DNA of 64,000 nucleotides from an uncultured bacterium. Lineage in GTDB: Bacteria > Cyanobacteriota > Vampirovibrionia > Gastranaerophilales > Gastranaerophilaceae. The position numbers and the translations under genes are program-made. Shown here piece by piece: positions 1 through 64,000 of the stretch (the first letter of the stretch is position 1; each line of letters begins with the position of its first letter). The stretch lies in assembly GCA_950022695.1 (NCBI GenBank), contig CATLLN010000001.1:450539-514538 (forward strand). The letters run 5' to 3'. The notes beneath the pieces were generated by a model. That model was not told where the DNA came from. It made no database searches and saw nothing but the letters and a program-made list of their open reading frames with translations.

Positions 1-1914
1 GTGCATCTTCAAACTCTTGATATTACTAATCCTGCAAGTGCTGAGGATGAAGCTAAAATGGTTTTAGAAGCTTTGTCGAAAGGTCTCAAAAAAGTTGATT
101 CATCTATAGATGGAGAAATTGTTGAAAGTATTTATAGAACGATTCAGGGAACAAGTATTGCAACTTTTCAATTAGCTGATTTAATTATTGATAAAACTCA
201 AGCAGGTTTGGATTGGAGAATTGATGCGACAAAAGATATAGCAGATATTGAGGATTTACGTAATAGAAATACTAATTTTGAATATACTTGGCAAAGAGTT
301 ACAGATTTCTGGAAAAACTTTAATCAAGCTGTAATTTCTAAAAATTCGAATGCTTATACAGTAGCTGAAGTTACGGATGAAGGGTTGCTTCACCAGTTAG
401 GTTATGGTAAATATTCCGGAAAATATCCGAAGATGGAAGACATTGTTCCAAAATTTTTAAGAGATACCGGATTAACTGCAACAGCAAACTATTCACACTT
501 CTTTAGAGATATATCAAAAATCTTTACTAAAGATTTTGAAGACGGTTCAAGTTTTAGTGATAATAATTACTTGCAGCGTATAATATTTGAAAAAATGCTT
601 AACGGCAGTAATGCATTTATTCGTTCTGGCGGACTTGATGCATTAAGATATTCTTACACATTTATAGGTAATCACGACAAGCCACGTGCACTTCATTGTG
701 CTGCTATGGATATGGAAATGTTCTATACTGATTTAACATATCCTGATAATATGGAAAAACGACGTAAGGCATATCAAATTATTAAAGATAAATTCCACGA
801 TCCAATTTCAGATGAAGAGGTCAGAAATTATAACTTTGTGGCAGTTTCTCCAAAAGCTGTAGCTATGGCTGATGCTGTCAGACCGGCATTGGTTAATGTT
901 TTAAAAGCTTATCAGGATAAATATCATTATTCGGAAGAAACATTTAATCAGGCTTATATACCTATAAGCAAGGCAGTTTCAGATTTAGCTAACGGAAGAT
1001 TCTTAGGTAAACAGTTTGACCCTGAAGCTTTTGGTGTAAAACCATTAGATGTAACTATTTCGATGGTATTAAAACAAGCTAGGGAAGTGTATGGTTTCAG
1101 GCTTCCTGGTTATGAAGCTGATAAGTTCGAAGATGATGTATTTGAAGCTTTAATGAAGCCTGCGCTTTCAAAAGTACTTGGTATGATGAAATATTTAGTT
1201 GCTCTTCCCGGTATGCCAACATTGTTTGACGGTGATGATGCAGGAGCTACAGGGTACGATACGAAAACAAAAAATATGTATCTTCAAGGACGACAAAGAA
1301 TTCATGATGAATGGCTGGATGTAGATAATTCAAAATACAAAAAATTCTTAGATGATTATAAAGAGCTTTTTGATAACGTAATGAAGGTAAGACGTAATCC
1401 AAAATGTAACGCATTAAATAATGGTGCAATATATACACTCCCTATGAATAAAACTCAATCCGGAGAATTTGTAGCATCTATATTTAGGCAAAGTACAGAT
1501 GGAAGAATGGCAATTTCTATATTTAATCCATCAGGGCTTCATTCAGATTACAGAAAAGCTTATAAAGAAAATATGTTGTATTTAGATAAGTTGTATTTTA
1601 CAGAATCCGGCGACAGTACTGTAGGTATTGCCGGACTTCGTGAAGGTACTCAATTTGTTAACGCAAACGACGAAAAAGATATTTACTACACAAGAATTGA
1701 TGAAAACGGAAATTATTATTTGACACGTCACTGTGATGGAAAAGATGTTCCAACACCTATTAATGATACAACTTTAATTTTATATCACGTACCAAAAGGA
1801 ATTCCTTTAACATTTACAGGTTCTTGTATGGTAAAACCAAATACAAGATTTATTGCAAATGCTTATCAAAATAAAATTAATGACTGTGGTAAAAAATTAG
1901 AATTAGTTAAATAA
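1..1914 (+). CDS. GH13 alpha-amylase family protein, 5' end cut off by window
   Basis: This is the C-terminal 637 residues of a glycoside hydrolase family 13 enzyme, which acts on alpha-glucans. Three of the four conserved GH13 regions are visible: region II as DWRIDATKD with the nucleophile D75, region III as AEVTDE with the acid/base E123, and region IV as IGNHDKPR with H225 and D226. A late-barrel LPGMPTLFDGDD segment and a beta-rich C-terminal domain follow. Region I and the start of the (beta/alpha)8 barrel are missing, so the GTG at base 1 is only a reading-frame artefact and the true start lies upstream. Substrate specificity cannot be read from this fragment. Confidence 0.85.
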   Translation: MHLQTLDITNPASAEDEAKMVLEALSKGLKKVDSSIDGEIVESIYRTIQGTSIATFQLADLIIDKTQAGLDWRIDATKDIADIEDLRNRNTNFEYTWQRVTDFWKNFNQAVISKNSNAYTVAEVTDEGLLHQLGYGKYSGKYPKMEDIVPKFLRDTGLTATANYSHFFRDISKIFTKDFEDGSSFSDNNYLQRIIFEKMLNGSNAFIRSGGLDALRYSYTFIGNHDKPRALHCAAMDMEMFYTDLTYPDNMEKRRKAYQIIKDKFHDPISDEEVRNYNFVAVSPKAVAMADAVRPALVNVLKAYQDKYHYSEETFNQAYIPISKAVSDLANGRFLGKQFDPEAFGVKPLDVTISMVLKQAREVYGFRLPGYEADKFEDDVFEALMKPALSKVLGMMKYLVALPGMPTLFDGDDAGATGYDTKTKNMYLQGRQRIHDEWLDVDNSKYKKFLDDYKELFDNVMKVRRNPKCNALNNGAIYTLPMNKTQSGEFVASIFRQSTDGRMAISIFNPSGLHSDYRKAYKENMLYLDKLYFTESGDSTVGIAGLREGTQFVNANDEKDIYYTRIDENGNYYLTRHCDGKDVPTPINDTTLILYHVPKGIPLTFTGSCMVKPNTRFIANAYQNKINDCGKKLELVK

Positions 1915-1916
1915 TG

Positions 1917-1947
1917 AAAAAGGTGACATTTAAGTCACCTTTTTTAT
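1917..1947. terminator. Bidirectional intrinsic terminator
   Basis: A 7-bp stem, AGGTGAC at 1921-1927 with GTCACCT at 1934-1940, is flanked by an A run on one side and a T run on the other. It serves both the amylase gene and the convergent ychF. Confidence 0.85.
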
Positions 1948-1948
1948 T

Positions 1949-3046
1949 TTATACTGCAAATCTGAAATGAACTAAATCACCATCTTGAATAACATAATCT
2001 TTGCCCTCAAGACGTGTAACTCCTTTTTCTTTGCAGGCATTGTATGAACCAAGTTCAGCAAAGTCTTTATATGGTGTAATTTCTGCTCTGATAAACCCTT
2101 TTTCAAAGTCTGTATGGATTACGCCTGCAGCTTGAGGAGCTTTAGTTCCTGCTGTAATCGTCCAAGCATGAACCTCTTTTTCACCTGCTGTAATAAATGT
2201 TCTTAGTTTTAGAAGATTGTAAACAGATTTTATCATTCTGTTTATTCCGGAATCCTCAATACCAAGCTCTTGTAAGTATTCTTCTGCTTCTTCTTTACCA
2301 AGTTCAGCCAATTCTTCTTCTATTTTTGCTGTAATTACAACCATTTCTGCACCGTGAGATTTCGCGTATTCTGCAACTTTTCCTGTGTAAGCGTTTCCGT
2401 CTTTTAAATCAAATTCTGAAACATTAGCACAGTAAATTACCGGTTTTGTAGAAAGAAGGTTCAACATTTTTACTACCTGAATTTCATCGCCTTCAAAGTG
2501 TTTTGAAGTGTCAATAAATGTGCATTCTGATAATAGTTCAACTAATTTTTTCAATACTTTGTCTTCCAAAACCGCATCTTTATCACCGGATTTAACGGTT
2601 TTAGCAATTCTTGCCTGACGTCTTTCTACTGATGCCATATCAGCAAGTGCAAGTTCAGTATTAATTGTTTCAATGTCACTAATCGGGTCAACTTTACCTT
2701 CTACGTGAATAGTGTTTTCGTCATCGAAACATCTTACAACTTGAATAATAGCATCTACTTCTCTGATGTTTTGCAAAAATTGGTTTCCTAATCCTTCACC
2801 TTTACTTGCACCTTTTACAAGTCCTGCAATATCCACAAATTCAATAGCTGTAGGTATAATTGTTGGAGCTTTACAAAGTTTTGATAATATTTCAAGTCTT
2901 TCATCCGGAACTTCAACAACTCCAATGTTTGGTTCAATTGTACAAAATGGGTAATTTGCACTTTGAGCATTTCTTGCGTTTGTTAAAGCATTAAATAATG
3001 TTGATTTACCGACATTTGGCAGTCCTACTATTCCTGTTCTAAGCAT
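1949..3046 (-). CDS. ychF: YchF/OLA1 ribosome-associated P-loop ATPase
   Basis: This is a full-length (365 aa) member of the Obg-related YchF/OLA1 subfamily, which binds ribosomes and prefers ATP over GTP. The P loop GLPNVGKST lies at residues 8-16, the G3 motif DIAGLVKGAS is present, and the nucleotide-specificity motif reads NVSE (NxxE) instead of NKxD, the hallmark of ATP preference. The C-terminal 80 residues form the TGS-like domain. It is transcribed alone, convergent with the amylase gene, and shares its terminator. Confidence 0.96.
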   Translation of the reverse strand: MLRTGIVGLPNVGKSTLFNALTNARNAQSANYPFCTIEPNIGVVEVPDERLEILSKLCKAPTIIPTAIEFVDIAGLVKGASKGEGLGNQFLQNIREVDAIIQVVRCFDDENTIHVEGKVDPISDIETINTELALADMASVERRQARIAKTVKSGDKDAVLEDKVLKKLVELLSECTFIDTSKHFEGDEIQVVKMLNLLSTKPVIYCANVSEFDLKDGNAYTGKVAEYAKSHGAEMVVITAKIEEELAELGKEEAEEYLQELGIEDSGINRMIKSVYNLLKLRTFITAGEKEVHAWTITAGTKAPQAAGVIHTDFEKGFIRAEITPYKDFAELGSYNACKEKGVTRLEGKDYVIQDGDLVHFRFAV

Positions 3047-3171
3047 TTATATTTCCTTTTTATAGTGTAATTTCATTTACATCTATTTTACCCCAAACCC
3101 ATTGTAATAAATAGCATTTTGTACCTTTGTAAATAAATGTAACGAATATATACTGTTTAAATAATTTTTAG

Positions 3172-3210
3172 GCAATTTTTAAATGTAAAATTACTTTATA
3201 TAAATGTAAG
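3172..3210 (+). promoter_or_regulatory. Bipartite promoter-like element, copy A
   Basis: GCAATTTTT starts at 3172 and ACTTTATATA at 3193, followed by AATGTAAG. The 21-bp start-to-start spacing is identical in copies at 3692, 5663, 10910 (minus) and 40209. If GCAATT is read as a -35 and TTTATA as a -10, the gap is 17 bp, the usual sigma spacing. The assigned function is inference. Confidence 0.65.
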
Positions 3211-3242
3211 GGAAATGATTAAAGAAAAACGGGGAAATGATT

Positions 3243-3536
3243 ATGACAAATATTTATGGAGAAATGATTACTGTAAAAGAATATGCAGAAACTTTAAGAT
3301 ATAATCCGGCAGATGAATCTTCTATGATGAGAGTTGAAGATTATGTAGCATCTATCAGAACTCAATCAGTTCAAGCTCAAACTTCAGAATTTATCACAGT
3401 TAAAGATTACGTGCAAGCTTTGAATAACGAAAGATACTTAACTCCGGCAGAAGAAGAATTAGCTTCCAGAATTGAAGAATCAATTTCTTCAAAAGCCGCT
3501 AAAACAGCAAAAGAATTAGAAAAATTATTAGCATAA
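3243..3536 (+). CDS. Small acidic protein with two ITVK[ED]Y repeats
   Basis: This is a 97-residue soluble protein of unknown function. It contains two related units, beginning MITVKEYAETL near residue 8 and FITVKDYVQAL near residue 48, each followed by an acidic helical stretch, and ends TAKELEKLLA. The start at 3243 is chosen because it aligns with the paralogue at 3975 (seven residues before MITVKEY in both) and gives a better gap to the GGGG ribosome site at 3231-3234 than the ATG at 3237. It lies under promoter-like copy A and ends in its own terminator. No signal peptide or membrane segment is visible. Confidence 0.75.
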   Translation: MTNIYGEMITVKEYAETLRYNPADESSMMRVEDYVASIRTQSVQAQTSEFITVKDYVQALNNERYLTPAEEELASRIEESISSKAAKTAKELEKLLA

Positions 3537-3561
3537 TCATCTCTCTTTATTATAATATTTC

Positions 3562-3587
3562 AAAAGCCGGTTAGACCGGCTTTTTTC
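3562..3587 (+). terminator. Intrinsic terminator of the 97-aa gene
   Basis: The stem AAAAGCCGG / CCGGCTTTT with the loop TTAGA is followed by a run of T. Confidence 0.85.
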
Positions 3588-3691
3588 TTGTTCTTATACT
3601 AAATTTTATGTATTGGCTGAAAGTAAAGCTATATTTGCTTTTTTGAATGTTACAATATATTACAATTATATATTTTTTAAGTCAAAAATAC

Positions 3692-3730
3692 GCAATTTTT
3701 GCAAATAAAAATACTTTATATATAAGTAAG
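3692..3730 (+). promoter_or_regulatory. Bipartite promoter-like element, copy B
   Basis: GCAATTTTT starts at 3692 and ACTTTATATA at 3713 (21 bp apart), followed by TAAGTAAGG. It lies 35-75 bp upstream of the ribbon-helix-helix gene, which has a good AAAGGAG ribosome site. Confidence 0.65.
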
Positions 3731-3764
3731 GGGATTACAATAAGGAAAAATTAAAGGAGAAAAA

Positions 3765-3953
3765 ATGGCTAGAGTATTAATTTCAATGCCCGAAAAATTT
3801 TTAGATGAGATTGATTCGGTTGCAGATTCTGAAAATCGTACACGTTCTGAATTGATTCGTGAAGCATTAAGAACTTATATGTATAGAAGTCAGTTAAGAA
3901 ATGGTAAAAAAGCAACAACAAATGCAGAAATTCTAGAAGCATTATTGGGATAA
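3765..3953 (+). CDS. Ribbon-helix-helix (CopG/Arc-type) DNA-binding protein
   Basis: This is a 62-residue protein with a classic ribbon-helix-helix fold: an N-terminal strand ARVLISMPEKFL, helix A FLDEIDSVADSE, and helix B RTRSELIREALRTYM. Such proteins dimerise and insert the paired strand into the major groove, usually as repressors. After the fold comes a basic linker and a tail, TNAEILEALLG, that closely matches the C terminus of the next gene (TNAKILENLLSC). The two genes are 21 bp apart and form one unit under promoter-like copy B. An antitoxin role is possible but the partner does not look like a toxin. Confidence 0.85.
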   Translation: MARVLISMPEKFLDEIDSVADSENRTRSELIREALRTYMYRSQLRNGKKATTNAEILEALLG

Positions 3954-3974
3954 AATTCAAAACGGATGGGGAAA

Positions 3975-4154
3975 ATGGCAAAGAATAATTATCAAATGAT
4001 TACAGTGAAAGAATATGTAAATATGTTGGATAATGAAATAACATATTTAGATACAGATGCAAAAGAATTAAAAGCAAATGTTGAAAAGTATCTGCTAAAG
4101 ATACGTAGAGCGCAGACTAATGCTAAAATTTTAGAAAATTTACTTAGCTGTTAG
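3975..4154 (+). CDS. Small ITVKEY protein paired with the ribbon-helix-helix gene
   Basis: This 59-residue protein begins MAKNNYQMITVKEYVNML, matching the start of the 97-residue protein upstream, and ends TNAKILENLLSC, matching the tail of the ribbon-helix-helix protein. It therefore combines the head of one neighbour with the tail of the other. The ATG at 3975 is preferred over 3966 by this alignment and by the GGGGAAA ribosome site. Function unknown. A shared tail suggests the proteins bind each other or a common partner, which is inference. Confidence 0.7.
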   Translation: MAKNNYQMITVKEYVNMLDNEITYLDTDAKELKANVEKYLLKIRRAQTNAKILENLLSC

Positions 4155-4231
4155 TTGCGAAAATATTGAAGCATTCATTGGTTTAGGTAAAAATTTCACT
4201 CGGTAAAGATTTAGAAAGTAAGTTAGAAAAT

Positions 4232-4267
4232 AAAAAAGACTTGATGAAACTCATCAAGTCTTTTTTT
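4232..4267. terminator. Bidirectional intrinsic terminator
   Basis: The stem GACTTGATGA / TCATCAAGTC has A and T tracts on its two sides and separates the small-protein operon from the convergent tuf gene. Confidence 0.85.
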
Positions 4268-4286
4268 GCTTAATTTAAGCTTTTAA

Positions 4287-5495
4287 CTATTCGATAATAG
4301 TGTCAACAACACCAGCACCAACAGTTCTACCGCCTTCACGGATAGCAAATCTCATACCTTGTTCGATAGCTACAGGAGCGATAAGTTCAACTTCCATAAC
4401 TACGTTATCACCAGGCATTACCATTTGACCTTCAAATTTGATTGAACCAGTTACGTCAGTTGTTCTGATGTAGAACTGAGGTCTGTAACCAGGGAAGAAT
4501 GGAGTGTGACGTCCACCTTCATCTTTTGTCAATACGTAAACGTTTGCTGTGAATTTAGTGTGAGGTTTAATAGAACCTGGTTTAGCTAATACTTGACCAC
4601 GTTCGATTTCAGTTTTATCAACACCACGAAGTAAAGCACCGATGTTATCACCTGCTTGACCTTGGTCAAGAGATTTTCTGAACATTTCAACACCAGTAAC
4701 TGTAGTTTTCTTAGTTTCGCCTAAACCAACTAATTCAACTTCGTCACCAACTTTAACGATACCACGTTCAACACGGCCAGTAGCAACTGTACCACGACCA
4801 GTGATTGAGAATACGTCTTCAACTGGCATCAAGAATGGTTTGTCTAAGTCTCTTTCTGGTTCTGGGAAGTATGAATCTAAAGCATCCATTAAGTCCCAAA
4901 TTTTAGCTGTCCATTCGTTGTCATCACGAGTGATTGAAGGGTTAGCTTGAACTGCTTCTAAAGCTTTTAAAGCTGAACCGTGGATGAATGGAATGTTGTC
5001 GCCATCGAATTCGTAAGAAGAAAGAAGTTCTCTAACTTCCATTTCTACTAATTCTAATAATTCTGGATCGTCAACCATATCGCATTTGTTTAAGAATACA
5101 ACAAGGTTAGGAACACCAACTTGGCGAGCAAGCAAGATGTGTTCACGAGTTTGAGGCATAGCCCCGTCAGTTGCTGCAACTACAAGAATTGCGCCATCCA
5201 TTTGAGCTGCACCTGTAATCATGTTTTTAACATAGTCAGCGTGGCCTGGGCAGTCTACGTGTGCGTAGTGTCTTGTATCTGTTTCGTATTCAACGTGAGC
5301 AGTAGAGATGGTAATACCTCTTGCTTTTTCTTCTGGAGCAGCATCGATTTCATCGAATTTTTTAGCATCTGCTTTACCAGCTGCTGCTAATGTACCGGTA
5401 ATTGCTGCTGTTAATGTAGTTTTACCGTGGTCAACGTGGCCGATTGTACCTACGTTAACGTGCGGTTTCGTACGTTCATACTTTTCACGTGCCAT
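4287..5495 (-). CDS. tuf: Translation elongation factor Tu
   Basis: Full-length EF-Tu (402 aa), the GTPase that delivers aminoacyl-tRNA to the ribosome. Visible motifs are the P loop [17 protein letters not shown] (G3) and NKCDMVD (G4), followed by domains II and III ending in [12 protein letters not shown]. The start has a strong AAGGAG ribosome site. Unlike the common str-operon arrangement, no fusA, rpsG or rpsL lies upstream here: the gene stands alone with its own leader of roughly 60-100 bp. Confidence 0.98.
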
Positions 5496-5662
5496 GAGAT
5501 TAATCTCCTTCTTTTTTGTCTACTATATACTACTTTCAATTAGTATTCTACGATAATTATAATTCTATTCGCTCATAATTTTTTGTCAAGATATAATAGA
5601 AATTTGAACATATTCTTTAATATTCTTAAATGTTAACTATTGTAACGATTTTTTGTATTTGC

Positions 5663-5701
5663 GCAATTAGCTCCTTAATAAATACTTTATATATACATAA
5701 G
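5663..5701 (+). promoter_or_regulatory. Bipartite promoter-like element, copy C
   Basis: GCAATTAGC starts at 5663 and ACTTTATATA at 5684 (21 bp apart), followed by TACATAAG. It lies upstream of the 67-residue protein gene and on the opposite strand to the tuf leader. Confidence 0.65.
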
Positions 5702-5728
5702 TTAGATTATGATTTTGGAGGATGAGAT

Positions 5729-5932
5729 ATGTCAGATCAAATAAATGCAATCGGCGGAAATAATAAAATATCTGCAGGATTTAATAATTTTATTAATGGA
5801 TTTTCTACTGGAGAACACGATTTCAAAGCTGTTTTGAAGAAAACACCTTTGTTTGACTTTGCTAAAGCTCATGATCCTCAACTTCAGGCGCAGGCAGGTT
5901 CTTCAAGTTCTACTGCATCTACAGGTATTTAA
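5729..5932 (+). CDS. Small protein of unknown function (67 aa)
   Basis: The protein begins MSDQINAIGGNNKI, has an aromatic/glycine middle (GFNNFINGFSTGEHDF), a basic-hydrophobic helix (AVLKKTPLFDFAKAHD) and a Ser/Thr-rich disordered tail. It has a strong GGAGG ribosome site 8 bp before the ATG, lies under promoter-like copy C, and is followed by a terminator. No signal peptide or membrane segment is seen and I do not recognise the family. Confidence 0.7.
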   Translation: MSDQINAIGGNNKISAGFNNFINGFSTGEHDFKAVLKKTPLFDFAKAHDPQLQAQAGSSSSTASTGI

Positions 5933-5961
5933 GAGTTTTGCAATAAAACTATGTTTGTAAT

Positions 5962-5994
5962 AAAATAGTCCTCAGATATGTGAGGACTATTTTA
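5962..5994 (+). terminator. Terminator hairpin that also holds the coaX ribosome site
   Basis: A perfect 13-bp stem, AAAATAGTCCTCA at 5962-5974 with TGAGGACTATTTT at 5981-5993, encloses a 6-base loop. The 3' arm contains GAGGA (5982-5986), exactly 7 bases before the coaX ATG at 5994. The hairpin therefore can both stop transcription of the 67-aa gene and hide the coaX ribosome site. Confidence 0.75.
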
Positions 5995-6767
5995 TGTTAT
6001 TGACAGCAGATATCGGAAATACTAATATTACTCTGGGTTTATTTGATGAAAATAAATATATTAATGAATTTCGTTTAGCTTCTGATAGGGATTTATCCGG
6101 TGAAGAATATGAGATTCTTTTGAAATCCTTATTTAAGGATTATCTTATCGAAGGGTGTGTTATAGCTTCTGTTGTAGAAGAATTAAATATTAAATTCAAA
6201 CGTGCAGTTGATAATGTTTTTAGGATAAATTCAGTATTTGTTGATTGTGATGTTAATTTAGGTATAACAATTAAAACTGATAAGCCGAATGAAGTGGGTG
6301 CAGACAGAATTGCAAATGCAGTAGCGGCATCTAAAATGTATGAAGGTGCTGTAATTGTTATTGATTTTGGTACAGCAACATCTTTTGATATTATTAATTC
6401 CAAAAAAGAGTTTTTAGGCGGTGTAATAGCTCCCGGCATTAATACGCAGATGAAATGTTTGAAAAATTCGACTTCAAAACTGCCAAAGATAGATGTTTCC
6501 ATATCGCCTGCTGCAATCGGACATAATACAACTGATGCCATACTATCGGGTGTAATCAGGGGGACTGCTTGTATGGTAGATGGGCTTGTTGAGCAATGTG
6601 AAGCCGAATTAGGAGAAAAAGTGACAATTGTTGCAACCGGCGGTTATTGCGGGTTGATTGCAAATTATTTAAAAAGACCGTTTGATTTTGTAAATCCTGT
6701 TCTTACTCTTGAAGGTTTAAGGTTTATATATTTAGCAAATGTTTCGAATAATGTATTATCGAAATAA
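5994..6767 (+). CDS. coaX: Type III pantothenate kinase
   Basis: CoaX phosphorylates pantothenate in the first step of coenzyme A synthesis. At 257 aa it is the normal length for the family. It has the ASKHA phosphate-1 motif DIGNTNITLG at residues 6-15, the GADRIANAVAA motif, IDFGTATSFD (phosphate-2) and ATGGYCGLI. Type III enzymes are typically insensitive to CoA feedback. Its ribosome site lies inside the hairpin just upstream, so translation may be conditional. The 3' end overlaps the convergent XRE gene by 12 bp. coaE, the last step of the same pathway, is 3 kb downstream. Confidence 0.96.
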   Translation: MLLTADIGNTNITLGLFDENKYINEFRLASDRDLSGEEYEILLKSLFKDYLIEGCVIASVVEELNIKFKRAVDNVFRINSVFVDCDVNLGITIKTDKPNEVGADRIANAVAASKMYEGAVIVIDFGTATSFDIINSKKEFLGGVIAPGINTQMKCLKNSTSKLPKIDVSISPAAIGHNTTDAILSGVIRGTACMVDGLVEQCEAELGEKVTIVATGGYCGLIANYLKRPFDFVNPVLTLEGLRFIYLANVSNNVLSK

Positions 6768-6965
6768 TTCAATTACATCGACATCAAAAAACTCTGCAAT
6801 ATTAGCTATTTTTTCAATAGTAATATTCAGTTTTCCGTTTTCGACTTTTCCAATATAAGAGCCATCCAAATCCAGATTCAAAGATAGTTCTTCTTGTGAA
6901 AGATGTTTTTGTTTTCTTAGTTTTTTAATATTTTTACCGAGTTTTTTCTTTATATCCTTGGTCAT
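6756..6965 (-). CDS. XRE-family helix-turn-helix regulator, divergent to a prepilin
   Basis: This is a 69-residue, single-domain Cro/CI-type regulator: LGKNIKKLRKQKHLSQEELS, then DLDGSYIGKVENGKLNI, the typical helix-turn-helix and following helices. The start at 6965 is chosen because the upstream extension reads as low-complexity non-helical sequence, whereas MTKDIKKKLGKN begins like other members. It is divergent from the prepilin at 7064. The same regulator/prepilin geometry recurs at 17780-18778, so it probably controls the prepilin. Its 3' end overlaps coaX. Confidence 0.85.
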   Translation of the reverse strand: MTKDIKKKLGKNIKKLRKQKHLSQEELSLNLDLDGSYIGKVENGKLNITIEKIANIAEFFDVDVIELFR

Positions 6966-7063
6966 AAGAATTATTGTGCAAATAAAATACAGATTATTCC
7001 ACGATTGACAGTCTGTAAAAATCATGATATTCTTCATGGTAACAGTGTTTGGAGGTATATAAA

Positions 7064-7744
7064 ATGAAAAAATCGGCATTTACACTAGCTGAGGTTTTAA
7101 TAACTTTAGGAATAATTGGGGTTGTTTCTGCAATAACAATTCCGATACTTATAAAACAATATCAGCGTATAGTCTTGGAAACCCAATTTAAAAAGGCAGT
7201 ATCTCATCTTCATCAGGCAGTTAAGCTGTGGCAGGAAGCAGAAACTGAAGATTTATACAGTTTATATTATGATCCTACTGATAAAAAAGGTGTCGAGCTG
7301 CGTAATGCCTTTTTTAAATATATAAAAGGTTCATACAATCCAAATGTGAAAACTTCAGAGTTAAATGATTATTATACCTCAGCAAAAGGCTCAAAAACAA
7401 AAGCTCATTATTGTCCGTCTTCATCCTGCGGACATCCTTACGCAAAAGGGTATACCGGGTTAGATGGTATTATGTATAATCTCACAACAAGAGACGGTCA
7501 ATTTAATTTTTTAATAGATATTAATGGTTATCATAAAGGTCCAAACAAGTGGGGAATAGATTTGTTTGATTTTGATTACAATGAAAACAATGTTTTATAT
7601 AATTATTATTCTTGTAATAAGTATAAAAAACATTGTTGTGCATATGCTCATAAAAAATGCGGAGAAGGTAATACTAACGATGGTATAAGCTGTACAGCAT
7701 GCGCAGTTATAGACAAAGATTATTTTAGAAAAATTGATTTATAG
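7064..7744 (+). CDS. Type IV prepilin-like protein (orphan)
   Basis: A 226-residue protein with a class III-type prepilin N terminus: leader MKKSA, then FTLAEVLITLGIIGVVSA with Glu at +5 of the mature form, as required for pilin assembly. The residue before cleavage is Ala instead of the usual Gly. The C-terminal domain is rich in cysteine (SSSCGH, CCAYAHKKC, CTAC), suggesting disulphides outside the cell. The ATG at 7064 has GGAGG 8 bp upstream. No pilus assembly genes are nearby. It is likely a minor pilin or pseudopilin, secreted to the inner membrane. The 3' end overlaps rex by 6 bp. Confidence 0.88.
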   Translation: MKKSAFTLAEVLITLGIIGVVSAITIPILIKQYQRIVLETQFKKAVSHLHQAVKLWQEAETEDLYSLYYDPTDKKGVELRNAFFKYIKGSYNPNVKTSELNDYYTSAKGSKTKAHYCPSSSCGHPYAKGYTGLDGIMYNLTTRDGQFNFLIDINGYHKGPNKWGIDLFDFDYNENNVLYNYYSCNKYKKHCCAYAHKKCGEGNTNDGISCTACAVIDKDYFRKIDL

Positions 7745-8353
7745 ATTGTAGGTAAACTGTAAAAAATTCCCCATTAGGTTTTCGTTCCAAACTTGAACAT
7801 CTTTCGGTACTTCCAGAACTGTTGGAGTAAAATTCCAAATGTATTTAACATTAGAATCAATAATGAATTCAGCAGTGTTTTGTGCAAATTTCCCCGGTAC
7901 TGTAAGAATAGCTATTTCTACTCCGTGTTCTTTTGCAAGTTGAGGTAAATTTTTTATATCATAAATAGATTTTGTATTAATTGTTTTACCGATTTTGGTT
8001 TGATCATTATCAAAAAGCCCGATAATATTAAGTCCATAATTTATAAAATTGTCGTATTTCGCTAGCGCCATACCAAGGTTTCCTGCACCGATTATGTACG
8101 CTTTTTTTGTTTTTGCAAATCCAAGTGTTGTTTCTATTGATTTTTTTAACTCTTTCACAATATAGCCGACCCTGGATTTTCCTGAATTGTTAAGCAAATT
8201 AATATCTTTTCTTACTTGAGAATCATCAATTTTTAAAAGTGTTGCGATTTGTTTACTTGATATATATTCATTTTCTTTTGCTATGTAATCCTGTAAAATA
8301 CAGTGATATAGGGTTAATCTGTTTATTACTTTTTCTGATATCTTAGTATTCAT
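7739..8353 (-). CDS. rex: Redox-sensing transcriptional repressor Rex
   Basis: Rex senses the NADH/NAD+ ratio and represses fermentation and respiration genes when NAD+ is high. The N-terminal winged helix (LTLYHCILQDYI to GKSRVGYIV) is followed by a Rossmann fold with IIGAGNLGMALAKY and the C-terminal swapped helix. At 204 aa the length is near the family norm of about 210. The ATG at 8353 is chosen because a perfect TATAAT ends 6 bases upstream, implying a transcript that starts at or next to the AUG. No ribosome site is visible for this or other starts. It is divergent from the thioesterase gene. Confidence 0.93.
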   Translation of the reverse strand: MNTKISEKVINRLTLYHCILQDYIAKENEYISSKQIATLLKIDDSQVRKDINLLNNSGKSRVGYIVKELKKSIETTLGFAKTKKAYIIGAGNLGMALAKYDNFINYGLNIIGLFDNDQTKIGKTINTKSIYDIKNLPQLAKEHGVEIAILTVPGKFAQNTAEFIIDSNVKYIWNFTPTVLEVPKDVQVWNENLMGNFLQFTYNL

Positions 8354-8398
8354 AAATCTATTATACATTAATATTAATTTTAGTGTTATAATTCGAGT
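8354..8398. promoter_or_regulatory. Back-to-back promoters giving leaderless rex and thioesterase transcripts
   Basis: On the minus strand TATAAT lies 6 bases before the rex ATG. On the plus strand TATAAT at 8387-8392 lies 6 bases before the thioesterase ATG at 8399. Neither start has a ribosome site. With a normal 6-8 base gap from -10 to start point, both mRNAs would begin at the AUG. Confidence 0.6.
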
Positions 8399-8824
8399 AT
8401 GAAAAATATATTCGAACAAAGAGTTTTTTATTCAGACACAGATTCATATGGTGTGGTATGGCACGGTTCTTACCTGAGATGGTTGGAAATGGGGCGTGTA
8501 TACTGGACTGAAATGAAAGGTTTAAGTCTGATTGACTTAGTAGAAAATCAGGATATTGCACTTCCTGTGACAAATTTGAGTGTGAAGTATAAATCTTCTG
8601 CAAGATTAGATGATATTGTTGTGGTGGAAACCGAAGTAGTTTCATTTAACGGATTAACTGCTGTGTTTAAACAGTTTATCAAGTCGAAAGAAACAGGTAA
8701 AACATTTGTGGAAGCTGAGGTTTCTGTTGTCGCAATTAATAATAGTGGTAAATTATATCGTAGAATGCCGCAAATTTTAGCAGAAAAATTTGATGAGGAA
8801 TTAAAATGTCCGGCACTCGTTTAA
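8399..8824 (+). CDS. YbgC/4HBT-family acyl-CoA thioesterase
   Basis: A 141-residue hot-dog-fold thioesterase. The signature YSDTDSYGVVWHGSYLRWLE contains the catalytic Asp of the 4-hydroxybenzoyl-CoA thioesterase/YbgC group, followed by the long central helix and strands ending EAEVSVVAI. Members hydrolyse short-chain acyl-CoAs or act with the Tol-Pal system in Gram-negatives. The substrate cannot be decided here and no tol genes are present. It overlaps rluB by 19 bp and is the first gene of a three-gene operon with rluB and coaE. Confidence 0.9.
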   Translation: MKNIFEQRVFYSDTDSYGVVWHGSYLRWLEMGRVYWTEMKGLSLIDLVENQDIALPVTNLSVKYKSSARLDDIVVVETEVVSFNGLTAVFKQFIKSKETGKTFVEAEVSVVAINNSGKLYRRMPQILAEKFDEELKCPALV

Positions 8825-9543
8825 ATAAATATATCGCTTCATCAGGCTTATGTTCAAGACGTAAAGCTGATGAACTTATTGAATCCGGTGTTGTGACGGT
8901 TAACGGGAAAAAAGTTACTGAACTGGGGTTTTCTGTTCAGCCTAAAGACAAAGTTTTTGTCAGCGGGAAGATTATTCACCCTGTAAAGCATGAATATTAC
9001 AGGTTTTATAAACCTGCCGGGTATATTACAACTTCTGATGATGAAAATGGAAGAAAAACGATTTACAATTTATTGCCGGAAAATCTTCATCACTTAAAAC
9101 CTGTAGGCAGGCTGGATAAAGATTCTACTGGATTGATAATTTTAACAAACGATGGTGATTTAATTAATGAATTGACCCACCCGTCAGCTAAAGTTCCAAA
9201 ACTGTACAGAGTCGTTGTGAATTCTGCGATTACTCAGAATGACATTGATAAAATGTACAAAGGTATTGAAATTGAACCCGGAAAAACTGCTTATGCTCAG
9301 GTTGATGTGCTAGAAATAGATAAAACATCGACTGTTATGGAAATTTTATTATATCAGGGTTTGAACCGACAGATTAGGAAAATGTTTGAATATTTAGGAT
9401 ATGAAGTAGTATCGTTAAAACGTGTTCAGCACGCTATTCTAAACCTTGATGGGCTTAAACGTGGTGAGTTTAAACCAATTAAGCCGCGTCAGATTAAGGA
9501 TTTAAGAAATTTCTTAAACAGGATTGCTCAAAAAAATGATTAA
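8806..9543 (+). CDS. rluB: RsuA/RluB-family 16S or 23S rRNA pseudouridine synthase
   Basis: An N-terminal S4 RNA-binding domain (RLNKYIASSGLCSRRKADELI) is followed by the pseudouridine synthase domain with catalytic Asp in GRLDKDSTGLIILTNDG and the family motif GLNRQIRKMFEYLGYEV. The enzyme isomerises a uridine in rRNA. The length (245 aa) fits RluB, but RsuA and RluE/F are hard to separate by eye. It is translationally coupled to the thioesterase upstream (19-bp overlap) and to coaE downstream. Confidence 0.9.
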   Translation: MSGTRLNKYIASSGLCSRRKADELIESGVVTVNGKKVTELGFSVQPKDKVFVSGKIIHPVKHEYYRFYKPAGYITTSDDENGRKTIYNLLPENLHHLKPVGRLDKDSTGLIILTNDGDLINELTHPSAKVPKLYRVVVNSAITQNDIDKMYKGIEIEPGKTAYAQVDVLEIDKTSTVMEILLYQGLNRQIRKMFEYLGYEVVSLKRVQHAILNLDGLKRGEFKPIKPRQIKDLRNFLNRIAQKND

Positions 9544-10108
9544 GGCGGCACTTGTCGGAAATATTGCAAGCGGAAAGTCTGCTGCAGAAAATATCTTATT
9601 AAAGCTTGGTTATAAAGTTCTTGATACAGACAAAGTTTGTCACAAGCTTCTATATGAACTGGATGAAATTGTTGTTGTATTTAGGGATTTTGATGTATTT
9701 GAAAACGGTAAAATCTCCAGAGAAAAACTTGGCAAATTGGTTTTTGACACTCCGGATTTAAAACAAAAACTTGAAAATATTATTTACCCGCATTTGCGTA
9801 TCAAAATTGAAGAATTTTTTGCACAAAATAGCAATGAAAATCTGGTTTTTGTGGCAATTCCGTTACTGTTTGAAGCCGGCATGGAAGATTTATTTGATAA
9901 GATATTTTTTATTTATTGTAATGATGAAATACGCTTAAATCGCCTAATTGCTCGTAATGGCTACACAAAAGAGTATGCAAAAATCAGGATGGATTCCCAA
10001 GTTTCGCAGGATGAAAAAATCTTAAAAGCTGATTTTGTTGTATATAATGAATCTACGCTTGAGGAACTTGAAAACAATATCAGACTGGCAATCGGACAAA
10101 TCCGCTAA
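9536..10108 (+). CDS. coaE: Dephospho-CoA kinase
   Basis: CoaE phosphorylates dephospho-CoA in the last step of coenzyme A synthesis. The P loop GNIASGKS lies near residue 8, DTDKVCH follows, and a lid with RLIARNGYTKEYA matches the family. It is 190 aa, slightly short but complete. The ATG at 9536 overlaps the end of rluB by 8 bp; a TTG four codons upstream is an alternative. Its 3' end overlaps the convergent CHAP gene by 29 bp, so antisense interference is possible. Confidence 0.93.
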   Translation: MIKAALVGNIASGKSAAENILLKLGYKVLDTDKVCHKLLYELDEIVVVFRDFDVFENGKISREKLGKLVFDTPDLKQKLENIIYPHLRIKIEEFFAQNSNENLVFVAIPLLFEAGMEDLFDKIFFIYCNDEIRLNRLIARNGYTKEYAKIRMDSQVSQDEKILKADFVVYNESTLEELENNIRLAIGQIR

Positions 10109-10844
10109 GATCAGTATAATTAGCATTATATTTTTGTCTTACAACAGAATCAACTCCTTTGTAAGTCACGTTGCCTTCAATTGTTTCAAACGAACCGTCT
10201 TTATTGACCTTTGTAACTATTCCAATATGAGATGCATTATTTTCCCTCAAAATCATTAAGTTCCCGGGTTTGATATTTTGAGCAATGAATTGTGCTTTGT
10301 TTTCTTTGCCGACTGTACTTAAGTATTTATTATTTTTAATGCCCCACTGTTTTATCTTTTCAACTCTGTGTGAACCAAAATTTTTAGGTATTGGAAGTCC
10401 TTTTTCTTTATAGGTTTCTTTAACAACATATGACACGAAATCCGAACACCATTCAGGACTTGAGGAGAATTTTTTATAAGTTTTATCCCCTTCTTTACAG
10501 CCTATATACTTTTCAAAATTAGAAACAAGTGCTGTATTAAATTCTTTTGTCGAAAGTTTTGGTTTGTCTTCTGGATTTGGTTTAGGTTTTAATTCTTTTA
10601 CAGTCTGCGTATCGGAAGTTTTCGAAACAGTAGAACTGCTTGCTGACCCTCCGGTTCCTGTAAAATTATACACAGGCCCTAAGAAATTCCATCCATATGA
10701 AGGCTGCTTATAATCTGAGTTTGAAGATTTTTCGCCGTTAAAATTATATATAGGTCCGATAGAGTGAGAATACCTGTTATTATACCAGTTTACAAGTGGA
10801 TTGATATTGTTGTTATATCCCATTGGACTACATAAATCAAACAT
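10080..10844 (-). CDS. CHAP-domain peptidoglycan amidase/endopeptidase-like protein 1
   Basis: A 254-residue protein with a C-terminal CHAP (NlpC/P60-like) domain from about residue 102: catalytic Cys133 in EWCSDFVSYV, His206 in SHIGIVTKV, and Glu223/Asn225 in ETIEGN. The N terminus has no signal peptide but carries two related units, GPIYNFNGE and GPVYNFTGT, and a Ser/Thr- and Pro-rich linker. The ATG at 10844 is given; a TTG two codons upstream sits closer to the CGGGG ribosome site and is equally possible. It lies under a minus-strand copy of the bipartite promoter. It likely cuts peptidoglycan, by an unknown export route. Confidence 0.85.
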   Translation of the reverse strand: MFDLCSPMGYNNNINPLVNWYNNRYSHSIGPIYNFNGEKSSNSDYKQPSYGWNFLGPVYNFTGTGGSASSSTVSKTSDTQTVKELKPKPNPEDKPKLSTKEFNTALVSNFEKYIGCKEGDKTYKKFSSSPEWCSDFVSYVVKETYKEKGLPIPKNFGSHRVEKIKQWGIKNNKYLSTVGKENKAQFIAQNIKPGNLMILRENNASHIGIVTKVNKDGSFETIEGNVTYKGVDSVVRQKYNANYTDLSGFVRLPV

Positions 10845-10870
10845 ATGCAAAATTTCCCCGTTCTATTTTC

Positions 10871-10910
10871 TCCTATATTTATATAAAGTATTTTTGAACG
10901 GAAAAATTGC
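10871..10910 (-). promoter_or_regulatory. Bipartite promoter-like element, copy D
   Basis: On the minus strand GCAATTTTT starts at 10910 and ACTTTATATA at 10889 (21 bp apart), followed by AATATAGG. The leader then contains AACGGGGAAAT, the same string found before the 97-aa gene at 3229-3238. Confidence 0.65.
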
Positions 10911-10926
10911 TAGTTAGTAAAAATTT

Positions 10927-12744
10927 TTAAACAGAAATTTCTTGATTTTTAAATTGCATATCGTAAAGGTGTTTGTAATTACCGTCTTTAATATTCATCA
11001 GCTCAGCGTGAGTTCCGAGCTCTACAAGTTCACCTTCATTAATTACCGCAATTCGGTCGGCATTGTTTATTGTCGAAAGTCTGTGTGCGATTACGAAAAC
11101 GGTTTTATTCTGCATTAAGTTATCCAGAGCTTTTTGTACAATTGCTTCTGATTCATTGTCAAGAGCTGATGTTGCCTCATCTAAGATTACAATTGGGGCA
11201 TCTTTAATCATTGCTCTTGCAATGGCTACACGCTGTCTCTGACCGCCTGATAAGGAAGCTCCGCGCTCTCCGACATATGTATCAATCCCGTTTTCCAATG
11301 TTGATAAAAATTCATCAAGATGCGCCATTTTTATTACAGTATTTATTTCTTCTTCTGTTGCATCAGGTTTTCCCATTAAAATATTTTCCCTGATTGAACC
11401 GGAAAATAAGAAATTATCCTGAAAAACGAATGATATATTATCTCTAAGGCTTTCAATCTCAATATTTCGGATATCTATTCCGTCAAATTTTACAGAACCG
11501 CTTTTTATATCGTAAAATCTAGGTAGTAAGTTTACTGTTGTACTTTTTCCGCCGCCGGAATTTCCTACAAGTGCTATAGTTTCACCTTTATTAACATGAA
11601 GTGTAAAATCTTTTAATACTGGAACATCCTGTTCATATTCAAAACATACGTTTTCAAAATCTATAGATGTTTTTAAACTATTCATTTTAACGGCATTTTT
11701 GGAATTTTCAATATGCGGAATTAAATCAAATAACTCAAAAACCCTGCCTAAAGCTACAAATGTTGTTTGAAGATCTGTTAAAGTTCTTCCGAGGTTTTTA
11801 ACCGGTTTGTATAATAACAATAGAGAAGTGACGAATGATGCAAAACTTCCTGCTGTCATTTCGCCTTTTATTATAAGAGAATTGCCGTAAAACATTACAA
11901 AAGCTATACCGATAGAACAAATGAAATACATTATTGGTGACATCCAACCAACTCTTTTGGTAAGCGACATTGTTAAATTAAACTGAGTTTTAATTTGTTT
12001 TTCAAATTTATTATTTTGCAATTTCTGCAGGTTATAAGCTGTCATTATTTTGTTTCCGGCAAAGGTTTCGTTGAAGTTTGTAGTCATATCTCCGCCGACA
12101 ACCATTGTCGCATTAGAAACTTTTTTAATTCTTTTTCTTAAAAATACAACAGGTGTAATTGCAATTGCCATGATGCCGACACCGATGATTGCAAGTTTCC
12201 AAGAGTTATATAAAAGAACGCTTACAAGTCCTACAATACCGAAAATTGTCATAATAAAAGTTCTGATTGTATTTATTATATTTTTGGAAGCAGTTTCAGG
12301 GTCTGTGAAGAATCTTGTTAAAACAAGACCTGAAGAATTTATATCGTAGAATTTAGGGTCTAATGATGTTAATTTATTAAATAATTCAATTTTTAAAGAA
12401 TTTGATATTTTATTTCCTGTCCAATCAGTAAGGTAGTTGTTTGCGTATTTTAAAACTCCTTGGACTACAGCAAACAATACTATACCAAAGGGAATAGCTG
12501 TTGCTAGAACATTTTGTTCCAGAGTAAAACTTCCGATTGTCCAGGCTTTACCATTGATTACACAATCCATATAAGGTTTCAGGGCAAAAGCAACAACACC
12601 GTCTAAAAGTCCCAGAGGAATAGCGATAAGTATGTTTAAAAAAATTCTTGGCAGATGCGGTTTTATAAACGGTGCAATTTTTTTTGTCAAATAACCGTAT
12701 CTGAATGCGTCCTTAGATAACGTATCTTTTAATTTATATTCCAT
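10927..12744 (-). CDS. MsbA-like ABC exporter, fused membrane and ATPase domains
   Basis: A 605-residue half-transporter that would work as a homodimer in the inner membrane. Residues about 20-320 hold six transmembrane helices; the C-terminal nucleotide-binding domain has Walker A GNSGGGKST, signature LSGGQRQRVAIARA, Walker B IVILDEATSALD, and the H-loop AHRLS. Length and layout match lipid A/multidrug exporters of the MsbA group. The cargo is not evident. It is transcribed alone. Confidence 0.93.
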   Translation of the reverse strand: MEYKLKDTLSKDAFRYGYLTKKIAPFIKPHLPRIFLNILIAIPLGLLDGVVAFALKPYMDCVINGKAWTIGSFTLEQNVLATAIPFGIVLFAVVQGVLKYANNYLTDWTGNKISNSLKIELFNKLTSLDPKFYDINSSGLVLTRFFTDPETASKNIINTIRTFIMTIFGIVGLVSVLLYNSWKLAIIGVGIMAIAITPVVFLRKRIKKVSNATMVVGGDMTTNFNETFAGNKIMTAYNLQKLQNNKFEKQIKTQFNLTMSLTKRVGWMSPIMYFICSIGIAFVMFYGNSLIIKGEMTAGSFASFVTSLLLLYKPVKNLGRTLTDLQTTFVALGRVFELFDLIPHIENSKNAVKMNSLKTSIDFENVCFEYEQDVPVLKDFTLHVNKGETIALVGNSGGGKSTTVNLLPRFYDIKSGSVKFDGIDIRNIEIESLRDNISFVFQDNFLFSGSIRENILMGKPDATEEEINTVIKMAHLDEFLSTLENGIDTYVGERGASLSGGQRQRVAIARAMIKDAPIVILDEATSALDNESEAIVQKALDNLMQNKTVFVIAHRLSTINNADRIAVINEGELVELGTHAELMNIKDGNYKHLYDMQFKNQEISV

Positions 12745-12833
12745 AAGCTCATCCCTAATTCTGTTTACTTTGTCATTATGACATAAACTTTACGGATTTA
12801 CAAATTTTCTTTTTGTAATTTTAAGATTTATAC

Positions 12834-12862
12834 TTGACAATGAGAATTGGTTATTATACATT
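12834..12862 (+). promoter_or_regulatory. Sigma-70-type promoter for tRNA-Leu
   Basis: A consensus -35 TTGACA at 12834-12839 is followed by an AT-rich -10 region (TATACATT, 12855-12862), about 30 bp before the tRNA. Confidence 0.5.
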
Positions 12863-12890
12863 AGATATTGTCCTAAGACAACACGCGCGT

Positions 12891-12972
12891 GGGCGTGTGG
12901 TGGAATGGTAGACACGCTAGTCTTAGGAACTAGTGCGAAAGCATGGGAGTTCGAGTCTCTTCACGCCCACCA
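12891..12972 (+). tRNA. tRNA-Leu (anticodon UAG)
   Basis: The acceptor stem GGGCGTG pairs fully with CACGCCC and the encoded 3' end is ACCA. The anticodon loop CTTAGGA carries UAG (codon CUA). A long variable arm, as expected for leucine tRNA, precedes the T arm GAGTTCGAGTCTC. The CCA is encoded, unlike in the nearby tRNA-Ala. Confidence 0.96.
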
Positions 12973-13009
12973 TAAAAGCGGTAATAACATATGTTATTAC
13001 CGCTTTTAT
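12972..13009 (+). terminator. Perfect 38-bp palindrome after tRNA-Leu
   Basis: Bases 12972-12990 and 12991-13009 are exact reverse complements (stem core AAAAGCGGTAATAAC). It starts at the last base of the tRNA and ends in TTTTATT, so it is probably the tRNA terminator. Confidence 0.7.
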
Positions 13010-13020
13010 TATCTGTGTAT

Positions 13021-13170
13021 AAGGACTAGAACTCCGTTTTGAAGTTCGGCGACCTGCGAGCTGAGTGCGCAGTGTCCGAAACAATGATAATCGGTTCGAA
13101 GGACTTAGTTTCGGATACGAAGGCACGTTATACGCGAGCAGGTCAAGACAAGTCTCTTTACGCCCACCAT
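13021..13170 (+). other. Structured GC-richer segment ending in a copy of the tRNA-Leu 3' end
   Basis: Bases 13151-13170 repeat the last 20 bases of the tRNA-Leu locus (12954-12973) with one mismatch. The segment before it can fold: an outer stem GACCTGC (13051-13057) with GCAGGTC (13138-13144), and an inner 11-bp stem 13072-13082 with 13108-13118 (core TCCGAAAC / GTTTCGGA), enclosing a loop with GGTTCGAA. There is no 5' acceptor half, so it is not a second tRNA. It may be a small RNA, a processed tRNA trailer, or the scar of an element that used the tRNA end as its attachment site. Confidence 0.55.
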
Positions 13171-13172
13171 TT

Positions 13173-13201
13173 AAAAGAACCTTGTATGAGGTTCTTTTTA
13201 T
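13173..13201. terminator. Bidirectional terminator
   Basis: The stem AAAAGAACC / GGTTCTTTT with loop TTGTATGA lies three bases after the repeated tRNA end and before the convergent 242-aa gene. Confidence 0.8.
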
Positions 13202-13227
13202 GTGTTGTTTATATACAATACAAAGGG

Positions 13228-13956
13228 TTATTCAATTTCTTTTTGTTCTATATTTTTTATTCGACCTGCAGCATCAGGATTTGTTGGTCGAAATTTGCCT
13301 GTATCTTGATCATACATTCCAATTTTTTCGGTTACAGTGTTATTTTTATAGTCGTAAACTTTTTGATTAACTAATATCCCGCTAGTTGTATAGGTTTCAA
13401 TTAGTTCATTTTTATTATTATATACATTATCTATTGAAACGTTGAGTGTTCTAGTTTTTGAAGGAATTGGTAAATTAGGGTCGGCAGGTGTTGTTTTTTC
13501 GCATATAAAACTTGTAATATTTCCATTTGAATCGTAGGTATAATTATGTCTTTTTTCTATTACTTTTTCATCATAATATGGATTGTCTAACGTATATTCC
13601 ATACTACTTAAGTTTCCATTTTCATCTAGTTCTAGTTTATACTCTTCATTATTGCCAGCTTCGTTTTTATAATTAGTTATATTAACTGTTGCAGATTTAA
13701 TATTAAATAATTTCCCAAAATGTTCTTTTACATAATCCCAGGATTTCCCAATGATTCCTTTTTCTTCAAAAAGTTTTTTTTCGTCATCATTTAAATCTGA
13801 TAAGTCAACATATCCATTACCGTTTTTATCTCCGCTAAAACTGTATTTGTCTGGGAATATACTTGCTTTCTCTTTTGGTTTTGCAGCACGTGTAACTATA
13901 ACTTCGGAAAGGTGCTTTCCAAAATATGCAGGTTCGCTGTTGCCAATTGAAGTCAT
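13228..13956 (-). CDS. Unknown 242-aa protein with a calcium-loop motif and YD-like repeats
   Basis: Near residue 44 the protein has DKNGNGYVDLSDL, which fits an EF-hand/dockerin-type calcium-binding loop. The C-terminal half alternates short strands with Tyr/Asp/Asn turns (YTYDSNGNITSF), resembling YD/RHS repeats. The N terminus, EPAYFGKHL, carries a YFG motif similar to those in other unknown proteins here. No signal peptide is seen. A clear AGGAGA ribosome site precedes the ATG, and a weak copy of the bipartite promoter element lies upstream. It may bind the envelope or act outside the cell, which is inference. Confidence 0.75.
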   Translation of the reverse strand: MTSIGNSEPAYFGKHLSEVIVTRAAKPKEKASIFPDKYSFSGDKNGNGYVDLSDLNDDEKKLFEEKGIIGKSWDYVKEHFGKLFNIKSATVNITNYKNEAGNNEEYKLELDENGNLSSMEYTLDNPYYDEKVIEKRHNYTYDSNGNITSFICEKTTPADPNLPIPSKTRTLNVSIDNVYNNKNELIETYTTSGILVNQKVYDYKNNTVTEKIGMYDQDTGKFRPTNPDAAGRIKNIEQKEIE

Positions 13957-13969
13957 AAAAATCTCTCCT

Positions 13970-14006
13970 TATGTATATATAAAGATTTTCTATATTTTTA
14001 ATTAAT
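13970..14006 (-). promoter_or_regulatory. Bipartite promoter-like element, weak copy E
   Basis: On the minus strand TCTTTATATATACATAAG matches the downstream half of the other copies, especially copy C. The upstream half at the expected position reads ATTAATTAA, not GCAATT, so this is a partial match. Confidence 0.4.
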
Positions 14007-14069
14007 AAATTTCAAAATTTTTTTTACAATATTTAATAATTTTAGTTATGTGTTATAATAAAATAGCAC

Positions 14070-14142
14070 GGGGCGTTAGCGCAGTTGGTAGCGCACAACA
14101 CTGGCAGTGTTGGGGTCAGGGGTTCGAATCCCCTACGCTCCA
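14070..14142 (+). tRNA. tRNA-Ala (anticodon GGC)
   Basis: The acceptor stem GGGGCGT pairs with ACGCTCC and includes the G3-U70 wobble pair that identifies alanine tRNAs. The anticodon loop CTGGCAG gives GGC (codons GCC/GCU), and the T arm is GGGGTTCGAATCCCC. CCA is not encoded. A TATAAT at 14054-14059 lies just upstream. Confidence 0.96.
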
Positions 14143-14306
14143 AATTTTAGATTTTATTAATTAAGAGAAACGGATGAGAACCCACAAAGCGACAGCTTTG
14201 TTTTAGGTTCGAGCGCGAACGAGCAGAGGGCGGACGGTCAAGGCGATGAGCCTTGCCGGTAGACCCGTTTAAAGCGAGAGAGTAAGATAATCCCCTACGC
14301 TCCAAA
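14143..14306 (+). other. Structured GC-richer segment ending in a copy of the tRNA-Ala 3' end
   Basis: Bases 14289-14306 repeat exactly 18 bases of the tRNA-Ala 3' end (14127-14144), 162 bp downstream. Between them is a foldable region: the outer stem AAACGG (14168-14173) with CCGTTT (14265-14270) encloses three hairpins, CAAAGC/GCTTTG at 14185-14200, GTTCG/CGAAC at 14207-14220 and CAAGGC/GCCTTG at 14239-14255. The layout mirrors the segment after tRNA-Leu, although the sequences are not evidently related. It may be a small RNA or an integration scar. Confidence 0.55.
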
Positions 14307-14360
14307 ATAATAATGCTTTTTGGCAATGTAATCTTTTATATATTTGTTATTGTTTTTATT

Positions 14361-14618
14361 ATGGAAAAACGCGTTGATGTATATAAAAACAGAGGTCTAC
14401 ACGAATATGGTGATGTTGAGTTTGCAGACAATGTAAACAATAAATATCCGATTGATAATCCTGAACATATTCGTGCAGCTTGGAATTATTTTCATATGCC
14501 AAAGAATTATGATAAGTATTCAGAGTTTGATAGGAAAATTATTAAAAACAAAATAATTAAAGCTTGGAAGGAAAAGATTTCTCCGGATGGCCCGCCAAAA
14601 GCTGATGAAACTTTTTAA
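14361..14618 (+). CDS. Small DUF6582-like protein
   Basis: An 85-residue basic soluble protein. The stretch YPIDNPEHIRAAWNYFHMPK followed by YDKYSEFDRKIIKNKIIKAW resembles the short domain annotated as DUF6582 in bacterial and phage proteins, whose function is unknown. The start MEKRVDVYKN at 14361 is chosen because it resembles starts of related proteins; an upstream ATG at 14313 would add a hydrophobic extension. Neither has a ribosome site. It lies directly after the structured segment that follows tRNA-Ala. Confidence 0.65.
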   Translation: MEKRVDVYKNRGLHEYGDVEFADNVNNKYPIDNPEHIRAAWNYFHMPKNYDKYSEFDRKIIKNKIIKAWKEKISPDGPPKADETF

Positions 14619-14663
14619 TTATATATCTGTGGTATTATTATCTGTAACAATAGGAGTTATGTT

Positions 14664-15368
14664 ATGGATAAAATTCAACCTGTTAATTCAATCAGCGCAT
14701 TTGATATTTATAAGGTTTTGTCATCTGAAAAACTTACAGATAATCAGAAAGCAGAGTTTCTTTATAAAAATTCTGCTGCAATAAAAAGTGTTGCGGAGAG
14801 TGAGATAACACGAGAAGAATTTAAGGAAATTATGGCAAACCGTCCGCTTATAAAATTTCGTCCGTTGAAAAATTCTTTTACGAAACAGGGCGATGATATT
14901 ATTTTAGCGCAGGCTCTTGATATAAATAAAAAAGATATTAATAAGTACATTGATTCTGTTATTGAAGGTAATTTTGAAATTCACGACAGACAGGATAAGG
15001 ATAATATTGAAAAGCTTAAGACTTATGTGTATCGACACGGAACAAAAGATCAGGTTATTGCGTTTTTGGAATATGAATTGTCAGATGTAAAGTTTGTTTT
15101 GAATAAGCTTTATAAGACTCTTGATATAAATACCAGCGGTAGTATGGCGGAATATTTTATGCGTCCGATTCACAGGATGGATAATATTACAATGGGAAAA
15201 CTTTATCGTGTTATTGATAAAAGTCTCAGAGATTCCAGAGAGCAAGGGGTTATAAGTGATGAAGAATTTAATATGACTGCAAAATGGGCGCTTGTAAAGA
15301 TTCATGATATTCAGAATAACTCAAAATTAATACATGCTTTTGATATTTATAAGGATTTAACTTCTTAG
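14664..15368 (+). CDS. Unknown 234-aa soluble helical protein
   Basis: An unrecognised, mostly helical, charged protein without signal peptide or membrane segments. The hexapeptide AFDIYK occurs near both ends (residues 12-17 and about 225-230), so the first and last helices are related. An AGGAG ribosome site precedes the ATG. It lies 45 bp after the DUF6582-like gene and could be co-transcribed with it. Confidence 0.65.
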   Translation: MDKIQPVNSISAFDIYKVLSSEKLTDNQKAEFLYKNSAAIKSVAESEITREEFKEIMANRPLIKFRPLKNSFTKQGDDIILAQALDINKKDINKYIDSVIEGNFEIHDRQDKDNIEKLKTYVYRHGTKDQVIAFLEYELSDVKFVLNKLYKTLDINTSGSMAEYFMRPIHRMDNITMGKLYRVIDKSLRDSREQGVISDEEFNMTAKWALVKIHDIQNNSKLIHAFDIYKDLTS

Positions 15369-15406
15369 TTTTGTAATATATACAGACCATTTTTTTATGT
15401 TTTTAT

Positions 15407-15435
15407 TTGAAATTTTTCTATAAAAGTAGTATAAT
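15407..15435 (+). promoter_or_regulatory. Sigma-70-type promoter of the symporter gene
   Basis: TTGAAA at 15407-15412, a 17-bp spacer, and a perfect TATAAT at 15430-15435, 50 bp before the ATG. Confidence 0.8.
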
Positions 15436-15484
15436 AAATAAGTCTAATAGTATTTATAGTAAGAAGAATTAAGAGGGTACTCAA

Positions 15485-16807
15485 ATGAAACTTCACATGC
15501 AGATTCTTATTGCCCTGGGTTTAGGTATTAAACGTAATTGGCATATTTTCTTTGGTATTATCGTAGGTATTCTTGTCGGAATAGTTTTACATAATCATCC
15601 AAATGCTTTTGTTGATAATGTTTTAACATTTATCGGTCAGGTGTTCATAAGATTGATTCAAATGGTAGTAATTCCACTAGTCGTATCAGCGATTATTATC
15701 GGGATTACAAGTGTTGGTGATAACAAGCAACTTGGTAAATTCGGTTCTAAAATGATTTTATATTATGGAATCCTGACAACAATTGCAGTAACAATCGGTT
15801 CAATTTTAGCTTTGCTTGTAAAACCGGGGGCAGGTGCGGCGCATTATATTTCAGCTAATATAGCTTCCGGAGTGCAATCATCTGTTGAGGCTGCTATGCA
15901 CGAACAACAAGGAAATATTTTGAATTTGTTCTTAAGTTTCATTCCTAATAATCCGTTTGAAGCTGTTGCATCAGGAAATATGGTTCCGATAATTTTATTT
16001 GTATTGCTTTTTGCTTTAGCTTTAGCAAGAGTTGGAGATGTGAATAGACCAATTGTGTCCTTTTTTGAATCTGTATTTGCTGCGACTATGAAAATTACGG
16101 ATTGGATTATGGTTTTTGCAGCACCTGGTGTATTTGCATTAACTGCAAGTGCAGTTTCAAGTTTCGGCGGCGGAATATTTGCAGCTATTTCTAAATATTT
16201 ATTGGTTTTAGTAGTTGGATTTATGCTTCAAATGTTTATTGTTTATCCGATATTTTTAAAATGTTTTTCAAAAGTTTCTGCAGTAATGTTGTTTTCAGCT
16301 ATTGCAGAAGCGATGATGGTTGCATTTGGTACAGCAAGTTCATCTGCGACATTACCTTTAACAATTGCTTGCTGTGAAAAACGCGGTATTTCTCATAAAA
16401 TTTCAAGTTTTGTATTGCCTTTGGGTGCTACATTAAACTTTGACGGTACTGCATTGTTACAAACTGTAGCTGTAATTTTCTTAGCACAAGCGTATGGTGT
16501 ACCTTTAACTCCGTTCCTTGTTATTCAAATTGCAGTATTGGCAATTGTAGCATCAAGTACTTGTGCAGGAATTCCTGGCGGTGGTTTGATTACTATTGCT
16601 CTAATACTTAACGGAATGGGCTTAAGTCCTGAACAATTGGTTGCAGGTTTTGCGTTCTTGTTCACAATAGAAAGACTTACAGATATGTTAAGAACAACAT
16701 TGAATATAACTTCAGATGCTGTTGTTGCGGCAACTATTGCGGATAATGAAAACGAAATCAATTATGACCTGTTAAATAACCCGCAAGCATATGAGGAAAT
16801 AGCATAA
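15485..16807 (+). CDS. Dicarboxylate/amino acid:cation symporter (DAACS family)
   Basis: A 440-residue inner-membrane transporter of the GltP/GltT/DctA family, which takes up glutamate, aspartate or C4-dicarboxylates with sodium or protons. It has the expected run of transmembrane helices, the serine-rich re-entrant loop (TASSSATLPLT), the GATLNFDGTALL segment of helix 7 and the second re-entrant loop (SSTCAGIPGGGLI). It is a single-gene unit with its own promoter and terminator. The substrate cannot be fixed by eye; aspartate or a C4 acid would suit the oxaloacetate decarboxylase encoded further on. Confidence 0.93.
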   Translation: MKLHMQILIALGLGIKRNWHIFFGIIVGILVGIVLHNHPNAFVDNVLTFIGQVFIRLIQMVVIPLVVSAIIIGITSVGDNKQLGKFGSKMILYYGILTTIAVTIGSILALLVKPGAGAAHYISANIASGVQSSVEAAMHEQQGNILNLFLSFIPNNPFEAVASGNMVPIILFVLLFALALARVGDVNRPIVSFFESVFAATMKITDWIMVFAAPGVFALTASAVSSFGGGIFAAISKYLLVLVVGFMLQMFIVYPIFLKCFSKVSAVMLFSAIAEAMMVAFGTASSSATLPLTIACCEKRGISHKISSFVLPLGATLNFDGTALLQTVAVIFLAQAYGVPLTPFLVIQIAVLAIVASSTCAGIPGGGLITIALILNGMGLSPEQLVAGFAFLFTIERLTDMLRTTLNITSDAVVAATIADNENEINYDLLNNPQAYEEIA

Positions 16808-16830
16808 TCATTTAAAATAATATAACTGTT

Positions 16831-16858
16831 AAAAAGCGTCCGAGTTCGGACGCTTTTT
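16831..16858 (+). terminator. Intrinsic terminator of the symporter gene
   Basis: The stem AAAAAGCGTCCGA / TCGGACGCTTTTT has a 2-base loop. Confidence 0.88.
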
Positions 16859-16862
16859 ATGT

Positions 16863-16874
16863 TATAATTTACTC
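16863..16874 (+). promoter_or_regulatory. -10 box placing the queF start at its AUG
   Basis: TATAAT at 16863-16868 is followed by exactly six bases and then ATG, as at rex and the 8399 thioesterase. No ribosome site is visible, so a leaderless mRNA is likely. Confidence 0.55.
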
Positions 16875-17777
16875 ATGGATATGTTAACAAATAAAATCGC
16901 ATCAGAGCATTTAGGTAAAAAAAGTAAGGGTAGTGAAAATTACGATTCATCATTACTTGTTGCAGTGCCAAGATTTGAAAACAGGCAGCAATATGGGATT
17001 ATGAACGATAATTTGCCGTTTAAAGGGTTTGATGTTTGGCATGCTTATGAGTTTTCGGCGCTCACATCGACCGGAATCCCTGTGACTCGTATTATGAAAC
17101 TGAAATATAACTGCGAAAGTGAATTTATTATTGAATCAAAGTCTTTAAAGCTTTACTTAAATTCGTTTAATATGACCCGTATTGGTGATGGTATGGAAGA
17201 TTGTTTGAATCAATGTAAGAAAATGATTGAAAAGGATTTGTCTTCATTACTAAAGTGTACGGTGGAAGTTAATTTTCTTGAAAATAATGCTAAAAAAGTT
17301 GAAATTTTTGAAAATTTCCAAAATATAATGGACTTTGTTGATGATAGAACACTTATAATTGATAAGTTTAAAGAAGCTCCGGAAGTGATTCAAGTCGAAT
17401 CGCTTAATGATAAGAAAGCGTATTATTTAAAATTCGATTCACTTCGTTCAAATTGCAGGGTTACACATCAGCCTGATTTTGGAGATGTTTTTATTTATTA
17501 CAATTCGTCAAAGCATATAAATGAATCATCACTTGTCAAATATTTATCATCATTTCGTTCAGAATTTCATTTCCACGAGGAGTGCTGTGAGATGATTTAT
17601 AAAAGATTGTATGATTTACTGGATAATGAGGATGAATTGTTTGTTTGCGCATTATATACACGTCGCGGTGGAATAGATATCTGTCCTGCTCGATGGAGTA
17701 AAGAAGTTAAGTTCGATGATGTTCCCTATTTAGCTGATGTGTGTGTGTTTGCAAAATCAGGTTTAAAAAGTTGTTAA
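16875..17777 (+). CDS. queF: NADPH-dependent 7-cyano-7-deazaguanine reductase
   Basis: QueF reduces preQ0 to preQ1 in queuosine tRNA modification. At 300 aa this is the long, bimodular (E. coli-type) form. It shows IESKSLKLYLNSFN, the catalytic Cys in NCRVTHQPDFGDV with the following Asp, the FHEECCEMIYKRL segment and the C-terminal RRGGIDICPAR. The other queuosine genes are not nearby. The start has a -10 box six bases upstream and no ribosome site. Confidence 0.94.
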   Translation: MDMLTNKIASEHLGKKSKGSENYDSSLLVAVPRFENRQQYGIMNDNLPFKGFDVWHAYEFSALTSTGIPVTRIMKLKYNCESEFIIESKSLKLYLNSFNMTRIGDGMEDCLNQCKKMIEKDLSSLLKCTVEVNFLENNAKKVEIFENFQNIMDFVDDRTLIIDKFKEAPEVIQVESLNDKKAYYLKFDSLRSNCRVTHQPDFGDVFIYYNSSKHINESSLVKYLSSFRSEFHFHEECCEMIYKRLYDLLDNEDELFVCALYTRRGGIDICPARWSKEVKFDDVPYLADVCVFAKSGLKSC

Positions 17778-17779
17778 AG

Positions 17780-18469
17780 TTATTTATGAGGAGTTTGCTC
17801 TTCATTAAAATTTAAACCGCCTCCATTTATATATAAAGAAGAACAAGAAATTCCTGTTCCTTTTTTACAGTCATTAATAGGGTTGTCGGTATAGAATCTT
17901 GTAGCAAAACCATTTTGCATTAAAACAAGAAAAAATATATCTTTACCTACTTGATTAGGACCGGAAAGCCCGTTTACATCAACTTGAACCCACCCGCAAC
18001 TGTTTAAATTACCATTTAAATTGTTTACTTTATCCAATTCATCGTAAGTTACACAGTTGTTATAATGATATCTGAATTTTACAGAATAACCTCGCAATGC
18101 CATAAAAGCAGGCCATTTCCCATTAACATTAGTTTTTAATACTTGTTCTGTATTATTCAGATATTTAGATTTTACCTGACATTTATTTGGTATAGCTTCA
18201 TTACATATATGTGAAATTTTTATTTTTTTTACAAACTGATCTCTAAAACATTTATCATCCATGCTTTTGCATAGCAATAAAGGAGATGAATCGTCTTCTT
18301 CAAGAAGTCTGAGTGCTTGGTTTAATTCACTGAAAATCTTTTTATATTGTGATTTATAACTGATTTCTTGTATTTTTGCCATAAGTGTCGGAATAGTCAT
18401 GGCGGCAACAACACCGATTATGCCAAGTGTTGTTAGAACCTCTGCTAAGGTAAATCCTTTATATTTCAT
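17780..18469 (-). CDS. Type IV prepilin-like protein (orphan), divergent to an XRE gene
   Basis: The N terminus MKYKG/FTLAEVLTTLGIIGVVAA is a perfect prepilin signal: Gly before the cut, Phe at +1, Glu at +5, then a hydrophobic helix. The 229-residue protein has paired cysteines in the C-terminal domain (CGWVQVD, CKKGTGISC) and a DVNGLSGPNQVGKDIF segment typical of such pseudopilins. The ATG has a TTGGAG ribosome site. It is divergent from an XRE regulator over a palindrome-rich spacer and convergent with queF (2-bp gap). Confidence 0.9.
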   Translation of the reverse strand: MKYKGFTLAEVLTTLGIIGVVAAMTIPTLMAKIQEISYKSQYKKIFSELNQALRLLEEDDSSPLLLCKSMDDKCFRDQFVKKIKISHICNEAIPNKCQVKSKYLNNTEQVLKTNVNGKWPAFMALRGYSVKFRYHYNNCVTYDELDKVNNLNGNLNSCGWVQVDVNGLSGPNQVGKDIFFLVLMQNGFATRFYTDNPINDCKKGTGISCSSLYINGGGLNFNEEQTPHK

Positions 18470-18508
18470 ATTATCTCCAAATATTATAATATATTATTAT
18501 ATTAATTA

Positions 18509-18545
18509 TAATACATTATAATGTATTAATCAATATATGATTGAT
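18509..18545. promoter_or_regulatory. Palindromic operator candidate between prepilin and XRE genes
   Basis: A perfect 20-bp palindrome with the core ATACATTATAATGTAT (arms from 18509 to 18528) is followed by ATCAAT-ATATG-ATTGAT (18529-18545). Both lie in the 87-bp spacer between the divergent genes, where an autoregulating XRE protein would bind. Confidence 0.5.
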
Positions 18546-18556
18546 AACATTAGAAT

Positions 18557-18778
18557 ATGAAAAATGAAGAATTTCTTAAAGAATTTGGCTTAAGGGTTAA
18601 ATTTTATCGCATAAAAAAAGGGTTAACTCAAGCTCAAATTGGTGAATTTGTTGAGATTTCAGAACATCGTATAAGCCAGATAGAGAACGGCAAATGTAAT
18701 CTTACACTGAAAACTGTTAATAAATTATCAGATGCTCTGGGGGTTGTTTCTGCTAAATTATTTGATTTTTCGGATTAG
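18557..18778 (+). CDS. XRE-family helix-turn-helix regulator
   Basis: A 73-residue single-domain Cro/CI-type protein: FGLRVKFYRIKKGLTQAQIG, then EISEHRISQIENGKCNLTLK and the last helices LSDALGVVSAKLFDF. It is divergent to the prepilin at 17780-18469, as in the pair at 6756-7744. The two XRE proteins are clearly related in the helix-turn-helix. It probably controls the prepilin and itself. No ribosome site is obvious. Confidence 0.88.
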   Translation: MKNEEFLKEFGLRVKFYRIKKGLTQAQIGEFVEISEHRISQIENGKCNLTLKTVNKLSDALGVVSAKLFDFSD

Positions 18779-18800
18779 TTAATTTATAGTAATTAAGAAT

Positions 18801-19142
18801 ATGAATAATAGGGAATTAGGAAACAAAGGGGAAGATTTAGCTTGTGAATACCTGATAAAAAACGGGTATGAAATTTTGGAGCGGAACAAACATTTTTCTA
18901 AACTTTGTGAAATTGATATTATTGCAAAATATAAAAATAAAATTGTTTTTGTAGAGGTTAAAACCCGTAAAACGGATGCTTTTGGAATGCCAATGGAGGC
19001 AATAACAAGAACAAAATATAACAATATAAAAACAGGAGTTTTGAACTATATATCCGAATGCAAAATAAAAAATTATCAAATTGATGCAATTGGAATAACG
19101 TTACAGCCAAAATTAAAAATTGAACATTTGAAAAATATATAG
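18801..19142 (+). CDS. YraN/UPF0102 family nuclease-like protein
   Basis: A 113-residue protein of the UPF0102 family, which has the restriction-endonuclease-like fold: GNKGEDLACEYLIKNGYEIL, then CEIDIIAKY and FVEVKTRK, with the metal-binding Glu/Asp/Lys residues intact. It is widespread and conserved, with unclear cellular role. It lies 22 bp after the XRE gene. Confidence 0.92.
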   Translation: MNNRELGNKGEDLACEYLIKNGYEILERNKHFSKLCEIDIIAKYKNKIVFVEVKTRKTDAFGMPMEAITRTKYNNIKTGVLNYISECKIKNYQIDAIGITLQPKLKIEHLKNI

Positions 19143-19183
19143 TATAATCTGTTACAAGTTAAGTGTAAATAAGGAGAAAAATC

Positions 19184-19974
19184 ATGAAAAACAGAACAGA
19201 ATTAGAAAAACGGGGGGGGGTAACCTTAAAAGCCTTAATTTAGGTGCGTTTCAGTTATCTCCTTTCAAGCGTAACGTCATCCTGAATGACAGTAAGCGAA
19301 ATGCACTAATCAAATTATCTGCATTTACTTTAGCTGAAGTTTTAATTACCCTTGGTATCATTGGTGTAGTTGCGGCAATGACTATTCCAAATTTGATGCA
19401 AAAATGCTTTGAAATCCAAACAGTTACACGATTTAAGGAAGTTACTTCAATATTATCTCAGGCAATGAGACTTGCTGTCGAGGATAATGGTGAAGTTTCA
19501 AGCTGGGGTAATGTTACTAATACTGAAGCTGGCGCTTTAGCTATTGCAAAGAATTTGAAACCTTATCTAAAACTGGCACATGATTGTGGTGCATTAGACC
19601 CAAAGGGAATATGCATTTATCCAAATACTTATTATTTAAAAAATGGAAATAAGCATGTAGGTTACGCTGCAAGCAAAAATTATTATAAAATTATTTTAAT
19701 GAATGGTTCATCAGTTTGGTGGAGAGGAAAGTTAGATAGCGACACTGCTAAAAATGGCGAGGTTCCAATAATGGCATTTTTCTTTGATATTAATGGCAAA
19801 AAACTTCCAAATATTATTGGTCAGGATGTATTTCAGTTTTTCTATTATGAAAACTATGGTTTGATACCAAATGGCTGGAATAAGCAGGATGAATGTCTAA
19901 AACCCTCAAGCAGCGGTTTTTCTTGTACATATTATTTGTTTAAAAATGGCAAATTGGATTATATGAAAAAATAA
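19184..19974 (+). CDS. Type IV prepilin-like protein, out of frame at a nine-G run (phase-variable or broken)
   Basis: The ATG at 19184 has an AAGGAG ribosome site, but its frame stops after 19 codons (TAG at 19241-19243), past a run of nine G (19212-19220). The prepilin helix FTLAEVLITLGIIGVV lies in the frame one base away, which is open from the G run to 19974 and has no ATG, GTG or TTG before the helix. Ten G would fuse the two into one prepilin with an unusually long 47-residue leader and Ala before the cut. The rest is a typical C-terminal pseudopilin domain. Either slipped-strand switching or a sequencing error in the homopolymer could explain this. Confidence 0.7.
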
Positions 19975-20052
19975 TAAATTCTAAGATTATGGTTAATTTA
20001 ATTCTTTTATAGTAAAATACCGGTATAAGGATATTTTTAGGGAGAAATTAAA

Positions 20053-20892
20053 ATGTTAAGAGGACCATTTTTAGATAGAACTTGGATGGCGCAAAATCCG
20101 GATTATGATTCATCAGATATTATAATGCTTGGATTACCGTTTGATGGAACTGTTTCATATCGACCGGGTTCGCGTTTTGCACCGGAACAAATTCGTCTTG
20201 CAAGCTGGGGATTGGAAGAGTATTCTCCGGTTTTTGATAAAGAACTGGGCGAAGTTAATTTCCATGATGCAGGAGATTTAGAATTCCCGCTCGGTAATAC
20301 TTATAAAACCTTAGAACAAATTGAACAAAATGTTGAAGATATCTATAAAGACGGAAAACGTGTTTTTGGTATTGGCGGAGAACATCTTGTGACTTTACCT
20401 GAGGTTAAAGCAGTATCTAAATTTTATGATGATTTGGCAGTTGTTCATTTTGATGCTCATACGGATTTAAGAGAAGAATATATGGGTGAAGAAATGTCGC
20501 ATAGTGCTGTTATTCGTCATATTTCAAAATTCGTAAAACCTGAAAATATCAAACAGGTTGGAATTCGTTCAGGAATGAAAGAAGAATGGGAATTTATGGC
20601 AAAACATAATACTTTGTGTCATAAATATTCTGATTTAGACTCTTTGAAGGGTAAAAATGTATTTATTACAGTGGATTTAGATTGCCTTGATACATCAATA
20701 ATGCCGGGTACGGGTACTCCTGAAGTCGGAGGAATGAGCTTTGATGAACTTATTGGTTGGTTTAAATATCTGAAAGATTTCAATATTGTTGGAGCTGATG
20801 TTGTTGAGCTTGCACCTGATTATGATGCAACCGGTGCTTCTACTGCTGTTGCAACCAAAGTTATCAGAGAACTTTTAATGATTATGGGGTAA
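20053..20892 (+). CDS. speB: Agmatinase (ureohydrolase family)
   Basis: SpeB hydrolyses agmatine to putrescine and urea using two Mn ions. The 279-residue protein has the metal ligands in GGEHLVT, HFDAHTDLR and TVDLDCLDTS, and the GTGTPEVGGMSF substrate loop. The usual Pro after the last metal-binding Asp is Thr here. The family also includes other guanidino hydrolases, so agmatine is the most probable but not the only possible substrate. It has a GGGAG ribosome site and is followed 12 bp later by ligA. Confidence 0.9.
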   Translation: MLRGPFLDRTWMAQNPDYDSSDIIMLGLPFDGTVSYRPGSRFAPEQIRLASWGLEEYSPVFDKELGEVNFHDAGDLEFPLGNTYKTLEQIEQNVEDIYKDGKRVFGIGGEHLVTLPEVKAVSKFYDDLAVVHFDAHTDLREEYMGEEMSHSAVIRHISKFVKPENIKQVGIRSGMKEEWEFMAKHNTLCHKYSDLDSLKGKNVFITVDLDCLDTSIMPGTGTPEVGGMSFDELIGWFKYLKDFNIVGADVVELAPDYDATGASTAVATKVIRELLMIMG

Positions 20893-22902
<2,010 letters not shown>

Positions 22903-22915
22903 AAAAGGATTTATT

Positions 22916-23389
22916 ATGAAAGTAGTTCAAATTAATGGTATAAAAGGTTTAATAACAGCTCTATTCATTGGAGTATGTTTATTTGCAGGTTTTGTAATTT
23001 TTCCTGGGTATGTAGCTATGACATTATGGAATAAGTATCTTGTTGCAAACTTGATGTTTCCTGCATTAAATCTTATACAAGGTGTTCTTTTATGGGGAAT
23101 TGCAGCTATTACTTTTTGCATAATTTCAAAACAAGAACTTGCAGTTTCACTGAAAAGTACACCTGATTTGACTGATGAAGAGCTTGAATCTATTATTAAA
23201 AAAGCAAAAAGCAATGCTCAAATGAAAATGATGAATAAAATTAATTCAAAATCAGATAAGTTTGAGTTGCAAAAAGATGATATTTCTAATACTACACTAA
23301 TCGAAAAGGATTCATTTGTATCTTCTCCAATTTCTATTAATAAAAAAAATGAACAAAAAGACGAAGAATCCGTTTCTAATATAAAGTAG
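22916..23389 (+). CDS. Small two-helix membrane protein of unknown function
   Basis: A 157-residue protein with two transmembrane helices (about residues 10-34 and 45-68) and a charged cytoplasmic tail containing an acidic DLTDEELESIIKKAKSN helix followed by Ser/Asp/Lys-rich disorder. Family not recognised. It follows ligA by 13 bp and precedes the SIMPL gene by 23 bp, so it is probably in one operon with both. Confidence 0.75.
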   Translation: MKVVQINGIKGLITALFIGVCLFAGFVIFPGYVAMTLWNKYLVANLMFPALNLIQGVLLWGIAAITFCIISKQELAVSLKSTPDLTDEELESIIKKAKSNAQMKMMNKINSKSDKFELQKDDISNTTLIEKDSFVSSPISINKKNEQKDEESVSNIK

Positions 23390-23412
23390 TTTAGTATGGA
23401 GGTATTATATTT

Positions 23413-24183
23413 ATGAAAAAGATTATTATTGCATCATTTTGTACAGCATTATTAACTGTACCGTTTGCGGCATTGCCTGCAGGGGCTATTAATAATATTG
23501 ATGAAGCTTCAAAACGCGGATATGTTTCCGTTTCTTATACTGCAGAAAAAGAAGTTGCACCGGATACTGTTGAAATTTCAGTTGCTGTTAGAACAGATGA
23601 TAAAAAATCTATGCAGGAAGCATCAAGAAAAAATAAAGAAATTTCCGATAAGGTTTATGCGTACCTGAAAAGTATGATAAATCCTGCAAACGGGGATTAT
23701 ATCAAAACATCTAATTATTCAGCTTCTCCGAGTTATACATATAACAGCGGAAAAAGATACTTAGATAAATATGTTGTATCTAACAATATCATTGTTCACA
23801 CAAAATCTATTGATAAAATTTCAACACTTATAGATAAGTCTATTGCTCTAGGGGCAACAGATATTGATAGTTTGAATTTTAGTCTTGCAGAAAAAGATGC
23901 TCAATGTGCTGAACTTTTAACAACTGCTACTAAAAATGCCAGAAAAAGAGCAGATATAGTTGCAGCTGCTTCAGGTTCTTCTATTATTGGTATTAAAAAT
24001 ATTGAAACTTCTTGTTCTGTAAATCGTACAGGAGGTAATTTTAATTACGCGCGCAATACATTGATGATGGCAAAATCTGCAGGCGCAATGGAAGATGGAG
24101 TAATGGCAGAAGCTGCTCCTAATATTGAAGCCGGTGTGATTAGAGTTTATTCAAATGTTAATGCACAATTTTATTTAAAATAA
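23413..24183 (+). CDS. SIMPL-domain (DUF541) secreted protein
   Basis: A 256-residue exported protein: a signal peptide of about 25 residues (KIIIASFCTALLTVPFAALP) precedes a SIMPL/DUF541 domain, seen as GYVSVSYTAEKEVAPDTVEI near the start and the repeated DKISTLIDKSIALGATDIDS module. Family members such as BP26/YggE form periplasmic oligomers linked to stress resistance, but the molecular role is poorly defined. It ends the speB-ligA unit and is followed by a strong terminator. Confidence 0.9.
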   Translation: MKKIIIASFCTALLTVPFAALPAGAINNIDEASKRGYVSVSYTAEKEVAPDTVEISVAVRTDDKKSMQEASRKNKEISDKVYAYLKSMINPANGDYIKTSNYSASPSYTYNSGKRYLDKYVVSNNIIVHTKSIDKISTLIDKSIALGATDIDSLNFSLAEKDAQCAELLTTATKNARKRADIVAAASGSSIIGIKNIETSCSVNRTGGNFNYARNTLMMAKSAGAMEDGVMAEAAPNIEAGVIRVYSNVNAQFYLK

Positions 24184-24196
24184 TTAAATTTGCTAA

Positions 24197-24238
24197 TAAA
24201 AAAAAAGAGACGCAATTAAAATTGCGTCTCTTTTTTTA
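24197..24238. terminator. Bidirectional intrinsic terminator
   Basis: The stem GAGACGCAAT / ATTGCGTCTC with a TAAA loop is flanked by long A and T runs, between convergent genes. Confidence 0.9.
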
Positions 24239-24239
24239 T

Positions 24240-24479
24240 TTAGATTTTTCTTTTACCTTCGTTCAACCAAGGTGCTGATTCAAGGTCATTAATGTTATAT
24301 TTTAGTAAATAATCACTTCCATCCTGTTTATAAACATTTGTGTCTTTAGTTTTTTGACTTACAGGTTTTGTTTCTTGAGTTTTTTGAGCAGGTTTTTTGT
24401 TATAGTTTGCGTTTGCTGCTACTGCTGCAATTTGGGTTTGAAATAACATTAATGCTAAAATGATTGCTAATTTTTTCAT
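24240..24479 (-). CDS. Small exported protein (79 aa)
   Basis: A signal peptide (KKLAIILALMLFQTQIAAVA) is followed by a short Lys/Gln/Thr-rich linker and a conserved-looking end, YLLKYNINDLESAPWLNEGK. It has a GGAG ribosome site. Likely periplasmic or extracellular, function unknown. It follows apt by 27 bp on the same strand and may share its transcript. Confidence 0.75.
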   Translation of the reverse strand: MKKLAIILALMLFQTQIAAVAANANYNKKPAQKTQETKPVSQKTKDTNVYKQDGSDYLLKYNINDLESAPWLNEGKRKI

Positions 24480-24506
24480 TGTTGTATCTCCTGAATTACT
24501 AAGATA

Positions 24507-25040
24507 TTAGTATTTTAACATAGAAATTACTTTTCCGCAATTGTCAAGTTTTTCGTTACCGCCAAGTGCACAAAGTTCAATTAAAAATGCTGCCCCAACA
24601 AGGTTTCCGCCTGCTTTTCTGACTAAGTTACAAGCTGCTTTAGCAGTACCACCAGTTGCAAGTAAGTCGTCAACAACTAAAACATTTGCTCCCGGTTCAA
24701 TTGCATCAGCGTGGATTTCGATTGTATCTGAACCGTATTCCAAATCGTATGATTCTTTAATTGTTTCAGCCGGAAGTTTGTTTGGTTTTCTAATTGGAAT
24801 AAATCCGCAGTTTAATTTATACGCCATTGGCATACCAAAGATAAATCCGCGACTTTCAATCCCTGCAATGTAATCAATTTTTACATCTTTATACTGATCG
24901 CAAAGATAGTCAACCATAACTTTCATTGTTTCAGCGTCTTTTAATCCTGTTGTGATGTCTCTGAAAATAATTCCTTCTTTAGGAAAATTTTCAACTGCAC
25001 GGATTTTATTTTTTACATCTTCAATTGATAATGTTGTCAT
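24507..25040 (-). CDS. apt: Adenine phosphoribosyltransferase
   Basis: Apt salvages adenine to AMP using PRPP. The 177-residue protein has FPKEGIIFRDIT at the start, ESRGFIFG, and the PRPP-binding motif VLVVDDLLATGGTA. Its length and start (GGAG ribosome site) fit the family. It is 17 bp downstream of the glycosyltransferase gene. Confidence 0.96.
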   Translation of the reverse strand: MTTLSIEDVKNKIRAVENFPKEGIIFRDITTGLKDAETMKVMVDYLCDQYKDVKIDYIAGIESRGFIFGMPMAYKLNCGFIPIRKPNKLPAETIKESYDLEYGSDTIEIHADAIEPGANVLVVDDLLATGGTAKAACNLVRKAGGNLVGAAFLIELCALGGNEKLDNCGKVISMLKY

Positions 25041-25057
25041 TTTTATTCTCCTATTTA

Positions 25058-26428
25058 TTATTTCGTTAGTAATAATTTTTTTAATTCTTCTTTTGCTTGT
25101 TTAATCTTTTCTTTGGCTTTTTGAATTGCGTGTTCGTGCTGAACTAATCCATGGGCTGTTTTACCCCAGTTCATATCTTTTTTCATAAACAAAATTTTTG
25201 TTCCGATAAATAATACAAGCGGAAACCAGATTACAAGAAGATAAACCGATGTATAAATTGACTGAATCAGCGCATCAATTCTTGGTACGTTATCATATCT
25301 TCTCAGACTGTAACGGCAAGCCATAACAAACCCGAATCCTATAATACAGCCCATAATGACAGATGACATAAGTGTATGCGGCTGTGCTCCTTTAACAACT
25401 ATTTTGGCAACAAGAATACCTATTTCAATAATGAACCATGCCGGCATAATGAATTCTGAAATATATGCAATCATATCAAGCCTTACTCGCATAGACATTT
25501 TTTTTGATGTTAAAATATCCCAAAAATATTCTAAATATCTGCGAATAGTACCTTCAAGCCATCTTCTGCGCTGTTTATACAGAGGGAAAAGATACATAAT
25601 ACCTTCTTCATAAACTGCAGTGTCCGCACAAAACCTTACGTCCCATCCTTTGATATGCAGTCTTGTAGACATATCAAGGTCGTCTGTAATTGTATAATTG
25701 TTCCAGCCGCCGATATCTTCTAAAGCTGTTCTTTTGATAAGTTCGCCGTTGCCGCGAAGCTCTACTGCACCCTTAACAGAATCTCTGCCGACTTGAAAAT
25801 GGGTATCCATTGTCATTTCGTTGTTTTGGCATTTTGTAAGAAGATTTATGTCTTTATTTCTTACGATTTTTCTTGCCTGAACTGCGCCAACATCTTTTGG
25901 CTCAAGTTCGTAAACAAGATTAGTAAGGAAATCAGGTTCCATTGTTGCATCTGCATCAAATACTAATATAGCTTCCCCTTTTGCAATTTTTAATGCATCA
26001 TTTAAAACTGCGGATTTTCCCGGAAATGCGTCTTTGGGTCTGATAAAAGCTTTTACTTTGTTTGGATATTGTTTTTCCAAATCCATCAATACCAAAGCAG
26101 TCTTGTCTGAACTTCTATCATCAATTGCTATAATTTCAAAATTCGGATAATCTAAATTTAAAACTGTATGAATAGTATTTGCGATAACAGAATCCTCGTT
26201 ATGCGCAGGAATCATTATACTTACAAATGGTTTATAATTTTCGTTTTTTACAGGCGGTGTTTTTAAGTCTTTTCTTTTTTTTATTTTATATGCAATATTT
26301 GTAAAAATAGCATAAACAGACATTAAAGATACAAGCAGAGCTAATCCCCATACTGTATAACTCTGGAAAATATAAATAAACGCTGTTAATCCCAAAACAA
26401 TAATAAATAATAAAATTCGCTCTTTCAT
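25058..26428 (-). CDS. Processive family 2 glycosyltransferase, membrane-bound
   Basis: A 456-residue inner-membrane GT2 enzyme of the cellulose/chitin/poly-GlcNAc synthase type. Two N-terminal helices precede the catalytic domain with IPAHNEDSVI, DDRSSD, FDADATMEPD, TDDLD (catalytic base) and QRRRW, the motif of processive polymerases. At least three C-terminal membrane helices follow, then a Lys-rich tail. The length resembles IcaA/PgaC, but no pga/ica or bcs partner lies nearby, so the polymer is unknown. Confidence 0.9.
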   Translation of the reverse strand: MKERILLFIIVLGLTAFIYIFQSYTVWGLALLVSLMSVYAIFTNIAYKIKKRKDLKTPPVKNENYKPFVSIMIPAHNEDSVIANTIHTVLNLDYPNFEIIAIDDRSSDKTALVLMDLEKQYPNKVKAFIRPKDAFPGKSAVLNDALKIAKGEAILVFDADATMEPDFLTNLVYELEPKDVGAVQARKIVRNKDINLLTKCQNNEMTMDTHFQVGRDSVKGAVELRGNGELIKRTALEDIGGWNNYTITDDLDMSTRLHIKGWDVRFCADTAVYEEGIMYLFPLYKQRRRWLEGTIRRYLEYFWDILTSKKMSMRVRLDMIAYISEFIMPAWFIIEIGILVAKIVVKGAQPHTLMSSVIMGCIIGFGFVMACRYSLRRYDNVPRIDALIQSIYTSVYLLVIWFPLVLFIGTKILFMKKDMNWGKTAHGLVQHEHAIQKAKEKIKQAKEELKKLLLTK

Positions 26429-26523
26429 TTTATCCTAATCTTTTTCGCCTGCCAAATATTATACTAATATTTTAGCAAAAAAAGCGTAAAAGCACCAATC
26501 TTTAAAGATATTGATACATTTGT

Positions 26524-28092
26524 TTACGGCGAGATAAAATGTTGTTTCTCCGGCTTATTCTGGTTTATCTCAATTTTGGGAGATATTGGAATTTTAAATC
26601 CGAATATATTAGTTTCATCTTTAGAGCTTTGAGCTATTACTGTACCGTTGTGAGCTTCTATAATTTTTTTTGATAAATATAAGCCCAGTCCGATACCGAC
26701 TTTATTAAATTTTTCAGAATGTGTGACGTATTTTCTGAAAATTCTGTCCATAGCTTCAGGTTCAATGTAGTGACTGCAATTCTTAACTTTTAAAATAATA
26801 TTATTATTTTCAACAAATAAACTTACATCAATGTTTGTAGATGGAAATGCATAGTTTATCGCATTTGATAGGAAGTTTATTACAACTCGTTTGATTTCAA
26901 TTCTGTCTGCATTTATGATACAAGTTTGCATATTGGGTTGGAATTTTATCAGTGTTGAGTTGTCTTGTGCCAGTTTTGATATTTCATGTATACTTTCTAA
27001 AACCAGTTTTGTTATATCAAATTGACTGTAATTTAACGTAACTTCACCGCTTTCAAATTTGCAGGTAGAAAGAAGTGTGTATACCATATCATACATATAA
27101 TTGCAAGAGTCTAAAGTAAGTTTAAGCATCTCTTTTTGGTCGTTGTTAAATTCGCCAAGTTCTCCGCTAAGTAATAATTCTAATGCTCTGACCTGTGCAA
27201 TTGCAGGAGTTTTAAGATCGTGACTGAGAGTTGCAATATATGTTTCGCGTTGTTCCTGAATACGTTTTTCAGCATCAATGTCTCGCGCAAAAGTTGTTAT
27301 TGCATAATACTCTCCTTCTCGATTTTTTAATGGAGATTTATTAATTGCGTACCAATATTTTTCACCGTTTTTTGCTTGGATTTGTTTTTCTGTATTATAT
27401 TCTTTACCGCTTTTTAAAATTTCAATATTTTCATTTAATATATTTTCTCTCATTGATTTTATATCAAATTTGATTTTTTCTCCGGTTGATGTCCTGTCTA
27501 AGCCTTTATAAAATAATTCTTTAGCTCGAGCATTACCTAGAATAAAATTCCCGTCTTTGTCTATAACATATGCTAGCATTGGAGAATTATTAATAAGTGC
27601 GTATAATTTGGCATTCGAAACTTCAAGAGATTTTCTAAGGTATATGGTTTCTGTTATATTTCTGCTTAAAGTTAAAATTCCGACAACTTTGTTATTATTA
27701 ATTATAGGAGAGGAAACTGATTCATAAATTTGTTCCACACCTTCCGGATTATAAAATTTTTGAATATAAGTTTTAGGGCTTCTTTCATCTATCACCAGAT
27801 TAAGATAAGTTTTAACCGTTGTGTATTGCTCATAGTGCAAAAGTTCAAATGGTGTTTTCCCAATAATCTCATTATCTGATTCAAAGCCAAATAAGGTTAG
27901 AAATTCTTTTGAACACATTGCATAGCGAAATTTTGTATCCATAAATGTAATGATGTCAGGTGTTGTATTAAATATGTTTTCCAACAGTGTATCTATTTGG
28001 TAATCACATTTATGACAATTTTTGCAAGTATAATATCTACTTTTTGTTTTGTGATGTAAAAATTTTTTTGCAAGTTTTTTAACACAAGTCAT
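26524..28092 (-). CDS. Soluble PAS-PAS sensor histidine kinase
   Basis: A 522-residue kinase without membrane helices. It has an N-terminal Cys/His cluster (C23, C26, H27, C29 in TCKNCHKC), PAS domains at about 37-150 and 160-280, a HisKA domain with the phosphorylated His291 in LSHDLKTP, and an ATPase domain with the N box FLSNAINYAF and GIGLGLYLSKKIIEAH. Lacking membrane anchors, it should sense a cytoplasmic signal. The gene overlaps the response regulator by 14 bp, so the two form one two-component system. Confidence 0.93.
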   Translation of the reverse strand: MTCVKKLAKKFLHHKTKSRYYTCKNCHKCDYQIDTLLENIFNTTPDIITFMDTKFRYAMCSKEFLTLFGFESDNEIIGKTPFELLHYEQYTTVKTYLNLVIDERSPKTYIQKFYNPEGVEQIYESVSSPIINNNKVVGILTLSRNITETIYLRKSLEVSNAKLYALINNSPMLAYVIDKDGNFILGNARAKELFYKGLDRTSTGEKIKFDIKSMRENILNENIEILKSGKEYNTEKQIQAKNGEKYWYAINKSPLKNREGEYYAITTFARDIDAEKRIQEQRETYIATLSHDLKTPAIAQVRALELLLSGELGEFNNDQKEMLKLTLDSCNYMYDMVYTLLSTCKFESGEVTLNYSQFDITKLVLESIHEISKLAQDNSTLIKFQPNMQTCIINADRIEIKRVVINFLSNAINYAFPSTNIDVSLFVENNNIILKVKNCSHYIEPEAMDRIFRKYVTHSEKFNKVGIGLGLYLSKKIIEAHNGTVIAQSSKDETNIFGFKIPISPKIEINQNKPEKQHFISP

Positions 28093-28726
28093 ATTTTATC
28101 TCCTGATATAAGTTTTCAAGTCCAATTTTAGATTGTAGCTTTTCCAGTATTGAATAAATAAAATAATAAAGGTTTGCGACAGGCATATCAAAATATGTGG
28201 CGATTTCGCTTTTGCTAAAACCATTTACTGTGAGTGTAATATATGTGGATTCGTTGGAAGTAAGAGTGCCTGTGAATTCAGAATAAACTTTATTTGGAAG
28301 TTTGTTTATATAATTGAATAAAGAAAACTGCATTCTTTTATCAAATCCGCCATGACCGTTTAATGTATATGAAATGATTTTTTGCAGGTTATCTTGCTTG
28401 AAATCTCTGATGAAATAAGCATCAGCATGCGCAAAAAGTGTGTTGATAATATTTGTTTCACTTGTCTCAGGAGTCAATATAATGATTTTAATATCAGGAT
28501 TAATTTTTTTTATGGCTTTTGAAGCTTCTATTCCGTTCATATTTGGAAGAGTTGCATCCATAATAATAAGATCTACTTTATTGTTTGTAATATGCTTAAT
28601 GCAATCTTCGGCATTATCAAAGTCTGCACTAACATATTTGTTATTTTTTTGATGGACCATTTTTTTTAGTGTAAATCTTGAAAGAGTGTCATCCTCAACG
28701 ATGACAATATTATAATCTTTTCTCAT
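28079..28726 (-). CDS. Response regulator with LuxR-type helix-turn-helix
   Basis: A 215-residue NarL/FixJ-like regulator: a receiver domain with acidic E11/D12/D13, the phosphorylation site D57 in LIIMDATLPN and T85, then a C-terminal LuxR-like DNA-binding domain (LTSNESTYITLTVNGFSKSE). The usually invariant receiver Lys is Arg107 (AYFIRDF). It is the first gene of the unit with the kinase. Targets are unknown. Confidence 0.9.
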   Translation of the reverse strand: MRKDYNIVIVEDDTLSRFTLKKMVHQKNNKYVSADFDNAEDCIKHITNNKVDLIIMDATLPNMNGIEASKAIKKINPDIKIIILTPETSETNIINTLFAHADAYFIRDFKQDNLQKIISYTLNGHGGFDKRMQFSLFNYINKLPNKVYSEFTGTLTSNESTYITLTVNGFSKSEIATYFDMPVANLYYFIYSILEKLQSKIGLENLYQEIKYDLC

Positions 28727-28808
28727 ACTTTTATTTCCAGCCTTTCTGTGTATTTACATTAAACATTAATTTAGCTCAGAATAAAATTGCCGAGTATGGC
28801 AATATACA

Positions 28809-28842
28809 AAAATCCGATTATCGTATTTTTGATAATCGGATT
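28809..28842 (-). terminator. Intrinsic terminator of the 109-aa membrane protein gene
   Basis: A perfect 12-bp stem AATCCGATTATC / GATAATCGGATT, read on the minus strand after a long A tract and followed by T residues. Confidence 0.8.
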
Positions 28843-28844
28843 AG

Positions 28845-29206
<362 letters not shown>

Positions 29207-29270
29207 AATCAATCTCCTTTTTAGCTTACGTTTATAAAACGAAAAGGAGTTAAAAAAGTTCAAAATTAAA

Positions 29271-30320
29271 TTATGCTTCTTCTGATTGGCATGCAAAAAG
29301 AGGGTTTTGATTCATTTTTGAAACTATTTCATTAAATGTCATAAGTCCTGCTGTTGCTCCGAATTCCGAAACTACACCTGCTGAATTTATGGATGCTGCA
29401 ATTAATGATTTTTCGATATTTTTATCAAACATATATAAAGCCGCACAGAAGGTAGAGGCAAAAGCATCACCTGCGCCAAGAGTTGAGGTAATCGGTCCGT
29501 CAAAGCAAGGACAATAGTAATATTTTTTCCCATCAAAGGCATAAGCTCCGTTCCCGCCGTCTGTGATTACGATTAGCTGGTAATCTGAAACCTTAAGTTT
29601 TTTAAACATTGATTTTAAATCAGGATGAATAAGCTGGCATGAAAATTTCTCATCTTTAGTGTCAGAACGAAGTTGAATACCTGTTGCCATAGATGCTTCT
29701 TCTTTATTTAGCACAACAATTTGCGCTGATGCCAGGATTTTTTTAAGATAGTTAAATCCTTTTTTGATTCCGGTTGTACCTGCGTTAAAGCATACGTAAG
29801 TATCATTTTCTTTTGCAAAATGTACAATCTCATCCAAAACTTTGTTACTATCACCGTTTAATGGGGCAATATATAAGAGTTTCGCATTTTTAATAGCATC
29901 AAAATCAATTTCTGATTTTTTTATGTGTGCATTTGCGCCACGGTGCGCAAGTACTGTACGATCGCCCTCAAAACTTGTAAGAATAATCGAAAAACCTGTG
30001 GAATCATTTTTATCTTGAATGATAGAAGATAAATTTACGTTTTTATCTTTGAAATATTCGAAAATACCTTTTGAATAAATATCATCACCGACTTTGAATA
30101 TTGCAGCTGTAGAAAATCCTAAATTTGCGAAGTTTGCGGCAGTATTAACACCTCCGCCTCCGACTTGAGAAGCAAAATCAGAAATTTCAATCTTAGATCC
30201 GTAAGGATAACTCATATATTCTGATTTTTTATCAGGTTTTCTTACAGAAACTATATTTGCCTCATCAGATTCTACAAATACATCCATTGTCGCACTACCA
30301 ATTGTAATAATATCACTCAT
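29271..30320 (-). CDS. PfkB/ribokinase-family carbohydrate kinase
   Basis: A 349-residue sugar or nucleoside kinase. The N-terminal signature QVGGGGVNTAANFANLG and the C-terminal ATP-binding/anion-hole motif TLGAGDAFASTF with its catalytic Asp are intact. The substrate is not predictable; the family includes ribokinase, fructokinase and adenosine kinase. It is transcribed alone. Confidence 0.92.
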   Translation of the reverse strand: MSDIITIGSATMDVFVESDEANIVSVRKPDKKSEYMSYPYGSKIEISDFASQVGGGGVNTAANFANLGFSTAAIFKVGDDIYSKGIFEYFKDKNVNLSSIIQDKNDSTGFSIILTSFEGDRTVLAHRGANAHIKKSEIDFDAIKNAKLLYIAPLNGDSNKVLDEIVHFAKENDTYVCFNAGTTGIKKGFNYLKKILASAQIVVLNKEEASMATGIQLRSDTKDEKFSCQLIHPDLKSMFKKLKVSDYQLIVITDGGNGAYAFDGKKYYYCPCFDGPITSTLGAGDAFASTFCAALYMFDKNIEKSLIAASINSAGVVSEFGATAGLMTFNEIVSKMNQNPLFACQSEEA

Positions 30321-30456
30321 AAATATCTCCTAATCTAGATTTTAATATATTTTACCATAATTAATATTTAACTGTAAATAATTATTAAAAGTTGGCAAAT
30401 TTTTAAATTTACGAATTTTTAATTGAATGTTTTAAATAATTAAGGAAATATTATAT

Positions 30457-32925
30457 ATGAAAATTTCAAACATTTCTTACATTACCTCCCTAAAACAATA
30501 CTCAAAACCCCAATTTAATAAAAATAACAATACTCAAAATCCGATAGAGCAAACACAGATTCCAAAAATGTTTGCATATCAGGATTTTAATATCTCCTTT
30601 ACCGGCAGAACTCCGGAAGATTTTTATGCTCAGGGTTTTAACCGTGAAAATATGCCTAATACAATGAAGGTTTATTTAAATTATGATTATGAGCAAAGGC
30701 AGCACATGCCGCCTGAACAAATGATGGGTGAAGTTTTTAAATATTTGGATAATGCAAATAATTTTGAAGATGTAAAAGAATTATACCCGAATGAACCTTT
30801 ATTTAGTATGCTTCATCCAAATAACATAAAGTCTAAAAAAGGAATTCTTTCTGAAATCAAAGTCGCAAGAGACTTAAGTGATACTCCGCTTTTAAAAGAC
30901 GGAAGTGATGACTTTGGTCTGTATTTGCTTAAAAAGATTTATAAAGAAGGTAAAACATTAAAAGAAATTAGCAAAGATTTCTTAGAAAAAGATATTAATG
31001 ATGAATATAAAGGATTTATTACAGCGCCGATTGATTATTCAACAACATCTGCTTATGGTATAAAATTTCCTAACAGTGCTTTCTGGCATTCATTTATTTC
31101 AACAAGGGATGACTATAAAGCGTTTTTCATAACTTTGCCGAAAAATACAGTAGACCCGAATAGAATTGCTGTATCAGGTTCCGGTTCTAAGTTACACGCA
31201 GGCTCAACTTCTAATATACAAGAAACTGAAACTGTCGAAAATGTTAGAAAACCAAGAAAATATACAATTAAAAAGTATCAAAAGGATCAACTTACCGGTG
31301 ATATTAAAGAAACAAAAGGCGATGTTGAAGGAATTAAAAGAAAAGTTGTAAAACGTTTTAAAAAAGATGATCCGGAAGCTTCTTTTATTGTTAAATATTT
31401 AAGTCCTATTATGACTGTTGCCGCTGAACGTGTGCATTTGTCAGAAGAAATGAGATATTTTACAGAAAGTGAACGAGAAAGAGGTAAATCTGTTCATGGT
31501 TCTTCAATGTTTGAACGTTTTTGGAAAGCTAATCCGGAATTGCTGAGTGATTATTCGAAAGCAATTGTTGATACAATAGAAATGTTTGAAGATAGATATG
31601 GCGCAGGTGGTATGATTCCTATCAATAAAGAGTTTGACCCTATCATGTCAAATTCTGAAAACCAAAAAGCAATAGATTATGTAACTCCTGATTTTATTGA
31701 ATTACTTAACTTCACAAAGGAAATTGAACCTTTAAGAAATAAAAAATATGCAGAACACGATTTGCTTCAACAAGAATGGGAAAATCATTTTATTGAAAGA
31801 TATGGTGATCCGAACGCAGTTATTGATGAGCCTGTAGCAAAAGTCGATAAATTAGATGCAGAATTAGATGGTGTAGAAGGAATAAATTCTAATTCTGATT
31901 TAGATCTTGTTATTACAAAAATATCAGAAAAACATAATTCAAATGTATTCTCTTTACACGGCAAAAACGATGAAGACATAAGAATTACCGGAAATTTAGA
32001 TGAAGTATTGAGAGATTTCTTAAAAGAGGAAGCTCGTATTTATCCAACATCTTATGCATCATTATTTACTCGAACAATTCTTGCAGATAAAGAAATTTCT
32101 GAAAAATTTAAGTTATCTCTTGCTACACGTCAAGTAAGAGATATGATTGATGATTCACAGATAATGTCCGATGAGGAATTTTATGATGAATTTAATTCAA
32201 TACATTATTCGTTTTATTATAAAAATGCACAAGCAGAAATGGCTGCATCTGCTGCAATGGCGGATGTATTATTTAATGAATTACAAGGTATATCTCCATC
32301 AATATTAAAGTTGTATTCTTATAGCTATAATACGCTAATGGAAGATAATGAATCTTTATCAAAACTTATACCGGAGATATTTGCTCAACATAAATCAGAA
32401 CTAGATAATATATATAGAAATTATTTGAAACCTATAAGTAGTTCAGAAAAGGTAAAAATAGGATTGGCTTTAATAGATGAACTTTTAAAATATAATCCGA
32501 AAAATCCGGAATCTATTTTAGATTCAGACACAAAAGAAGTAGTCTTAATGCTGAAAGAAATGTTTTCTCAAGTAAAATACAGAAGACAATATTTTAGGGA
32601 AGCTGTAGAATGCCTTGTTCCAGAATATAAATTTTCAAAATGTATGTTGCAAAAAGGTATGAATCCGACTTATAAAACCGCCAGGTTTGAACAAATAATA
32701 AATTATATGCTTCGAGATATGCTTTCTTATGAAACTTTCCAAAGCCCGATTCTTATAACACTTTTAAATAAAGAAATTATAGAAAAACACAGGGCAAAAT
32801 TGTCACCGGAACTTTATAATCAATTACAAAATATGGTTGGGTCTCTGGATTCTAACTCAAGAAGGTTGTATGAAGCTACGATGGAAGAGATAAAACAGGT
32901 TGATTCTGCTATTAATCGTAGATAA
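30457..32925 (+). CDS. Large unknown protein (822 aa) with N-terminal ISFTG motif
   Basis: An unrecognised, mainly helical, highly charged protein. About 45 disordered N-terminal residues (Asn/Gln-rich) end in NISFTGRTPEDFY, a motif shared in form with other unknown proteins of this window. A folded region of about 230 residues follows, then a Lys-rich linker (near residues 265-310) and a long helical C-terminal half. No signal peptide, membrane helix or enzyme motif is visible. It has its own transcript and a terminator shared with pnp. The ribosome site AAGGAAAT is weak. Confidence 0.75.
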   Translation: MKISNISYITSLKQYSKPQFNKNNNTQNPIEQTQIPKMFAYQDFNISFTGRTPEDFYAQGFNRENMPNTMKVYLNYDYEQRQHMPPEQMMGEVFKYLDNANNFEDVKELYPNEPLFSMLHPNNIKSKKGILSEIKVARDLSDTPLLKDGSDDFGLYLLKKIYKEGKTLKEISKDFLEKDINDEYKGFITAPIDYSTTSAYGIKFPNSAFWHSFISTRDDYKAFFITLPKNTVDPNRIAVSGSGSKLHAGSTSNIQETETVENVRKPRKYTIKKYQKDQLTGDIKETKGDVEGIKRKVVKRFKKDDPEASFIVKYLSPIMTVAAERVHLSEEMRYFTESERERGKSVHGSSMFERFWKANPELLSDYSKAIVDTIEMFEDRYGAGGMIPINKEFDPIMSNSENQKAIDYVTPDFIELLNFTKEIEPLRNKKYAEHDLLQQEWENHFIERYGDPNAVIDEPVAKVDKLDAELDGVEGINSNSDLDLVITKISEKHNSNVFSLHGKNDEDIRITGNLDEVLRDFLKEEARIYPTSYASLFTRTILADKEISEKFKLSLATRQVRDMIDDSQIMSDEEFYDEFNSIHYSFYYKNAQAEMAASAAMADVLFNELQGISPSILKLYSYSYNTLMEDNESLSKLIPEIFAQHKSELDNIYRNYLKPISSSEKVKIGLALIDELLKYNPKNPESILDSDTKEVVLMLKEMFSQVKYRRQYFREAVECLVPEYKFSKCMLQKGMNPTYKTARFEQIINYMLRDMLSYETFQSPILITLLNKEIIEKHRAKLSPELYNQLQNMVGSLDSNSRRLYEATMEEIKQVDSAINRR

Positions 32926-32942
32926 TAGATACATATAGAACA

Positions 32943-32976
32943 AAAAGGGCGAAACCTTTAAGGTTTCGCCCTTTTA
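32943..32976. terminator. Bidirectional intrinsic terminator
   Basis: The stem AAGGGCGAAACCTT / AAGGTTTCGCCCTT separates the convergent 822-aa gene and pnp. Confidence 0.88.
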
Positions 32977-32990
32977 TATACTAAAATTTA

Positions 32991-35129
32991 TTACTGAACT
33001 TTAGCTTTATCTTCTTCGGTTACTCCTTTTATTGTTAAGTTTACGCGACCTTTTTCGTCGATTTTAATAACTTTAACAATAACTTCTTGTCCGATAGATA
33101 AATGTGGTTCGATGGTTTCGATTCTTTCGTTGCAAACTTGTGAAATGTGAACCATACCGTCTTTTCCGCCGCCTAATTCAACGAACGCACCGATAGGAAT
33201 AATTCTTACAACTTTGCCTTTGATAACCATTCCAACTTCAGGTTTAAATGTTAAGTCTTTAATCATTTTAATAGCGATTTGTGCGCCTTCCTGATCGTTA
33301 GATGTAATTGTTACAATACCTGAATCCTGAATATCTATTTCAGCGCCTGAAGCATCAATAATTGCGCGGATTTGTTTACCGCCAGGTCCAATAACTGTAC
33401 CGATGTCTTCTGTCGGAATAGTTATTGTTGTTATGCTAGGTGCAAATGGAGACATTGGTCCAGGTTCAGTGATTGCTTCTCTCATTTTTGATAAGATATG
33501 TAATCTGCCTTCTTTAGCTTGAGCTAATGCTTTGCGTAGAGTTTCATTTGCAATACCTTTAGCTTTCATATCCATTTGAAGGGCTGTAATACCGGTATCG
33601 TTACCTGTAACTTTGAAGTCCATATCGCCTAAGAAATCTTCAATACCTTGGATATCTGTTAATACAACAGGAGTTTTTCCTTCTTCTGTAATCATACCCA
33701 TAGCAACGCCGCCAATCATAGATTTAACAGGAACACCGGCATTCATCAATGCCATTGATGAACCGCAGGTTGATGCCATAGATGTAGAACCATTAGATTC
33801 AAGAACGTCAGAAGTTACTCTGATTGTGTATCCGAAATCTTCTTGTGACGGAAGTGCAGGGATGTTAGCTCTTTCAGCTAAGTTACCGTGACCAACTTCA
33901 CGTCTGCCAGGTCCTCTTAGAGGTTTTACTTCACCAACAGAGAATCCAGGGAAGATATATTTATGCATATATGTTTTTTCAGTTTCAGGATCAACGCCGT
34001 CAAGTTCTTGTTTCATTGCAGGACCTGCAAGTGTTGCAACTGATAATACTTGAGTTTGCCCTCTTGTAAATACTGCTGAACCGTGTGCACGAGGAATCAC
34101 ACCAACTTCGCACCAAATAGGACGAACTTCTTCAGGTTTACGTCCGTCAGCTCTAACACCTTCATCAAGAATCATTGTACGCATAATGTGTTTTTCTGCA
34201 GCTTTGAATTCTTCAGCTACAAAGTCGATACCTGTTTCTTCAATAATTTGTTTAATATAGTGATCTTCAGGTAGTGCGTCGATTTTTTCTTTAACTAATT
34301 TTTTAGCTTCTTCCAATTTTTCTTGACGGAATGCTCGGTCAAAATTATGGTAAGCTTCAAAAATCATATCGTGAGCTGTTTCATTAATAATATTTTTTAA
34401 TTCAGTTGTATCGTAAGGATTTACGAATACTTCTTTTTCAATGCCGCAAAGTTTAGCAAATTCAACTTGAGCTTCGCATTGTTTTTTGATTTCGCCTTGT
34501 GCAAATTCAACAGCAGCCATAATATCATCTTCTGTAACGAATTTACATCCAGCTTCAACCATGATTACAGAATCATGAGTACCTGCGATAACTATATCTA
34601 AGTCAGATTCTTTAGCTTGTCTGTGAGTAGGGTTAGCAATTAAATTGCCTTCTGCATCTTTAGAAACTCTAACAGCACCAATAGGTCCTTCAAATGGAGC
34701 TCCTGAAAGCATTAAAGCACAAGATGCACCTAACATTGCTAATGTATCCGGTTGGTTTTCTTGATCGTAGCTGAATAATTGAGCTACAATTTGAATATCA
34801 TTTCTATATCCTTTAGGGAATAATGGTCTGATTGGTCTGTCAATTAATCTTGATACAAGGATAGCTTTATCACTTGCTTTACCTTCTGAACGGTTGTAGC
34901 CGCCAGGAATTCTTCCGATTGATGACATTCTTTCTTCATAATCAATTAGTAATGGGAAAAAGTCGATACCAACTCTTGGTTCCTTTGATACAACACAGTG
35001 AACAAATAACATTGTGTCACCGCATCTTACTGTAACTGATCCGTTTGTTGATTGAGCGTACTTCCCTGTTTCAATGGTTACGGTTTTTCCGCCGATTTCC
35101 AGTTGAAAGCTTTTTGTTTCAGGTTTCAT
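32991..35129 (-). CDS. pnp: Polynucleotide phosphorylase
   Basis: PNPase degrades RNA 3'-5' by phosphorolysis. The 712-residue protein has both RNase PH-like cores (first with LIDRPIRPLFP, second with RGQTQVLSVATL and GRREVGHGNLAERA), then a KH domain (VIGPGGKQIRAI) and an S1 domain (GAFVELGGGKDGMVHISQV). The length is typical. A minus-strand TATAAT near 35196-35201 gives a leader of roughly 60 bases. RNase PH lies elsewhere in the window. Confidence 0.98.
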   Translation of the reverse strand: MKPETKSFQLEIGGKTVTIETGKYAQSTNGSVTVRCGDTMLFVHCVVSKEPRVGIDFFPLLIDYEERMSSIGRIPGGYNRSEGKASDKAILVSRLIDRPIRPLFPKGYRNDIQIVAQLFSYDQENQPDTLAMLGASCALMLSGAPFEGPIGAVRVSKDAEGNLIANPTHRQAKESDLDIVIAGTHDSVIMVEAGCKFVTEDDIMAAVEFAQGEIKKQCEAQVEFAKLCGIEKEVFVNPYDTTELKNIINETAHDMIFEAYHNFDRAFRQEKLEEAKKLVKEKIDALPEDHYIKQIIEETGIDFVAEEFKAAEKHIMRTMILDEGVRADGRKPEEVRPIWCEVGVIPRAHGSAVFTRGQTQVLSVATLAGPAMKQELDGVDPETEKTYMHKYIFPGFSVGEVKPLRGPGRREVGHGNLAERANIPALPSQEDFGYTIRVTSDVLESNGSTSMASTCGSSMALMNAGVPVKSMIGGVAMGMITEEGKTPVVLTDIQGIEDFLGDMDFKVTGNDTGITALQMDMKAKGIANETLRKALAQAKEGRLHILSKMREAITEPGPMSPFAPSITTITIPTEDIGTVIGPGGKQIRAIIDASGAEIDIQDSGIVTITSNDQEGAQIAIKMIKDLTFKPEVGMVIKGKVVRIIPIGAFVELGGGKDGMVHISQVCNERIETIEPHLSIGQEVIVKVIKIDEKGRVNLTIKGVTEEDKAKVQ

Positions 35130-35346
35130 AAGTTTACCTTTTCTTTCTGCGCCATTCTTTGCGCCTTTTAGTTATACACTTCCGTTTACGATTTAATTAT
35201 ACCCCAAACAGGGGTAAATGTATCAATTTTTTTTAATATAACTATACATATTTATGTATTGGAGTGTTTTTGTATTATCATGTAAATGAAGATAGGCGGT
35301 ATTTCTTATCTTCAGAGGAGTTAGGAAGAGGTAACGGTAGGTAAAT

Positions 35347-36684
35347 ATGAAATATTCGGTACTAAGTAATGTTATATCCTGGATTTTTCCTACCAGGACT
35401 GAACGTAAGTTATTTAGAAAATTTTGTACTGGAATTGATGAACGTATTTTGTGTGAAAAACAAAGAGAGATTATTTACAGGCGTTATCCTAAAACAGTTG
35501 AAAAATTAAAAAAAGAAGTAAAAATAAGACAGTTAAATGTTGTATTTTTATGCACTGAAAATTCTAAATGGAGTTATCAGTCGTTATATGAAGAATTAGA
35601 AAAACATGAAAATTTTAATCCGCAAATTTTGATAACTCTTCCTGAACCGATGTTTCTCAAAAAGCATAGTTATGACTTTATTGATAATAAGCGCTTTTTG
35701 ATTGAAAATTATGAGTTTTTTAAATCTAAAGGAATGAATGTTGATTATGCATTTGATTTTGAAAAAGATAAATATATAGATTTAAAGGAATTTAAACCGG
35801 ATATTATATTTTATGAACAGCCGTGGGATATTTCAGAAGTCCAATCAATTTGGAAGACTTCAGAGTTCGCTCTTTGCTGTCACTGTTCATACGGAACATC
35901 TATAACTACTGCTACATATGAATTTAATGCACCGTTTTACAGATATTTATATAAATATTTTTTAGATAATGAGTTTATTCATGATAGTTATGTTAATGTA
36001 TATGATTATAATTCCGAAAATGTACCGGTAACAGGTTCATTAAAACTGGATGCATATCGTCTGCTGCTTGATATAAATAACATAAAATGGAAAACCGAAG
36101 GTAAGAAACGTGTAATCTGGGCTCCGCATCATTCATTTAGCAAAGATAGTATTTTAAAATACGGAACTTTTGATAGAAATTATAATTTCTTTTTAGATTT
36201 TGCAAAAAATCATCCGGAAATTGAATTTATTTTAAAGCCGCATCCAATGCTTAAACATCAGATTTTAGAGAAAAAACTGATGAATAAAGAACAAATGGAT
36301 GATTATTTTACTCAGTGGGAGAATTTACCTAATGCGCAAATTATTGAAGGCGGTAATTATTTTGATATGTTTAGAACATCTGATATGCTAATTACGGACA
36401 GTTGTTCATTTTTGAGTGAATATTTGCCTCTTGGAAAGCCTGTTATTCATCTTATAAGTAATAGTTCATCCGGTCTTAACGGATTTGGAAATAAAATTAC
36501 GCAGGGGTATTACAAGGCATTAAATCTTAATGATTTAAAACGTTATATTGATGAAGTTTTGATAAATAACAATGATACTTTAAAAGATTTAAGAATAAAA
36601 AGTTATCAGGAATGTTTCAATTCAGAGGGGCAAACTTCCGCATTTCGCATAGTAAATCATCTTAAAAATTTATTTAACATATAA
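35347..36684 (+). CDS. CDP-glycerol/CDP-ribitol glycerophosphotransferase-like enzyme
   Basis: A 445-residue member of the CDP-glycerol glycerophosphotransferase family (TagB/TagF/TarL group), which transfers polyol-phosphate units to surface glycans. The GT-B-like C-terminal half shows the ILKPHPM motif and the SDMLITDSCSFLSEYLPLGK motif that bind the CDP-polyol. It is the first gene of a three-gene unit with a CDP-ribitol-type synthase (24 bp on) and an HAD-like protein, so ribitol phosphate is the likely donor. Gram-negative relatives act on capsules and O antigens. Confidence 0.85.
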   Translation: MKYSVLSNVISWIFPTRTERKLFRKFCTGIDERILCEKQREIIYRRYPKTVEKLKKEVKIRQLNVVFLCTENSKWSYQSLYEELEKHENFNPQILITLPEPMFLKKHSYDFIDNKRFLIENYEFFKSKGMNVDYAFDFEKDKYIDLKEFKPDIIFYEQPWDISEVQSIWKTSEFALCCHCSYGTSITTATYEFNAPFYRYLYKYFLDNEFIHDSYVNVYDYNSENVPVTGSLKLDAYRLLLDINNIKWKTEGKKRVIWAPHHSFSKDSILKYGTFDRNYNFFLDFAKNHPEIEFILKPHPMLKHQILEKKLMNKEQMDDYFTQWENLPNAQIIEGGNYFDMFRTSDMLITDSCSFLSEYLPLGKPVIHLISNSSSGLNGFGNKITQGYYKALNLNDLKRYIDEVLINNNDTLKDLRIKSYQECFNSEGQTSAFRIVNHLKNLFNI

Positions 36685-36707
36685 TAAATATCTATAAGGA
36701 GAATATA

Positions 36708-38066
36708 ATGGATAAATTGAAAAATTACGGAATAATATTAGCATCAGGCACAGGAAGCAGATATAATACGGATATCCCTAAGCAGTTTGTTAAAATTGCC
36801 GGTAAAACTGTTATGGAACATACGATTGAAGTTTTTGAAAATGCTGTTGATATTGATGAAATTATCCTTGTTATTAATCCTGATTATAGACATATTGCAG
36901 AAAATTTATTATTGAAAAATAATTATAAAAAGATTACAAAACTTTTAAATGGCGGAGATACAAGAAAAGAAAGTTCTTATATCGCGATAAGTTCAATTGA
37001 AGATGTTGAAGCGAATGTGCTTATTCACGATTGTGCAAGACCGTTTTTATCTCAAAGAATTATCAATGATTGTGTGGAAGCTTTAAAAACATATAATGCC
37101 GTTGATGTTGCGATACCGTCTGCAGATACAATTGTTAAGGTTAAAGATAAAGTTATTTACAGTATTCCTAACCGTGCAGAGCTCCAAAGAGGTCAAACTC
37201 CGCAGTGTTTTAAATTATCTTTGATTAAGAAAGCACACGAGTTATCTCGAAATGATGGTAATTTTACTGATGATTGTGGTTTGATTGTAAAATATGATCT
37301 TTCAGATGTTTATGTAGTTGACGGCGAAGGCGAAAATATTAAAATTACTTATCCGGAAGATATTTTTATGGCAGACAGATTGTTCCAGTTAAGAAGTGTT
37401 TTATGTCCTGATGAACAGTCTTTGAACGGAATTAAAGATAAAGTTATTGTGATTTTTGGCGGAACAAGCGGAATCGGTAAATGTATTGAAGATTTGGCAC
37501 TGGAGTGCGGAGCAAAAGTATTTTCTGCATCAACAAGAACAGGCTGTAATATAGCATCATTTGACAGTGTTTGCAAATTTTTGGAAAACGTAAATTCACA
37601 ATGCGGAAAGATTGACTATGTAATAAATTCTGCCGGAATTTTAAAAATGGGCAAACTTTTAGAAAGAGATATTGAGGATATCAAAAACGATATCAATGTA
37701 AATTATATAGGTTCTATAAATGTTGTTAAAGCAAGTATACCGTATTTGCAAAAAACAAAAGGGGCAGTCTTATTGTTTGCCTCAAGCTCATATACCAGAG
37801 GCAGAGCTCTTTATTCAACCTATTCATCTACAAAAGCAGGTATTGTTAACCTGTCTCAAGCTCTTGCCGAAGAACTTGCCGCTGATGATATTCGTATTAA
37901 TGTAATAAATCCTGAACGAACAGCAACACCAATGAGATTTAAAGCATTTGGCAAAGAGCCCGAAGGAAGTTTGCTTCAGCCTGAAGTTGTTGCAGAAGCA
38001 TCTTTAAAAACTCTGCTTACAAATTTAACAGGTCAGGTTATTGATGTCAGAAGAAAGGCAAAATAG
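36708..38066 (+). CDS. Bifunctional IspD-like cytidylyltransferase / SDR reductase, CDP-ribitol synthase type
   Basis: A 452-residue fusion. Residues 1-230 form an IspD/TarI-type cytidylyltransferase (ILASGTGSRYNTDIPKQF, HDCARPF). Residues about 240-452 form a short-chain dehydrogenase with FGGTSGIGKCIE and the active-site YSTYSSTK. The same order occurs in the Haemophilus Acs1/Bcs1 enzyme, which reduces ribulose 5-phosphate and makes CDP-ribitol. A strong AAGGAG ribosome site is present. A role in isoprenoid synthesis (IspD) is less likely given the fused reductase and its neighbours. Confidence 0.88.
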   Translation: MDKLKNYGIILASGTGSRYNTDIPKQFVKIAGKTVMEHTIEVFENAVDIDEIILVINPDYRHIAENLLLKNNYKKITKLLNGGDTRKESSYIAISSIEDVEANVLIHDCARPFLSQRIINDCVEALKTYNAVDVAIPSADTIVKVKDKVIYSIPNRAELQRGQTPQCFKLSLIKKAHELSRNDGNFTDDCGLIVKYDLSDVYVVDGEGENIKITYPEDIFMADRLFQLRSVLCPDEQSLNGIKDKVIVIFGGTSGIGKCIEDLALECGAKVFSASTRTGCNIASFDSVCKFLENVNSQCGKIDYVINSAGILKMGKLLERDIEDIKNDINVNYIGSINVVKASIPYLQKTKGAVLLFASSSYTRGRALYSTYSSTKAGIVNLSQALAEELAADDIRINVINPERTATPMRFKAFGKEPEGSLLQPEVVAEASLKTLLTNLTGQVIDVRRKAK

Positions 38067-38071
38067 TTTAA

Positions 38072-40078
38072 ATGACAACTCTTTATTCATTTGAAATTTT
38101 TGATACGTTAATCACCCGTAAGGTTGCTGTACCTGTCGGTATTTTTGCACTAATGCAGGAGATAGTTAACTCAGGAGAAGAATATTTAGATATAAATTCC
38201 AGCTTAAAGTGTAATTTTATTAAGTATAGAACCGCTGCAGAGTATAGACAAAGACAACTTAATAATTCTATGAATAAATCTAAAGAAGTTACTTTAAATC
38301 AAATTTATGAAGATATAAAAAATAACTTCTTTTTGACAGATTTACAAACTGAAAAATTAAAAGAGCTTGAAATTCGACTGGAATTAGATAATGTAATTCC
38401 TATTGACGAAAATATAAATAGAATAAATGAGTTAAAAGCTCAAGGTAAAAGAGTTATTCTTATTTCAGATATGTATTTGCCGGAAGAAATAATTCTTAAA
38501 ATGCTGGAAAAATGTGGAATAAATGGATTAAAACTTTATCTTTCTTCAACTGTCGGGCTAATGAAAAGTTCTTCGGAATTATTTCAATATATAAAAAAAC
38601 AGGAAAATATTGATTTTAAGGATTGGGTGCATATTGGCGAAAATCGGTTTACGGATTATGAAATTCCACTTGGTTTGAAGATAAATTCAGAGATTTATGA
38701 TTACGTGAAATTAAAAAAATATGAGCAAAATTTGCGTGATAATAATATAGAAAATCCGGCTGTTCAATTATTAATTGGTTGTGCAAAAAATATTAGGCTA
38801 AAAAATAAAAACTCCGGTGAAAAATATCATTTTGGTTCATCATTTGGAGGACCTATTCTTTATTCTTATGTTTCTTGGCTTTTGGAACAGGCTCAAAAAC
38901 GTGGTATTAAAAGGCTATATTTTATAGCCAGAGATGGATATGTTTTAAAACATATTGCAGATTATTTGATAGAAATAAATAATATTGAAATTGAGACTTT
39001 TTATTTATATGGTTCAAGAAAAGCTTGGCGGCTTCCGGCTTTGGATGTCCAATCCGATATACTGTATAAGCAGTTTATAGAATGCGGTATGTGGAATTTT
39101 AAACAGCTTGATAAGATTTTAGGACTAGATAAAAATATATTAAAGTTATTTTTACCTACTCAATTTCATGGTTATTCAAAAGGTTTGAATAGAAAAAAGT
39201 TTAAACAATTAAAAGAATTTTTACTGTCTGATAGAACAATTTTAGAAAAAATAGCAGATACATATAAAGATAAAAGAAAAGCTGCTGTTAGTTACTTAAA
39301 GCAAAGTATAGACTGTACTGATGATAACTTTGCATTTGTAGATTTGGATGGTTCAGGTTTGACTCAAAATTGTTTGGCAAGTTTGATGAAAGATTTTTAT
39401 TGTGGTCCTGTAAAGTCTTTTTATTATTGTTCTACGCCTGCATTTTTTGAAGCTATAAATGTTGAAAGGTATTATTACTATTCAATAAAACAAGAAAATT
39501 TGGGCAGCGTTTTGGAATTGTTGACAAAAGCGCCTCACGGACAGACGTTGGGTTATGAAGAAAAAGATTCAAAATGGATTCCTGTGTTGGAATCAGTTAA
39601 TGAAGAATTTACCAAAAAATGGGGATTAAATGAATATGTCTCAGGTATTCTTTGCTTTGTTAAAAATATTGAAGAGTATAAAAAACAATTTTCTTATATA
39701 AATTTAGATTCACAGATATTGCCGGAGGAATATATAGGGTTTTTAAATACCGGATTAGATAAGGATACAGCCAAGTTGTTAGGTAGTATTGTGCATAGTT
39801 ATATGGGAGATGAAAATTTTGAGTATGCACCGGAAATTAATTTTTTTGAGGCGGTCGGATATTTCTTTACCGGAAAGCTAAGAAGCGCAAACGTTTTTTA
39901 TTCAGGCGTGCGTTCGCATAGATTGATTAGAAAAATTCTTGAGTATAAACAAGGACATCTGGATTTATGTAAAGAGCTTTTTAATATATTTATTCATAAA
40001 CGCAGACAGCAGGCTTATATAAAAATTTTGGGTTTTCGTATAAGTTTCAGACATTTTTTATGGAAAGATGTGATATAA
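38072..40078 (+). CDS. HAD-superfamily-like protein of a surface-glycan cluster, catalytic Asp replaced
   Basis: A 668-residue protein. The N-terminal 220 residues resemble HAD hydrolases: motif I as SFEIFDTLITR, motif II as VILISDMYLPEE and motif IV as HIGENRFTDYE. In related proteins motif I reads FDIFDTL, so the nucleophile Asp is Glu here, and the motif IV Asp is also Glu; phosphatase activity may be lost. The remainder is a long domain of unknown function seen with HAD domains in glycan clusters. It starts 6 bp after the CDP-ribitol synthase gene and likely acts on the same polymer. Confidence 0.75.
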   Translation: MTTLYSFEIFDTLITRKVAVPVGIFALMQEIVNSGEEYLDINSSLKCNFIKYRTAAEYRQRQLNNSMNKSKEVTLNQIYEDIKNNFFLTDLQTEKLKELEIRLELDNVIPIDENINRINELKAQGKRVILISDMYLPEEIILKMLEKCGINGLKLYLSSTVGLMKSSSELFQYIKKQENIDFKDWVHIGENRFTDYEIPLGLKINSEIYDYVKLKKYEQNLRDNNIENPAVQLLIGCAKNIRLKNKNSGEKYHFGSSFGGPILYSYVSWLLEQAQKRGIKRLYFIARDGYVLKHIADYLIEINNIEIETFYLYGSRKAWRLPALDVQSDILYKQFIECGMWNFKQLDKILGLDKNILKLFLPTQFHGYSKGLNRKKFKQLKEFLLSDRTILEKIADTYKDKRKAAVSYLKQSIDCTDDNFAFVDLDGSGLTQNCLASLMKDFYCGPVKSFYYCSTPAFFEAINVERYYYYSIKQENLGSVLELLTKAPHGQTLGYEEKDSKWIPVLESVNEEFTKKWGLNEYVSGILCFVKNIEEYKKQFSYINLDSQILPEEYIGFLNTGLDKDTAKLLGSIVHSYMGDENFEYAPEINFFEAVGYFFTGKLRSANVFYSGVRSHRLIRKILEYKQGHLDLCKELFNIFIHKRRQQAYIKILGFRISFRHFLWKDVI

Positions 40079-40094
40079 TTTAGATATAATAATT

Positions 40095-40168
40095 GGCTTC
40101 GTAGCTCAGTAGGATAGAGCAGTGGTTTCCTAAACCAAAGATCGCGCGTTCGAATCGCGCCGGGGCCA
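40095..40168 (+). tRNA. tRNA-Arg (anticodon CCU)
   Basis: The acceptor GGCTTCG pairs with CGGGGCC (with wobble pairs); the anticodon loop TTCCTAA gives CCU (codon AGG); the T arm is GCGCGTTCGAATCGCGC. CCA is not encoded. TATAAT at 40085-40090 lies immediately upstream, in the 16-bp gap after the HAD-like gene. Confidence 0.94.
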
Positions 40169-40208
40169 TTTTTAATGTAATATTTCTTAATAAATTCGTA
40201 TGTTTCGA

Positions 40209-40247
40209 GCAATTATAAAGCTTATATCAACTTTATATATATAAGGG
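40209..40247 (+). promoter_or_regulatory. Bipartite promoter-like element, copy F
   Basis: GCAATTATA starts at 40209 and ACTTTATATA at 40230 (21 bp apart), followed by TATAAGGGG. It lies upstream of the second CHAP gene, whose leader also has a GGGGAA ribosome site. Confidence 0.65.
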
Positions 40248-40266
40248 GATATTTAAGGGGAATATT

Positions 40267-40992
40267 ATGGGACTATATGATTCATCACAACTTTTGAATA
40301 TTGTTCTCGCAGCAAATGCTCGTTATACTGCTGCACAGTCAAATAATAATCCTTTTGGTGTTTATGGATTTAATCAAATAAATCCGAATATGTTTAGACC
40401 TTTATTCCAAATGCCTCAAGTTAAATTGAATCTGGATTATTCTCCGAGAACTCAAGCTATCAGACGCGACTTAGGTTTTACTTCAAACCGTGCATTAAAT
40501 GCTGTTAAAGTTGCAGAAGTCGAATTAGCAAAAGGTGTTAGAGAAATCGGATCATCAAATGACAGTATTGATATTAGAAAGTATAAAAATGGTGCAATAA
40601 ATAATCACCAATGGTGTCAGTATTTCACTTCATATTGTTTTGGCAGAGGGCAAGGTTCAAATAATAATGATACTTTTGGGTTTGATGGTTCAACTCAAAG
40701 TGTAAAACGCAAAGCTATTGATGCAGGATGTTACGCTTATAAAAATACCGGTTATACACCTAAAAAAGGCGACTTAGCAATGTGGACTAAATCTGCTTCA
40801 TCTGGTCATGTCGGAATCGTATCTGAAGTATATGCAGATGGTTCTTTTGATGTAATTGAAGGAAACTCCGGTAATGCAGTCAGAAAACATCATTATAAGT
40901 CACAAAATTCTGTAGGTCCAACATTTAACGGTTTTGTAAAAATGAGTGAATGGACAGAAGGAACAAATAGTAATCAAGTATGTTACGCTTAA
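40267..40992 (+). CDS. CHAP-domain peptidoglycan amidase/endopeptidase-like protein 2
   Basis: A 241-residue protein. The C-terminal CHAP domain carries Cys117 in HQWCQYFTSY, His181 in GHVGIVSEV and Glu198/Asn200 in DVIEGN. The N-terminal 70 residues are Asn/Pro-rich (NNNPFGVYGFNQINPN) with no signal peptide or membrane helix. It shares the catalytic layout and the bipartite promoter with the CHAP protein at 10080, but the N-terminal regions differ. It probably cuts peptidoglycan; target and export route are unknown. The ribosome site is AAGGGGAA. It ends 3 bp before the opposing tRNA-Arg. Confidence 0.85.
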   Translation: MGLYDSSQLLNIVLAANARYTAAQSNNNPFGVYGFNQINPNMFRPLFQMPQVKLNLDYSPRTQAIRRDLGFTSNRALNAVKVAEVELAKGVREIGSSNDSIDIRKYKNGAINNHQWCQYFTSYCFGRGQGSNNNDTFGFDGSTQSVKRKAIDAGCYAYKNTGYTPKKGDLAMWTKSASSGHVGIVSEVYADGSFDVIEGNSGNAVRKHHYKSQNSVGPTFNGFVKMSEWTEGTNSNQVCYA

Positions 40993-40995
40993 AAA

Positions 40996-41069
40996 TGTGC
41001 CCGGGGGGAATCAAACCCCCGGCCTTGAGCTTCGGAGACTCACGCTCTATTCGACTGAGCTACGGACAC
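40996..41069 (-). tRNA. tRNA-Arg (anticodon CCG)
   Basis: On the minus strand the acceptor GTGTCCG pairs with CGGGCAC, discriminator A; the anticodon loop CTCCGAA gives CCG (codon CGG); the T arm is GGGGGTTTGATTCCCCC. CCA is not encoded. It abuts the 3' end of the CHAP gene and lies downstream of the lemA terminator. Confidence 0.94.
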
Positions 41070-41072
41070 ATA

Positions 41073-41100
41073 AAAAAGACGGTTTAATACCGTCTTTTTA
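41073..41100 (-). terminator. Terminator after lemA, usable on both strands
   Basis: The stem AAAAAGACGGT / ACCGTCTTTTT with an AT loop lies between lemA and the tRNA-Arg gene. Confidence 0.82.
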
Positions 41101-41112
41101 CTTTGAAAATTT

Positions 41113-41691
41113 TTATTTATTAAAATAATCTGCTGCGTTAACTTCAGCTTTAGCAGCTTCGTTAGCTTCAAAGAACGGATAAGATGAAATATTCATCATT
41201 CCTGCAATAAGTGAGCTCGGGAAAATTTCAACAGCATTATTAAGTTCGTTAACGGCACTATTGTAAAATCTTCTTGCTGCAGCAATATGTTCTTCTACTT
41301 CTGCGTAAGTTTGCATAGCTTGAACCATTGTTTGGTCAGATTTTAACTGCGGATAATTTTCAACATTAACCATTAATTGCCCCATTTTAGATGCAATTTG
41401 ATTATCTAAATTGATTTTTTTAGAAATTGTATTTGCATCAGCCTTAATGCTTTCAGCTTTTGTTCTAAGAGATGTAATTTCTTCCATCAAGCCTTTTTCA
41501 TGTTCCATAAATTTATTGGCAATGGTCAGAATGTTTGGAATAAGGCTGTATCTTTTATTTAATTGAACATCAATGCCGCCTGTTGCTTCTCTTACTTTGT
41601 TTCTTTTTTTGATAAGCTGAACATACATGTTATAGAACATTAGAACCAAAACTAAAGCAACAATAAGTGCGATAATTGCAATTAAAGACAT
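41113..41691 (-). CDS. LemA family membrane-anchored protein
   Basis: A 192-residue protein with one N-terminal membrane helix (SLIAIIALIVALVLVLMFYN) and the LemA domain (YVQLIKKRNKVREATGGIDV, RYSLIPNI), folding as a coiled helical bundle with the C terminus outside or in the periplasm. The start at 41691 has a GGAG ribosome site; the upstream extension is not likely coding. LemA proteins are widespread with no settled function. Confidence 0.93.
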   Translation of the reverse strand: MSLIAIIALIVALVLVLMFYNMYVQLIKKRNKVREATGGIDVQLNKRYSLIPNILTIANKFMEHEKGLMEEITSLRTKAESIKADANTISKKINLDNQIASKMGQLMVNVENYPQLKSDQTMVQAMQTYAEVEEHIAAARRFYNSAVNELNNAVEIFPSSLIAGMMNISSYPFFEANEAAKAEVNAADYFNK

Positions 41692-41786
41692 TAAAAAATC
41701 TCCTTCATTTATGTATAACATAATCAATCCTTATTAAATATTTATAAGCCGCATTATACCATATTTTTCAAGTGATATCAATGAGT

Positions 41787-42425
41787 TTATATTTTTTCGT
41801 AAAAAATAATATCTTTAGCTTCTTTTCTGAATTTTTTAGCAGGTTTTGGATTTGCATTATAACCAAGGGTTAGAAGCTCGACAAGAACTTGTTTGTTATT
41901 TAAGCCTAAAGTATCTTTAATTTTTTGTGCTGCTTCATTATTTGATTTTGTTAATTCATTTGCCATAGCACCAACTATACAACAGCCAACACCTTGTTCT
42001 TCGGCTGCGAGTGTCATATAAGATACAGCGTAGGTTAATTGCTCAACGCTTCTTAAAAGTGCTTCGTATTCACCTAAATTTGCAGGATTGAGAAGATTTG
42101 AAGAAACAATATTTTCGCATGTTACTTCATCAAGTCCTTTTTGCGCTAAAACTTTACCGAATTTTGTTTTGCTCCAGTCGTCTAAGTCTGCGATACAGCA
42201 TATAACTATTTGAGCATTTTTTACTTGAGCTTGTCTGCCGGCTGCTTCCGCTAATAAATCTTTTGTAGCTTGAGATTTTACAACAATAAATTTCCACGGT
42301 TGAACATTTACCCACGAAGGAGCAAGTCTTCCGGCTTCAAGAATATTATTTAAAACATCATCTGAAATTGGTTTATCAGAATATTTTCTTACACTTTGTC
42401 TGCTTTTAATAGCGTTTAGAACCAT
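41787..42425 (-). CDS. Nitroreductase-family FMN oxidoreductase
   Basis: A 212-residue flavoprotein: SRQSVRKYSDKPI at the N terminus for FMN phosphate binding, LAPSWVNVQPWKFIVV, and a C-terminal GCCIVGAMANE/LLTLGYN segment. The family reduces nitro compounds, quinones or flavins with NAD(P)H. The physiological substrate is unknown. It lies 9 bp after the LCP gene on the same strand. Confidence 0.92.
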   Translation of the reverse strand: MVLNAIKSRQSVRKYSDKPISDDVLNNILEAGRLAPSWVNVQPWKFIVVKSQATKDLLAEAAGRQAQVKNAQIVICCIADLDDWSKTKFGKVLAQKGLDEVTCENIVSSNLLNPANLGEYEALLRSVEQLTYAVSYMTLAAEEQGVGCCIVGAMANELTKSNNEAAQKIKDTLGLNNKQVLVELLTLGYNANPKPAKKFRKEAKDIIFYEKI

Positions 42426-42434
42426 AACTTTCTC

Positions 42435-43811
42435 CTATTTATTGTCTCCGCCGAGAACTACTGTAAAATCAGTTGCCGCGCACATAAATGTTGAAGGATC
42501 ATAAACAAATTGTCTTGATTTTACTTCCGGAACTTGTTTTTTTAAGTTTGCATAATAATCAATTGTAATGTACTTTGAATGTGCAATGAACTGAGAATGT
42601 GCAGAACGTAAAGTTCCTGAACATCTGACTTCAATTCCTGCAGCTTCAAGTGCTTTTTTTAGAGTTTGAGCTTCTGAAACATTGTCAGGTGCACTCATAA
42701 TACTTGCACTATATGATTCTTTTTGTCCTTCGGCTTTTTGTCTGTATACTAATCTGTCAACAACTTCTTGAGTTTTTTCAGGGTCTAAAATCCAGTAGCT
42801 TGTATATCCGTGTTTGTTAGGTGCTCCCGGAAGCATTGCTATTTCAATACTGTCCATATTAAAACTTTTTGCAAGTGAAGCATATTGAGTCATTTCATAT
42901 ACAGACATATCTGTTTTAACGTATTTATTAGCAACAGAAATTATTTTTGGAAGTTTTGTAATAGTTTCTGGTTTTTGTAAATCTGCAAGCAAACCTCTTA
43001 AAAACCATTGTTGTCTTTGTGTTCTTCCTATATCGCCAAGTGCATCATGACGGAATCTTAAATATTCAACAGCATCTTTTTCTGTTAAATGGTGTTTCCC
43101 TTTAGTGAAGTTAATATGAAGGTTTCCGGCATTATCGTTATATCTCATATTTTTTTCGATATATATATCAACACCGCCTAAAGCTCCAACGATAGCCCTA
43201 ACTGCATCGTCATGGAACATAACATACTTATCAATATGTACTCCAAGGGTATCTTCAACTGTTTTTATTGTCATTTCAACGCCGCCGATAGCGTGCGCTG
43301 CGTTAATTTTTTGAACGCCCATACCTTTTGGTAAGTAAACTTTACTGTCGCGCGGAATAGAAATTGCATTAACAGTTTTTGTTCTTGGGTCAATGTTTAA
43401 TAAAATCATTGTATCAGTACGTGTTCCTACCCAAAGATCAGAATCTGCACCGTTTGAATCTACACCTAAAAGTAAAATGTTTTGTCGTCTGGGACCGAAG
43501 GGAAGGGTAAATTCAGGTTTTTCTTTCGAATTATTGCTAATAGAGAGCTTAGAAAGCATATTTGAGAGAAATGTATTTTTAGCAAGATTTTTACTTAATA
43601 TTTCTTGGTTATTTGCAAATAAAAGAATTGCAAATATTGATGTGAAAAATATAATAGTCATTAAGGTTAAAGCTTTTCGAAATGAAGATTGCGATTGCTT
43701 ACGGCTGTTAGCATAATTTTCAAACGGGTTATCAGCTGACCCTGTTGAATATCTTCTCTTTCTTACTGTTTTTATATTACCTGATTTTCTATTATAATTT
43801 CTATCTCTCAT
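42435..43811 (-). CDS. LytR-CpsA-Psr (LCP) family glycopolymer ligase
   Basis: A 458-residue protein with a Lys/Arg-rich cytoplasmic start, one membrane helix (about 47-67), an LCP domain with RTDTMILLNIDP, SIPRDSKV and RFRHDALGDIGRTQRQQ (the conserved Arg/Asp residues for polyprenyl-phosphate binding), and a C-terminal LytR_C domain. LCP enzymes move glycopolymers from lipid carriers to peptidoglycan; cyanobacteria also have them. It may attach the ribitol-phosphate-type polymer encoded 3-8 kb away, which is inference. Confidence 0.93.
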   Translation of the reverse strand: MRDRNYNRKSGNIKTVRKRRYSTGSADNPFENYANSRKQSQSSFRKALTLMTIIFFTSIFAILLFANNQEILSKNLAKNTFLSNMLSKLSISNNSKEKPEFTLPFGPRRQNILLLGVDSNGADSDLWVGTRTDTMILLNIDPRTKTVNAISIPRDSKVYLPKGMGVQKINAAHAIGGVEMTIKTVEDTLGVHIDKYVMFHDDAVRAIVGALGGVDIYIEKNMRYNDNAGNLHINFTKGKHHLTEKDAVEYLRFRHDALGDIGRTQRQQWFLRGLLADLQKPETITKLPKIISVANKYVKTDMSVYEMTQYASLAKSFNMDSIEIAMLPGAPNKHGYTSYWILDPEKTQEVVDRLVYRQKAEGQKESYSASIMSAPDNVSEAQTLKKALEAAGIEVRCSGTLRSAHSQFIAHSKYITIDYYANLKKQVPEVKSRQFVYDPSTFMCAATDFTVVLGGDNK

Positions 43812-44254
43812 ATTTATTATTCTCGAAAATTTCTTTCTACCCGTGTGCTATTTAACATTCTAGTATAAAACATCTCAAAAGATATACTTTAAATTGTGTA
43901 TTTGGATTGTATATTATTTTAAAACATGCTTAAATTTTAGATTTTTTACACAACTCATCTATAATTATGGATTAAATTGTATTTATTTATCTAAAACTTA
44001 ATAAAATTTTACAAAAAATTTTTTGCTGAAAATTTGCATATTTTCAAATTTTTATGTAAAAATCAGTGTAAATTATACAATTTTTATCAAAAAAGTTTTA
44101 AAATTACCTTATTTTTATAAAATTATTCAAAAATTTATCTTTACATTAATTTTACATTTGCGTGATTTTGGGCAATTTTTTTTATTGAGGACTTTTCAAT
44201 ACCTTGTGTCTTGGTTATAATGAAGGAACATTCGGCAATAAATAGTTTTAAATT
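43812..44254. other. 443-bp AT-rich intergenic region between divergent genes
   Basis: No coding sequence is convincing here. The right end holds a promoter for the 574-aa gene: TTTTCA, 17 bp, TATAAT (about 44193-44221). The rest is very AT-rich, with repeated A/T tracts and no clear hairpin. Confidence 0.6.
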
Positions 44255-45979
44255 ATGATAAATAAAGTTGAATTAGGTAGTGTAAATATTAATAAAATAA
44301 CCCCAAAGTATTATGTTAGCAAAACTCAAAATGTTGAGCTCAGCTTTGGCGGTGCAGGTGATTCTGCGCTTAAACGTATGGCACAGAAGGCTGGTAAGCT
44401 TACATTAAAAGGTGTTCAAAAGTGTGAAGAATCGCCAATGATTAACGTTGCAGTTTTGGATATGCTTACTGCTATATTACCTAGAACTTTTTTTGAAACA
44501 TTTATCGGTTCTAAACAAAAAGATGAAAACGGTAATGAAATTGAAGGCAGAAAACTTAATGTATTAGCAGGTTTTGAAGCTTTGCGCCGTGAAGGTTCCG
44601 GATTGTTAATTAACTGTATGATTCCGGGTGCTATTGTTGTCGGAGCTGCGAAACTTTTAAACAAACCGGTTATGGGTGTGTTTAATAAATCTAATTTGAC
44701 AGGCAGTTGGGCAAACGGAGATAGCATTAATCATGTTGCTGCATATTATGAAAAGGCTGCCGGAGCATCAAAAGAAGATAGAATTTATTCAGCTTTAAAA
44801 TCAATGTTTAACGATATTGAAGGTGTTGACGGTGATATTGATAATGGTGGTTTGAAAAAATTCAGTGAAATTTTTGCAAATGACAAAGGTTATGATGACG
44901 CTGTAAGAAAAATGGCACAAAATATCGTAAGCGATAATCCTGAAAAGAACTATACCAAAGATATTTATAAATATCTTGTTGGAAAAAGCGGTATTTCTGA
45001 AAATATCAGATTTAACGGAGATAGCAAATTCAGTTCAAGCTCTTTAGGGCATTTATGCGATAGTGCCGGTGAAGTTCTGCACGGAGCTTTTAAAGAAGGA
45101 CTAATTACAGAAAGTGGTAAGAATCTAGATTTAAGTAAATATTTATCTAAAGCTAAAAATCTTGTTAACTTAAAAAGTATTGCCGGTTTAGGTGTAATTA
45201 TCCCTCTCGCAATTGCAGCTCAGCCTATTAACAGATGGATTACTCACAAAATGGCAGGCAAAAAAGGTGCTCCGATTTATAATGATGATCAGGAAAGAAT
45301 TTTAACACCTGAAGAAAAGAAAAAACTTACAGCTCAAAAATTCTTTGCAGTTCCTTTAATGTGGGGTGTTGCAGGTCTATCAATGCTTATGGACAGACCT
45401 TCATTAAAAATGTTCCAATTCAAAAATATTTTCCCTACTATGGATCAGGCAAGAATTATTTCTGCAGCAACTTTTTCCAGCCGTTTAGCAGCTGCTGAAG
45501 ATTCTAACGAATTGAAAGAAAATACAATACGTGATATTGCGACCTTCTCAAGTTTCTATTTCCTAGGTGATTATGCAGCAAAAGGTATTGCAACATATAT
45601 CGAAAACCATAATGAAGATGGTATAAAACTTATTAATAGATTAAAATCGCCGAAAGAAGGCGCAAATGTTCTACAAAAATTCTGGAACTGGGCAAAACAT
45701 ACAAAAATGAAATCAACTGATGAACTTGGCGCAATAGCAAACGAAGCTATGAGATCAAAAGCAATTAACTTAAGAGGTATATGTCAAGTTGGCAGTCTTG
45801 TATTCTCATTGATTTCTTTAGGTGTGTTTATTCCTCTGTATACAAGAACCCAAACTAACAAGAAAAACAATATGAATGCCCAATCGTCGACACAATCGAC
45901 GCCCGCCACGGGTACTACGACATTCACGCAAAATCTTATAAAAGATAATGCGCAGGCATTTAAACAATTTTTTAGTTAG
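44255..45979 (+). CDS. Unknown 574-aa membrane-associated protein, paralogue 1
   Basis: An unrecognised protein with an N-terminal NVELSFGG motif after about 30 polar residues, then hydrophobic segments that could be membrane helices (GLLINCMIPGAIVVGAAKLL, IAGLGVIIPLAIAAQPI, VGSLVFSLISLGVFIPLY). Three segments match the next gene: IPRT-x-GxExxRREG; AQPINRWITHK; and FQFKN followed by NELKENTIRDIATF. The tail is Ser/Thr/Gln-rich. The pair is tandem, 29 bp apart, and clearly arose by duplication. No ribosome site is seen. Confidence 0.75.
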   Translation: MINKVELGSVNINKITPKYYVSKTQNVELSFGGAGDSALKRMAQKAGKLTLKGVQKCEESPMINVAVLDMLTAILPRTFFETFIGSKQKDENGNEIEGRKLNVLAGFEALRREGSGLLINCMIPGAIVVGAAKLLNKPVMGVFNKSNLTGSWANGDSINHVAAYYEKAAGASKEDRIYSALKSMFNDIEGVDGDIDNGGLKKFSEIFANDKGYDDAVRKMAQNIVSDNPEKNYTKDIYKYLVGKSGISENIRFNGDSKFSSSSLGHLCDSAGEVLHGAFKEGLITESGKNLDLSKYLSKAKNLVNLKSIAGLGVIIPLAIAAQPINRWITHKMAGKKGAPIYNDDQERILTPEEKKKLTAQKFFAVPLMWGVAGLSMLMDRPSLKMFQFKNIFPTMDQARIISAATFSSRLAAAEDSNELKENTIRDIATFSSFYFLGDYAAKGIATYIENHNEDGIKLINRLKSPKEGANVLQKFWNWAKHTKMKSTDELGAIANEAMRSKAINLRGICQVGSLVFSLISLGVFIPLYTRTQTNKKNNMNAQSSTQSTPATGTTTFTQNLIKDNAQAFKQFFS

Positions 45980-46008
45980 TATAAAATAATAAAAGGTAAA
46001 TTATAAAA

Positions 46009-47706
46009 ATGAAAATAGAAAACGACTTTAGACAACAACAATTAAATATCAAACAACTTCAACAGAAACAAAATATTAGAAAATTTAATCCTGTACAAAA
46101 AAATTATCAATCAAACCCAAATTTTACAGGTGGATTTGATATGTTTTTAAGATTTTTGGATACAAGTCCTGCCTGGGGTGCTTGTGCAGTTGACTTAGGT
46201 TGTATGGTAATTCCAAGAACATTAACTGACTTCAGCCGTGGTGCTGATGCCGGTATGGAAACTATGCGCCGTGAAGGTATGGGTACAGCTAATCACTCTA
46301 TGGTAGGTTTATACGGAACTCTGGCGGGGCTTGCTCTTGCAGCAGGAATCAATGGCGCGTATAAATTTGGTGAGAATGATATTAAAGCCGGTTCTATTTT
46401 CGCTGATTCTGAAACTCTTGATCTGCACGGTAAGATTTATGATTCTAAACTGAAAGCTGCGGCAGAAAATCCTGAAGTAAATCCAATTAGAGAATATTTA
46501 AAGGATACTTTAAAACGTTATGAAGTTATGACCGATGACGGTAAATGGATTAAAATTCAAGATGCAGATGTCGAAAAAGCTGCAAATATTCTTGAAAATG
46601 AAATAAAATCCGGTACTAATAAATTTACTAAAGCAGGTTTTGCTGATGCTAAAAATATTCTGATTTCATCTGTTGGTGCTGAAAATAACTTTAGAATTAT
46701 AGCAGGAGAAGGTGAAAAAGCTCATTCTTCACGATACACTGCAGATTATATTGTTGAAAACTTATATAAACTTGGTAAAGTATTTACAAAAGATAAGGTA
46801 AAAGAAGCATTTATGGCGGCAGGCGATTCTGCTGAAAACGCATTCTTAAAAGCTGTTAAGTCAATGAACATCAAACGTTCATTAATTGGAGTTGGTATAG
46901 CTTCAGCTGTAGGTATCTCAGCACAGCCTTTAAATATGTATATTACTAAAAAGAAAACAGGTAATAGCGGTTTTGTTGGTGGCGGTAAAGAAGATAATTC
47001 TGTCGGCTTTAAGATAAGAAAATCTCTTGTTGCAGGTTTATTTGGTGCAGGAGTTCTTGCAACAATCGGAAATCCTAAAAATCTTGTTAAAGATTTACAG
47101 TTCAAAGGATTTACACCTACATTAAAACAATTTAAGTTCATTTATGGTATTACAATTATGTCTCGTTTCTTGTCTTCAAGAAATGATAACGAGCTTAAAG
47201 AATGTTCAATCAAAGATACTTTAGGATTTGCAAACTGGTTAATCCTTGGTAATTTTGTCCAAAAACTTGTAGCTCAAGCTCTTGATAAATCATTAATTAA
47301 ACGTGATGGTAAAGGTGCTCTTAACTGGATTAAAAATTCAGTATTGAAATCAAGAGATGAAGTTTTACATAATGCTTTAGGCAAAAAAGTATTTAAAGAT
47401 GGTAAAGCATTAAGCTATAATAAAATGCTTAAACTTGCAGATAATGCTACTAAAAAGAAATTAAGAATATTAACTATTGCACAGCTATCAGGTTATGCAT
47501 ATTCAGGTATTGTTTTAGGTAGATTGATACCGAAACTAAACATCTATTTAACAAACAGACGTGAAGCTAAAGAAGCTGCTAAAGCTGCTGCCGAACAACA
47601 AGCTCAACCGGCTCAGCAGGTTGTATCTTCTGCAATTTCTTCTACAGGCGCTATGAAAGTTGAAGATTTTATCAATCATAAAAACTTTAATGTTGTTAAT
47701 GCATAA
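46009..47706 (+). CDS. Unknown 565-aa membrane-associated protein, paralogue 2
   Basis: Tandem paralogue of the preceding protein. After about 40 Gln/Asn-rich residues it has NPNFTGGFDMF, then VIPRTLTDFSRGADAGMETM, a hydrophobic stretch, SAQPLNMYITKKK, LQFKGFTPTLKQ and NELKECSIKDTLGFANW, each matching paralogue 1. Several hydrophobic segments suggest membrane association. The C terminus is Ala/Gln-rich and then VEDFINHKN. Function unknown. It ends with no gap against convergent atpG. Confidence 0.75.
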   Translation: MKIENDFRQQQLNIKQLQQKQNIRKFNPVQKNYQSNPNFTGGFDMFLRFLDTSPAWGACAVDLGCMVIPRTLTDFSRGADAGMETMRREGMGTANHSMVGLYGTLAGLALAAGINGAYKFGENDIKAGSIFADSETLDLHGKIYDSKLKAAAENPEVNPIREYLKDTLKRYEVMTDDGKWIKIQDADVEKAANILENEIKSGTNKFTKAGFADAKNILISSVGAENNFRIIAGEGEKAHSSRYTADYIVENLYKLGKVFTKDKVKEAFMAAGDSAENAFLKAVKSMNIKRSLIGVGIASAVGISAQPLNMYITKKKTGNSGFVGGGKEDNSVGFKIRKSLVAGLFGAGVLATIGNPKNLVKDLQFKGFTPTLKQFKFIYGITIMSRFLSSRNDNELKECSIKDTLGFANWLILGNFVQKLVAQALDKSLIKRDGKGALNWIKNSVLKSRDEVLHNALGKKVFKDGKALSYNKMLKLADNATKKKLRILTIAQLSGYAYSGIVLGRLIPKLNIYLTNRREAKEAAKAAAEQQAQPAQQVVSSAISSTGAMKVEDFINHKNFNVVNA

Positions 47707-48636
47707 TTAGCTTAAAGAATTAGCACCGTTAACAACTTCAATAAGCTCTTGAGTAATAGCTGTTTGTCGTGTTTTGTTGTACTCAATAGTAAGTTCTTTA
47801 ATCATTTTTTCAGCATTTGTAGTTGCAGCAGACATTGATGTCATACGTGAAGCAAGTTCACTTGCTTGAGCTTCCAATAATGCCTGATAAAAAATATTTG
47901 TCATATACATTGGTACAACTTTTTGTAAAATATGGTGTTTATCCGGCATGAATTCCATTAATGGATCAAGCACATCATCAGCTATTCTGTCGTGAACATC
48001 AGTTACGCCGACGACAGGTAATACCTGCCAATCTTCTACAAAATAACTCATCATATTTTTAAATCTAGTTGTAACTATTTCAATTTTATCGATTTTCTTT
48101 TCTACAAAATATTCTGCCATATCCTCAGCTATATCGCGGGCTTCAATAGGAGAAGGGGTGTCTACTGCAGAAAAATATTTTTTTTCAATTGGGCAGCCAA
48201 GTTGTGCACATTTTTTTCTTAATGCCGAAATTCCTTTTTGACCTGCTACAAATAAATAAACTTCAATACCATTTTCTTTGTATTGTTTAATTCGTTTTAA
48301 TACATCCCGAACAACGTTAGCATTGTAAGCCCCGGCAAGTCCTTTGTTTGAAGTTATAACAAGCATTCCAACATTTCTAACTTCTCTTTTTTCTAAAAGA
48401 TCCGGATAATCATCAATTGCATATTTAATTTTCAAAGTTTCTTTGCTAAATTCAGTGACTGAATTTAAAAGCTTTTGAAACATAAAAACAAGCTCGCGTG
48501 TATAAGGACGGGCAGATTTTACGGCTGCTTCTGATTTTTTAACTTTAGCAGCTGCAACCATTTTCATTGCGCGTGTAATTTTTTTTGTACTTTCTACACT
48601 TTGTATTCTGTTTTTTATGTCTTTTAAATTTGCCAT
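47707..48636 (-). CDS. atpG: ATP synthase gamma subunit
   Basis: The 309-residue central rotor shaft of F1. The N-terminal helix DIKNRIQSVESTKKITRAMKM and the C-terminal helix NTRQTAITQELIEVVNGA-like segment are conserved. It is the last gene of the operon; no beta or epsilon gene follows, as in cyanobacteria, where those two form a separate operon. A 97-bp gap after atpA contains a TATAAT near the gamma start, so an extra promoter is possible. Confidence 0.96.
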   Translation of the reverse strand: MANLKDIKNRIQSVESTKKITRAMKMVAAAKVKKSEAAVKSARPYTRELVFMFQKLLNSVTEFSKETLKIKYAIDDYPDLLEKREVRNVGMLVITSNKGLAGAYNANVVRDVLKRIKQYKENGIEVYLFVAGQKGISALRKKCAQLGCPIEKKYFSAVDTPSPIEARDIAEDMAEYFVEKKIDKIEIVTTRFKNMMSYFVEDWQVLPVVGVTDVHDRIADDVLDPLMEFMPDKHHILQKVVPMYMTNIFYQALLEAQASELASRMTSMSAATTNAEKMIKELTIEYNKTRQTAITQELIEVVNGANSLS

Positions 48637-48733
48637 TGATTAACCTTTGTATAAATTATACCTTTTAGACTTTTCCTTGCGGAGCTGAACTGTTGAGATG
48701 ACTTGGAAATATTTGTGACCCTGACATTTACGT

Positions 48734-50245
48734 CTAGAATGTGCTTTTGAATGTGTTTAAGCCGTCAGTTAATGCTTTTTTGTCTTCATCAGTTAAAGCT
48801 GAACCTGAATTTAATCTGTCTGCTAAGTCCTTGAAGTTTGCATTGAAATAGATGAACCAATCATTTTTAAATTTTGCGATTTTAGAGTTGTCAACATCAT
48901 CTAAAACACCTTCGTTTGCCGCAAAAAGTATTGATACTTGTTCAGCTACGCTTAGCGGGTTATATTGAGGCTGTTTTAAAACTTCTGTAAGTTTTTGACC
49001 TCTTAGCAGTTGTTTTTTTGTTGATGCATCAAGGTCAGAGGCAAATTGCGCAAATGCTTCAAGCTCACGGTATTGTGCCAAATCCAGACGAAGTTTACCT
49101 GCAACTTGTTTGATAGCTTTTGTCTGAGCAGCTCCGCCTACACGTGAAACCGAAATCCCAGCATTAATTGCAGGTCTTATACCGGCATTAAACGCATTTG
49201 TTTCAAGGAAGATTTGTCCATCTGTAATAGAGATTACGTTTGTCGGAATATATGCTGAAACATCACCTGCTTGAGTTTCAATAATAGGCAATGCTGTAAT
49301 ACTTCCTCCGCCAAGTTCATCATTAAGCTTAACCGCACGTTCCAGAAGTCTTGAGTGAAGATAGAAAACATCTCCCGGGTATGCTTCACGTCCCGGTGGT
49401 CTTTTCAGAAGCAAACTCATTGCACGGTATGCTTGAGCGTGTTTTGACAAATCATCATAAACAATTAATACTGATTTACCTTGTTCCATAAATTCTTCAC
49501 CGATTGCAACTCCTGCAAATGGTGCTGTATATTGTAACGGTGCAGATTCGTTTGCTGTTGAAGATACGATAATTGTATATTCCATCGCTCCGTGTTCTTC
49601 TAATGTTTTTGCAAGTTGAGCTACAGTTGATGCTTTTTGACCGATTGCAACATAAATACAAATTACATCCTTTCCTTTTTGGTTGATAATTGTATCAATT
49701 GCGATAGCTGTTTTACCGGTTTGACGGTCGCCGATGATAAGTTCACGCTGCCCTCTTCCGATAGGTGTAAGAGCATCAATTGCAGTTAAACCTGTTTGAA
49801 GCGGTTCGTGAACAGATTTTCTTGTTACAATCCCCGGTGCTACACGCTCAATTGGTCTTGTTTTTGTGTATTGAATTTCGCCTTTACCGTCTAAAGCTTT
49901 ACCTGTCGGATCAATAATTCTTCCGATAAGTCCGTCTCCTACAGGAACAGATGCAATTCTGCCAGTAGTTTTTACAATTGTTCCTTCCTTGATGTGTGTA
50001 AAATCTCCAAGGATTACCACACCGACGTTATCTTCATCAAGGTTCATTGCAATACCTAAAGTTCCAAAACCGTCCTCAAACTGTACAAGTTCATTTGCCA
50101 TAACGTTTCTAAGACCGTAAACTCTTGCAATTCCATCACCGTTTTCTAAAACAGTACCTATATTTGAAACCTCTGTTTGAAGTTCGTAATTATCTATTTT
50201 ATTTTTTATTATTGAGCTGATTTCATCAGGTTGTATTAAAACCAT
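48734..50245 (-). CDS. atpA: ATP synthase alpha subunit
   Basis: The 503-residue non-catalytic nucleotide-binding subunit of F1, with the P loop GDRQTGKTA, the [20 protein letters not shown] segment and the signature [17 protein letters not shown]. It is full length and directly downstream of atpH. Confidence 0.98.
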
Positions 50246-50254
50246 GATTTCCCC

Positions 50255-50788
50255 CTATCTATTTATGTTTTTACTTAAACTTTCTAATTTTGCACGGATA
50301 CTGGTATCAATGACACAATCGTCAATTTTAAAAGCCAGACCAGCTATAAGACTTTTATCAACCGTCCAAATCGGTGTTATTTCTTTATTTAATTTATGTT
50401 CCAACTTGAACAATACGTTTGTTCTGTTTTCAAAATTTAATTTTACAGGTGAAATTATTTCAACAGTTTTTTTATTTGAAACTTCTTCCGTTAATTTTGA
50501 AAATGCTTCTTTTACTGATTCAAATTCATTAAAACGATTTTTTTCAGTAAGAATTTTTAGTAAATTTAATAATTTTGTATCGACTTTTCCTCCAAAAATC
50601 TCATCAATAATTTCAATTTTTTTAGAAATTGCAATTGATGAATTTGACATGATTACTCTCAAGTCTTTTGAAGAATTTATGACGTTTGAGATCTCACCCA
50701 ATTGAGATACTAGCATTTTGTAATCGCCGCCTGTTTCTAAAAGGGCTTTCGCATAAGTTTTTGAAATTGTAGAAATTAACGTTGTCAT
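50255..50788 (-). CDS. atpH: ATP synthase delta subunit
   Basis: A 177-residue peripheral stalk protein that caps F1: YAKALLETGG at the start and the C-terminal segment TPIWTVDKSLIAGLAFKIDD of the OSCP/delta family. Overall conservation is low, as is usual for delta. It overlaps atpF by one base. Confidence 0.93.
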   Translation of the reverse strand: MTTLISTISKTYAKALLETGGDYKMLVSQLGEISNVINSSKDLRVIMSNSSIAISKKIEIIDEIFGGKVDTKLLNLLKILTEKNRFNEFESVKEAFSKLTEEVSNKKTVEIISPVKLNFENRTNVLFKLEHKLNKEITPIWTVDKSLIAGLAFKIDDCVIDTSIRAKLESLSKNINR

Positions 50789-51288
50789 TATAATTTCACC
50801 TTATCAAGTTCATTAAGACTGTTTAGAATAAATTGGTTATGAAGTTCCGGATTTTCATCCAATTGTTTTAAAATATGTTGTTTTGCAAGTTCCATCGAAT
50901 TATGCGAAGTTTTTTCAGTTATAAGATTTGAAATTTTCTTTTCTTCAATAGAAACGGCTCTGTCAACATTTTTTTCAATATCAAAAATAGTTTTTTGAGT
51001 ATTTTCTTCGATTTTTTCTTTAAAAACTTTAATTTTATCGGCAGAATTTTGTTCAAGAACTTCAATATCCTGAGGCAGTCCGTCAATAAGTTTTTTGGCT
51101 TCTTTTAATACTTTTTTTGATTTTGCTTTTTCTTTATCAGATTTATTTATACCTGTTTCAATTTCAGTAATTGAGGCATCAAAACTTTTTCCAAGATTAA
51201 CTTTTTTTACTATTATGTATAAAACATAAAGCATAATAATAAAATTAATAATATTTGAATGAAGTATGTAGTTTAAAAAGTTAGTCAT
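50788..51288 (-). CDS. atpF: ATP synthase b subunit
   Basis: A 166-residue stalk subunit with a single N-terminal membrane helix (INFIIMLYVLYIIVKKVNL) and a long charged coiled coil. It is divergent in sequence but identified by position between b' and delta. It would pair with b' as a heterodimer. Confidence 0.88.
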   Translation of the reverse strand: MTNFLNYILHSNIINFIIMLYVLYIIVKKVNLGKSFDASITEIETGINKSDKEKAKSKKVLKEAKKLIDGLPQDIEVLEQNSADKIKVFKEKIEENTQKTIFDIEKNVDRAVSIEEKKISNLITEKTSHNSMELAKQHILKQLDENPELHNQFILNSLNELDKVKL

Positions 51289-51290
51289 AT

Positions 51291-51746
51291 TTAATCTTTA
51301 ACCTCAATATTTTCAACTGTTGTATCTTGTCCGAGTAGTTTTGATGCAATAGTTGAGGCAAGTTCTTTTACTACTGTTTGATTTACTGCATTTTGAAGCT
51401 TGTTTTCTTCATTTAGAAGTTGTTCTTTTTTTGATTGAATAATTTGTTTTGTTTTTTCTTTTACTGCTTTAATTTTATCGTTAGCTACAATTTGTGCAGA
51501 ATTTACGGATGTTTTAAATTCATGCCTGCATCTGTCTTGAACTTGTTCCATTTTTGCAGTGTGTGTATCTCTAAATTCTTTGGCATCTTCTTCAAACCGT
51601 TTGGAATCTTCATAATTTGAGCTGATATAGTCTTCTCTTTTTCTGATGATTCCTAAAATCGGGTTATAGAAGATTGCGTTCATAATCAGTATGAACACAA
51701 CAAAGCTAAGCATAGCAACTAAAAATGTAGCATTAAATTCAATCAT
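51291..51746 (-). CDS. ATP synthase b' subunit
   Basis: A 151-residue second b-type subunit: MIEFNATFLVAMLSFVVFIL then NAIFYNPILGIIRKRE matches the b' form known from cyanobacteria, plastids and some photosynthetic bacteria. A coiled coil follows. It lies between c and b, the cyanobacterial order. Confidence 0.9.
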   Translation of the reverse strand: MIEFNATFLVAMLSFVVFILIMNAIFYNPILGIIRKREDYISSNYEDSKRFEEDAKEFRDTHTAKMEQVQDRCRHEFKTSVNSAQIVANDKIKAVKEKTKQIIQSKKEQLLNEENKLQNAVNQTVVKELASTIASKLLGQDTTVENIEVKD

Positions 51747-51759
51747 TTAAAAGTTCTTC

Positions 51760-51996
51760 CTATTTGAATACAAGCATAATTGCGATAAATAAAGCATAAA
51801 TAGCAGTAGCTTCAGCTAAACCTGCACCGATAATAAAGTTTTTAAAAGCTTCATCTTTGATTTCCGGTTGACGGGCAATAGCATCAAGTACACCTTTTGT
51901 TGCAATGCCTAAGCCTAAGCCTCCGCCAATAGCACCAAAACCGATTGCAATACCTGCACCTAATTTTGCTAAATCTAAAGTTTGTTCAATTGCCAT
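51760..51996 (-). CDS. atpE: ATP synthase c subunit
   Basis: A 78-residue hairpin of two membrane helices forming the rotor ring, with ion-binding Glu62 in LAEATAIY and the loop ARQPE. The positions that hold Gln and Ser in sodium-binding rings (aligned to Ilyobacter c) are Leu29 and Ala63 here, so proton coupling is more likely. Confidence 0.97.
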   Translation of the reverse strand: MAIEQTLDLAKLGAGIAIGFGAIGGGLGLGIATKGVLDAIARQPEIKDEAFKNFIIGAGLAEATAIYALFIAIMLVFK

Positions 51997-52026
51997 AATT
52001 TTCTCCTTTATAATTATAAGTGTTTA

Positions 52027-52719
52027 TTAATTTTCATGTTGGACAGCCATTGATATGTATGTTGTTGAAAGCAGTGTAAACACTAATGCTTGAATTAATG
52101 CGACAAAAAGTTCAAATAACATAAACGGCAGAGGTCCGATTACTGCAAGGAGGCTTATAAATGTCCCAACAAGTAATTCGCCTGCAAGAATATTTGCAAA
52201 AAGCCGCAGAGCTAACGAAAACGGTCTTACAAAAAGTTCTAACGTATCAACAAGCGTGATAATAATACCATCAATACTGAACCCTTTGAAAAAGAATTTG
52301 AACCCGTTTCTTTTAACACCGTAAAATATATAATAAATAGACACTACAATTGCCATTGCAGCAGTCATATTTATATCATTAGTAGGTGCGGCAAGCTCTC
52401 CTGTTGTGAGGTGAATAAGTTTCCACGGTAGCTGCCCGACAAGGTTTGCGGTCAGAATGAACAAAAACAAAGTTAAAATAATTGCAATATGTTTTTGAGC
52501 TTCATCATTTCCCATGCTGGCTTTAGCTGTATCGTTGAAATATTTAACAATATTTTCTCCGACTAATTGGAGTTTGCCCGGAACCATATCTAGTTTTCTT
52601 GTTGTTAAAAGCGCAAGAACAATTAATAACAGCATAGAAATCCACATTGTAATCAATGTATCCATGTTGAAAGAAACTGAATGTCCTAATATATTAACTG
52701 TTTGAACCCAATGTTCCAT
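52027..52719 (-). CDS. atpB: ATP synthase a subunit
   Basis: A 230-residue Fo stator membrane protein with the essential Arg172 in LALRLFANILAGELL and five or six membrane helices. It is the first gene of the operon; no atpI is seen upstream. Confidence 0.97.
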   Translation of the reverse strand: MEHWVQTVNILGHSVSFNMDTLITMWISMLLLIVLALLTTRKLDMVPGKLQLVGENIVKYFNDTAKASMGNDEAQKHIAIILTLFLFILTANLVGQLPWKLIHLTTGELAAPTNDINMTAAMAIVVSIYYIFYGVKRNGFKFFFKGFSIDGIIITLVDTLELFVRPFSLALRLFANILAGELLVGTFISLLAVIGPLPFMLFELFVALIQALVFTLLSTTYISMAVQHEN

Positions 52720-52825
52720 ATTTCTCCCTCTTCAAATTGCATGATATCACTGACAAAAATTTTTCGCAAATACATTTTTTCAAAAGCGATAAAATATTTG
52801 ATTTAGATAGGTGACGTATTTATTA

Positions 52826-53452
52826 TTACCATGTTAACTCATCGCAATCTGCAATTTTAACCTGGTCAAAAATTCTTTTTGCTGCTTTTTGCGGAGTTTC
52901 AAATAAACTTTCTTTTGGAGAGCTTATTGTATTTAAAAAATCACTTCCGATAATCCATTCATCTTTTGTTGAATCATAAGCTATGCTATTATTATAGTTA
53001 CCGCCTTTGAATTTTGAGTATTGGATATGCAGTTTCTTTAATAAGCCTTCCATCATATCAAATAATTCGGTGCTTCTGGGGCTATTAATATTATATTTCT
53101 TGCTGCCGAGTATAAAACCTTGTAAATAATCAAGATTCATCATATTTATAATTTTTTCGGTAATTTGTGTTTCCAATTTATTAAAGTCTTGGTTTTTACT
53201 GACTGTTGGACAAATATGAAAAAGTAAAACTTTTATACCATCAGTAATACCTAATGCTGTGCAATCGTAAATTCCATCTGTACGGGCTTTTTGAGAATAT
53301 ACAGTTTCTTTTATTGACCATGGGTAGTTGACCTGTGCAAATCCTTTTTTTGCAAACCTGCGGAATTCATCACAATTTGTTATTCGGATTCTTGATTGAA
53401 ATGAAATATTGTCCATATTTTTATTAAGTCTGAACAATTTTAAATTTGTCAT
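52826..53452 (-). CDS. Unknown 208-aa protein with a possible Cys-His deamidase-like core
   Basis: An unrecognised soluble protein with an NISFQS motif near residue 14. The segment IYDCTALGITDGIKVLLFHI places Cys64 and His79 15 residues apart on predicted adjacent strands, like the Cys-His pair of CNF1/CheD-fold glutamine deamidases; a following GFILGSKKY and a helix-strand pattern are compatible. This is a pattern match, not a family assignment. The start at 53452 is one of two (also 53416), neither with a ribosome site. It is divergent to birA. Confidence 0.6.
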   Translation of the reverse strand: MTNLKLFRLNKNMDNISFQSRIRITNCDEFRRFAKKGFAQVNYPWSIKETVYSQKARTDGIYDCTALGITDGIKVLLFHICPTVSKNQDFNKLETQITEKIINMMNLDYLQGFILGSKKYNINSPRSTELFDMMEGLLKKLHIQYSKFKGGNYNNSIAYDSTKDEWIIGSDFLNTISSPKESLFETPQKAAKRIFDQVKIADCDELTW

Positions 53453-53514
53453 ATATTTTTTATTTTGTTTGTTATATAATAACTGTACACGTGTATAATT
53501 TGTCAGGGGAGACA

Positions 53515-54237
53515 ATGGATTATATAGCACTAGAAGAGATTGATTCTACGAATAACTATGCCAAAGTTAATATTGATGACTTTGCAGATAAAACAGTTAT
53601 TCATGCCAGACGCCAAACTTCAGGCAGAGGTCGCTTGACCAGAAGCTGGGTTGATTTGGGCGAAGGTAATCTTTTCATGTCTATAGTTCTGAAACCGTCG
53701 GATATATTTAATGAAATTTACCCGAATATTACACAGTATTTATCTGTTGCGTTATGCAAAGTATTAGAATCTTACGGGCTTACACCTCAAATAAAGTGGC
53801 CGAATGATGTTTTAATTAATGGAAAGAAAATTGCAGGTATATTATCTGAATCCGTTATGCAGGGTGGTAAATTTAAGGGGTTGGTTGTTGGAATCGGAGT
53901 TAATCTCAATGCAAAACAAGCTGTTGTTGATTTAGTACCTGATAAATTGGTTACTGCTTTGAATTTAGAATTTGGTAAGAATATTGATTTAAATGAATTT
54001 AGAACTCAATTGGTTGATGAATTTTTTAAAAATTATGATAAGTTTTTAGAAAACGGTTTTGAAATGATTAAACAGGATTATATTAATAGAAACTGTTTTC
54101 TTAATAAAGAATTAAATGTGCAAATATTTAATAATATTGAAACAGGGCTTGCCAAGAGTGTTGATGATAGTGGAGCTCTTGTTTTGCAAACTCAAAATAA
54201 TAAAGAATTAGTACTTACAATAGGAGATATTTTATGA
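53515..54237 (+). CDS. birA: Biotin-[acetyl-CoA-carboxylase] ligase family protein
   Basis: A 240-residue biotin protein ligase without the DNA-binding domain found in E. coli BirA. It has EIDSTNNYAK, the catalytic loop RRQTSGRGRLTRSW and KWPNDVLINGKKIAGIL, then the C-terminal SH3-like domain. It attaches biotin to OadA, encoded two genes on. The GGGGAG ribosome site fixes the start at 53515, and TATAAT lies 15 bp before it. It overlaps oadG by 4 bp. Confidence 0.95.
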   Translation: MDYIALEEIDSTNNYAKVNIDDFADKTVIHARRQTSGRGRLTRSWVDLGEGNLFMSIVLKPSDIFNEIYPNITQYLSVALCKVLESYGLTPQIKWPNDVLINGKKIAGILSESVMQGGKFKGLVVGIGVNLNAKQAVVDLVPDKLVTALNLEFGKNIDLNEFRTQLVDEFFKNYDKFLENGFEMIKQDYINRNCFLNKELNVQIFNNIETGLAKSVDDSGALVLQTQNNKELVLTIGDIL

Positions 54238-54473
54238 GTGGAACACTTTCAAACGGGTTAACATTACTCGGTATGGGCATGGGATTTGTACTATGCTTTT
54301 TGACAATCTTAATTTTTGCAATGTTTATTTTGAAAAACGTTGTTCAATATTTGAACAAGTTATTTCCTGAAGCTGTTGAAGAAGTTAAAACAGCAGCGAA
54401 AAAAACAGCTGCAAATGTAGATGAAGCAATTGCTGTTGCGATCGCTGCTATTATGGCAAAAAGAGGAAATTAA
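54234..54473 (+). CDS. Oxaloacetate decarboxylase gamma subunit (OadG-like)
   Basis: A 79-residue membrane protein: one N-terminal helix (LTLLGMGMGFVLCFLTILIF) and an Ala/Lys-rich tail, as in the gamma subunits of sodium-pumping decarboxylases. It starts inside the birA stop codon (ATGA) and precedes oadA by 30 bp. Confidence 0.85.
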   Translation: MSGTLSNGLTLLGMGMGFVLCFLTILIFAMFILKNVVQYLNKLFPEAVEEVKTAAKKTAANVDEAIAVAIAAIMAKRGN

Positions 54474-54503
54474 TTTTAGTTTAATAAACGAAAGGAAAAT
54501 AAA

Positions 54504-56294
54504 ATGGGAAAAAAACTTATTAAAGTTATGGACACATCTTTTAGAGATGGTTTCCAATCAGTTTACGGGGCAAGAGTCTTTGTTGATGACTTCCTACCTG
54601 CTTTAAAATCAGCAGTAGATGCCGGTATCAGACATTTTGAAGTTGCAGGCGGTGCAAGATTTCAATCACCGATTTTTTACTGTAACGAAAACGCTTTTGA
54701 AACAATGGATAAAATCAGAGCAGCAGTTGGTCCTGATATCAATTTACAATCTTTAGCACGTGGTGTTAACGTTGTTGGTTTGGATTCTCAACCTCGTGAT
54801 GTTATTGATTTACACGCTAAAATGTTTGCGAAACACGGTGTAACTACTATCAGAAACTTTGATGCTTTAAACGATGTTAATAACTTGTTATATTCAAGCC
54901 AATGTATTAAAAAACACGGTTTGAAACACGAAGTTACAATTACAATGATGGAATTACCTATTGGTTGTACTGGTGCTCATGATGTTGATTTCTATGAAAG
55001 AGTACTTAGATCAATCTTAGATGCAGGTATTGAATTTGATTCTCTTGCATTTAAAGATGCTTCAGGTACATCTTCACCTAGAAAAGTATTTGAAACAATT
55101 AAAAGAACTCGTGAAATTCTTGGTGCTGATGCTGATATCAGATTCCACTCTCACGAAACCGCAGGTACCGGTTTATCAGCTTACTTAGCAGCATTAGAAG
55201 GCGGAGCTAATTGTATCGACTTATCTATGAAACCTGTTTCAGGCGGAACAGCTCAACCTGATATCGTTTCAATGTGGCACGCTTTAAAAGGTACAGAATA
55301 CGATTTGGGTATTGATGTTGAAAAAATTCTTCAAACAGAAGAAATCTTCAAAGAATGTATGAAAGATTACTTCTTACCGCCTGAAGCTCTTGCAGTTAAT
55401 CCTATGATTATTCAATCACCACTTCCTGGTGGCGCTTTGACTGCTAACACTCAAATGTTACGTGATAACAACTTAATGGATAAATATCCTCAAGTTGTTG
55501 CAGCGATGAAAGAAGTTGTAGAAAAAGGCGGTTTCGGAACATCAGTAACTCCTGTTTCACAATTCTATTTCCAACAAGCATTTAACAATGTAATGTTCGG
55601 TTCTTGGAAGAAAATTGCTGAAGGGTACGGAAAAATGGTACTTGGATATTTTGGAAAAACTCCTTGTGCTCCAGATCCTGAAGTTGTTAAAATTGCGCAA
55701 GAACAATTAGGTTTACAGCCTACAACAGAAACTGTTGTTGATATTAACGATAAAGACGAAACAAAAGGGCTTAAAGCAGCTCAAAAACGTCTTGAAGATG
55801 CAGGTCTTGAAGTTAATGATGAATACTTATTTATCTCAGCTGCTTGTAAAGAAAAAGGTATCTTGTTCTTACAAGGTAAAGGTACAATCGGTGTTCGTAA
55901 AAACGAAGTTAAATCAGAAACTCCATCATCTTGTGAACCGGCTGGAAACGGTTACACTGTAACAATCAACGGTAAAAAATATGCAGTTGCATTAGAAGGT
56001 GGAAAAGCTACTGTTAACGGTAAATTATTCGACTTCAGCGTTAAAGAAGGTATTGAAGCAAAAGCTGCTGATGCCGGTGAAGGAACTCCTGTTAAGGCTG
56101 CTTTACCTGGTAACGTATTAAAAGTATTGGTTACAGAAGGTGATTCAATTGCAGAAGGCGATGTAATTGCAGTTGTTGAAGCTATGAAAATGGAAACAGA
56201 AATTAAATCACCGGTATCAGGTACTGTAAAATCTGTTGAAATCGAAGTCGGTAATAAAGTTCAAACAGGTCAAGTATTGGTAACTGTAGGTTAG
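54504..56294 (+). CDS. oadA: Oxaloacetate decarboxylase alpha subunit, biotinylated
   Basis: A 596-residue carboxyltransferase. The TIM-barrel domain starts [19 protein letters not shown] and includes the metal ligands and [12 protein letters not shown]; the PYC_OADA domain follows; the C-terminal biotinyl domain carries Lys562 in VVEAMKMET after an Ala/Gly linker. It transfers CO2 from oxaloacetate to biotin. Gene context with gamma, beta and birA supports a sodium-pumping decarboxylase over pyruvate carboxylase subunit B or a methylmalonyl-CoA enzyme, though the acid is not certain. The codon use suggests high expression. Confidence 0.93.
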
Positions 56295-56304
56295 GAGGTC
56301 GCAG

Positions 56305-57510
56305 ATGATATTATCAGAAGGTTTATTAGAACTGTGGCACTCTACAGGGATTTATAATATGATTGAAAAAGCTGATCCTGCTATTACAAGCGGTTTGGAA
56401 CAGTTTTTACATCAATTCGGACATCCGATAATGCTTATTATCTGTTTGTTCTTATTATGGTTAGGTATTAAAAAACAATATGAACCGTTACTTTTAGTAC
56501 CTATCGCATTTGGCGGCTTGTTATCAAATATTCCGATGGCAGGTATTGCTGAACCTACAGGATTCTTGGGAATTATTTATGAAGCAGGTATTCATAAAGG
56601 CTTGTTCCCGTTGATTATCTTTATGGGTGTTGGGGCGATGACTGACTTTGGTCCGTTGATTGCAAACCCTAAAACTGCACTTTTAGGTGGTGCGGCTCAA
56701 TTCGGTATTTTTGGTGCTTTACTTTTAGCTCTTTGCTGTTTTGGCTTTACACTTCCTCAATCAGGTGCAATCGGTATCATCGGCGGAGCTGATGGCCCTA
56801 CTTCAATCTATGTAACTTCAAAACTTGCTCCTGAACTTTTAGGTGCAATTGCAGTTGCTGCATACTCATATATGGCGTTAGTTCCTGTTATTCAACCGCC
56901 TATTATGAAATTATTAACTAACGATAAAGAACGTCAAATCCAAATGGAACAACTTCGTTCAGTTTCAAAAAGAGAAAAAATCATTTTCCCTCTTGTAGTA
57001 TTAGGGTTATGTATAATTTTCTTACCTGATGCTTGTCCGTTAGTTGGTGCGTTGACATTCGGTAATCTTTGTAAAGAATGTGGTGTTGTTGACAGATTAT
57101 CTGATACAATGCAAAACGCTTTGATTAACATCGTTACTATTTTCTTAGGATTATCAGTTGGTTCAAAATTATCAGCTGAACAATTCTTAACAGTACAAAC
57201 ATTATTCATCTTGTTGTTGGGTATTATAGCATTCAGCTTTGCTACAGCAGCAGGTGTTGTTATGGCAAAACTTATGAATTTATGTATTATTATTAGTGCA
57301 AAAATTCAAGGTAAAGAACCAAAACTTATCAATCCGTTAATCGGATCTGCTGGTGTATCCGCTGTACCGATGGCGGCTCGTGTATCAAATAAAGTAGGTT
57401 TAGAATATAATTCTCAAAACTATCTTTTAATGCACGCTATGGGACCAAACGTTGCAGGTGTAATCGGTTCAGCTGTTGCTGCAGGTGTATTGCTTGCATT
57501 ATGCCACTAG
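56305..57510 (+). CDS. oadB: Oxaloacetate decarboxylase beta subunit, sodium pump
   Basis: A 401-residue membrane protein of the OadB/MmdB/GcdB family that decarboxylates carboxybiotin and exports sodium ions. It has about nine helices, the [17 protein letters not shown] region, [16 protein letters not shown] with the functional Asp, and the C-terminal [19 protein letters not shown]. It has a GGAGG ribosome site 10 bp after oadA and a terminator directly after. Confidence 0.96.
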
Positions 57511-57530
57511 AGTTATTTGCCAAAAGGTAT

Positions 57531-57562
57531 AAAAAAGCTCCTTTTATAAGGAGCTTTTTTTT
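57531..57562. terminator. Bidirectional intrinsic terminator
   Basis: The stem AAAAGCTCCTT / AAGGAGCTTTT, with A and T runs, separates oadB and a convergent small gene. A near-identical stem occurs at 60541-60569. Confidence 0.88.
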
Positions 57563-57566
57563 ATTG

Positions 57567-58001
57567 TTAATTTTCATATTTTTCTAAACCTAAATCCTTT
57601 AAACTAAATGGTTCTATATCTATATTATTTTTACCAATGTTTTCGATTTCTTGTTTTATAGTGCTTTGTAATAATTTGTTGAATTTAATTTCATCTTCAG
57701 GTAAAAATGTTCTGTCAAATTCATCACATGTTTTCCCGATTCTATCAGCGGCAAGTGCCAAATCAGGGTGCTGTTTTCTTATCCCGATTCTCAGGTTACG
57801 TAAAGCTTCTGCAACTTCACCTGAATAAAGCTCCAATGGTTTAATATTTCCTAAATTTTCCAGTAATTTTAATTGTCTTGGATTTGCAATTTTGCCCTCG
57901 TCGAAAAATCTTCCGGAAGCTGCTTCAAGAGCTGTTTTGACAGGAACTTTTATACCAAAATAAGGGTTGTTTCTGTATGCATAATTATTACGTATTTCCA
58001 T
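57567..58001 (-). CDS. Unknown 144-aa soluble protein with N-terminal NPYFG motif
   Basis: After MEIRNNYAYRNNPYFGIKVP, a short Asn-rich head ending in YFG, comes a helical domain (ALEAASGRFFDEGKI, ALRNLRIGIRKQHPDLALAA). Not recognised. No signal peptide. Good AAAGGAG ribosome site. It is divergent to the PurN-like gene. Confidence 0.7.
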   Translation of the reverse strand: MEIRNNYAYRNNPYFGIKVPVKTALEAASGRFFDEGKIANPRQLKLLENLGNIKPLELYSGEVAEALRNLRIGIRKQHPDLALAADRIGKTCDEFDRTFLPEDEIKFNKLLQSTIKQEIENIGKNNIDIEPFSLKDLGLEKYEN

Positions 58002-58095
58002 AGATTCTCCTTTAATACATTGATTTTAAAACTTCTGAATATATTTTTTGATATTTTTGTAATAAAATTTAATAAAAACAACGGAGAATCGGATA

Positions 58096-58599
58096 ATGAC
58101 TAAAAAACTTGCGATTGTGGATTCTGATAATAAAGAAATTATTTTAGCCATCAAAAATTATTTTGAAAGTAAAGATGTTGAAATTCAGCTCGTTACTCAA
58201 CTCGATGGAAAATTTGATTTAGTAGTCTTAACAGGTTTTGAAACAGAGTTTAATATAAAAAACGAATCAAAAGTTTTAAATATTTATCCCTCAATTCTTC
58301 CGGCATTTAAAGATTGTAACCCTATTAAAGAGGCATTTTTGTCTGGTGTAAAAGTAAGCGGGGTAAGTGTGCATCAAGTTTTACCTGATAATTTTTACGA
58401 CAGAATTTTAGCTCAATATCCTGTTTTGATTGGTAATACAACACATATTGATGAATTTACAAAGGAGTTATTTGCAGTTAGTAATAAACTCTATCCTGTT
58501 GTTATTGATGCAGTACTAAATGACAAAGTTTTTGATTTTAGTGATCTTTTTAAATCTTCTTGCAGTGGAAATTGTGGCGGCTGTAATGGATGTCATTAG
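58096..58599 (+). CDS. Degenerate PurN/formyltransferase-like protein with a Cys-rich tail
   Basis: A 167-residue protein related to phosphoribosylglycinamide formyltransferase: LNIYPSILPAFKDCNPIKEA, VKVSGVSVHQV and the ILAQYPV segment follow the PurN order. Compared with E. coli PurN, the Asn of the catalytic triad is kept, but the His (NIHPS) is Tyr and the Asp of the LDGG segment is Phe, so formyl transfer is unlikely. The N-terminal half is shortened. The tail CSGNCGGCNGCH could bind a metal or cluster. It has a GGAG ribosome site. Confidence 0.75.
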   Translation: MTKKLAIVDSDNKEIILAIKNYFESKDVEIQLVTQLDGKFDLVVLTGFETEFNIKNESKVLNIYPSILPAFKDCNPIKEAFLSGVKVSGVSVHQVLPDNFYDRILAQYPVLIGNTTHIDEFTKELFAVSNKLYPVVIDAVLNDKVFDFSDLFKSSCSGNCGGCNGCH

Positions 58600-58769
58600 T
58601 CTTTTGGAATGATGATATTTAATTTGTCTATAACTCCATTGAAAAAAGATTTATTGTTTTTTTTCTCAGGTTTTATAGTTTGAATTTCCGGGGTGTTTGT
58701 TGCGGAATTATTTGATTTTGTACGGGCGGAGTATATTGATTTAATTTCTTTTATTACTGTTTCGTTCAT
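58596..58769 (-). CDS. Possible small protein (57 aa)
   Basis: An open frame starting MNETVIKEIKSIYSARTK and ending KLNIIIPKD, with a polar Ser/Asn/Lys-rich middle. An AGAGG lies 11 bases before the ATG. It follows ilvB by 53 bp on the same strand and its stop overlaps the end of the convergent PurN-like gene by 4 bp. Coding is plausible but not certain. Confidence 0.45.
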   Translation of the reverse strand: MNETVIKEIKSIYSARTKSNNSATNTPEIQTIKPEKKNNKSFFNGVIDKLNIIIPKD

Positions 58770-58822
58770 TATTGTTCAAGCCTCTTAATTCTCTTATACA
58801 AGGGGGTTATGACTGTTTATTT

Positions 58823-60454
58823 TTATAAAACTTCCATTGGTTCTACGGTGAAATCTATTAAGAATGTTTCATCAGTAGAAAATGCTTTTTCTAGAGCCGG
58901 GATAATTTCATTTACATTTGTTACTCTAAGAGCTTTTATATTATAGCTTTCGGCAAGTTTAATAAAATCCGGATTAGATATTTTTGTTTCAGAGTATCTG
59001 CTGTCACAGAGTTTTTCTTGTAATTGTCTAACCATACCTAAATATCCGTTATTTAAAATCATAATTTTAATATTTAAATTATAATTAGCGCATGTCGCAA
59101 GTTCAGGCAGACTCATTTGGAAAGAGCCATCACCTGTTATACAAACAACTTCTTTATCAGGTGAAGCAATAGCTGCTCCTATAGCTGCCGGAAATCCAAA
59201 TCCCATAGTTCCGGAACCGCCAGAAACAAATATTCTTCTATCTTTATTAAATTTAAGGTTTTGTACTGCCCATAATTGATGTTGTCCGACTTCTGATGTA
59301 AAAGTCAGATTTTTATTTTTGGTAAATTCTTCAATTGTTCTTATAACTTCAAATGAGTGCATAAGGTTTGTTTTACGTTCACGAATTACGTTGTGAGATT
59401 TAAAGATTTGTGCTGAATCTGCCCATTTTGAGAAATTCATTGAAGTATTTTTTGCCAATTCATTTAGCTCTTTTAAAAATTGTTTGATATCAGCTATTAC
59501 GAAATCCGAAGCTTTAATAAAGTTTGAAATTTCATTTTTATTTAAGTCTACTTGAATAAATTTTTCAGACAGGTCTATATCTTTAAACATACAGGTTATT
59601 CTGTCGTTAAATCTTGCACCGAGTGAAATAATTAAATCAGCTTCTTTAATTATTTCGTTTGCGGCTTTATCACCAAAAATTCCAATCATACCTATATAAT
59701 TGACATCTTGCTGAGGGTAAGTTCCCAGTCCCATCATAGTATCAACAACAGGGATATTAAATCTTTTTGCGAAATTATATAATTCATCTTCGGCTTTAGA
59801 ATGTTGAACTCCACCACCGGTTACAATTACTGGTTTTTGAGAATTTTGAATTCTTTCTAATATTTTTGTCATTGGACTCTCAAAAAACGAAAATTCTGAT
59901 TTTTTTGAATTTATTTGTTCAAATTGAGCTTCTTGAGTGAAAATGTCTTTTACCAAATCAATAACAACAGGACCTTTTTTACCTTCCATAGCTGTGTTTA
60001 TGGCATCTGTAAGTACAGATTGAATTTGTGATGCTGATGTGATTTGAAAAACCTTTTTGGTACAGGATTTTGTAATATCACATATATTAGCTTCTTGAAA
60101 TGCATTTTTACCAAGAAGATTTTTAAATACCTGACCGGTCAGAATAACAAGCGGAAAGCCATCAAGATAAGCGTTAACTATTCCTGATACAGTGTTTGTT
60201 GCACCCGGCCCTGAAGTGACTAGTACAACTCCGCATTTGTCGCTTTCACGAGCATAGCCTTCTGCTGCATGTACTGCAGCCTGCTCGTGTCTGGTTAAAA
60301 TATGTTTAATGTCAGTTTGGTTATATAGTTCATTATAAATATCTAATACAACACCGCCGGGATAGCCGAAAATAGTATCAACACCTAAAGATTTAAGTGT
60401 TTCAAACAATATTTTTGAACCTTTCATTGTTTTTGTATTTTCTTTAATTAGCAT
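58823..60454 (-). CDS. ilvB: Acetolactate synthase, catalytic (large) subunit
   Basis: A 543-residue thiamine-diphosphate enzyme that joins two pyruvates to acetolactate for valine/leucine (and, with 2-ketobutyrate, isoleucine) synthesis. It shows FGYPGGVVLDIYN, the catalytic Glu in RHEQAAVHAAEGYAR, and the ThDP/Mg motif GDGSFQMSLPELAT with NN 25 residues on. The start at 60454 is supported by AAGGG upstream and by homology; a start at 60427 is possible. No regulatory ilvN gene is adjacent. Confidence 0.92.
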   Translation of the reverse strand: MLIKENTKTMKGSKILFETLKSLGVDTIFGYPGGVVLDIYNELYNQTDIKHILTRHEQAAVHAAEGYARESDKCGVVLVTSGPGATNTVSGIVNAYLDGFPLVILTGQVFKNLLGKNAFQEANICDITKSCTKKVFQITSASQIQSVLTDAINTAMEGKKGPVVIDLVKDIFTQEAQFEQINSKKSEFSFFESPMTKILERIQNSQKPVIVTGGGVQHSKAEDELYNFAKRFNIPVVDTMMGLGTYPQQDVNYIGMIGIFGDKAANEIIKEADLIISLGARFNDRITCMFKDIDLSEKFIQVDLNKNEISNFIKASDFVIADIKQFLKELNELAKNTSMNFSKWADSAQIFKSHNVIRERKTNLMHSFEVIRTIEEFTKNKNLTFTSEVGQHQLWAVQNLKFNKDRRIFVSGGSGTMGFGFPAAIGAAIASPDKEVVCITGDGSFQMSLPELATCANYNLNIKIMILNNGYLGMVRQLQEKLCDSRYSETKISNPDFIKLAESYNIKALRVTNVNEIIPALEKAFSTDETFLIDFTVEPMEVL

Positions 60455-60540
60455 GAATAAATGTATCCCTTGTCTGACTTTTATTATAATAACACGGACA
60501 TTTTTTAAGGGCAATTTATAAGACGGATTTTTACAATACT

Positions 60541-60569
60541 AAAAAGCTCCTTATTAAAGGAGCTTTTTA
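60541..60569 (-). terminator. Intrinsic terminator of the rph operon
   Basis: The stem AAAAAGCTCCTT / AAGGAGCTTTTT lies just after the last gene of the minus-strand operon. Confidence 0.85.
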
Positions 60570-60574
60570 TAAAT

Positions 60575-60973
60575 TTATTTACCCATTAATGTATTCCAAG
60601 CATCTTTTTTCTTTTGTATTTCTTTGTTTCTGGCATCTTGTCTTGCTTGAGCATCTTTTTGAGCTTGTTGTTTTTGTTTTTGCCACTCTTTTTTTCTTTG
60701 TTCTGCGGCTTTTTGGTTAGCTTTTTGTCTTGCTTCAGCGTCTTTTCTTGCTTGTTCTTGTTTTTTCTGCCATTCTTGTTTTTGTTTTTCCGCAGCTTTT
60801 TGTCTTTCTTCTTGACGTTTTGCTGCATCTTTTTGAGCTTGTGTCATGTTGTTTTCAGCTTTGTTAATTTTATTTGCCGCATTGTTTAGTGAACTTGATA
60901 ATGAACCTGCCATTGCTGATGAACCAAATGATAATACTGATAATGCCATCAATGAAACTAATAATTTTTTCAT
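60575..60973 (-). CDS. Exported Lys/Gln/Ala-rich coiled-coil protein (132 aa)
   Basis: A signal peptide (KKLLVSLMALSVLSFGSSAMA) is followed by an almost unbroken helix built of imperfect repeats such as AEKQKQEWQKKQEQARKDA and AEQRKKEWQKQKQQAQKDA, ending DAWNTLMGK. Net charge is strongly positive. It should be periplasmic or secreted. Its ATG overlaps the stop of the preceding gene by 4 bp, so both are made together. Function unknown. Confidence 0.8.
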   Translation of the reverse strand: MKKLLVSLMALSVLSFGSSAMAGSLSSSLNNAANKINKAENNMTQAQKDAAKRQEERQKAAEKQKQEWQKKQEQARKDAEARQKANQKAAEQRKKEWQKQKQQAQKDAQARQDARNKEIQKKKDAWNTLMGK

Positions 60974-61308
60974 TTTGTTTCTCCTTTTTGTAGGTCGGAA
61001 GTTAAAGATTTAAGCTTATTTTTCTTAGCTTCTAACCTTTTTTCTAAATACTCTAACTCTTGTTGTTTTTTTGTTCGTTTATAATCTTGTTTTTTAAGAT
61101 TCTTTTTATGTTTTATATACTTTTTAGAACGATTTTTAATTTGTTTTTGTTCATTTTTCTGTTCTGTTGTTTGTTTTGATTTTTCGATACTGCTATCAAG
61201 TTCTATCCCTTGAGTTGATAAAACAGGCTCAGAATCTTTTGCACTGCAATCAGGCATATTAAGCCCTATTCCTAACAAAACTAATAAACACAAAATCATT
61301 TTAAGCAT
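60970..61308 (-). CDS. Exported Lys-rich protein (112 aa)
   Basis: An N-terminal hydrophobic segment (KMILCLLVLLGIGLNMPDCSA) looks like a signal peptide. The mature part is very basic, with a Gln/Lys-rich stretch and a terminal coiled coil (QELEYLEKRLEAKKNKL). It is coupled to the 132-aa coiled-coil gene by a 4-bp overlap, and 21 bp after rph. The two exported basic proteins are probably partners. Confidence 0.75.
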   Translation of the reverse strand: MLKMILCLLVLLGIGLNMPDCSAKDSEPVLSTQGIELDSSIEKSKQTTEQKNEQKQIKNRSKKYIKHKKNLKKQDYKRTKKQQELEYLEKRLEAKKNKLKSLTSDLQKGETK

Positions 61309-61329
61309 AGCAAAAGCATATCTTAAAAA

Positions 61330-62025
61330 CTAGTATTTTGCAATAATTTCGTTAATACCCTTTTTTGCGGTTTCAAAGATTTCAATCATTTGATTAAAGT
61401 CGTACGGTTCGCCTTCTGCGGTTGTTTGAAATTCAATAATTTTACCGCTTTTTGTCAGTACTATATTAGAATCCACCTGAGCGTGAGAATCTTCTTCGTA
61501 GTTAAGATCAAGTCGTACTTCTCCGTCTACTATACCGGCAGAAATCGCCGCAACAGGTTCTATAATCGGACTTTCTTTTAGTGTTCCGTTAGCAAGCAGC
61601 TTTTCAACCGCATCAGCTAAAGCAACGTATCCGCCGCAAATACTTGCTGTTCTTGTACCCCCGTCTGCTTGAATTACATCAGCATCAATTGTTATTGTTA
61701 AATCAGGCATCTTTTCTAAATCAACACAGGCTCTTAAACTTCTGCCGATTAGTCTTTGGATTTCCTGAGTTCTTCCGGAGATTTTTGTTCTTTCTCTCTG
61801 GCATCTTGTTGAAGTTGATGACGGAAGTAGTGAGTATTCTGCAGTAAGCCATCCGCGCGGGTCATCTTTTGCCATCCATTTTGGTTTCCCCGTTTCAACA
61901 GAGGCTGTTGTGATAACTTTTGTATCGCCAAATTCTACAAGTACTGAACCTAAAGCATGTTTTGTATAGTTTTTGCTAAATTTAATTTCACGTGTTTCAT
62001 TGTTTGTTCTGTTTTCTAATCTCAT
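61330..62025 (-). CDS. rph: Ribonuclease PH
   Basis: A 231-residue phosphorolytic 3'-5' exoribonuclease that trims tRNA 3' ends. It has NETREIKFSKNYTKHALGSV, SGRTQEIQRLIGRSLRACVD, IDADVIQADGGTRTASICG and the C-terminal VEFQTTAEGEPY-like segment. Full length is about 240 in most relatives. It is in one unit with the zinc-ribbon and membrane proteins upstream. Confidence 0.96.
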   Translation of the reverse strand: MRLENRTNNETREIKFSKNYTKHALGSVLVEFGDTKVITTASVETGKPKWMAKDDPRGWLTAEYSLLPSSTSTRCQRERTKISGRTQEIQRLIGRSLRACVDLEKMPDLTITIDADVIQADGGTRTASICGGYVALADAVEKLLANGTLKESPIIEPVAAISAGIVDGEVRLDLNYEEDSHAQVDSNIVLTKSGKIIEFQTTAEGEPYDFNQMIEIFETAKKGINEIIAKY

Positions 62026-62035
62026 ATATTCTCCT

Positions 62036-62263
62036 TTATTTTAGCTCGTTTGAATAATCCCACATATAAATCTGTCCGCAGTATCTGCAAACCGCGTGCT
62101 GATTCATAAACTGTAAATCCGGTACAAAAACATAACCGTCAACTGTAATTTCAATTTCGCCTTTTTCGTTTGTTTTTTGCGAAAAATTTTTGTCACCCGT
62201 GTAATCGGGAGAAAACATTAGTTCAAATTTATCAATTGATTTACAGTTCTTGCAGATAAACAT
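62036..62263 (-). CDS. Small zinc-ribbon-like protein (75 aa)
   Basis: Two CxxC pairs (C4/C7 in FICKNCKS and C59/C62 in VCRYCGQIY) frame a beta-rich core, a typical zinc ribbon. Function unknown. It lies between the membrane-protein gene (3-bp gap) and rph (10-bp gap). Confidence 0.75.
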   Translation of the reverse strand: MFICKNCKSIDKFELMFSPDYTGDKNFSQKTNEKGEIEITVDGYVFVPDLQFMNQHAVCRYCGQIYMWDYSNELK

Positions 62264-62266
62264 TTG

Positions 62267-63196
62267 TTATTCTTCCTCAAGTTTTTCGCGTTTTGATTTT
62301 CTACCCCTTTTTGTTTGTGATTGGTTATTTTGTTCCAGAAGATTAGCATACCATAATGTCCAGCAAATGCTTCTTATCGGGAGGGTTAGACCTGTTACGA
62401 TAAATGACAGGATTGAAAATAAAATTGTTCTGGATATCATTTCCGGTGTAATTATTGGTTGTTTAAGGTATGTCAGTACTTTATTTGTAAAATCCAGAGG
62501 GATTGTATTTGTAATAAAGTTAAACAGTGTACAGATTTTTTCTGTCAGATTTAAATAGTCTAATACTACGCTTATGCCTTCAGTTATTATATATATTGAA
62601 AAGAAGCCCAAAATTGCCATAAGTAAAAATGTTCTTAGCCAATTTCCTTTAATAAGTTGAAAACTTCGTTTAAAGTATTCAGGTATCTCAAGGTCAGGTT
62701 CAAATGTGAACACTTGATAAACAAGGATAAAATAAATCCAGAGTACAAATGCAGGAATTATAAAAAATATGCTTGAACCTATAGAACTTAAAATCCCTAT
62801 TGATAATAAAAGCAATACATATTGGAAAGTTCTTCGGGTTGCGACTTCGTTATGCGATTGGAAATCGTAAACTTTACCTGTATTTAAAGCACCTTCAGTC
62901 ATTGAGTTTAGAGCAACATAAGCAACCATAAAATCCCAAAATGCTTTTATAAAAATCAAAAGTCCCGGTAAAGCCAAAAGGATTACAAATAACAACGCAC
63001 TTCCAATACTTGCTGCTTTGGCTGTTATTGTATCTGCAAACCCTAAAGATAAGCCAAAAGCTAATGATATACCGATTATCTGTCCGAAAACCGGAAATAA
63101 CATATACATAAAAAATTTATCAATGTTTGAAAAATAAATTTTAATACCTTCAGCTAAAACAAACCATATGCTATTCTTTATTTTTAATTTGGACAT
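62267..63196 (-). CDS. Multi-pass membrane protein of unknown function
   Basis: A 309-residue protein with about six membrane helices (for example MYMLFPVFGQIIGISLAFGL, LLSIGILSSIGSSIFFIIPA) and a highly basic C-terminal tail (KRGRKSKREKLEEE). The layout resembles uncharacterised integral membrane proteins of the DUF4013 kind; this is a weak resemblance. It is the first gene of the rph operon, with a GGAG ribosome site. Confidence 0.75.
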   Translation of the reverse strand: MSKLKIKNSIWFVLAEGIKIYFSNIDKFFMYMLFPVFGQIIGISLAFGLSLGFADTITAKAASIGSALLFVILLALPGLLIFIKAFWDFMVAYVALNSMTEGALNTGKVYDFQSHNEVATRRTFQYVLLLLSIGILSSIGSSIFFIIPAFVLWIYFILVYQVFTFEPDLEIPEYFKRSFQLIKGNWLRTFLLMAILGFFSIYIITEGISVVLDYLNLTEKICTLFNFITNTIPLDFTNKVLTYLKQPIITPEMISRTILFSILSFIVTGLTLPIRSICWTLWYANLLEQNNQSQTKRGRKSKREKLEEE

Positions 63197-63248
63197 AAAC
63201 TCTCCTTTATTGTAGTATAATTTTATTACAAATAGGTTTAGAAAAACA

Positions 63249-63878
63249 ATGAAAAATTACAAAGATTTAATCAAACAGATGCCATTCAAAGATTATAAAG
63301 CTAATCGGATTAATTTACATATTCATTCTAAGCATTCTGACGGTTTAGCTTCGTTTGAAGATATTGAAAAACAAGCAGTTCAAATAAAAAGATATAAACA
63401 TTTTTCAATAACTGATCATAATACTGTTCAAGGATATCTTGAGCACCCTGAAACAAAAGCGATACCGGGTGTTGAATTTGATGTGTGGTATAAGTATATT
63501 TTTCTTCACCTTCTGGCATATGGGATTGATGTTCATAATGAAAAATTACAAAAGTTTTATTCAAAAGATAAGCGCGGTACAGAAGCAGATATTATAAGGA
63601 TTTTTGCAAAACGAAATATAAAAGAGCTTATAGAAGCTATACATGAAGCCGGCGGAATCGCAGTACTTGCTCATCCTTGCTGTTGCTGGGCTTTATCTTT
63701 GGAAACTTTTATAAAAGATTTAAAAGCTCTGGGGCTTGACGGGGTAGAAGTTTATTATCCATATCCTAGATGGAGAAAGTATATAAAGTTTTCTAACCCT
63801 GATCAGGTTGCTAAAATCGCTGATAAATACGGACTTATCAAAACTGGCGGCACAGATTGTCACAGCGAATTTATTTAA
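63249..63878 (+). CDS. PHP-domain phosphoesterase
   Basis: A 209-residue PHP protein: metal-binding HIHSKHSDG, SITDHNT, PGVEFDV, LAHP and GTDCHSEF are all present, as in the YciV/RNase AM-type PHP phosphatases (which are about 280 aa, so this is a short version). It may act on nucleotides or RNA 5' ends. TATAAT lies upstream, and no strong ribosome site is seen. Confidence 0.88.
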   Translation: MKNYKDLIKQMPFKDYKANRINLHIHSKHSDGLASFEDIEKQAVQIKRYKHFSITDHNTVQGYLEHPETKAIPGVEFDVWYKYIFLHLLAYGIDVHNEKLQKFYSKDKRGTEADIIRIFAKRNIKELIEAIHEAGGIAVLAHPCCCWALSLETFIKDLKALGLDGVEVYYPYPRWRKYIKFSNPDQVAKIADKYGLIKTGGTDCHSEFI

Positions 63879-63939
63879 TGTTTTTTATTAACATTATTTT
63901 GTTCAATATTCAAATTTATAAATTATTTATTTTTCAAGA

Positions 63940-64000
63940 TTAATCTTCTTTTAAATGTTTAATGTGTTTCCAGATATAGATTCCGCCTAAAATAAGAATG
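63940..64000 (-). CDS. 3' end of a gene running off the window
   Basis: On the minus strand a frame enters from the window edge and ends ILILGGIYIWKHIKHLKED, a membrane helix with a charged end. Only about 20 residues are visible, so neither the protein nor its coding status is sure. Confidence 0.4.
   Translation of the reverse strand, partial: ILILGGIYIWKHIKHLKED

Follow-up and report, generated by a model that had tools for sequence, protein, structure and literature searches.

The window analysed here, a 64,000-nucleotide stretch from the 1.95-Mb, 37-contig genome of an uncultured member of the Melainabacteria (G000), contains a type IV prepilin-like gene on the forward strand that is divided between two reading frames. 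A Shine–Dalgarno-like AAGGAG (19171–19176) lies 7 nt 5′ of an ATG (19184–19186), a spacing comparable to that in the remaining G-run prepilins, and the distance from this ATG to a run of nine G (19212–19220, preceded by C), the proposed slippage switch, is 28 nt. In the consensus, putatively off, state the ATG opens a reading frame of only 19 amino acids, MKNRTELEKRGGVTLKALI (19184–19243), which ends at a TAG (19241–19243). The prepilin frame lies one base away from that of the ATG and is open from the run through a TAA at 19972–19974; it consists of a 34-codon leader free of stop and start codons (19222–19323) and a mature pilin-like protein of 216 amino acids, FTLAEVLITLGIIGVVAAMT... (19324–19971), recognized by its N_methyl motif. 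The prepilin frame holds no ATG, GTG or TTG from the run up to the FTLAEV motif. One additional G would give a leader of 47 residues that ends in KLSA, directly before FTLAEV. The first-pass annotation had described exactly this arrangement: a well-preceded start that reads through nine G into a stop, a startless prepilin frame one base away that stays open to its end (19974), and one continuous protein with a 47-residue leader if a tenth G is supplied. It had also noted the contrast with 5-residue leaders in sister prepilins, which we see in the neighbouring gene on the reverse strand (17780–18469), a profile-matched prepilin with the ordinary leader MKYKG and no G run. Short palindromic repeat-like segments, translated as VILNLIQNLK and similar, are present as inserts in the leaders of the window gene (at about 19270–19292) and of three other loci (L070, L085 and L215), and leave the frame unbroken. 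A search of genome contigs with the window gene gave a single match, its orthologue in genome G001, on a contig that ends in the 5′ cassette at the run; the gene had no match among viral contigs.

The identification of the window gene as a prepilin is based on its N-terminal methylation motif, the hydrophobic helix that follows and a Glu at mature position 5. Against PF07963 it scores 21.5 bits in the genome search (cut-off of 21.2) and 18.3 bits when the single protein (P0001) is scanned. Residues F1, T2, L3 and E5 of the mature protein are invariant across 56 relatives. The residue preceding the cleavage site is Ala instead of Gly, and across the family this position is occupied by Ala in 66 cases and Gly in 53; Ala is tolerated here in some prepilins, and Gly is a weak criterion. 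The AlphaFold2 model of the mature protein (pLDDT of 93.5) has a long N-terminal helix (residues 3–55) followed by a beta-rich domain, for which PAK pilin and FimA are the top structural matches, although weak ones (Z of 4.9; Foldseek E of about 1); fold searches of the pilin head returned nothing beyond such weak pilin matches. Sequence-profile matches to geopilin and PilA run through the N-terminal helix. The genome encodes about 70 N_methyl proteins by profile search, together with one prepilin peptidase gene (A24_N_bact match) and one PilC/GspF-type gene (two-domain T2SSF).

The first-pass annotation described the split for this gene alone and overlooked a family: the window gene is one of about eighteen pilus-subunit genes in this genome that are split by a run of nine G. 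The genome has 22 runs of at least nine G, compared with about 0.5 expected from its dinucleotide content, and every one of them is exactly nine long; on contig C1 (360 kb), G/C runs of length 5 (n = 40), 6 (n = 6) and 9 (n = 4) occur, and none of length 7 or 8. The run occupies the same site in prepilin genes in 19 of the 22 cases, within a shared layout of Shine–Dalgarno sequence, ATG, 27–28 nt, C, nine G, usually TAAC, a leader of about 8–50 codons and FTLAEVLITLGIIGVVAA or similar. The distance of 28 nt between ATG and run recurs in 17 of the 18 start-bearing loci, and all 18 are out of frame by the identical step; this includes L030, for which the Shine–Dalgarno-preceded ATG at 28 nt was used and gives the off state as at the other loci. 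A start-bearing prepilin with a run of seven G (C5:65481) is out of frame as well. The run-less prepilins inspected in the same genome have, with few exceptions, an in-frame start with a Shine–Dalgarno sequence and a short leader, so the absence of an in-frame start accompanies the run. Two remnant cassettes, L023 (C4:30535) and L029 (C5:128300), have no usable start, yet both retain exactly nine G and TAAC, which indicates that the run persists for a while after the gene is lost; in L029, where the start is gone, the leader contains three stops. Two of the nine-G runs lie outside prepilin genes (L017, C1:594771; L021, C2:478705) and read as C9 on the coding strand (...TPPR...) with frames open to either side, and may mark additional switchable genes.

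Comparison with five other species of the genus brings the total to about 119 homologous prepilin loci in six species, 113 of them start-bearing. Many such loci occur in G001 (a MAG named ‘uncultured Candidatus Melainabacteria bacterium’), G007, G009, G014 and G023, and several in G357. Run lengths called in the assemblies range from 7 to 12, and the usual length is 9 in G000 and G001, 8 in G023, 11 in G007, 9–10 in G009 and 9 in G014. Across the six species only 6 of 113 start-bearing loci are in frame, and the two off frames account for 39 and 68 (P = 5.6 × 10−13 against an expectation of one-third, a value that overestimates the strength of the result because loci within a genome are related and not independent). 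When each combination of lead, run and frame is counted once per genome, a conservative count, 4 of 34 are in frame (P = 0.004). G233, G246 and G327, from the same family but different genera, have single G-run sites, which are off in three of three cases. The off frame is a single state in G000, G001 and G023, mainly the opposite state in G007, and both states in G009 and G014; in G023 the distance from ATG to run is one base longer and the run one base shorter, which leaves the frame unchanged. A uniform direction of frame change was therefore not found across the homologues, and a programmed −1 frameshift with one conserved direction was rejected on the same ground. Prepilin expansion as such does not depend on G runs, since the prepilin examined in G008 (L051) starts in the ordinary way. 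Two further observations concern G runs elsewhere. In G021, three loci (L100, L105 and L110) share the start MDNFKPENPHYDCISTLWGGG and have G runs of 12, 11 and 12, one of them open and two soon stopped; these represent a further family of poly-G-gated genes, in a related species. In G006, runs of 22 and 28 G adjoin C runs at L102 and L124, one of them at a contig end, and are probably assembly or sequencing artefacts.

These counts also bear on whether the genes are truly in frame and only appear split through homopolymer errors in sequencing or assembly. The length of a G tract in a reference can indeed be wrong (PMC9187656), and the uniform nine in G000 counts in favour of such an error. 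Loci of the same or similar run length within G009 and within G014, with leads of 30 or 31 nt, would nevertheless need opposite corrections, and G007 would mostly need one base less where G000 needs one more. We therefore reject a simple one-base sequencing error as a general explanation and regard error of this kind as extremely improbable; a fixed ten G misread as nine, which the first-pass annotation had named as the outcome that would overturn its proposal, fails as a general account for the same reason.

Orthologous loci differ in run length between species. Between G000 and G001, L018 has nine G and L097 has eleven (both off); L020 has nine (off) and L210 ten (on), with a match that extends upstream of the start; and L030 has nine (off) and L207 ten (on). 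The run of L009 in G000 is nine and that of L186 in G023 is seven. Judged from these comparisons, run length has changed in evolution, between species, for the family and at loci other than the window gene.

The off genes show the marks of coding sequence under constraint. Leaders are highly variable and contain inserted repeats, yet remain open in the prepilin frame: from run to helix there are 8 stops among 2623 codons, and every one belongs to the two startless loci (3 in L029 and 5 in L224), compared with 210 and 214 stops per about 2504 codons each in the other two frames (about 8.5%). Only 5 of 119 loci have a Shine–Dalgarno-like start between run and helix, and an alternative start inside the leader is thereby ruled out for nearly all loci. 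Mature pilins of orthologous pairs have dN/dS values of 0.10–0.38, evidence of purifying selection despite the off state of the consensus; the value for the window gene and its G001 orthologue is 0.20. The open leaders and these ratios together imply that cells produce these proteins at least some of the time and that selection acts on them; the most likely translation start is the ATG upstream of the run. The first-pass annotation had allowed that nine G might be fixed while the frame downstream decays; such decay is absent.

Expression at times could, in principle, come about with no change in the DNA. The main rival explanation is programmed recoding, in which slippage of RNA polymerase on the G tract, or a ribosomal frameshift, lets out-of-frame DNA yield a small, constant share of full-length protein. 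Bacterial transcription is known to slip on homopolymers (PMC1088944, on A/T runs), and such slippage would account for the conserved out-of-frame state, the uniform nine in G000 and purifying selection without an in-frame gene. The direction of the required shift differs among species and loci, a point tempered by the chance that RNA polymerase may slip either way; the variable leaders after the run leave little room for a conserved stimulator, and certain orthologues are plainly in frame. The orientation of the runs relative to replication is also left unexplained by recoding. With the putative leading strand assigned from GC skew (plus for C1, C4 and C5, minus for C2), the G strand is on the leading strand in 16 of 17 G-run prepilins of G000 compared with 10 of 41 other prepilins (Fisher’s exact test, P = 9 × 10−7; hand count). 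On these four contigs, 31 of the 41 run-less prepilins are on the putative lagging strand, opposite to the G-run genes. Nearly all runs on the larger stretches analysed in G007 and G023 likewise match the local skew. The strand bias links the run to replication, beyond transcription or translation alone, and on balance we consider recoding unlikely.

The 5′ parts of these genes have a history that is separate from that of the pilins they precede. L012 and L016 are 96% identical from ATG to run and 100% identical from run to helix, and their bodies are only 37% identical; at L025 and L026 the 5′ ends are identical and the bodies differ. Shared 5′ ends with divergent bodies indicate that the 5′ part is homogenized or shuffled among genes, and such exchange can explain part of the uniformity in run length; it is also the reason that the conservative count given above matters. 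The exchange of cassette and helix independently of the bodies, as in L012 and L016, is what would be expected of a silent archive, in which most copies are unexpressed and donate pilin bodies by gene conversion, as does Neisseria pilS. Every copy, however, keeps its own Shine–Dalgarno sequence and ATG, together with a coding leader and a frame free of stops, which is meaningful only if translated from that start; startless copies have decayed leaders, and two orthologues are in frame. An archive is accordingly a very unlikely account.

Phase variation through slippage of the poly-G run, as the first-pass annotation had proposed, is the best-supported reading, given the approximately 119 loci, the run lengths and states of orthologues, purifying selection and the open leaders. 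Comparison across species makes it probable, with slippage inferred for the population itself, that the run controls a repertoire of prepilins whose default state is off. Translation would start only at the Shine–Dalgarno-preceded ATG upstream of the run, and prepilin would be made only when run length places that ATG in frame, which at the window gene would take one G more or two G fewer. The probable cause of changes in run length is slipped-strand mispairing as the DNA replicates, which would give rise to rare, heritable and reversible ON cells, independently at each locus. Almost every locus is OFF in the consensus. The repertoire would extend from 18 pilins in G000 to about 60 in G007 (from run counts), and the pilins, if expressed and functional as pili, would be displayed by one pilus or secretion machine common to them all. 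The 5′ cassette of start, run, leader and helix moves between genes of the family separately from the pilin bodies.

Two findings sit less easily with slippage. The runs of G000, all exactly nine, are more uniform than freely slipping tracts, which may reflect cassette exchange or a mutational preference for nine. MutS1, which lowers slippage rates in general, is intact; it is so in run-rich and run-poor species alike, and loss of mismatch repair was therefore discarded as an explanation for the long runs. We suggest, more tentatively and with less than even confidence, that the system serves antigenic variation, with 18 to about 60 individually switchable prepilins per genome, normally held out of frame so that at most one or a few would be ON in a cell; the G-run cassette may then act both as a switch and as a shared segment for recombination, and the placement of the run on the leading strand may set the slippage rate.

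Melainabacteria are common but little-cultured gut relatives of cyanobacteria, and we found no report of phase variation in this lineage in the open literature. If the slippage reading is correct, a commensal lineage varies its surface through contingency loci to an extent that matches or exceeds that of classic pathogens, and maintains a large, mostly switched-off wardrobe of surface proteins. A practical warning is that gene callers miss or truncate prepilins of this kind.

A homopolymer sited close to the 5′ end of the ORF, where a change in its length alters the reading frame, is a feature of contingency genes and is present in the window gene. The opa genes of Neisseria gonorrhoeae carry a repeat of the CTCTT type. 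They resemble the present family in being dispersed paralogues for surface proteins (about 11), each of which varies in phase on its own by means of a repeat located 5′ in the coding sequence (PMC3745409); they differ in encoding outer-membrane barrels, whereas here the repeat is mononucleotide G, the products are pilins, copies are more numerous and nearly all are off. Campylobacter (PhasomeIt, PMC6321876; PMC8355987) and Helicobacter canadensis (PMC2823697) also have many intragenic G/C tracts that set the reading frame, but these are spread over many gene families, and here the run is at one fixed site in one protein family. The sortase pili of Bifidobacterium breve, likewise a gut commensal, share the arrangement of a short start-bearing upstream ORF, an intragenic G tract and a startless downstream pilin ORF; with tracts of G10–G12 the loci are annotated as two out-of-frame ORFs, and pili are made only when tract length joins them (Penno et al. 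2022, PMC9187656). Deep sequencing established switching by replication slippage in that species, with G11 slipping more than G10. B. breve has two LPXTG sortase pilus loci per genome and this direct proof; the present system has 18 to about 60 type IV prepilin loci per genome, which have a 5′ cassette in common, and is known by comparison. The mechanism is a known one. What is new relative to these systems is the gene family concerned and its lineage, how many loci there are, that they are almost all off, that they share a 5′ cassette and that they show a strand bias.
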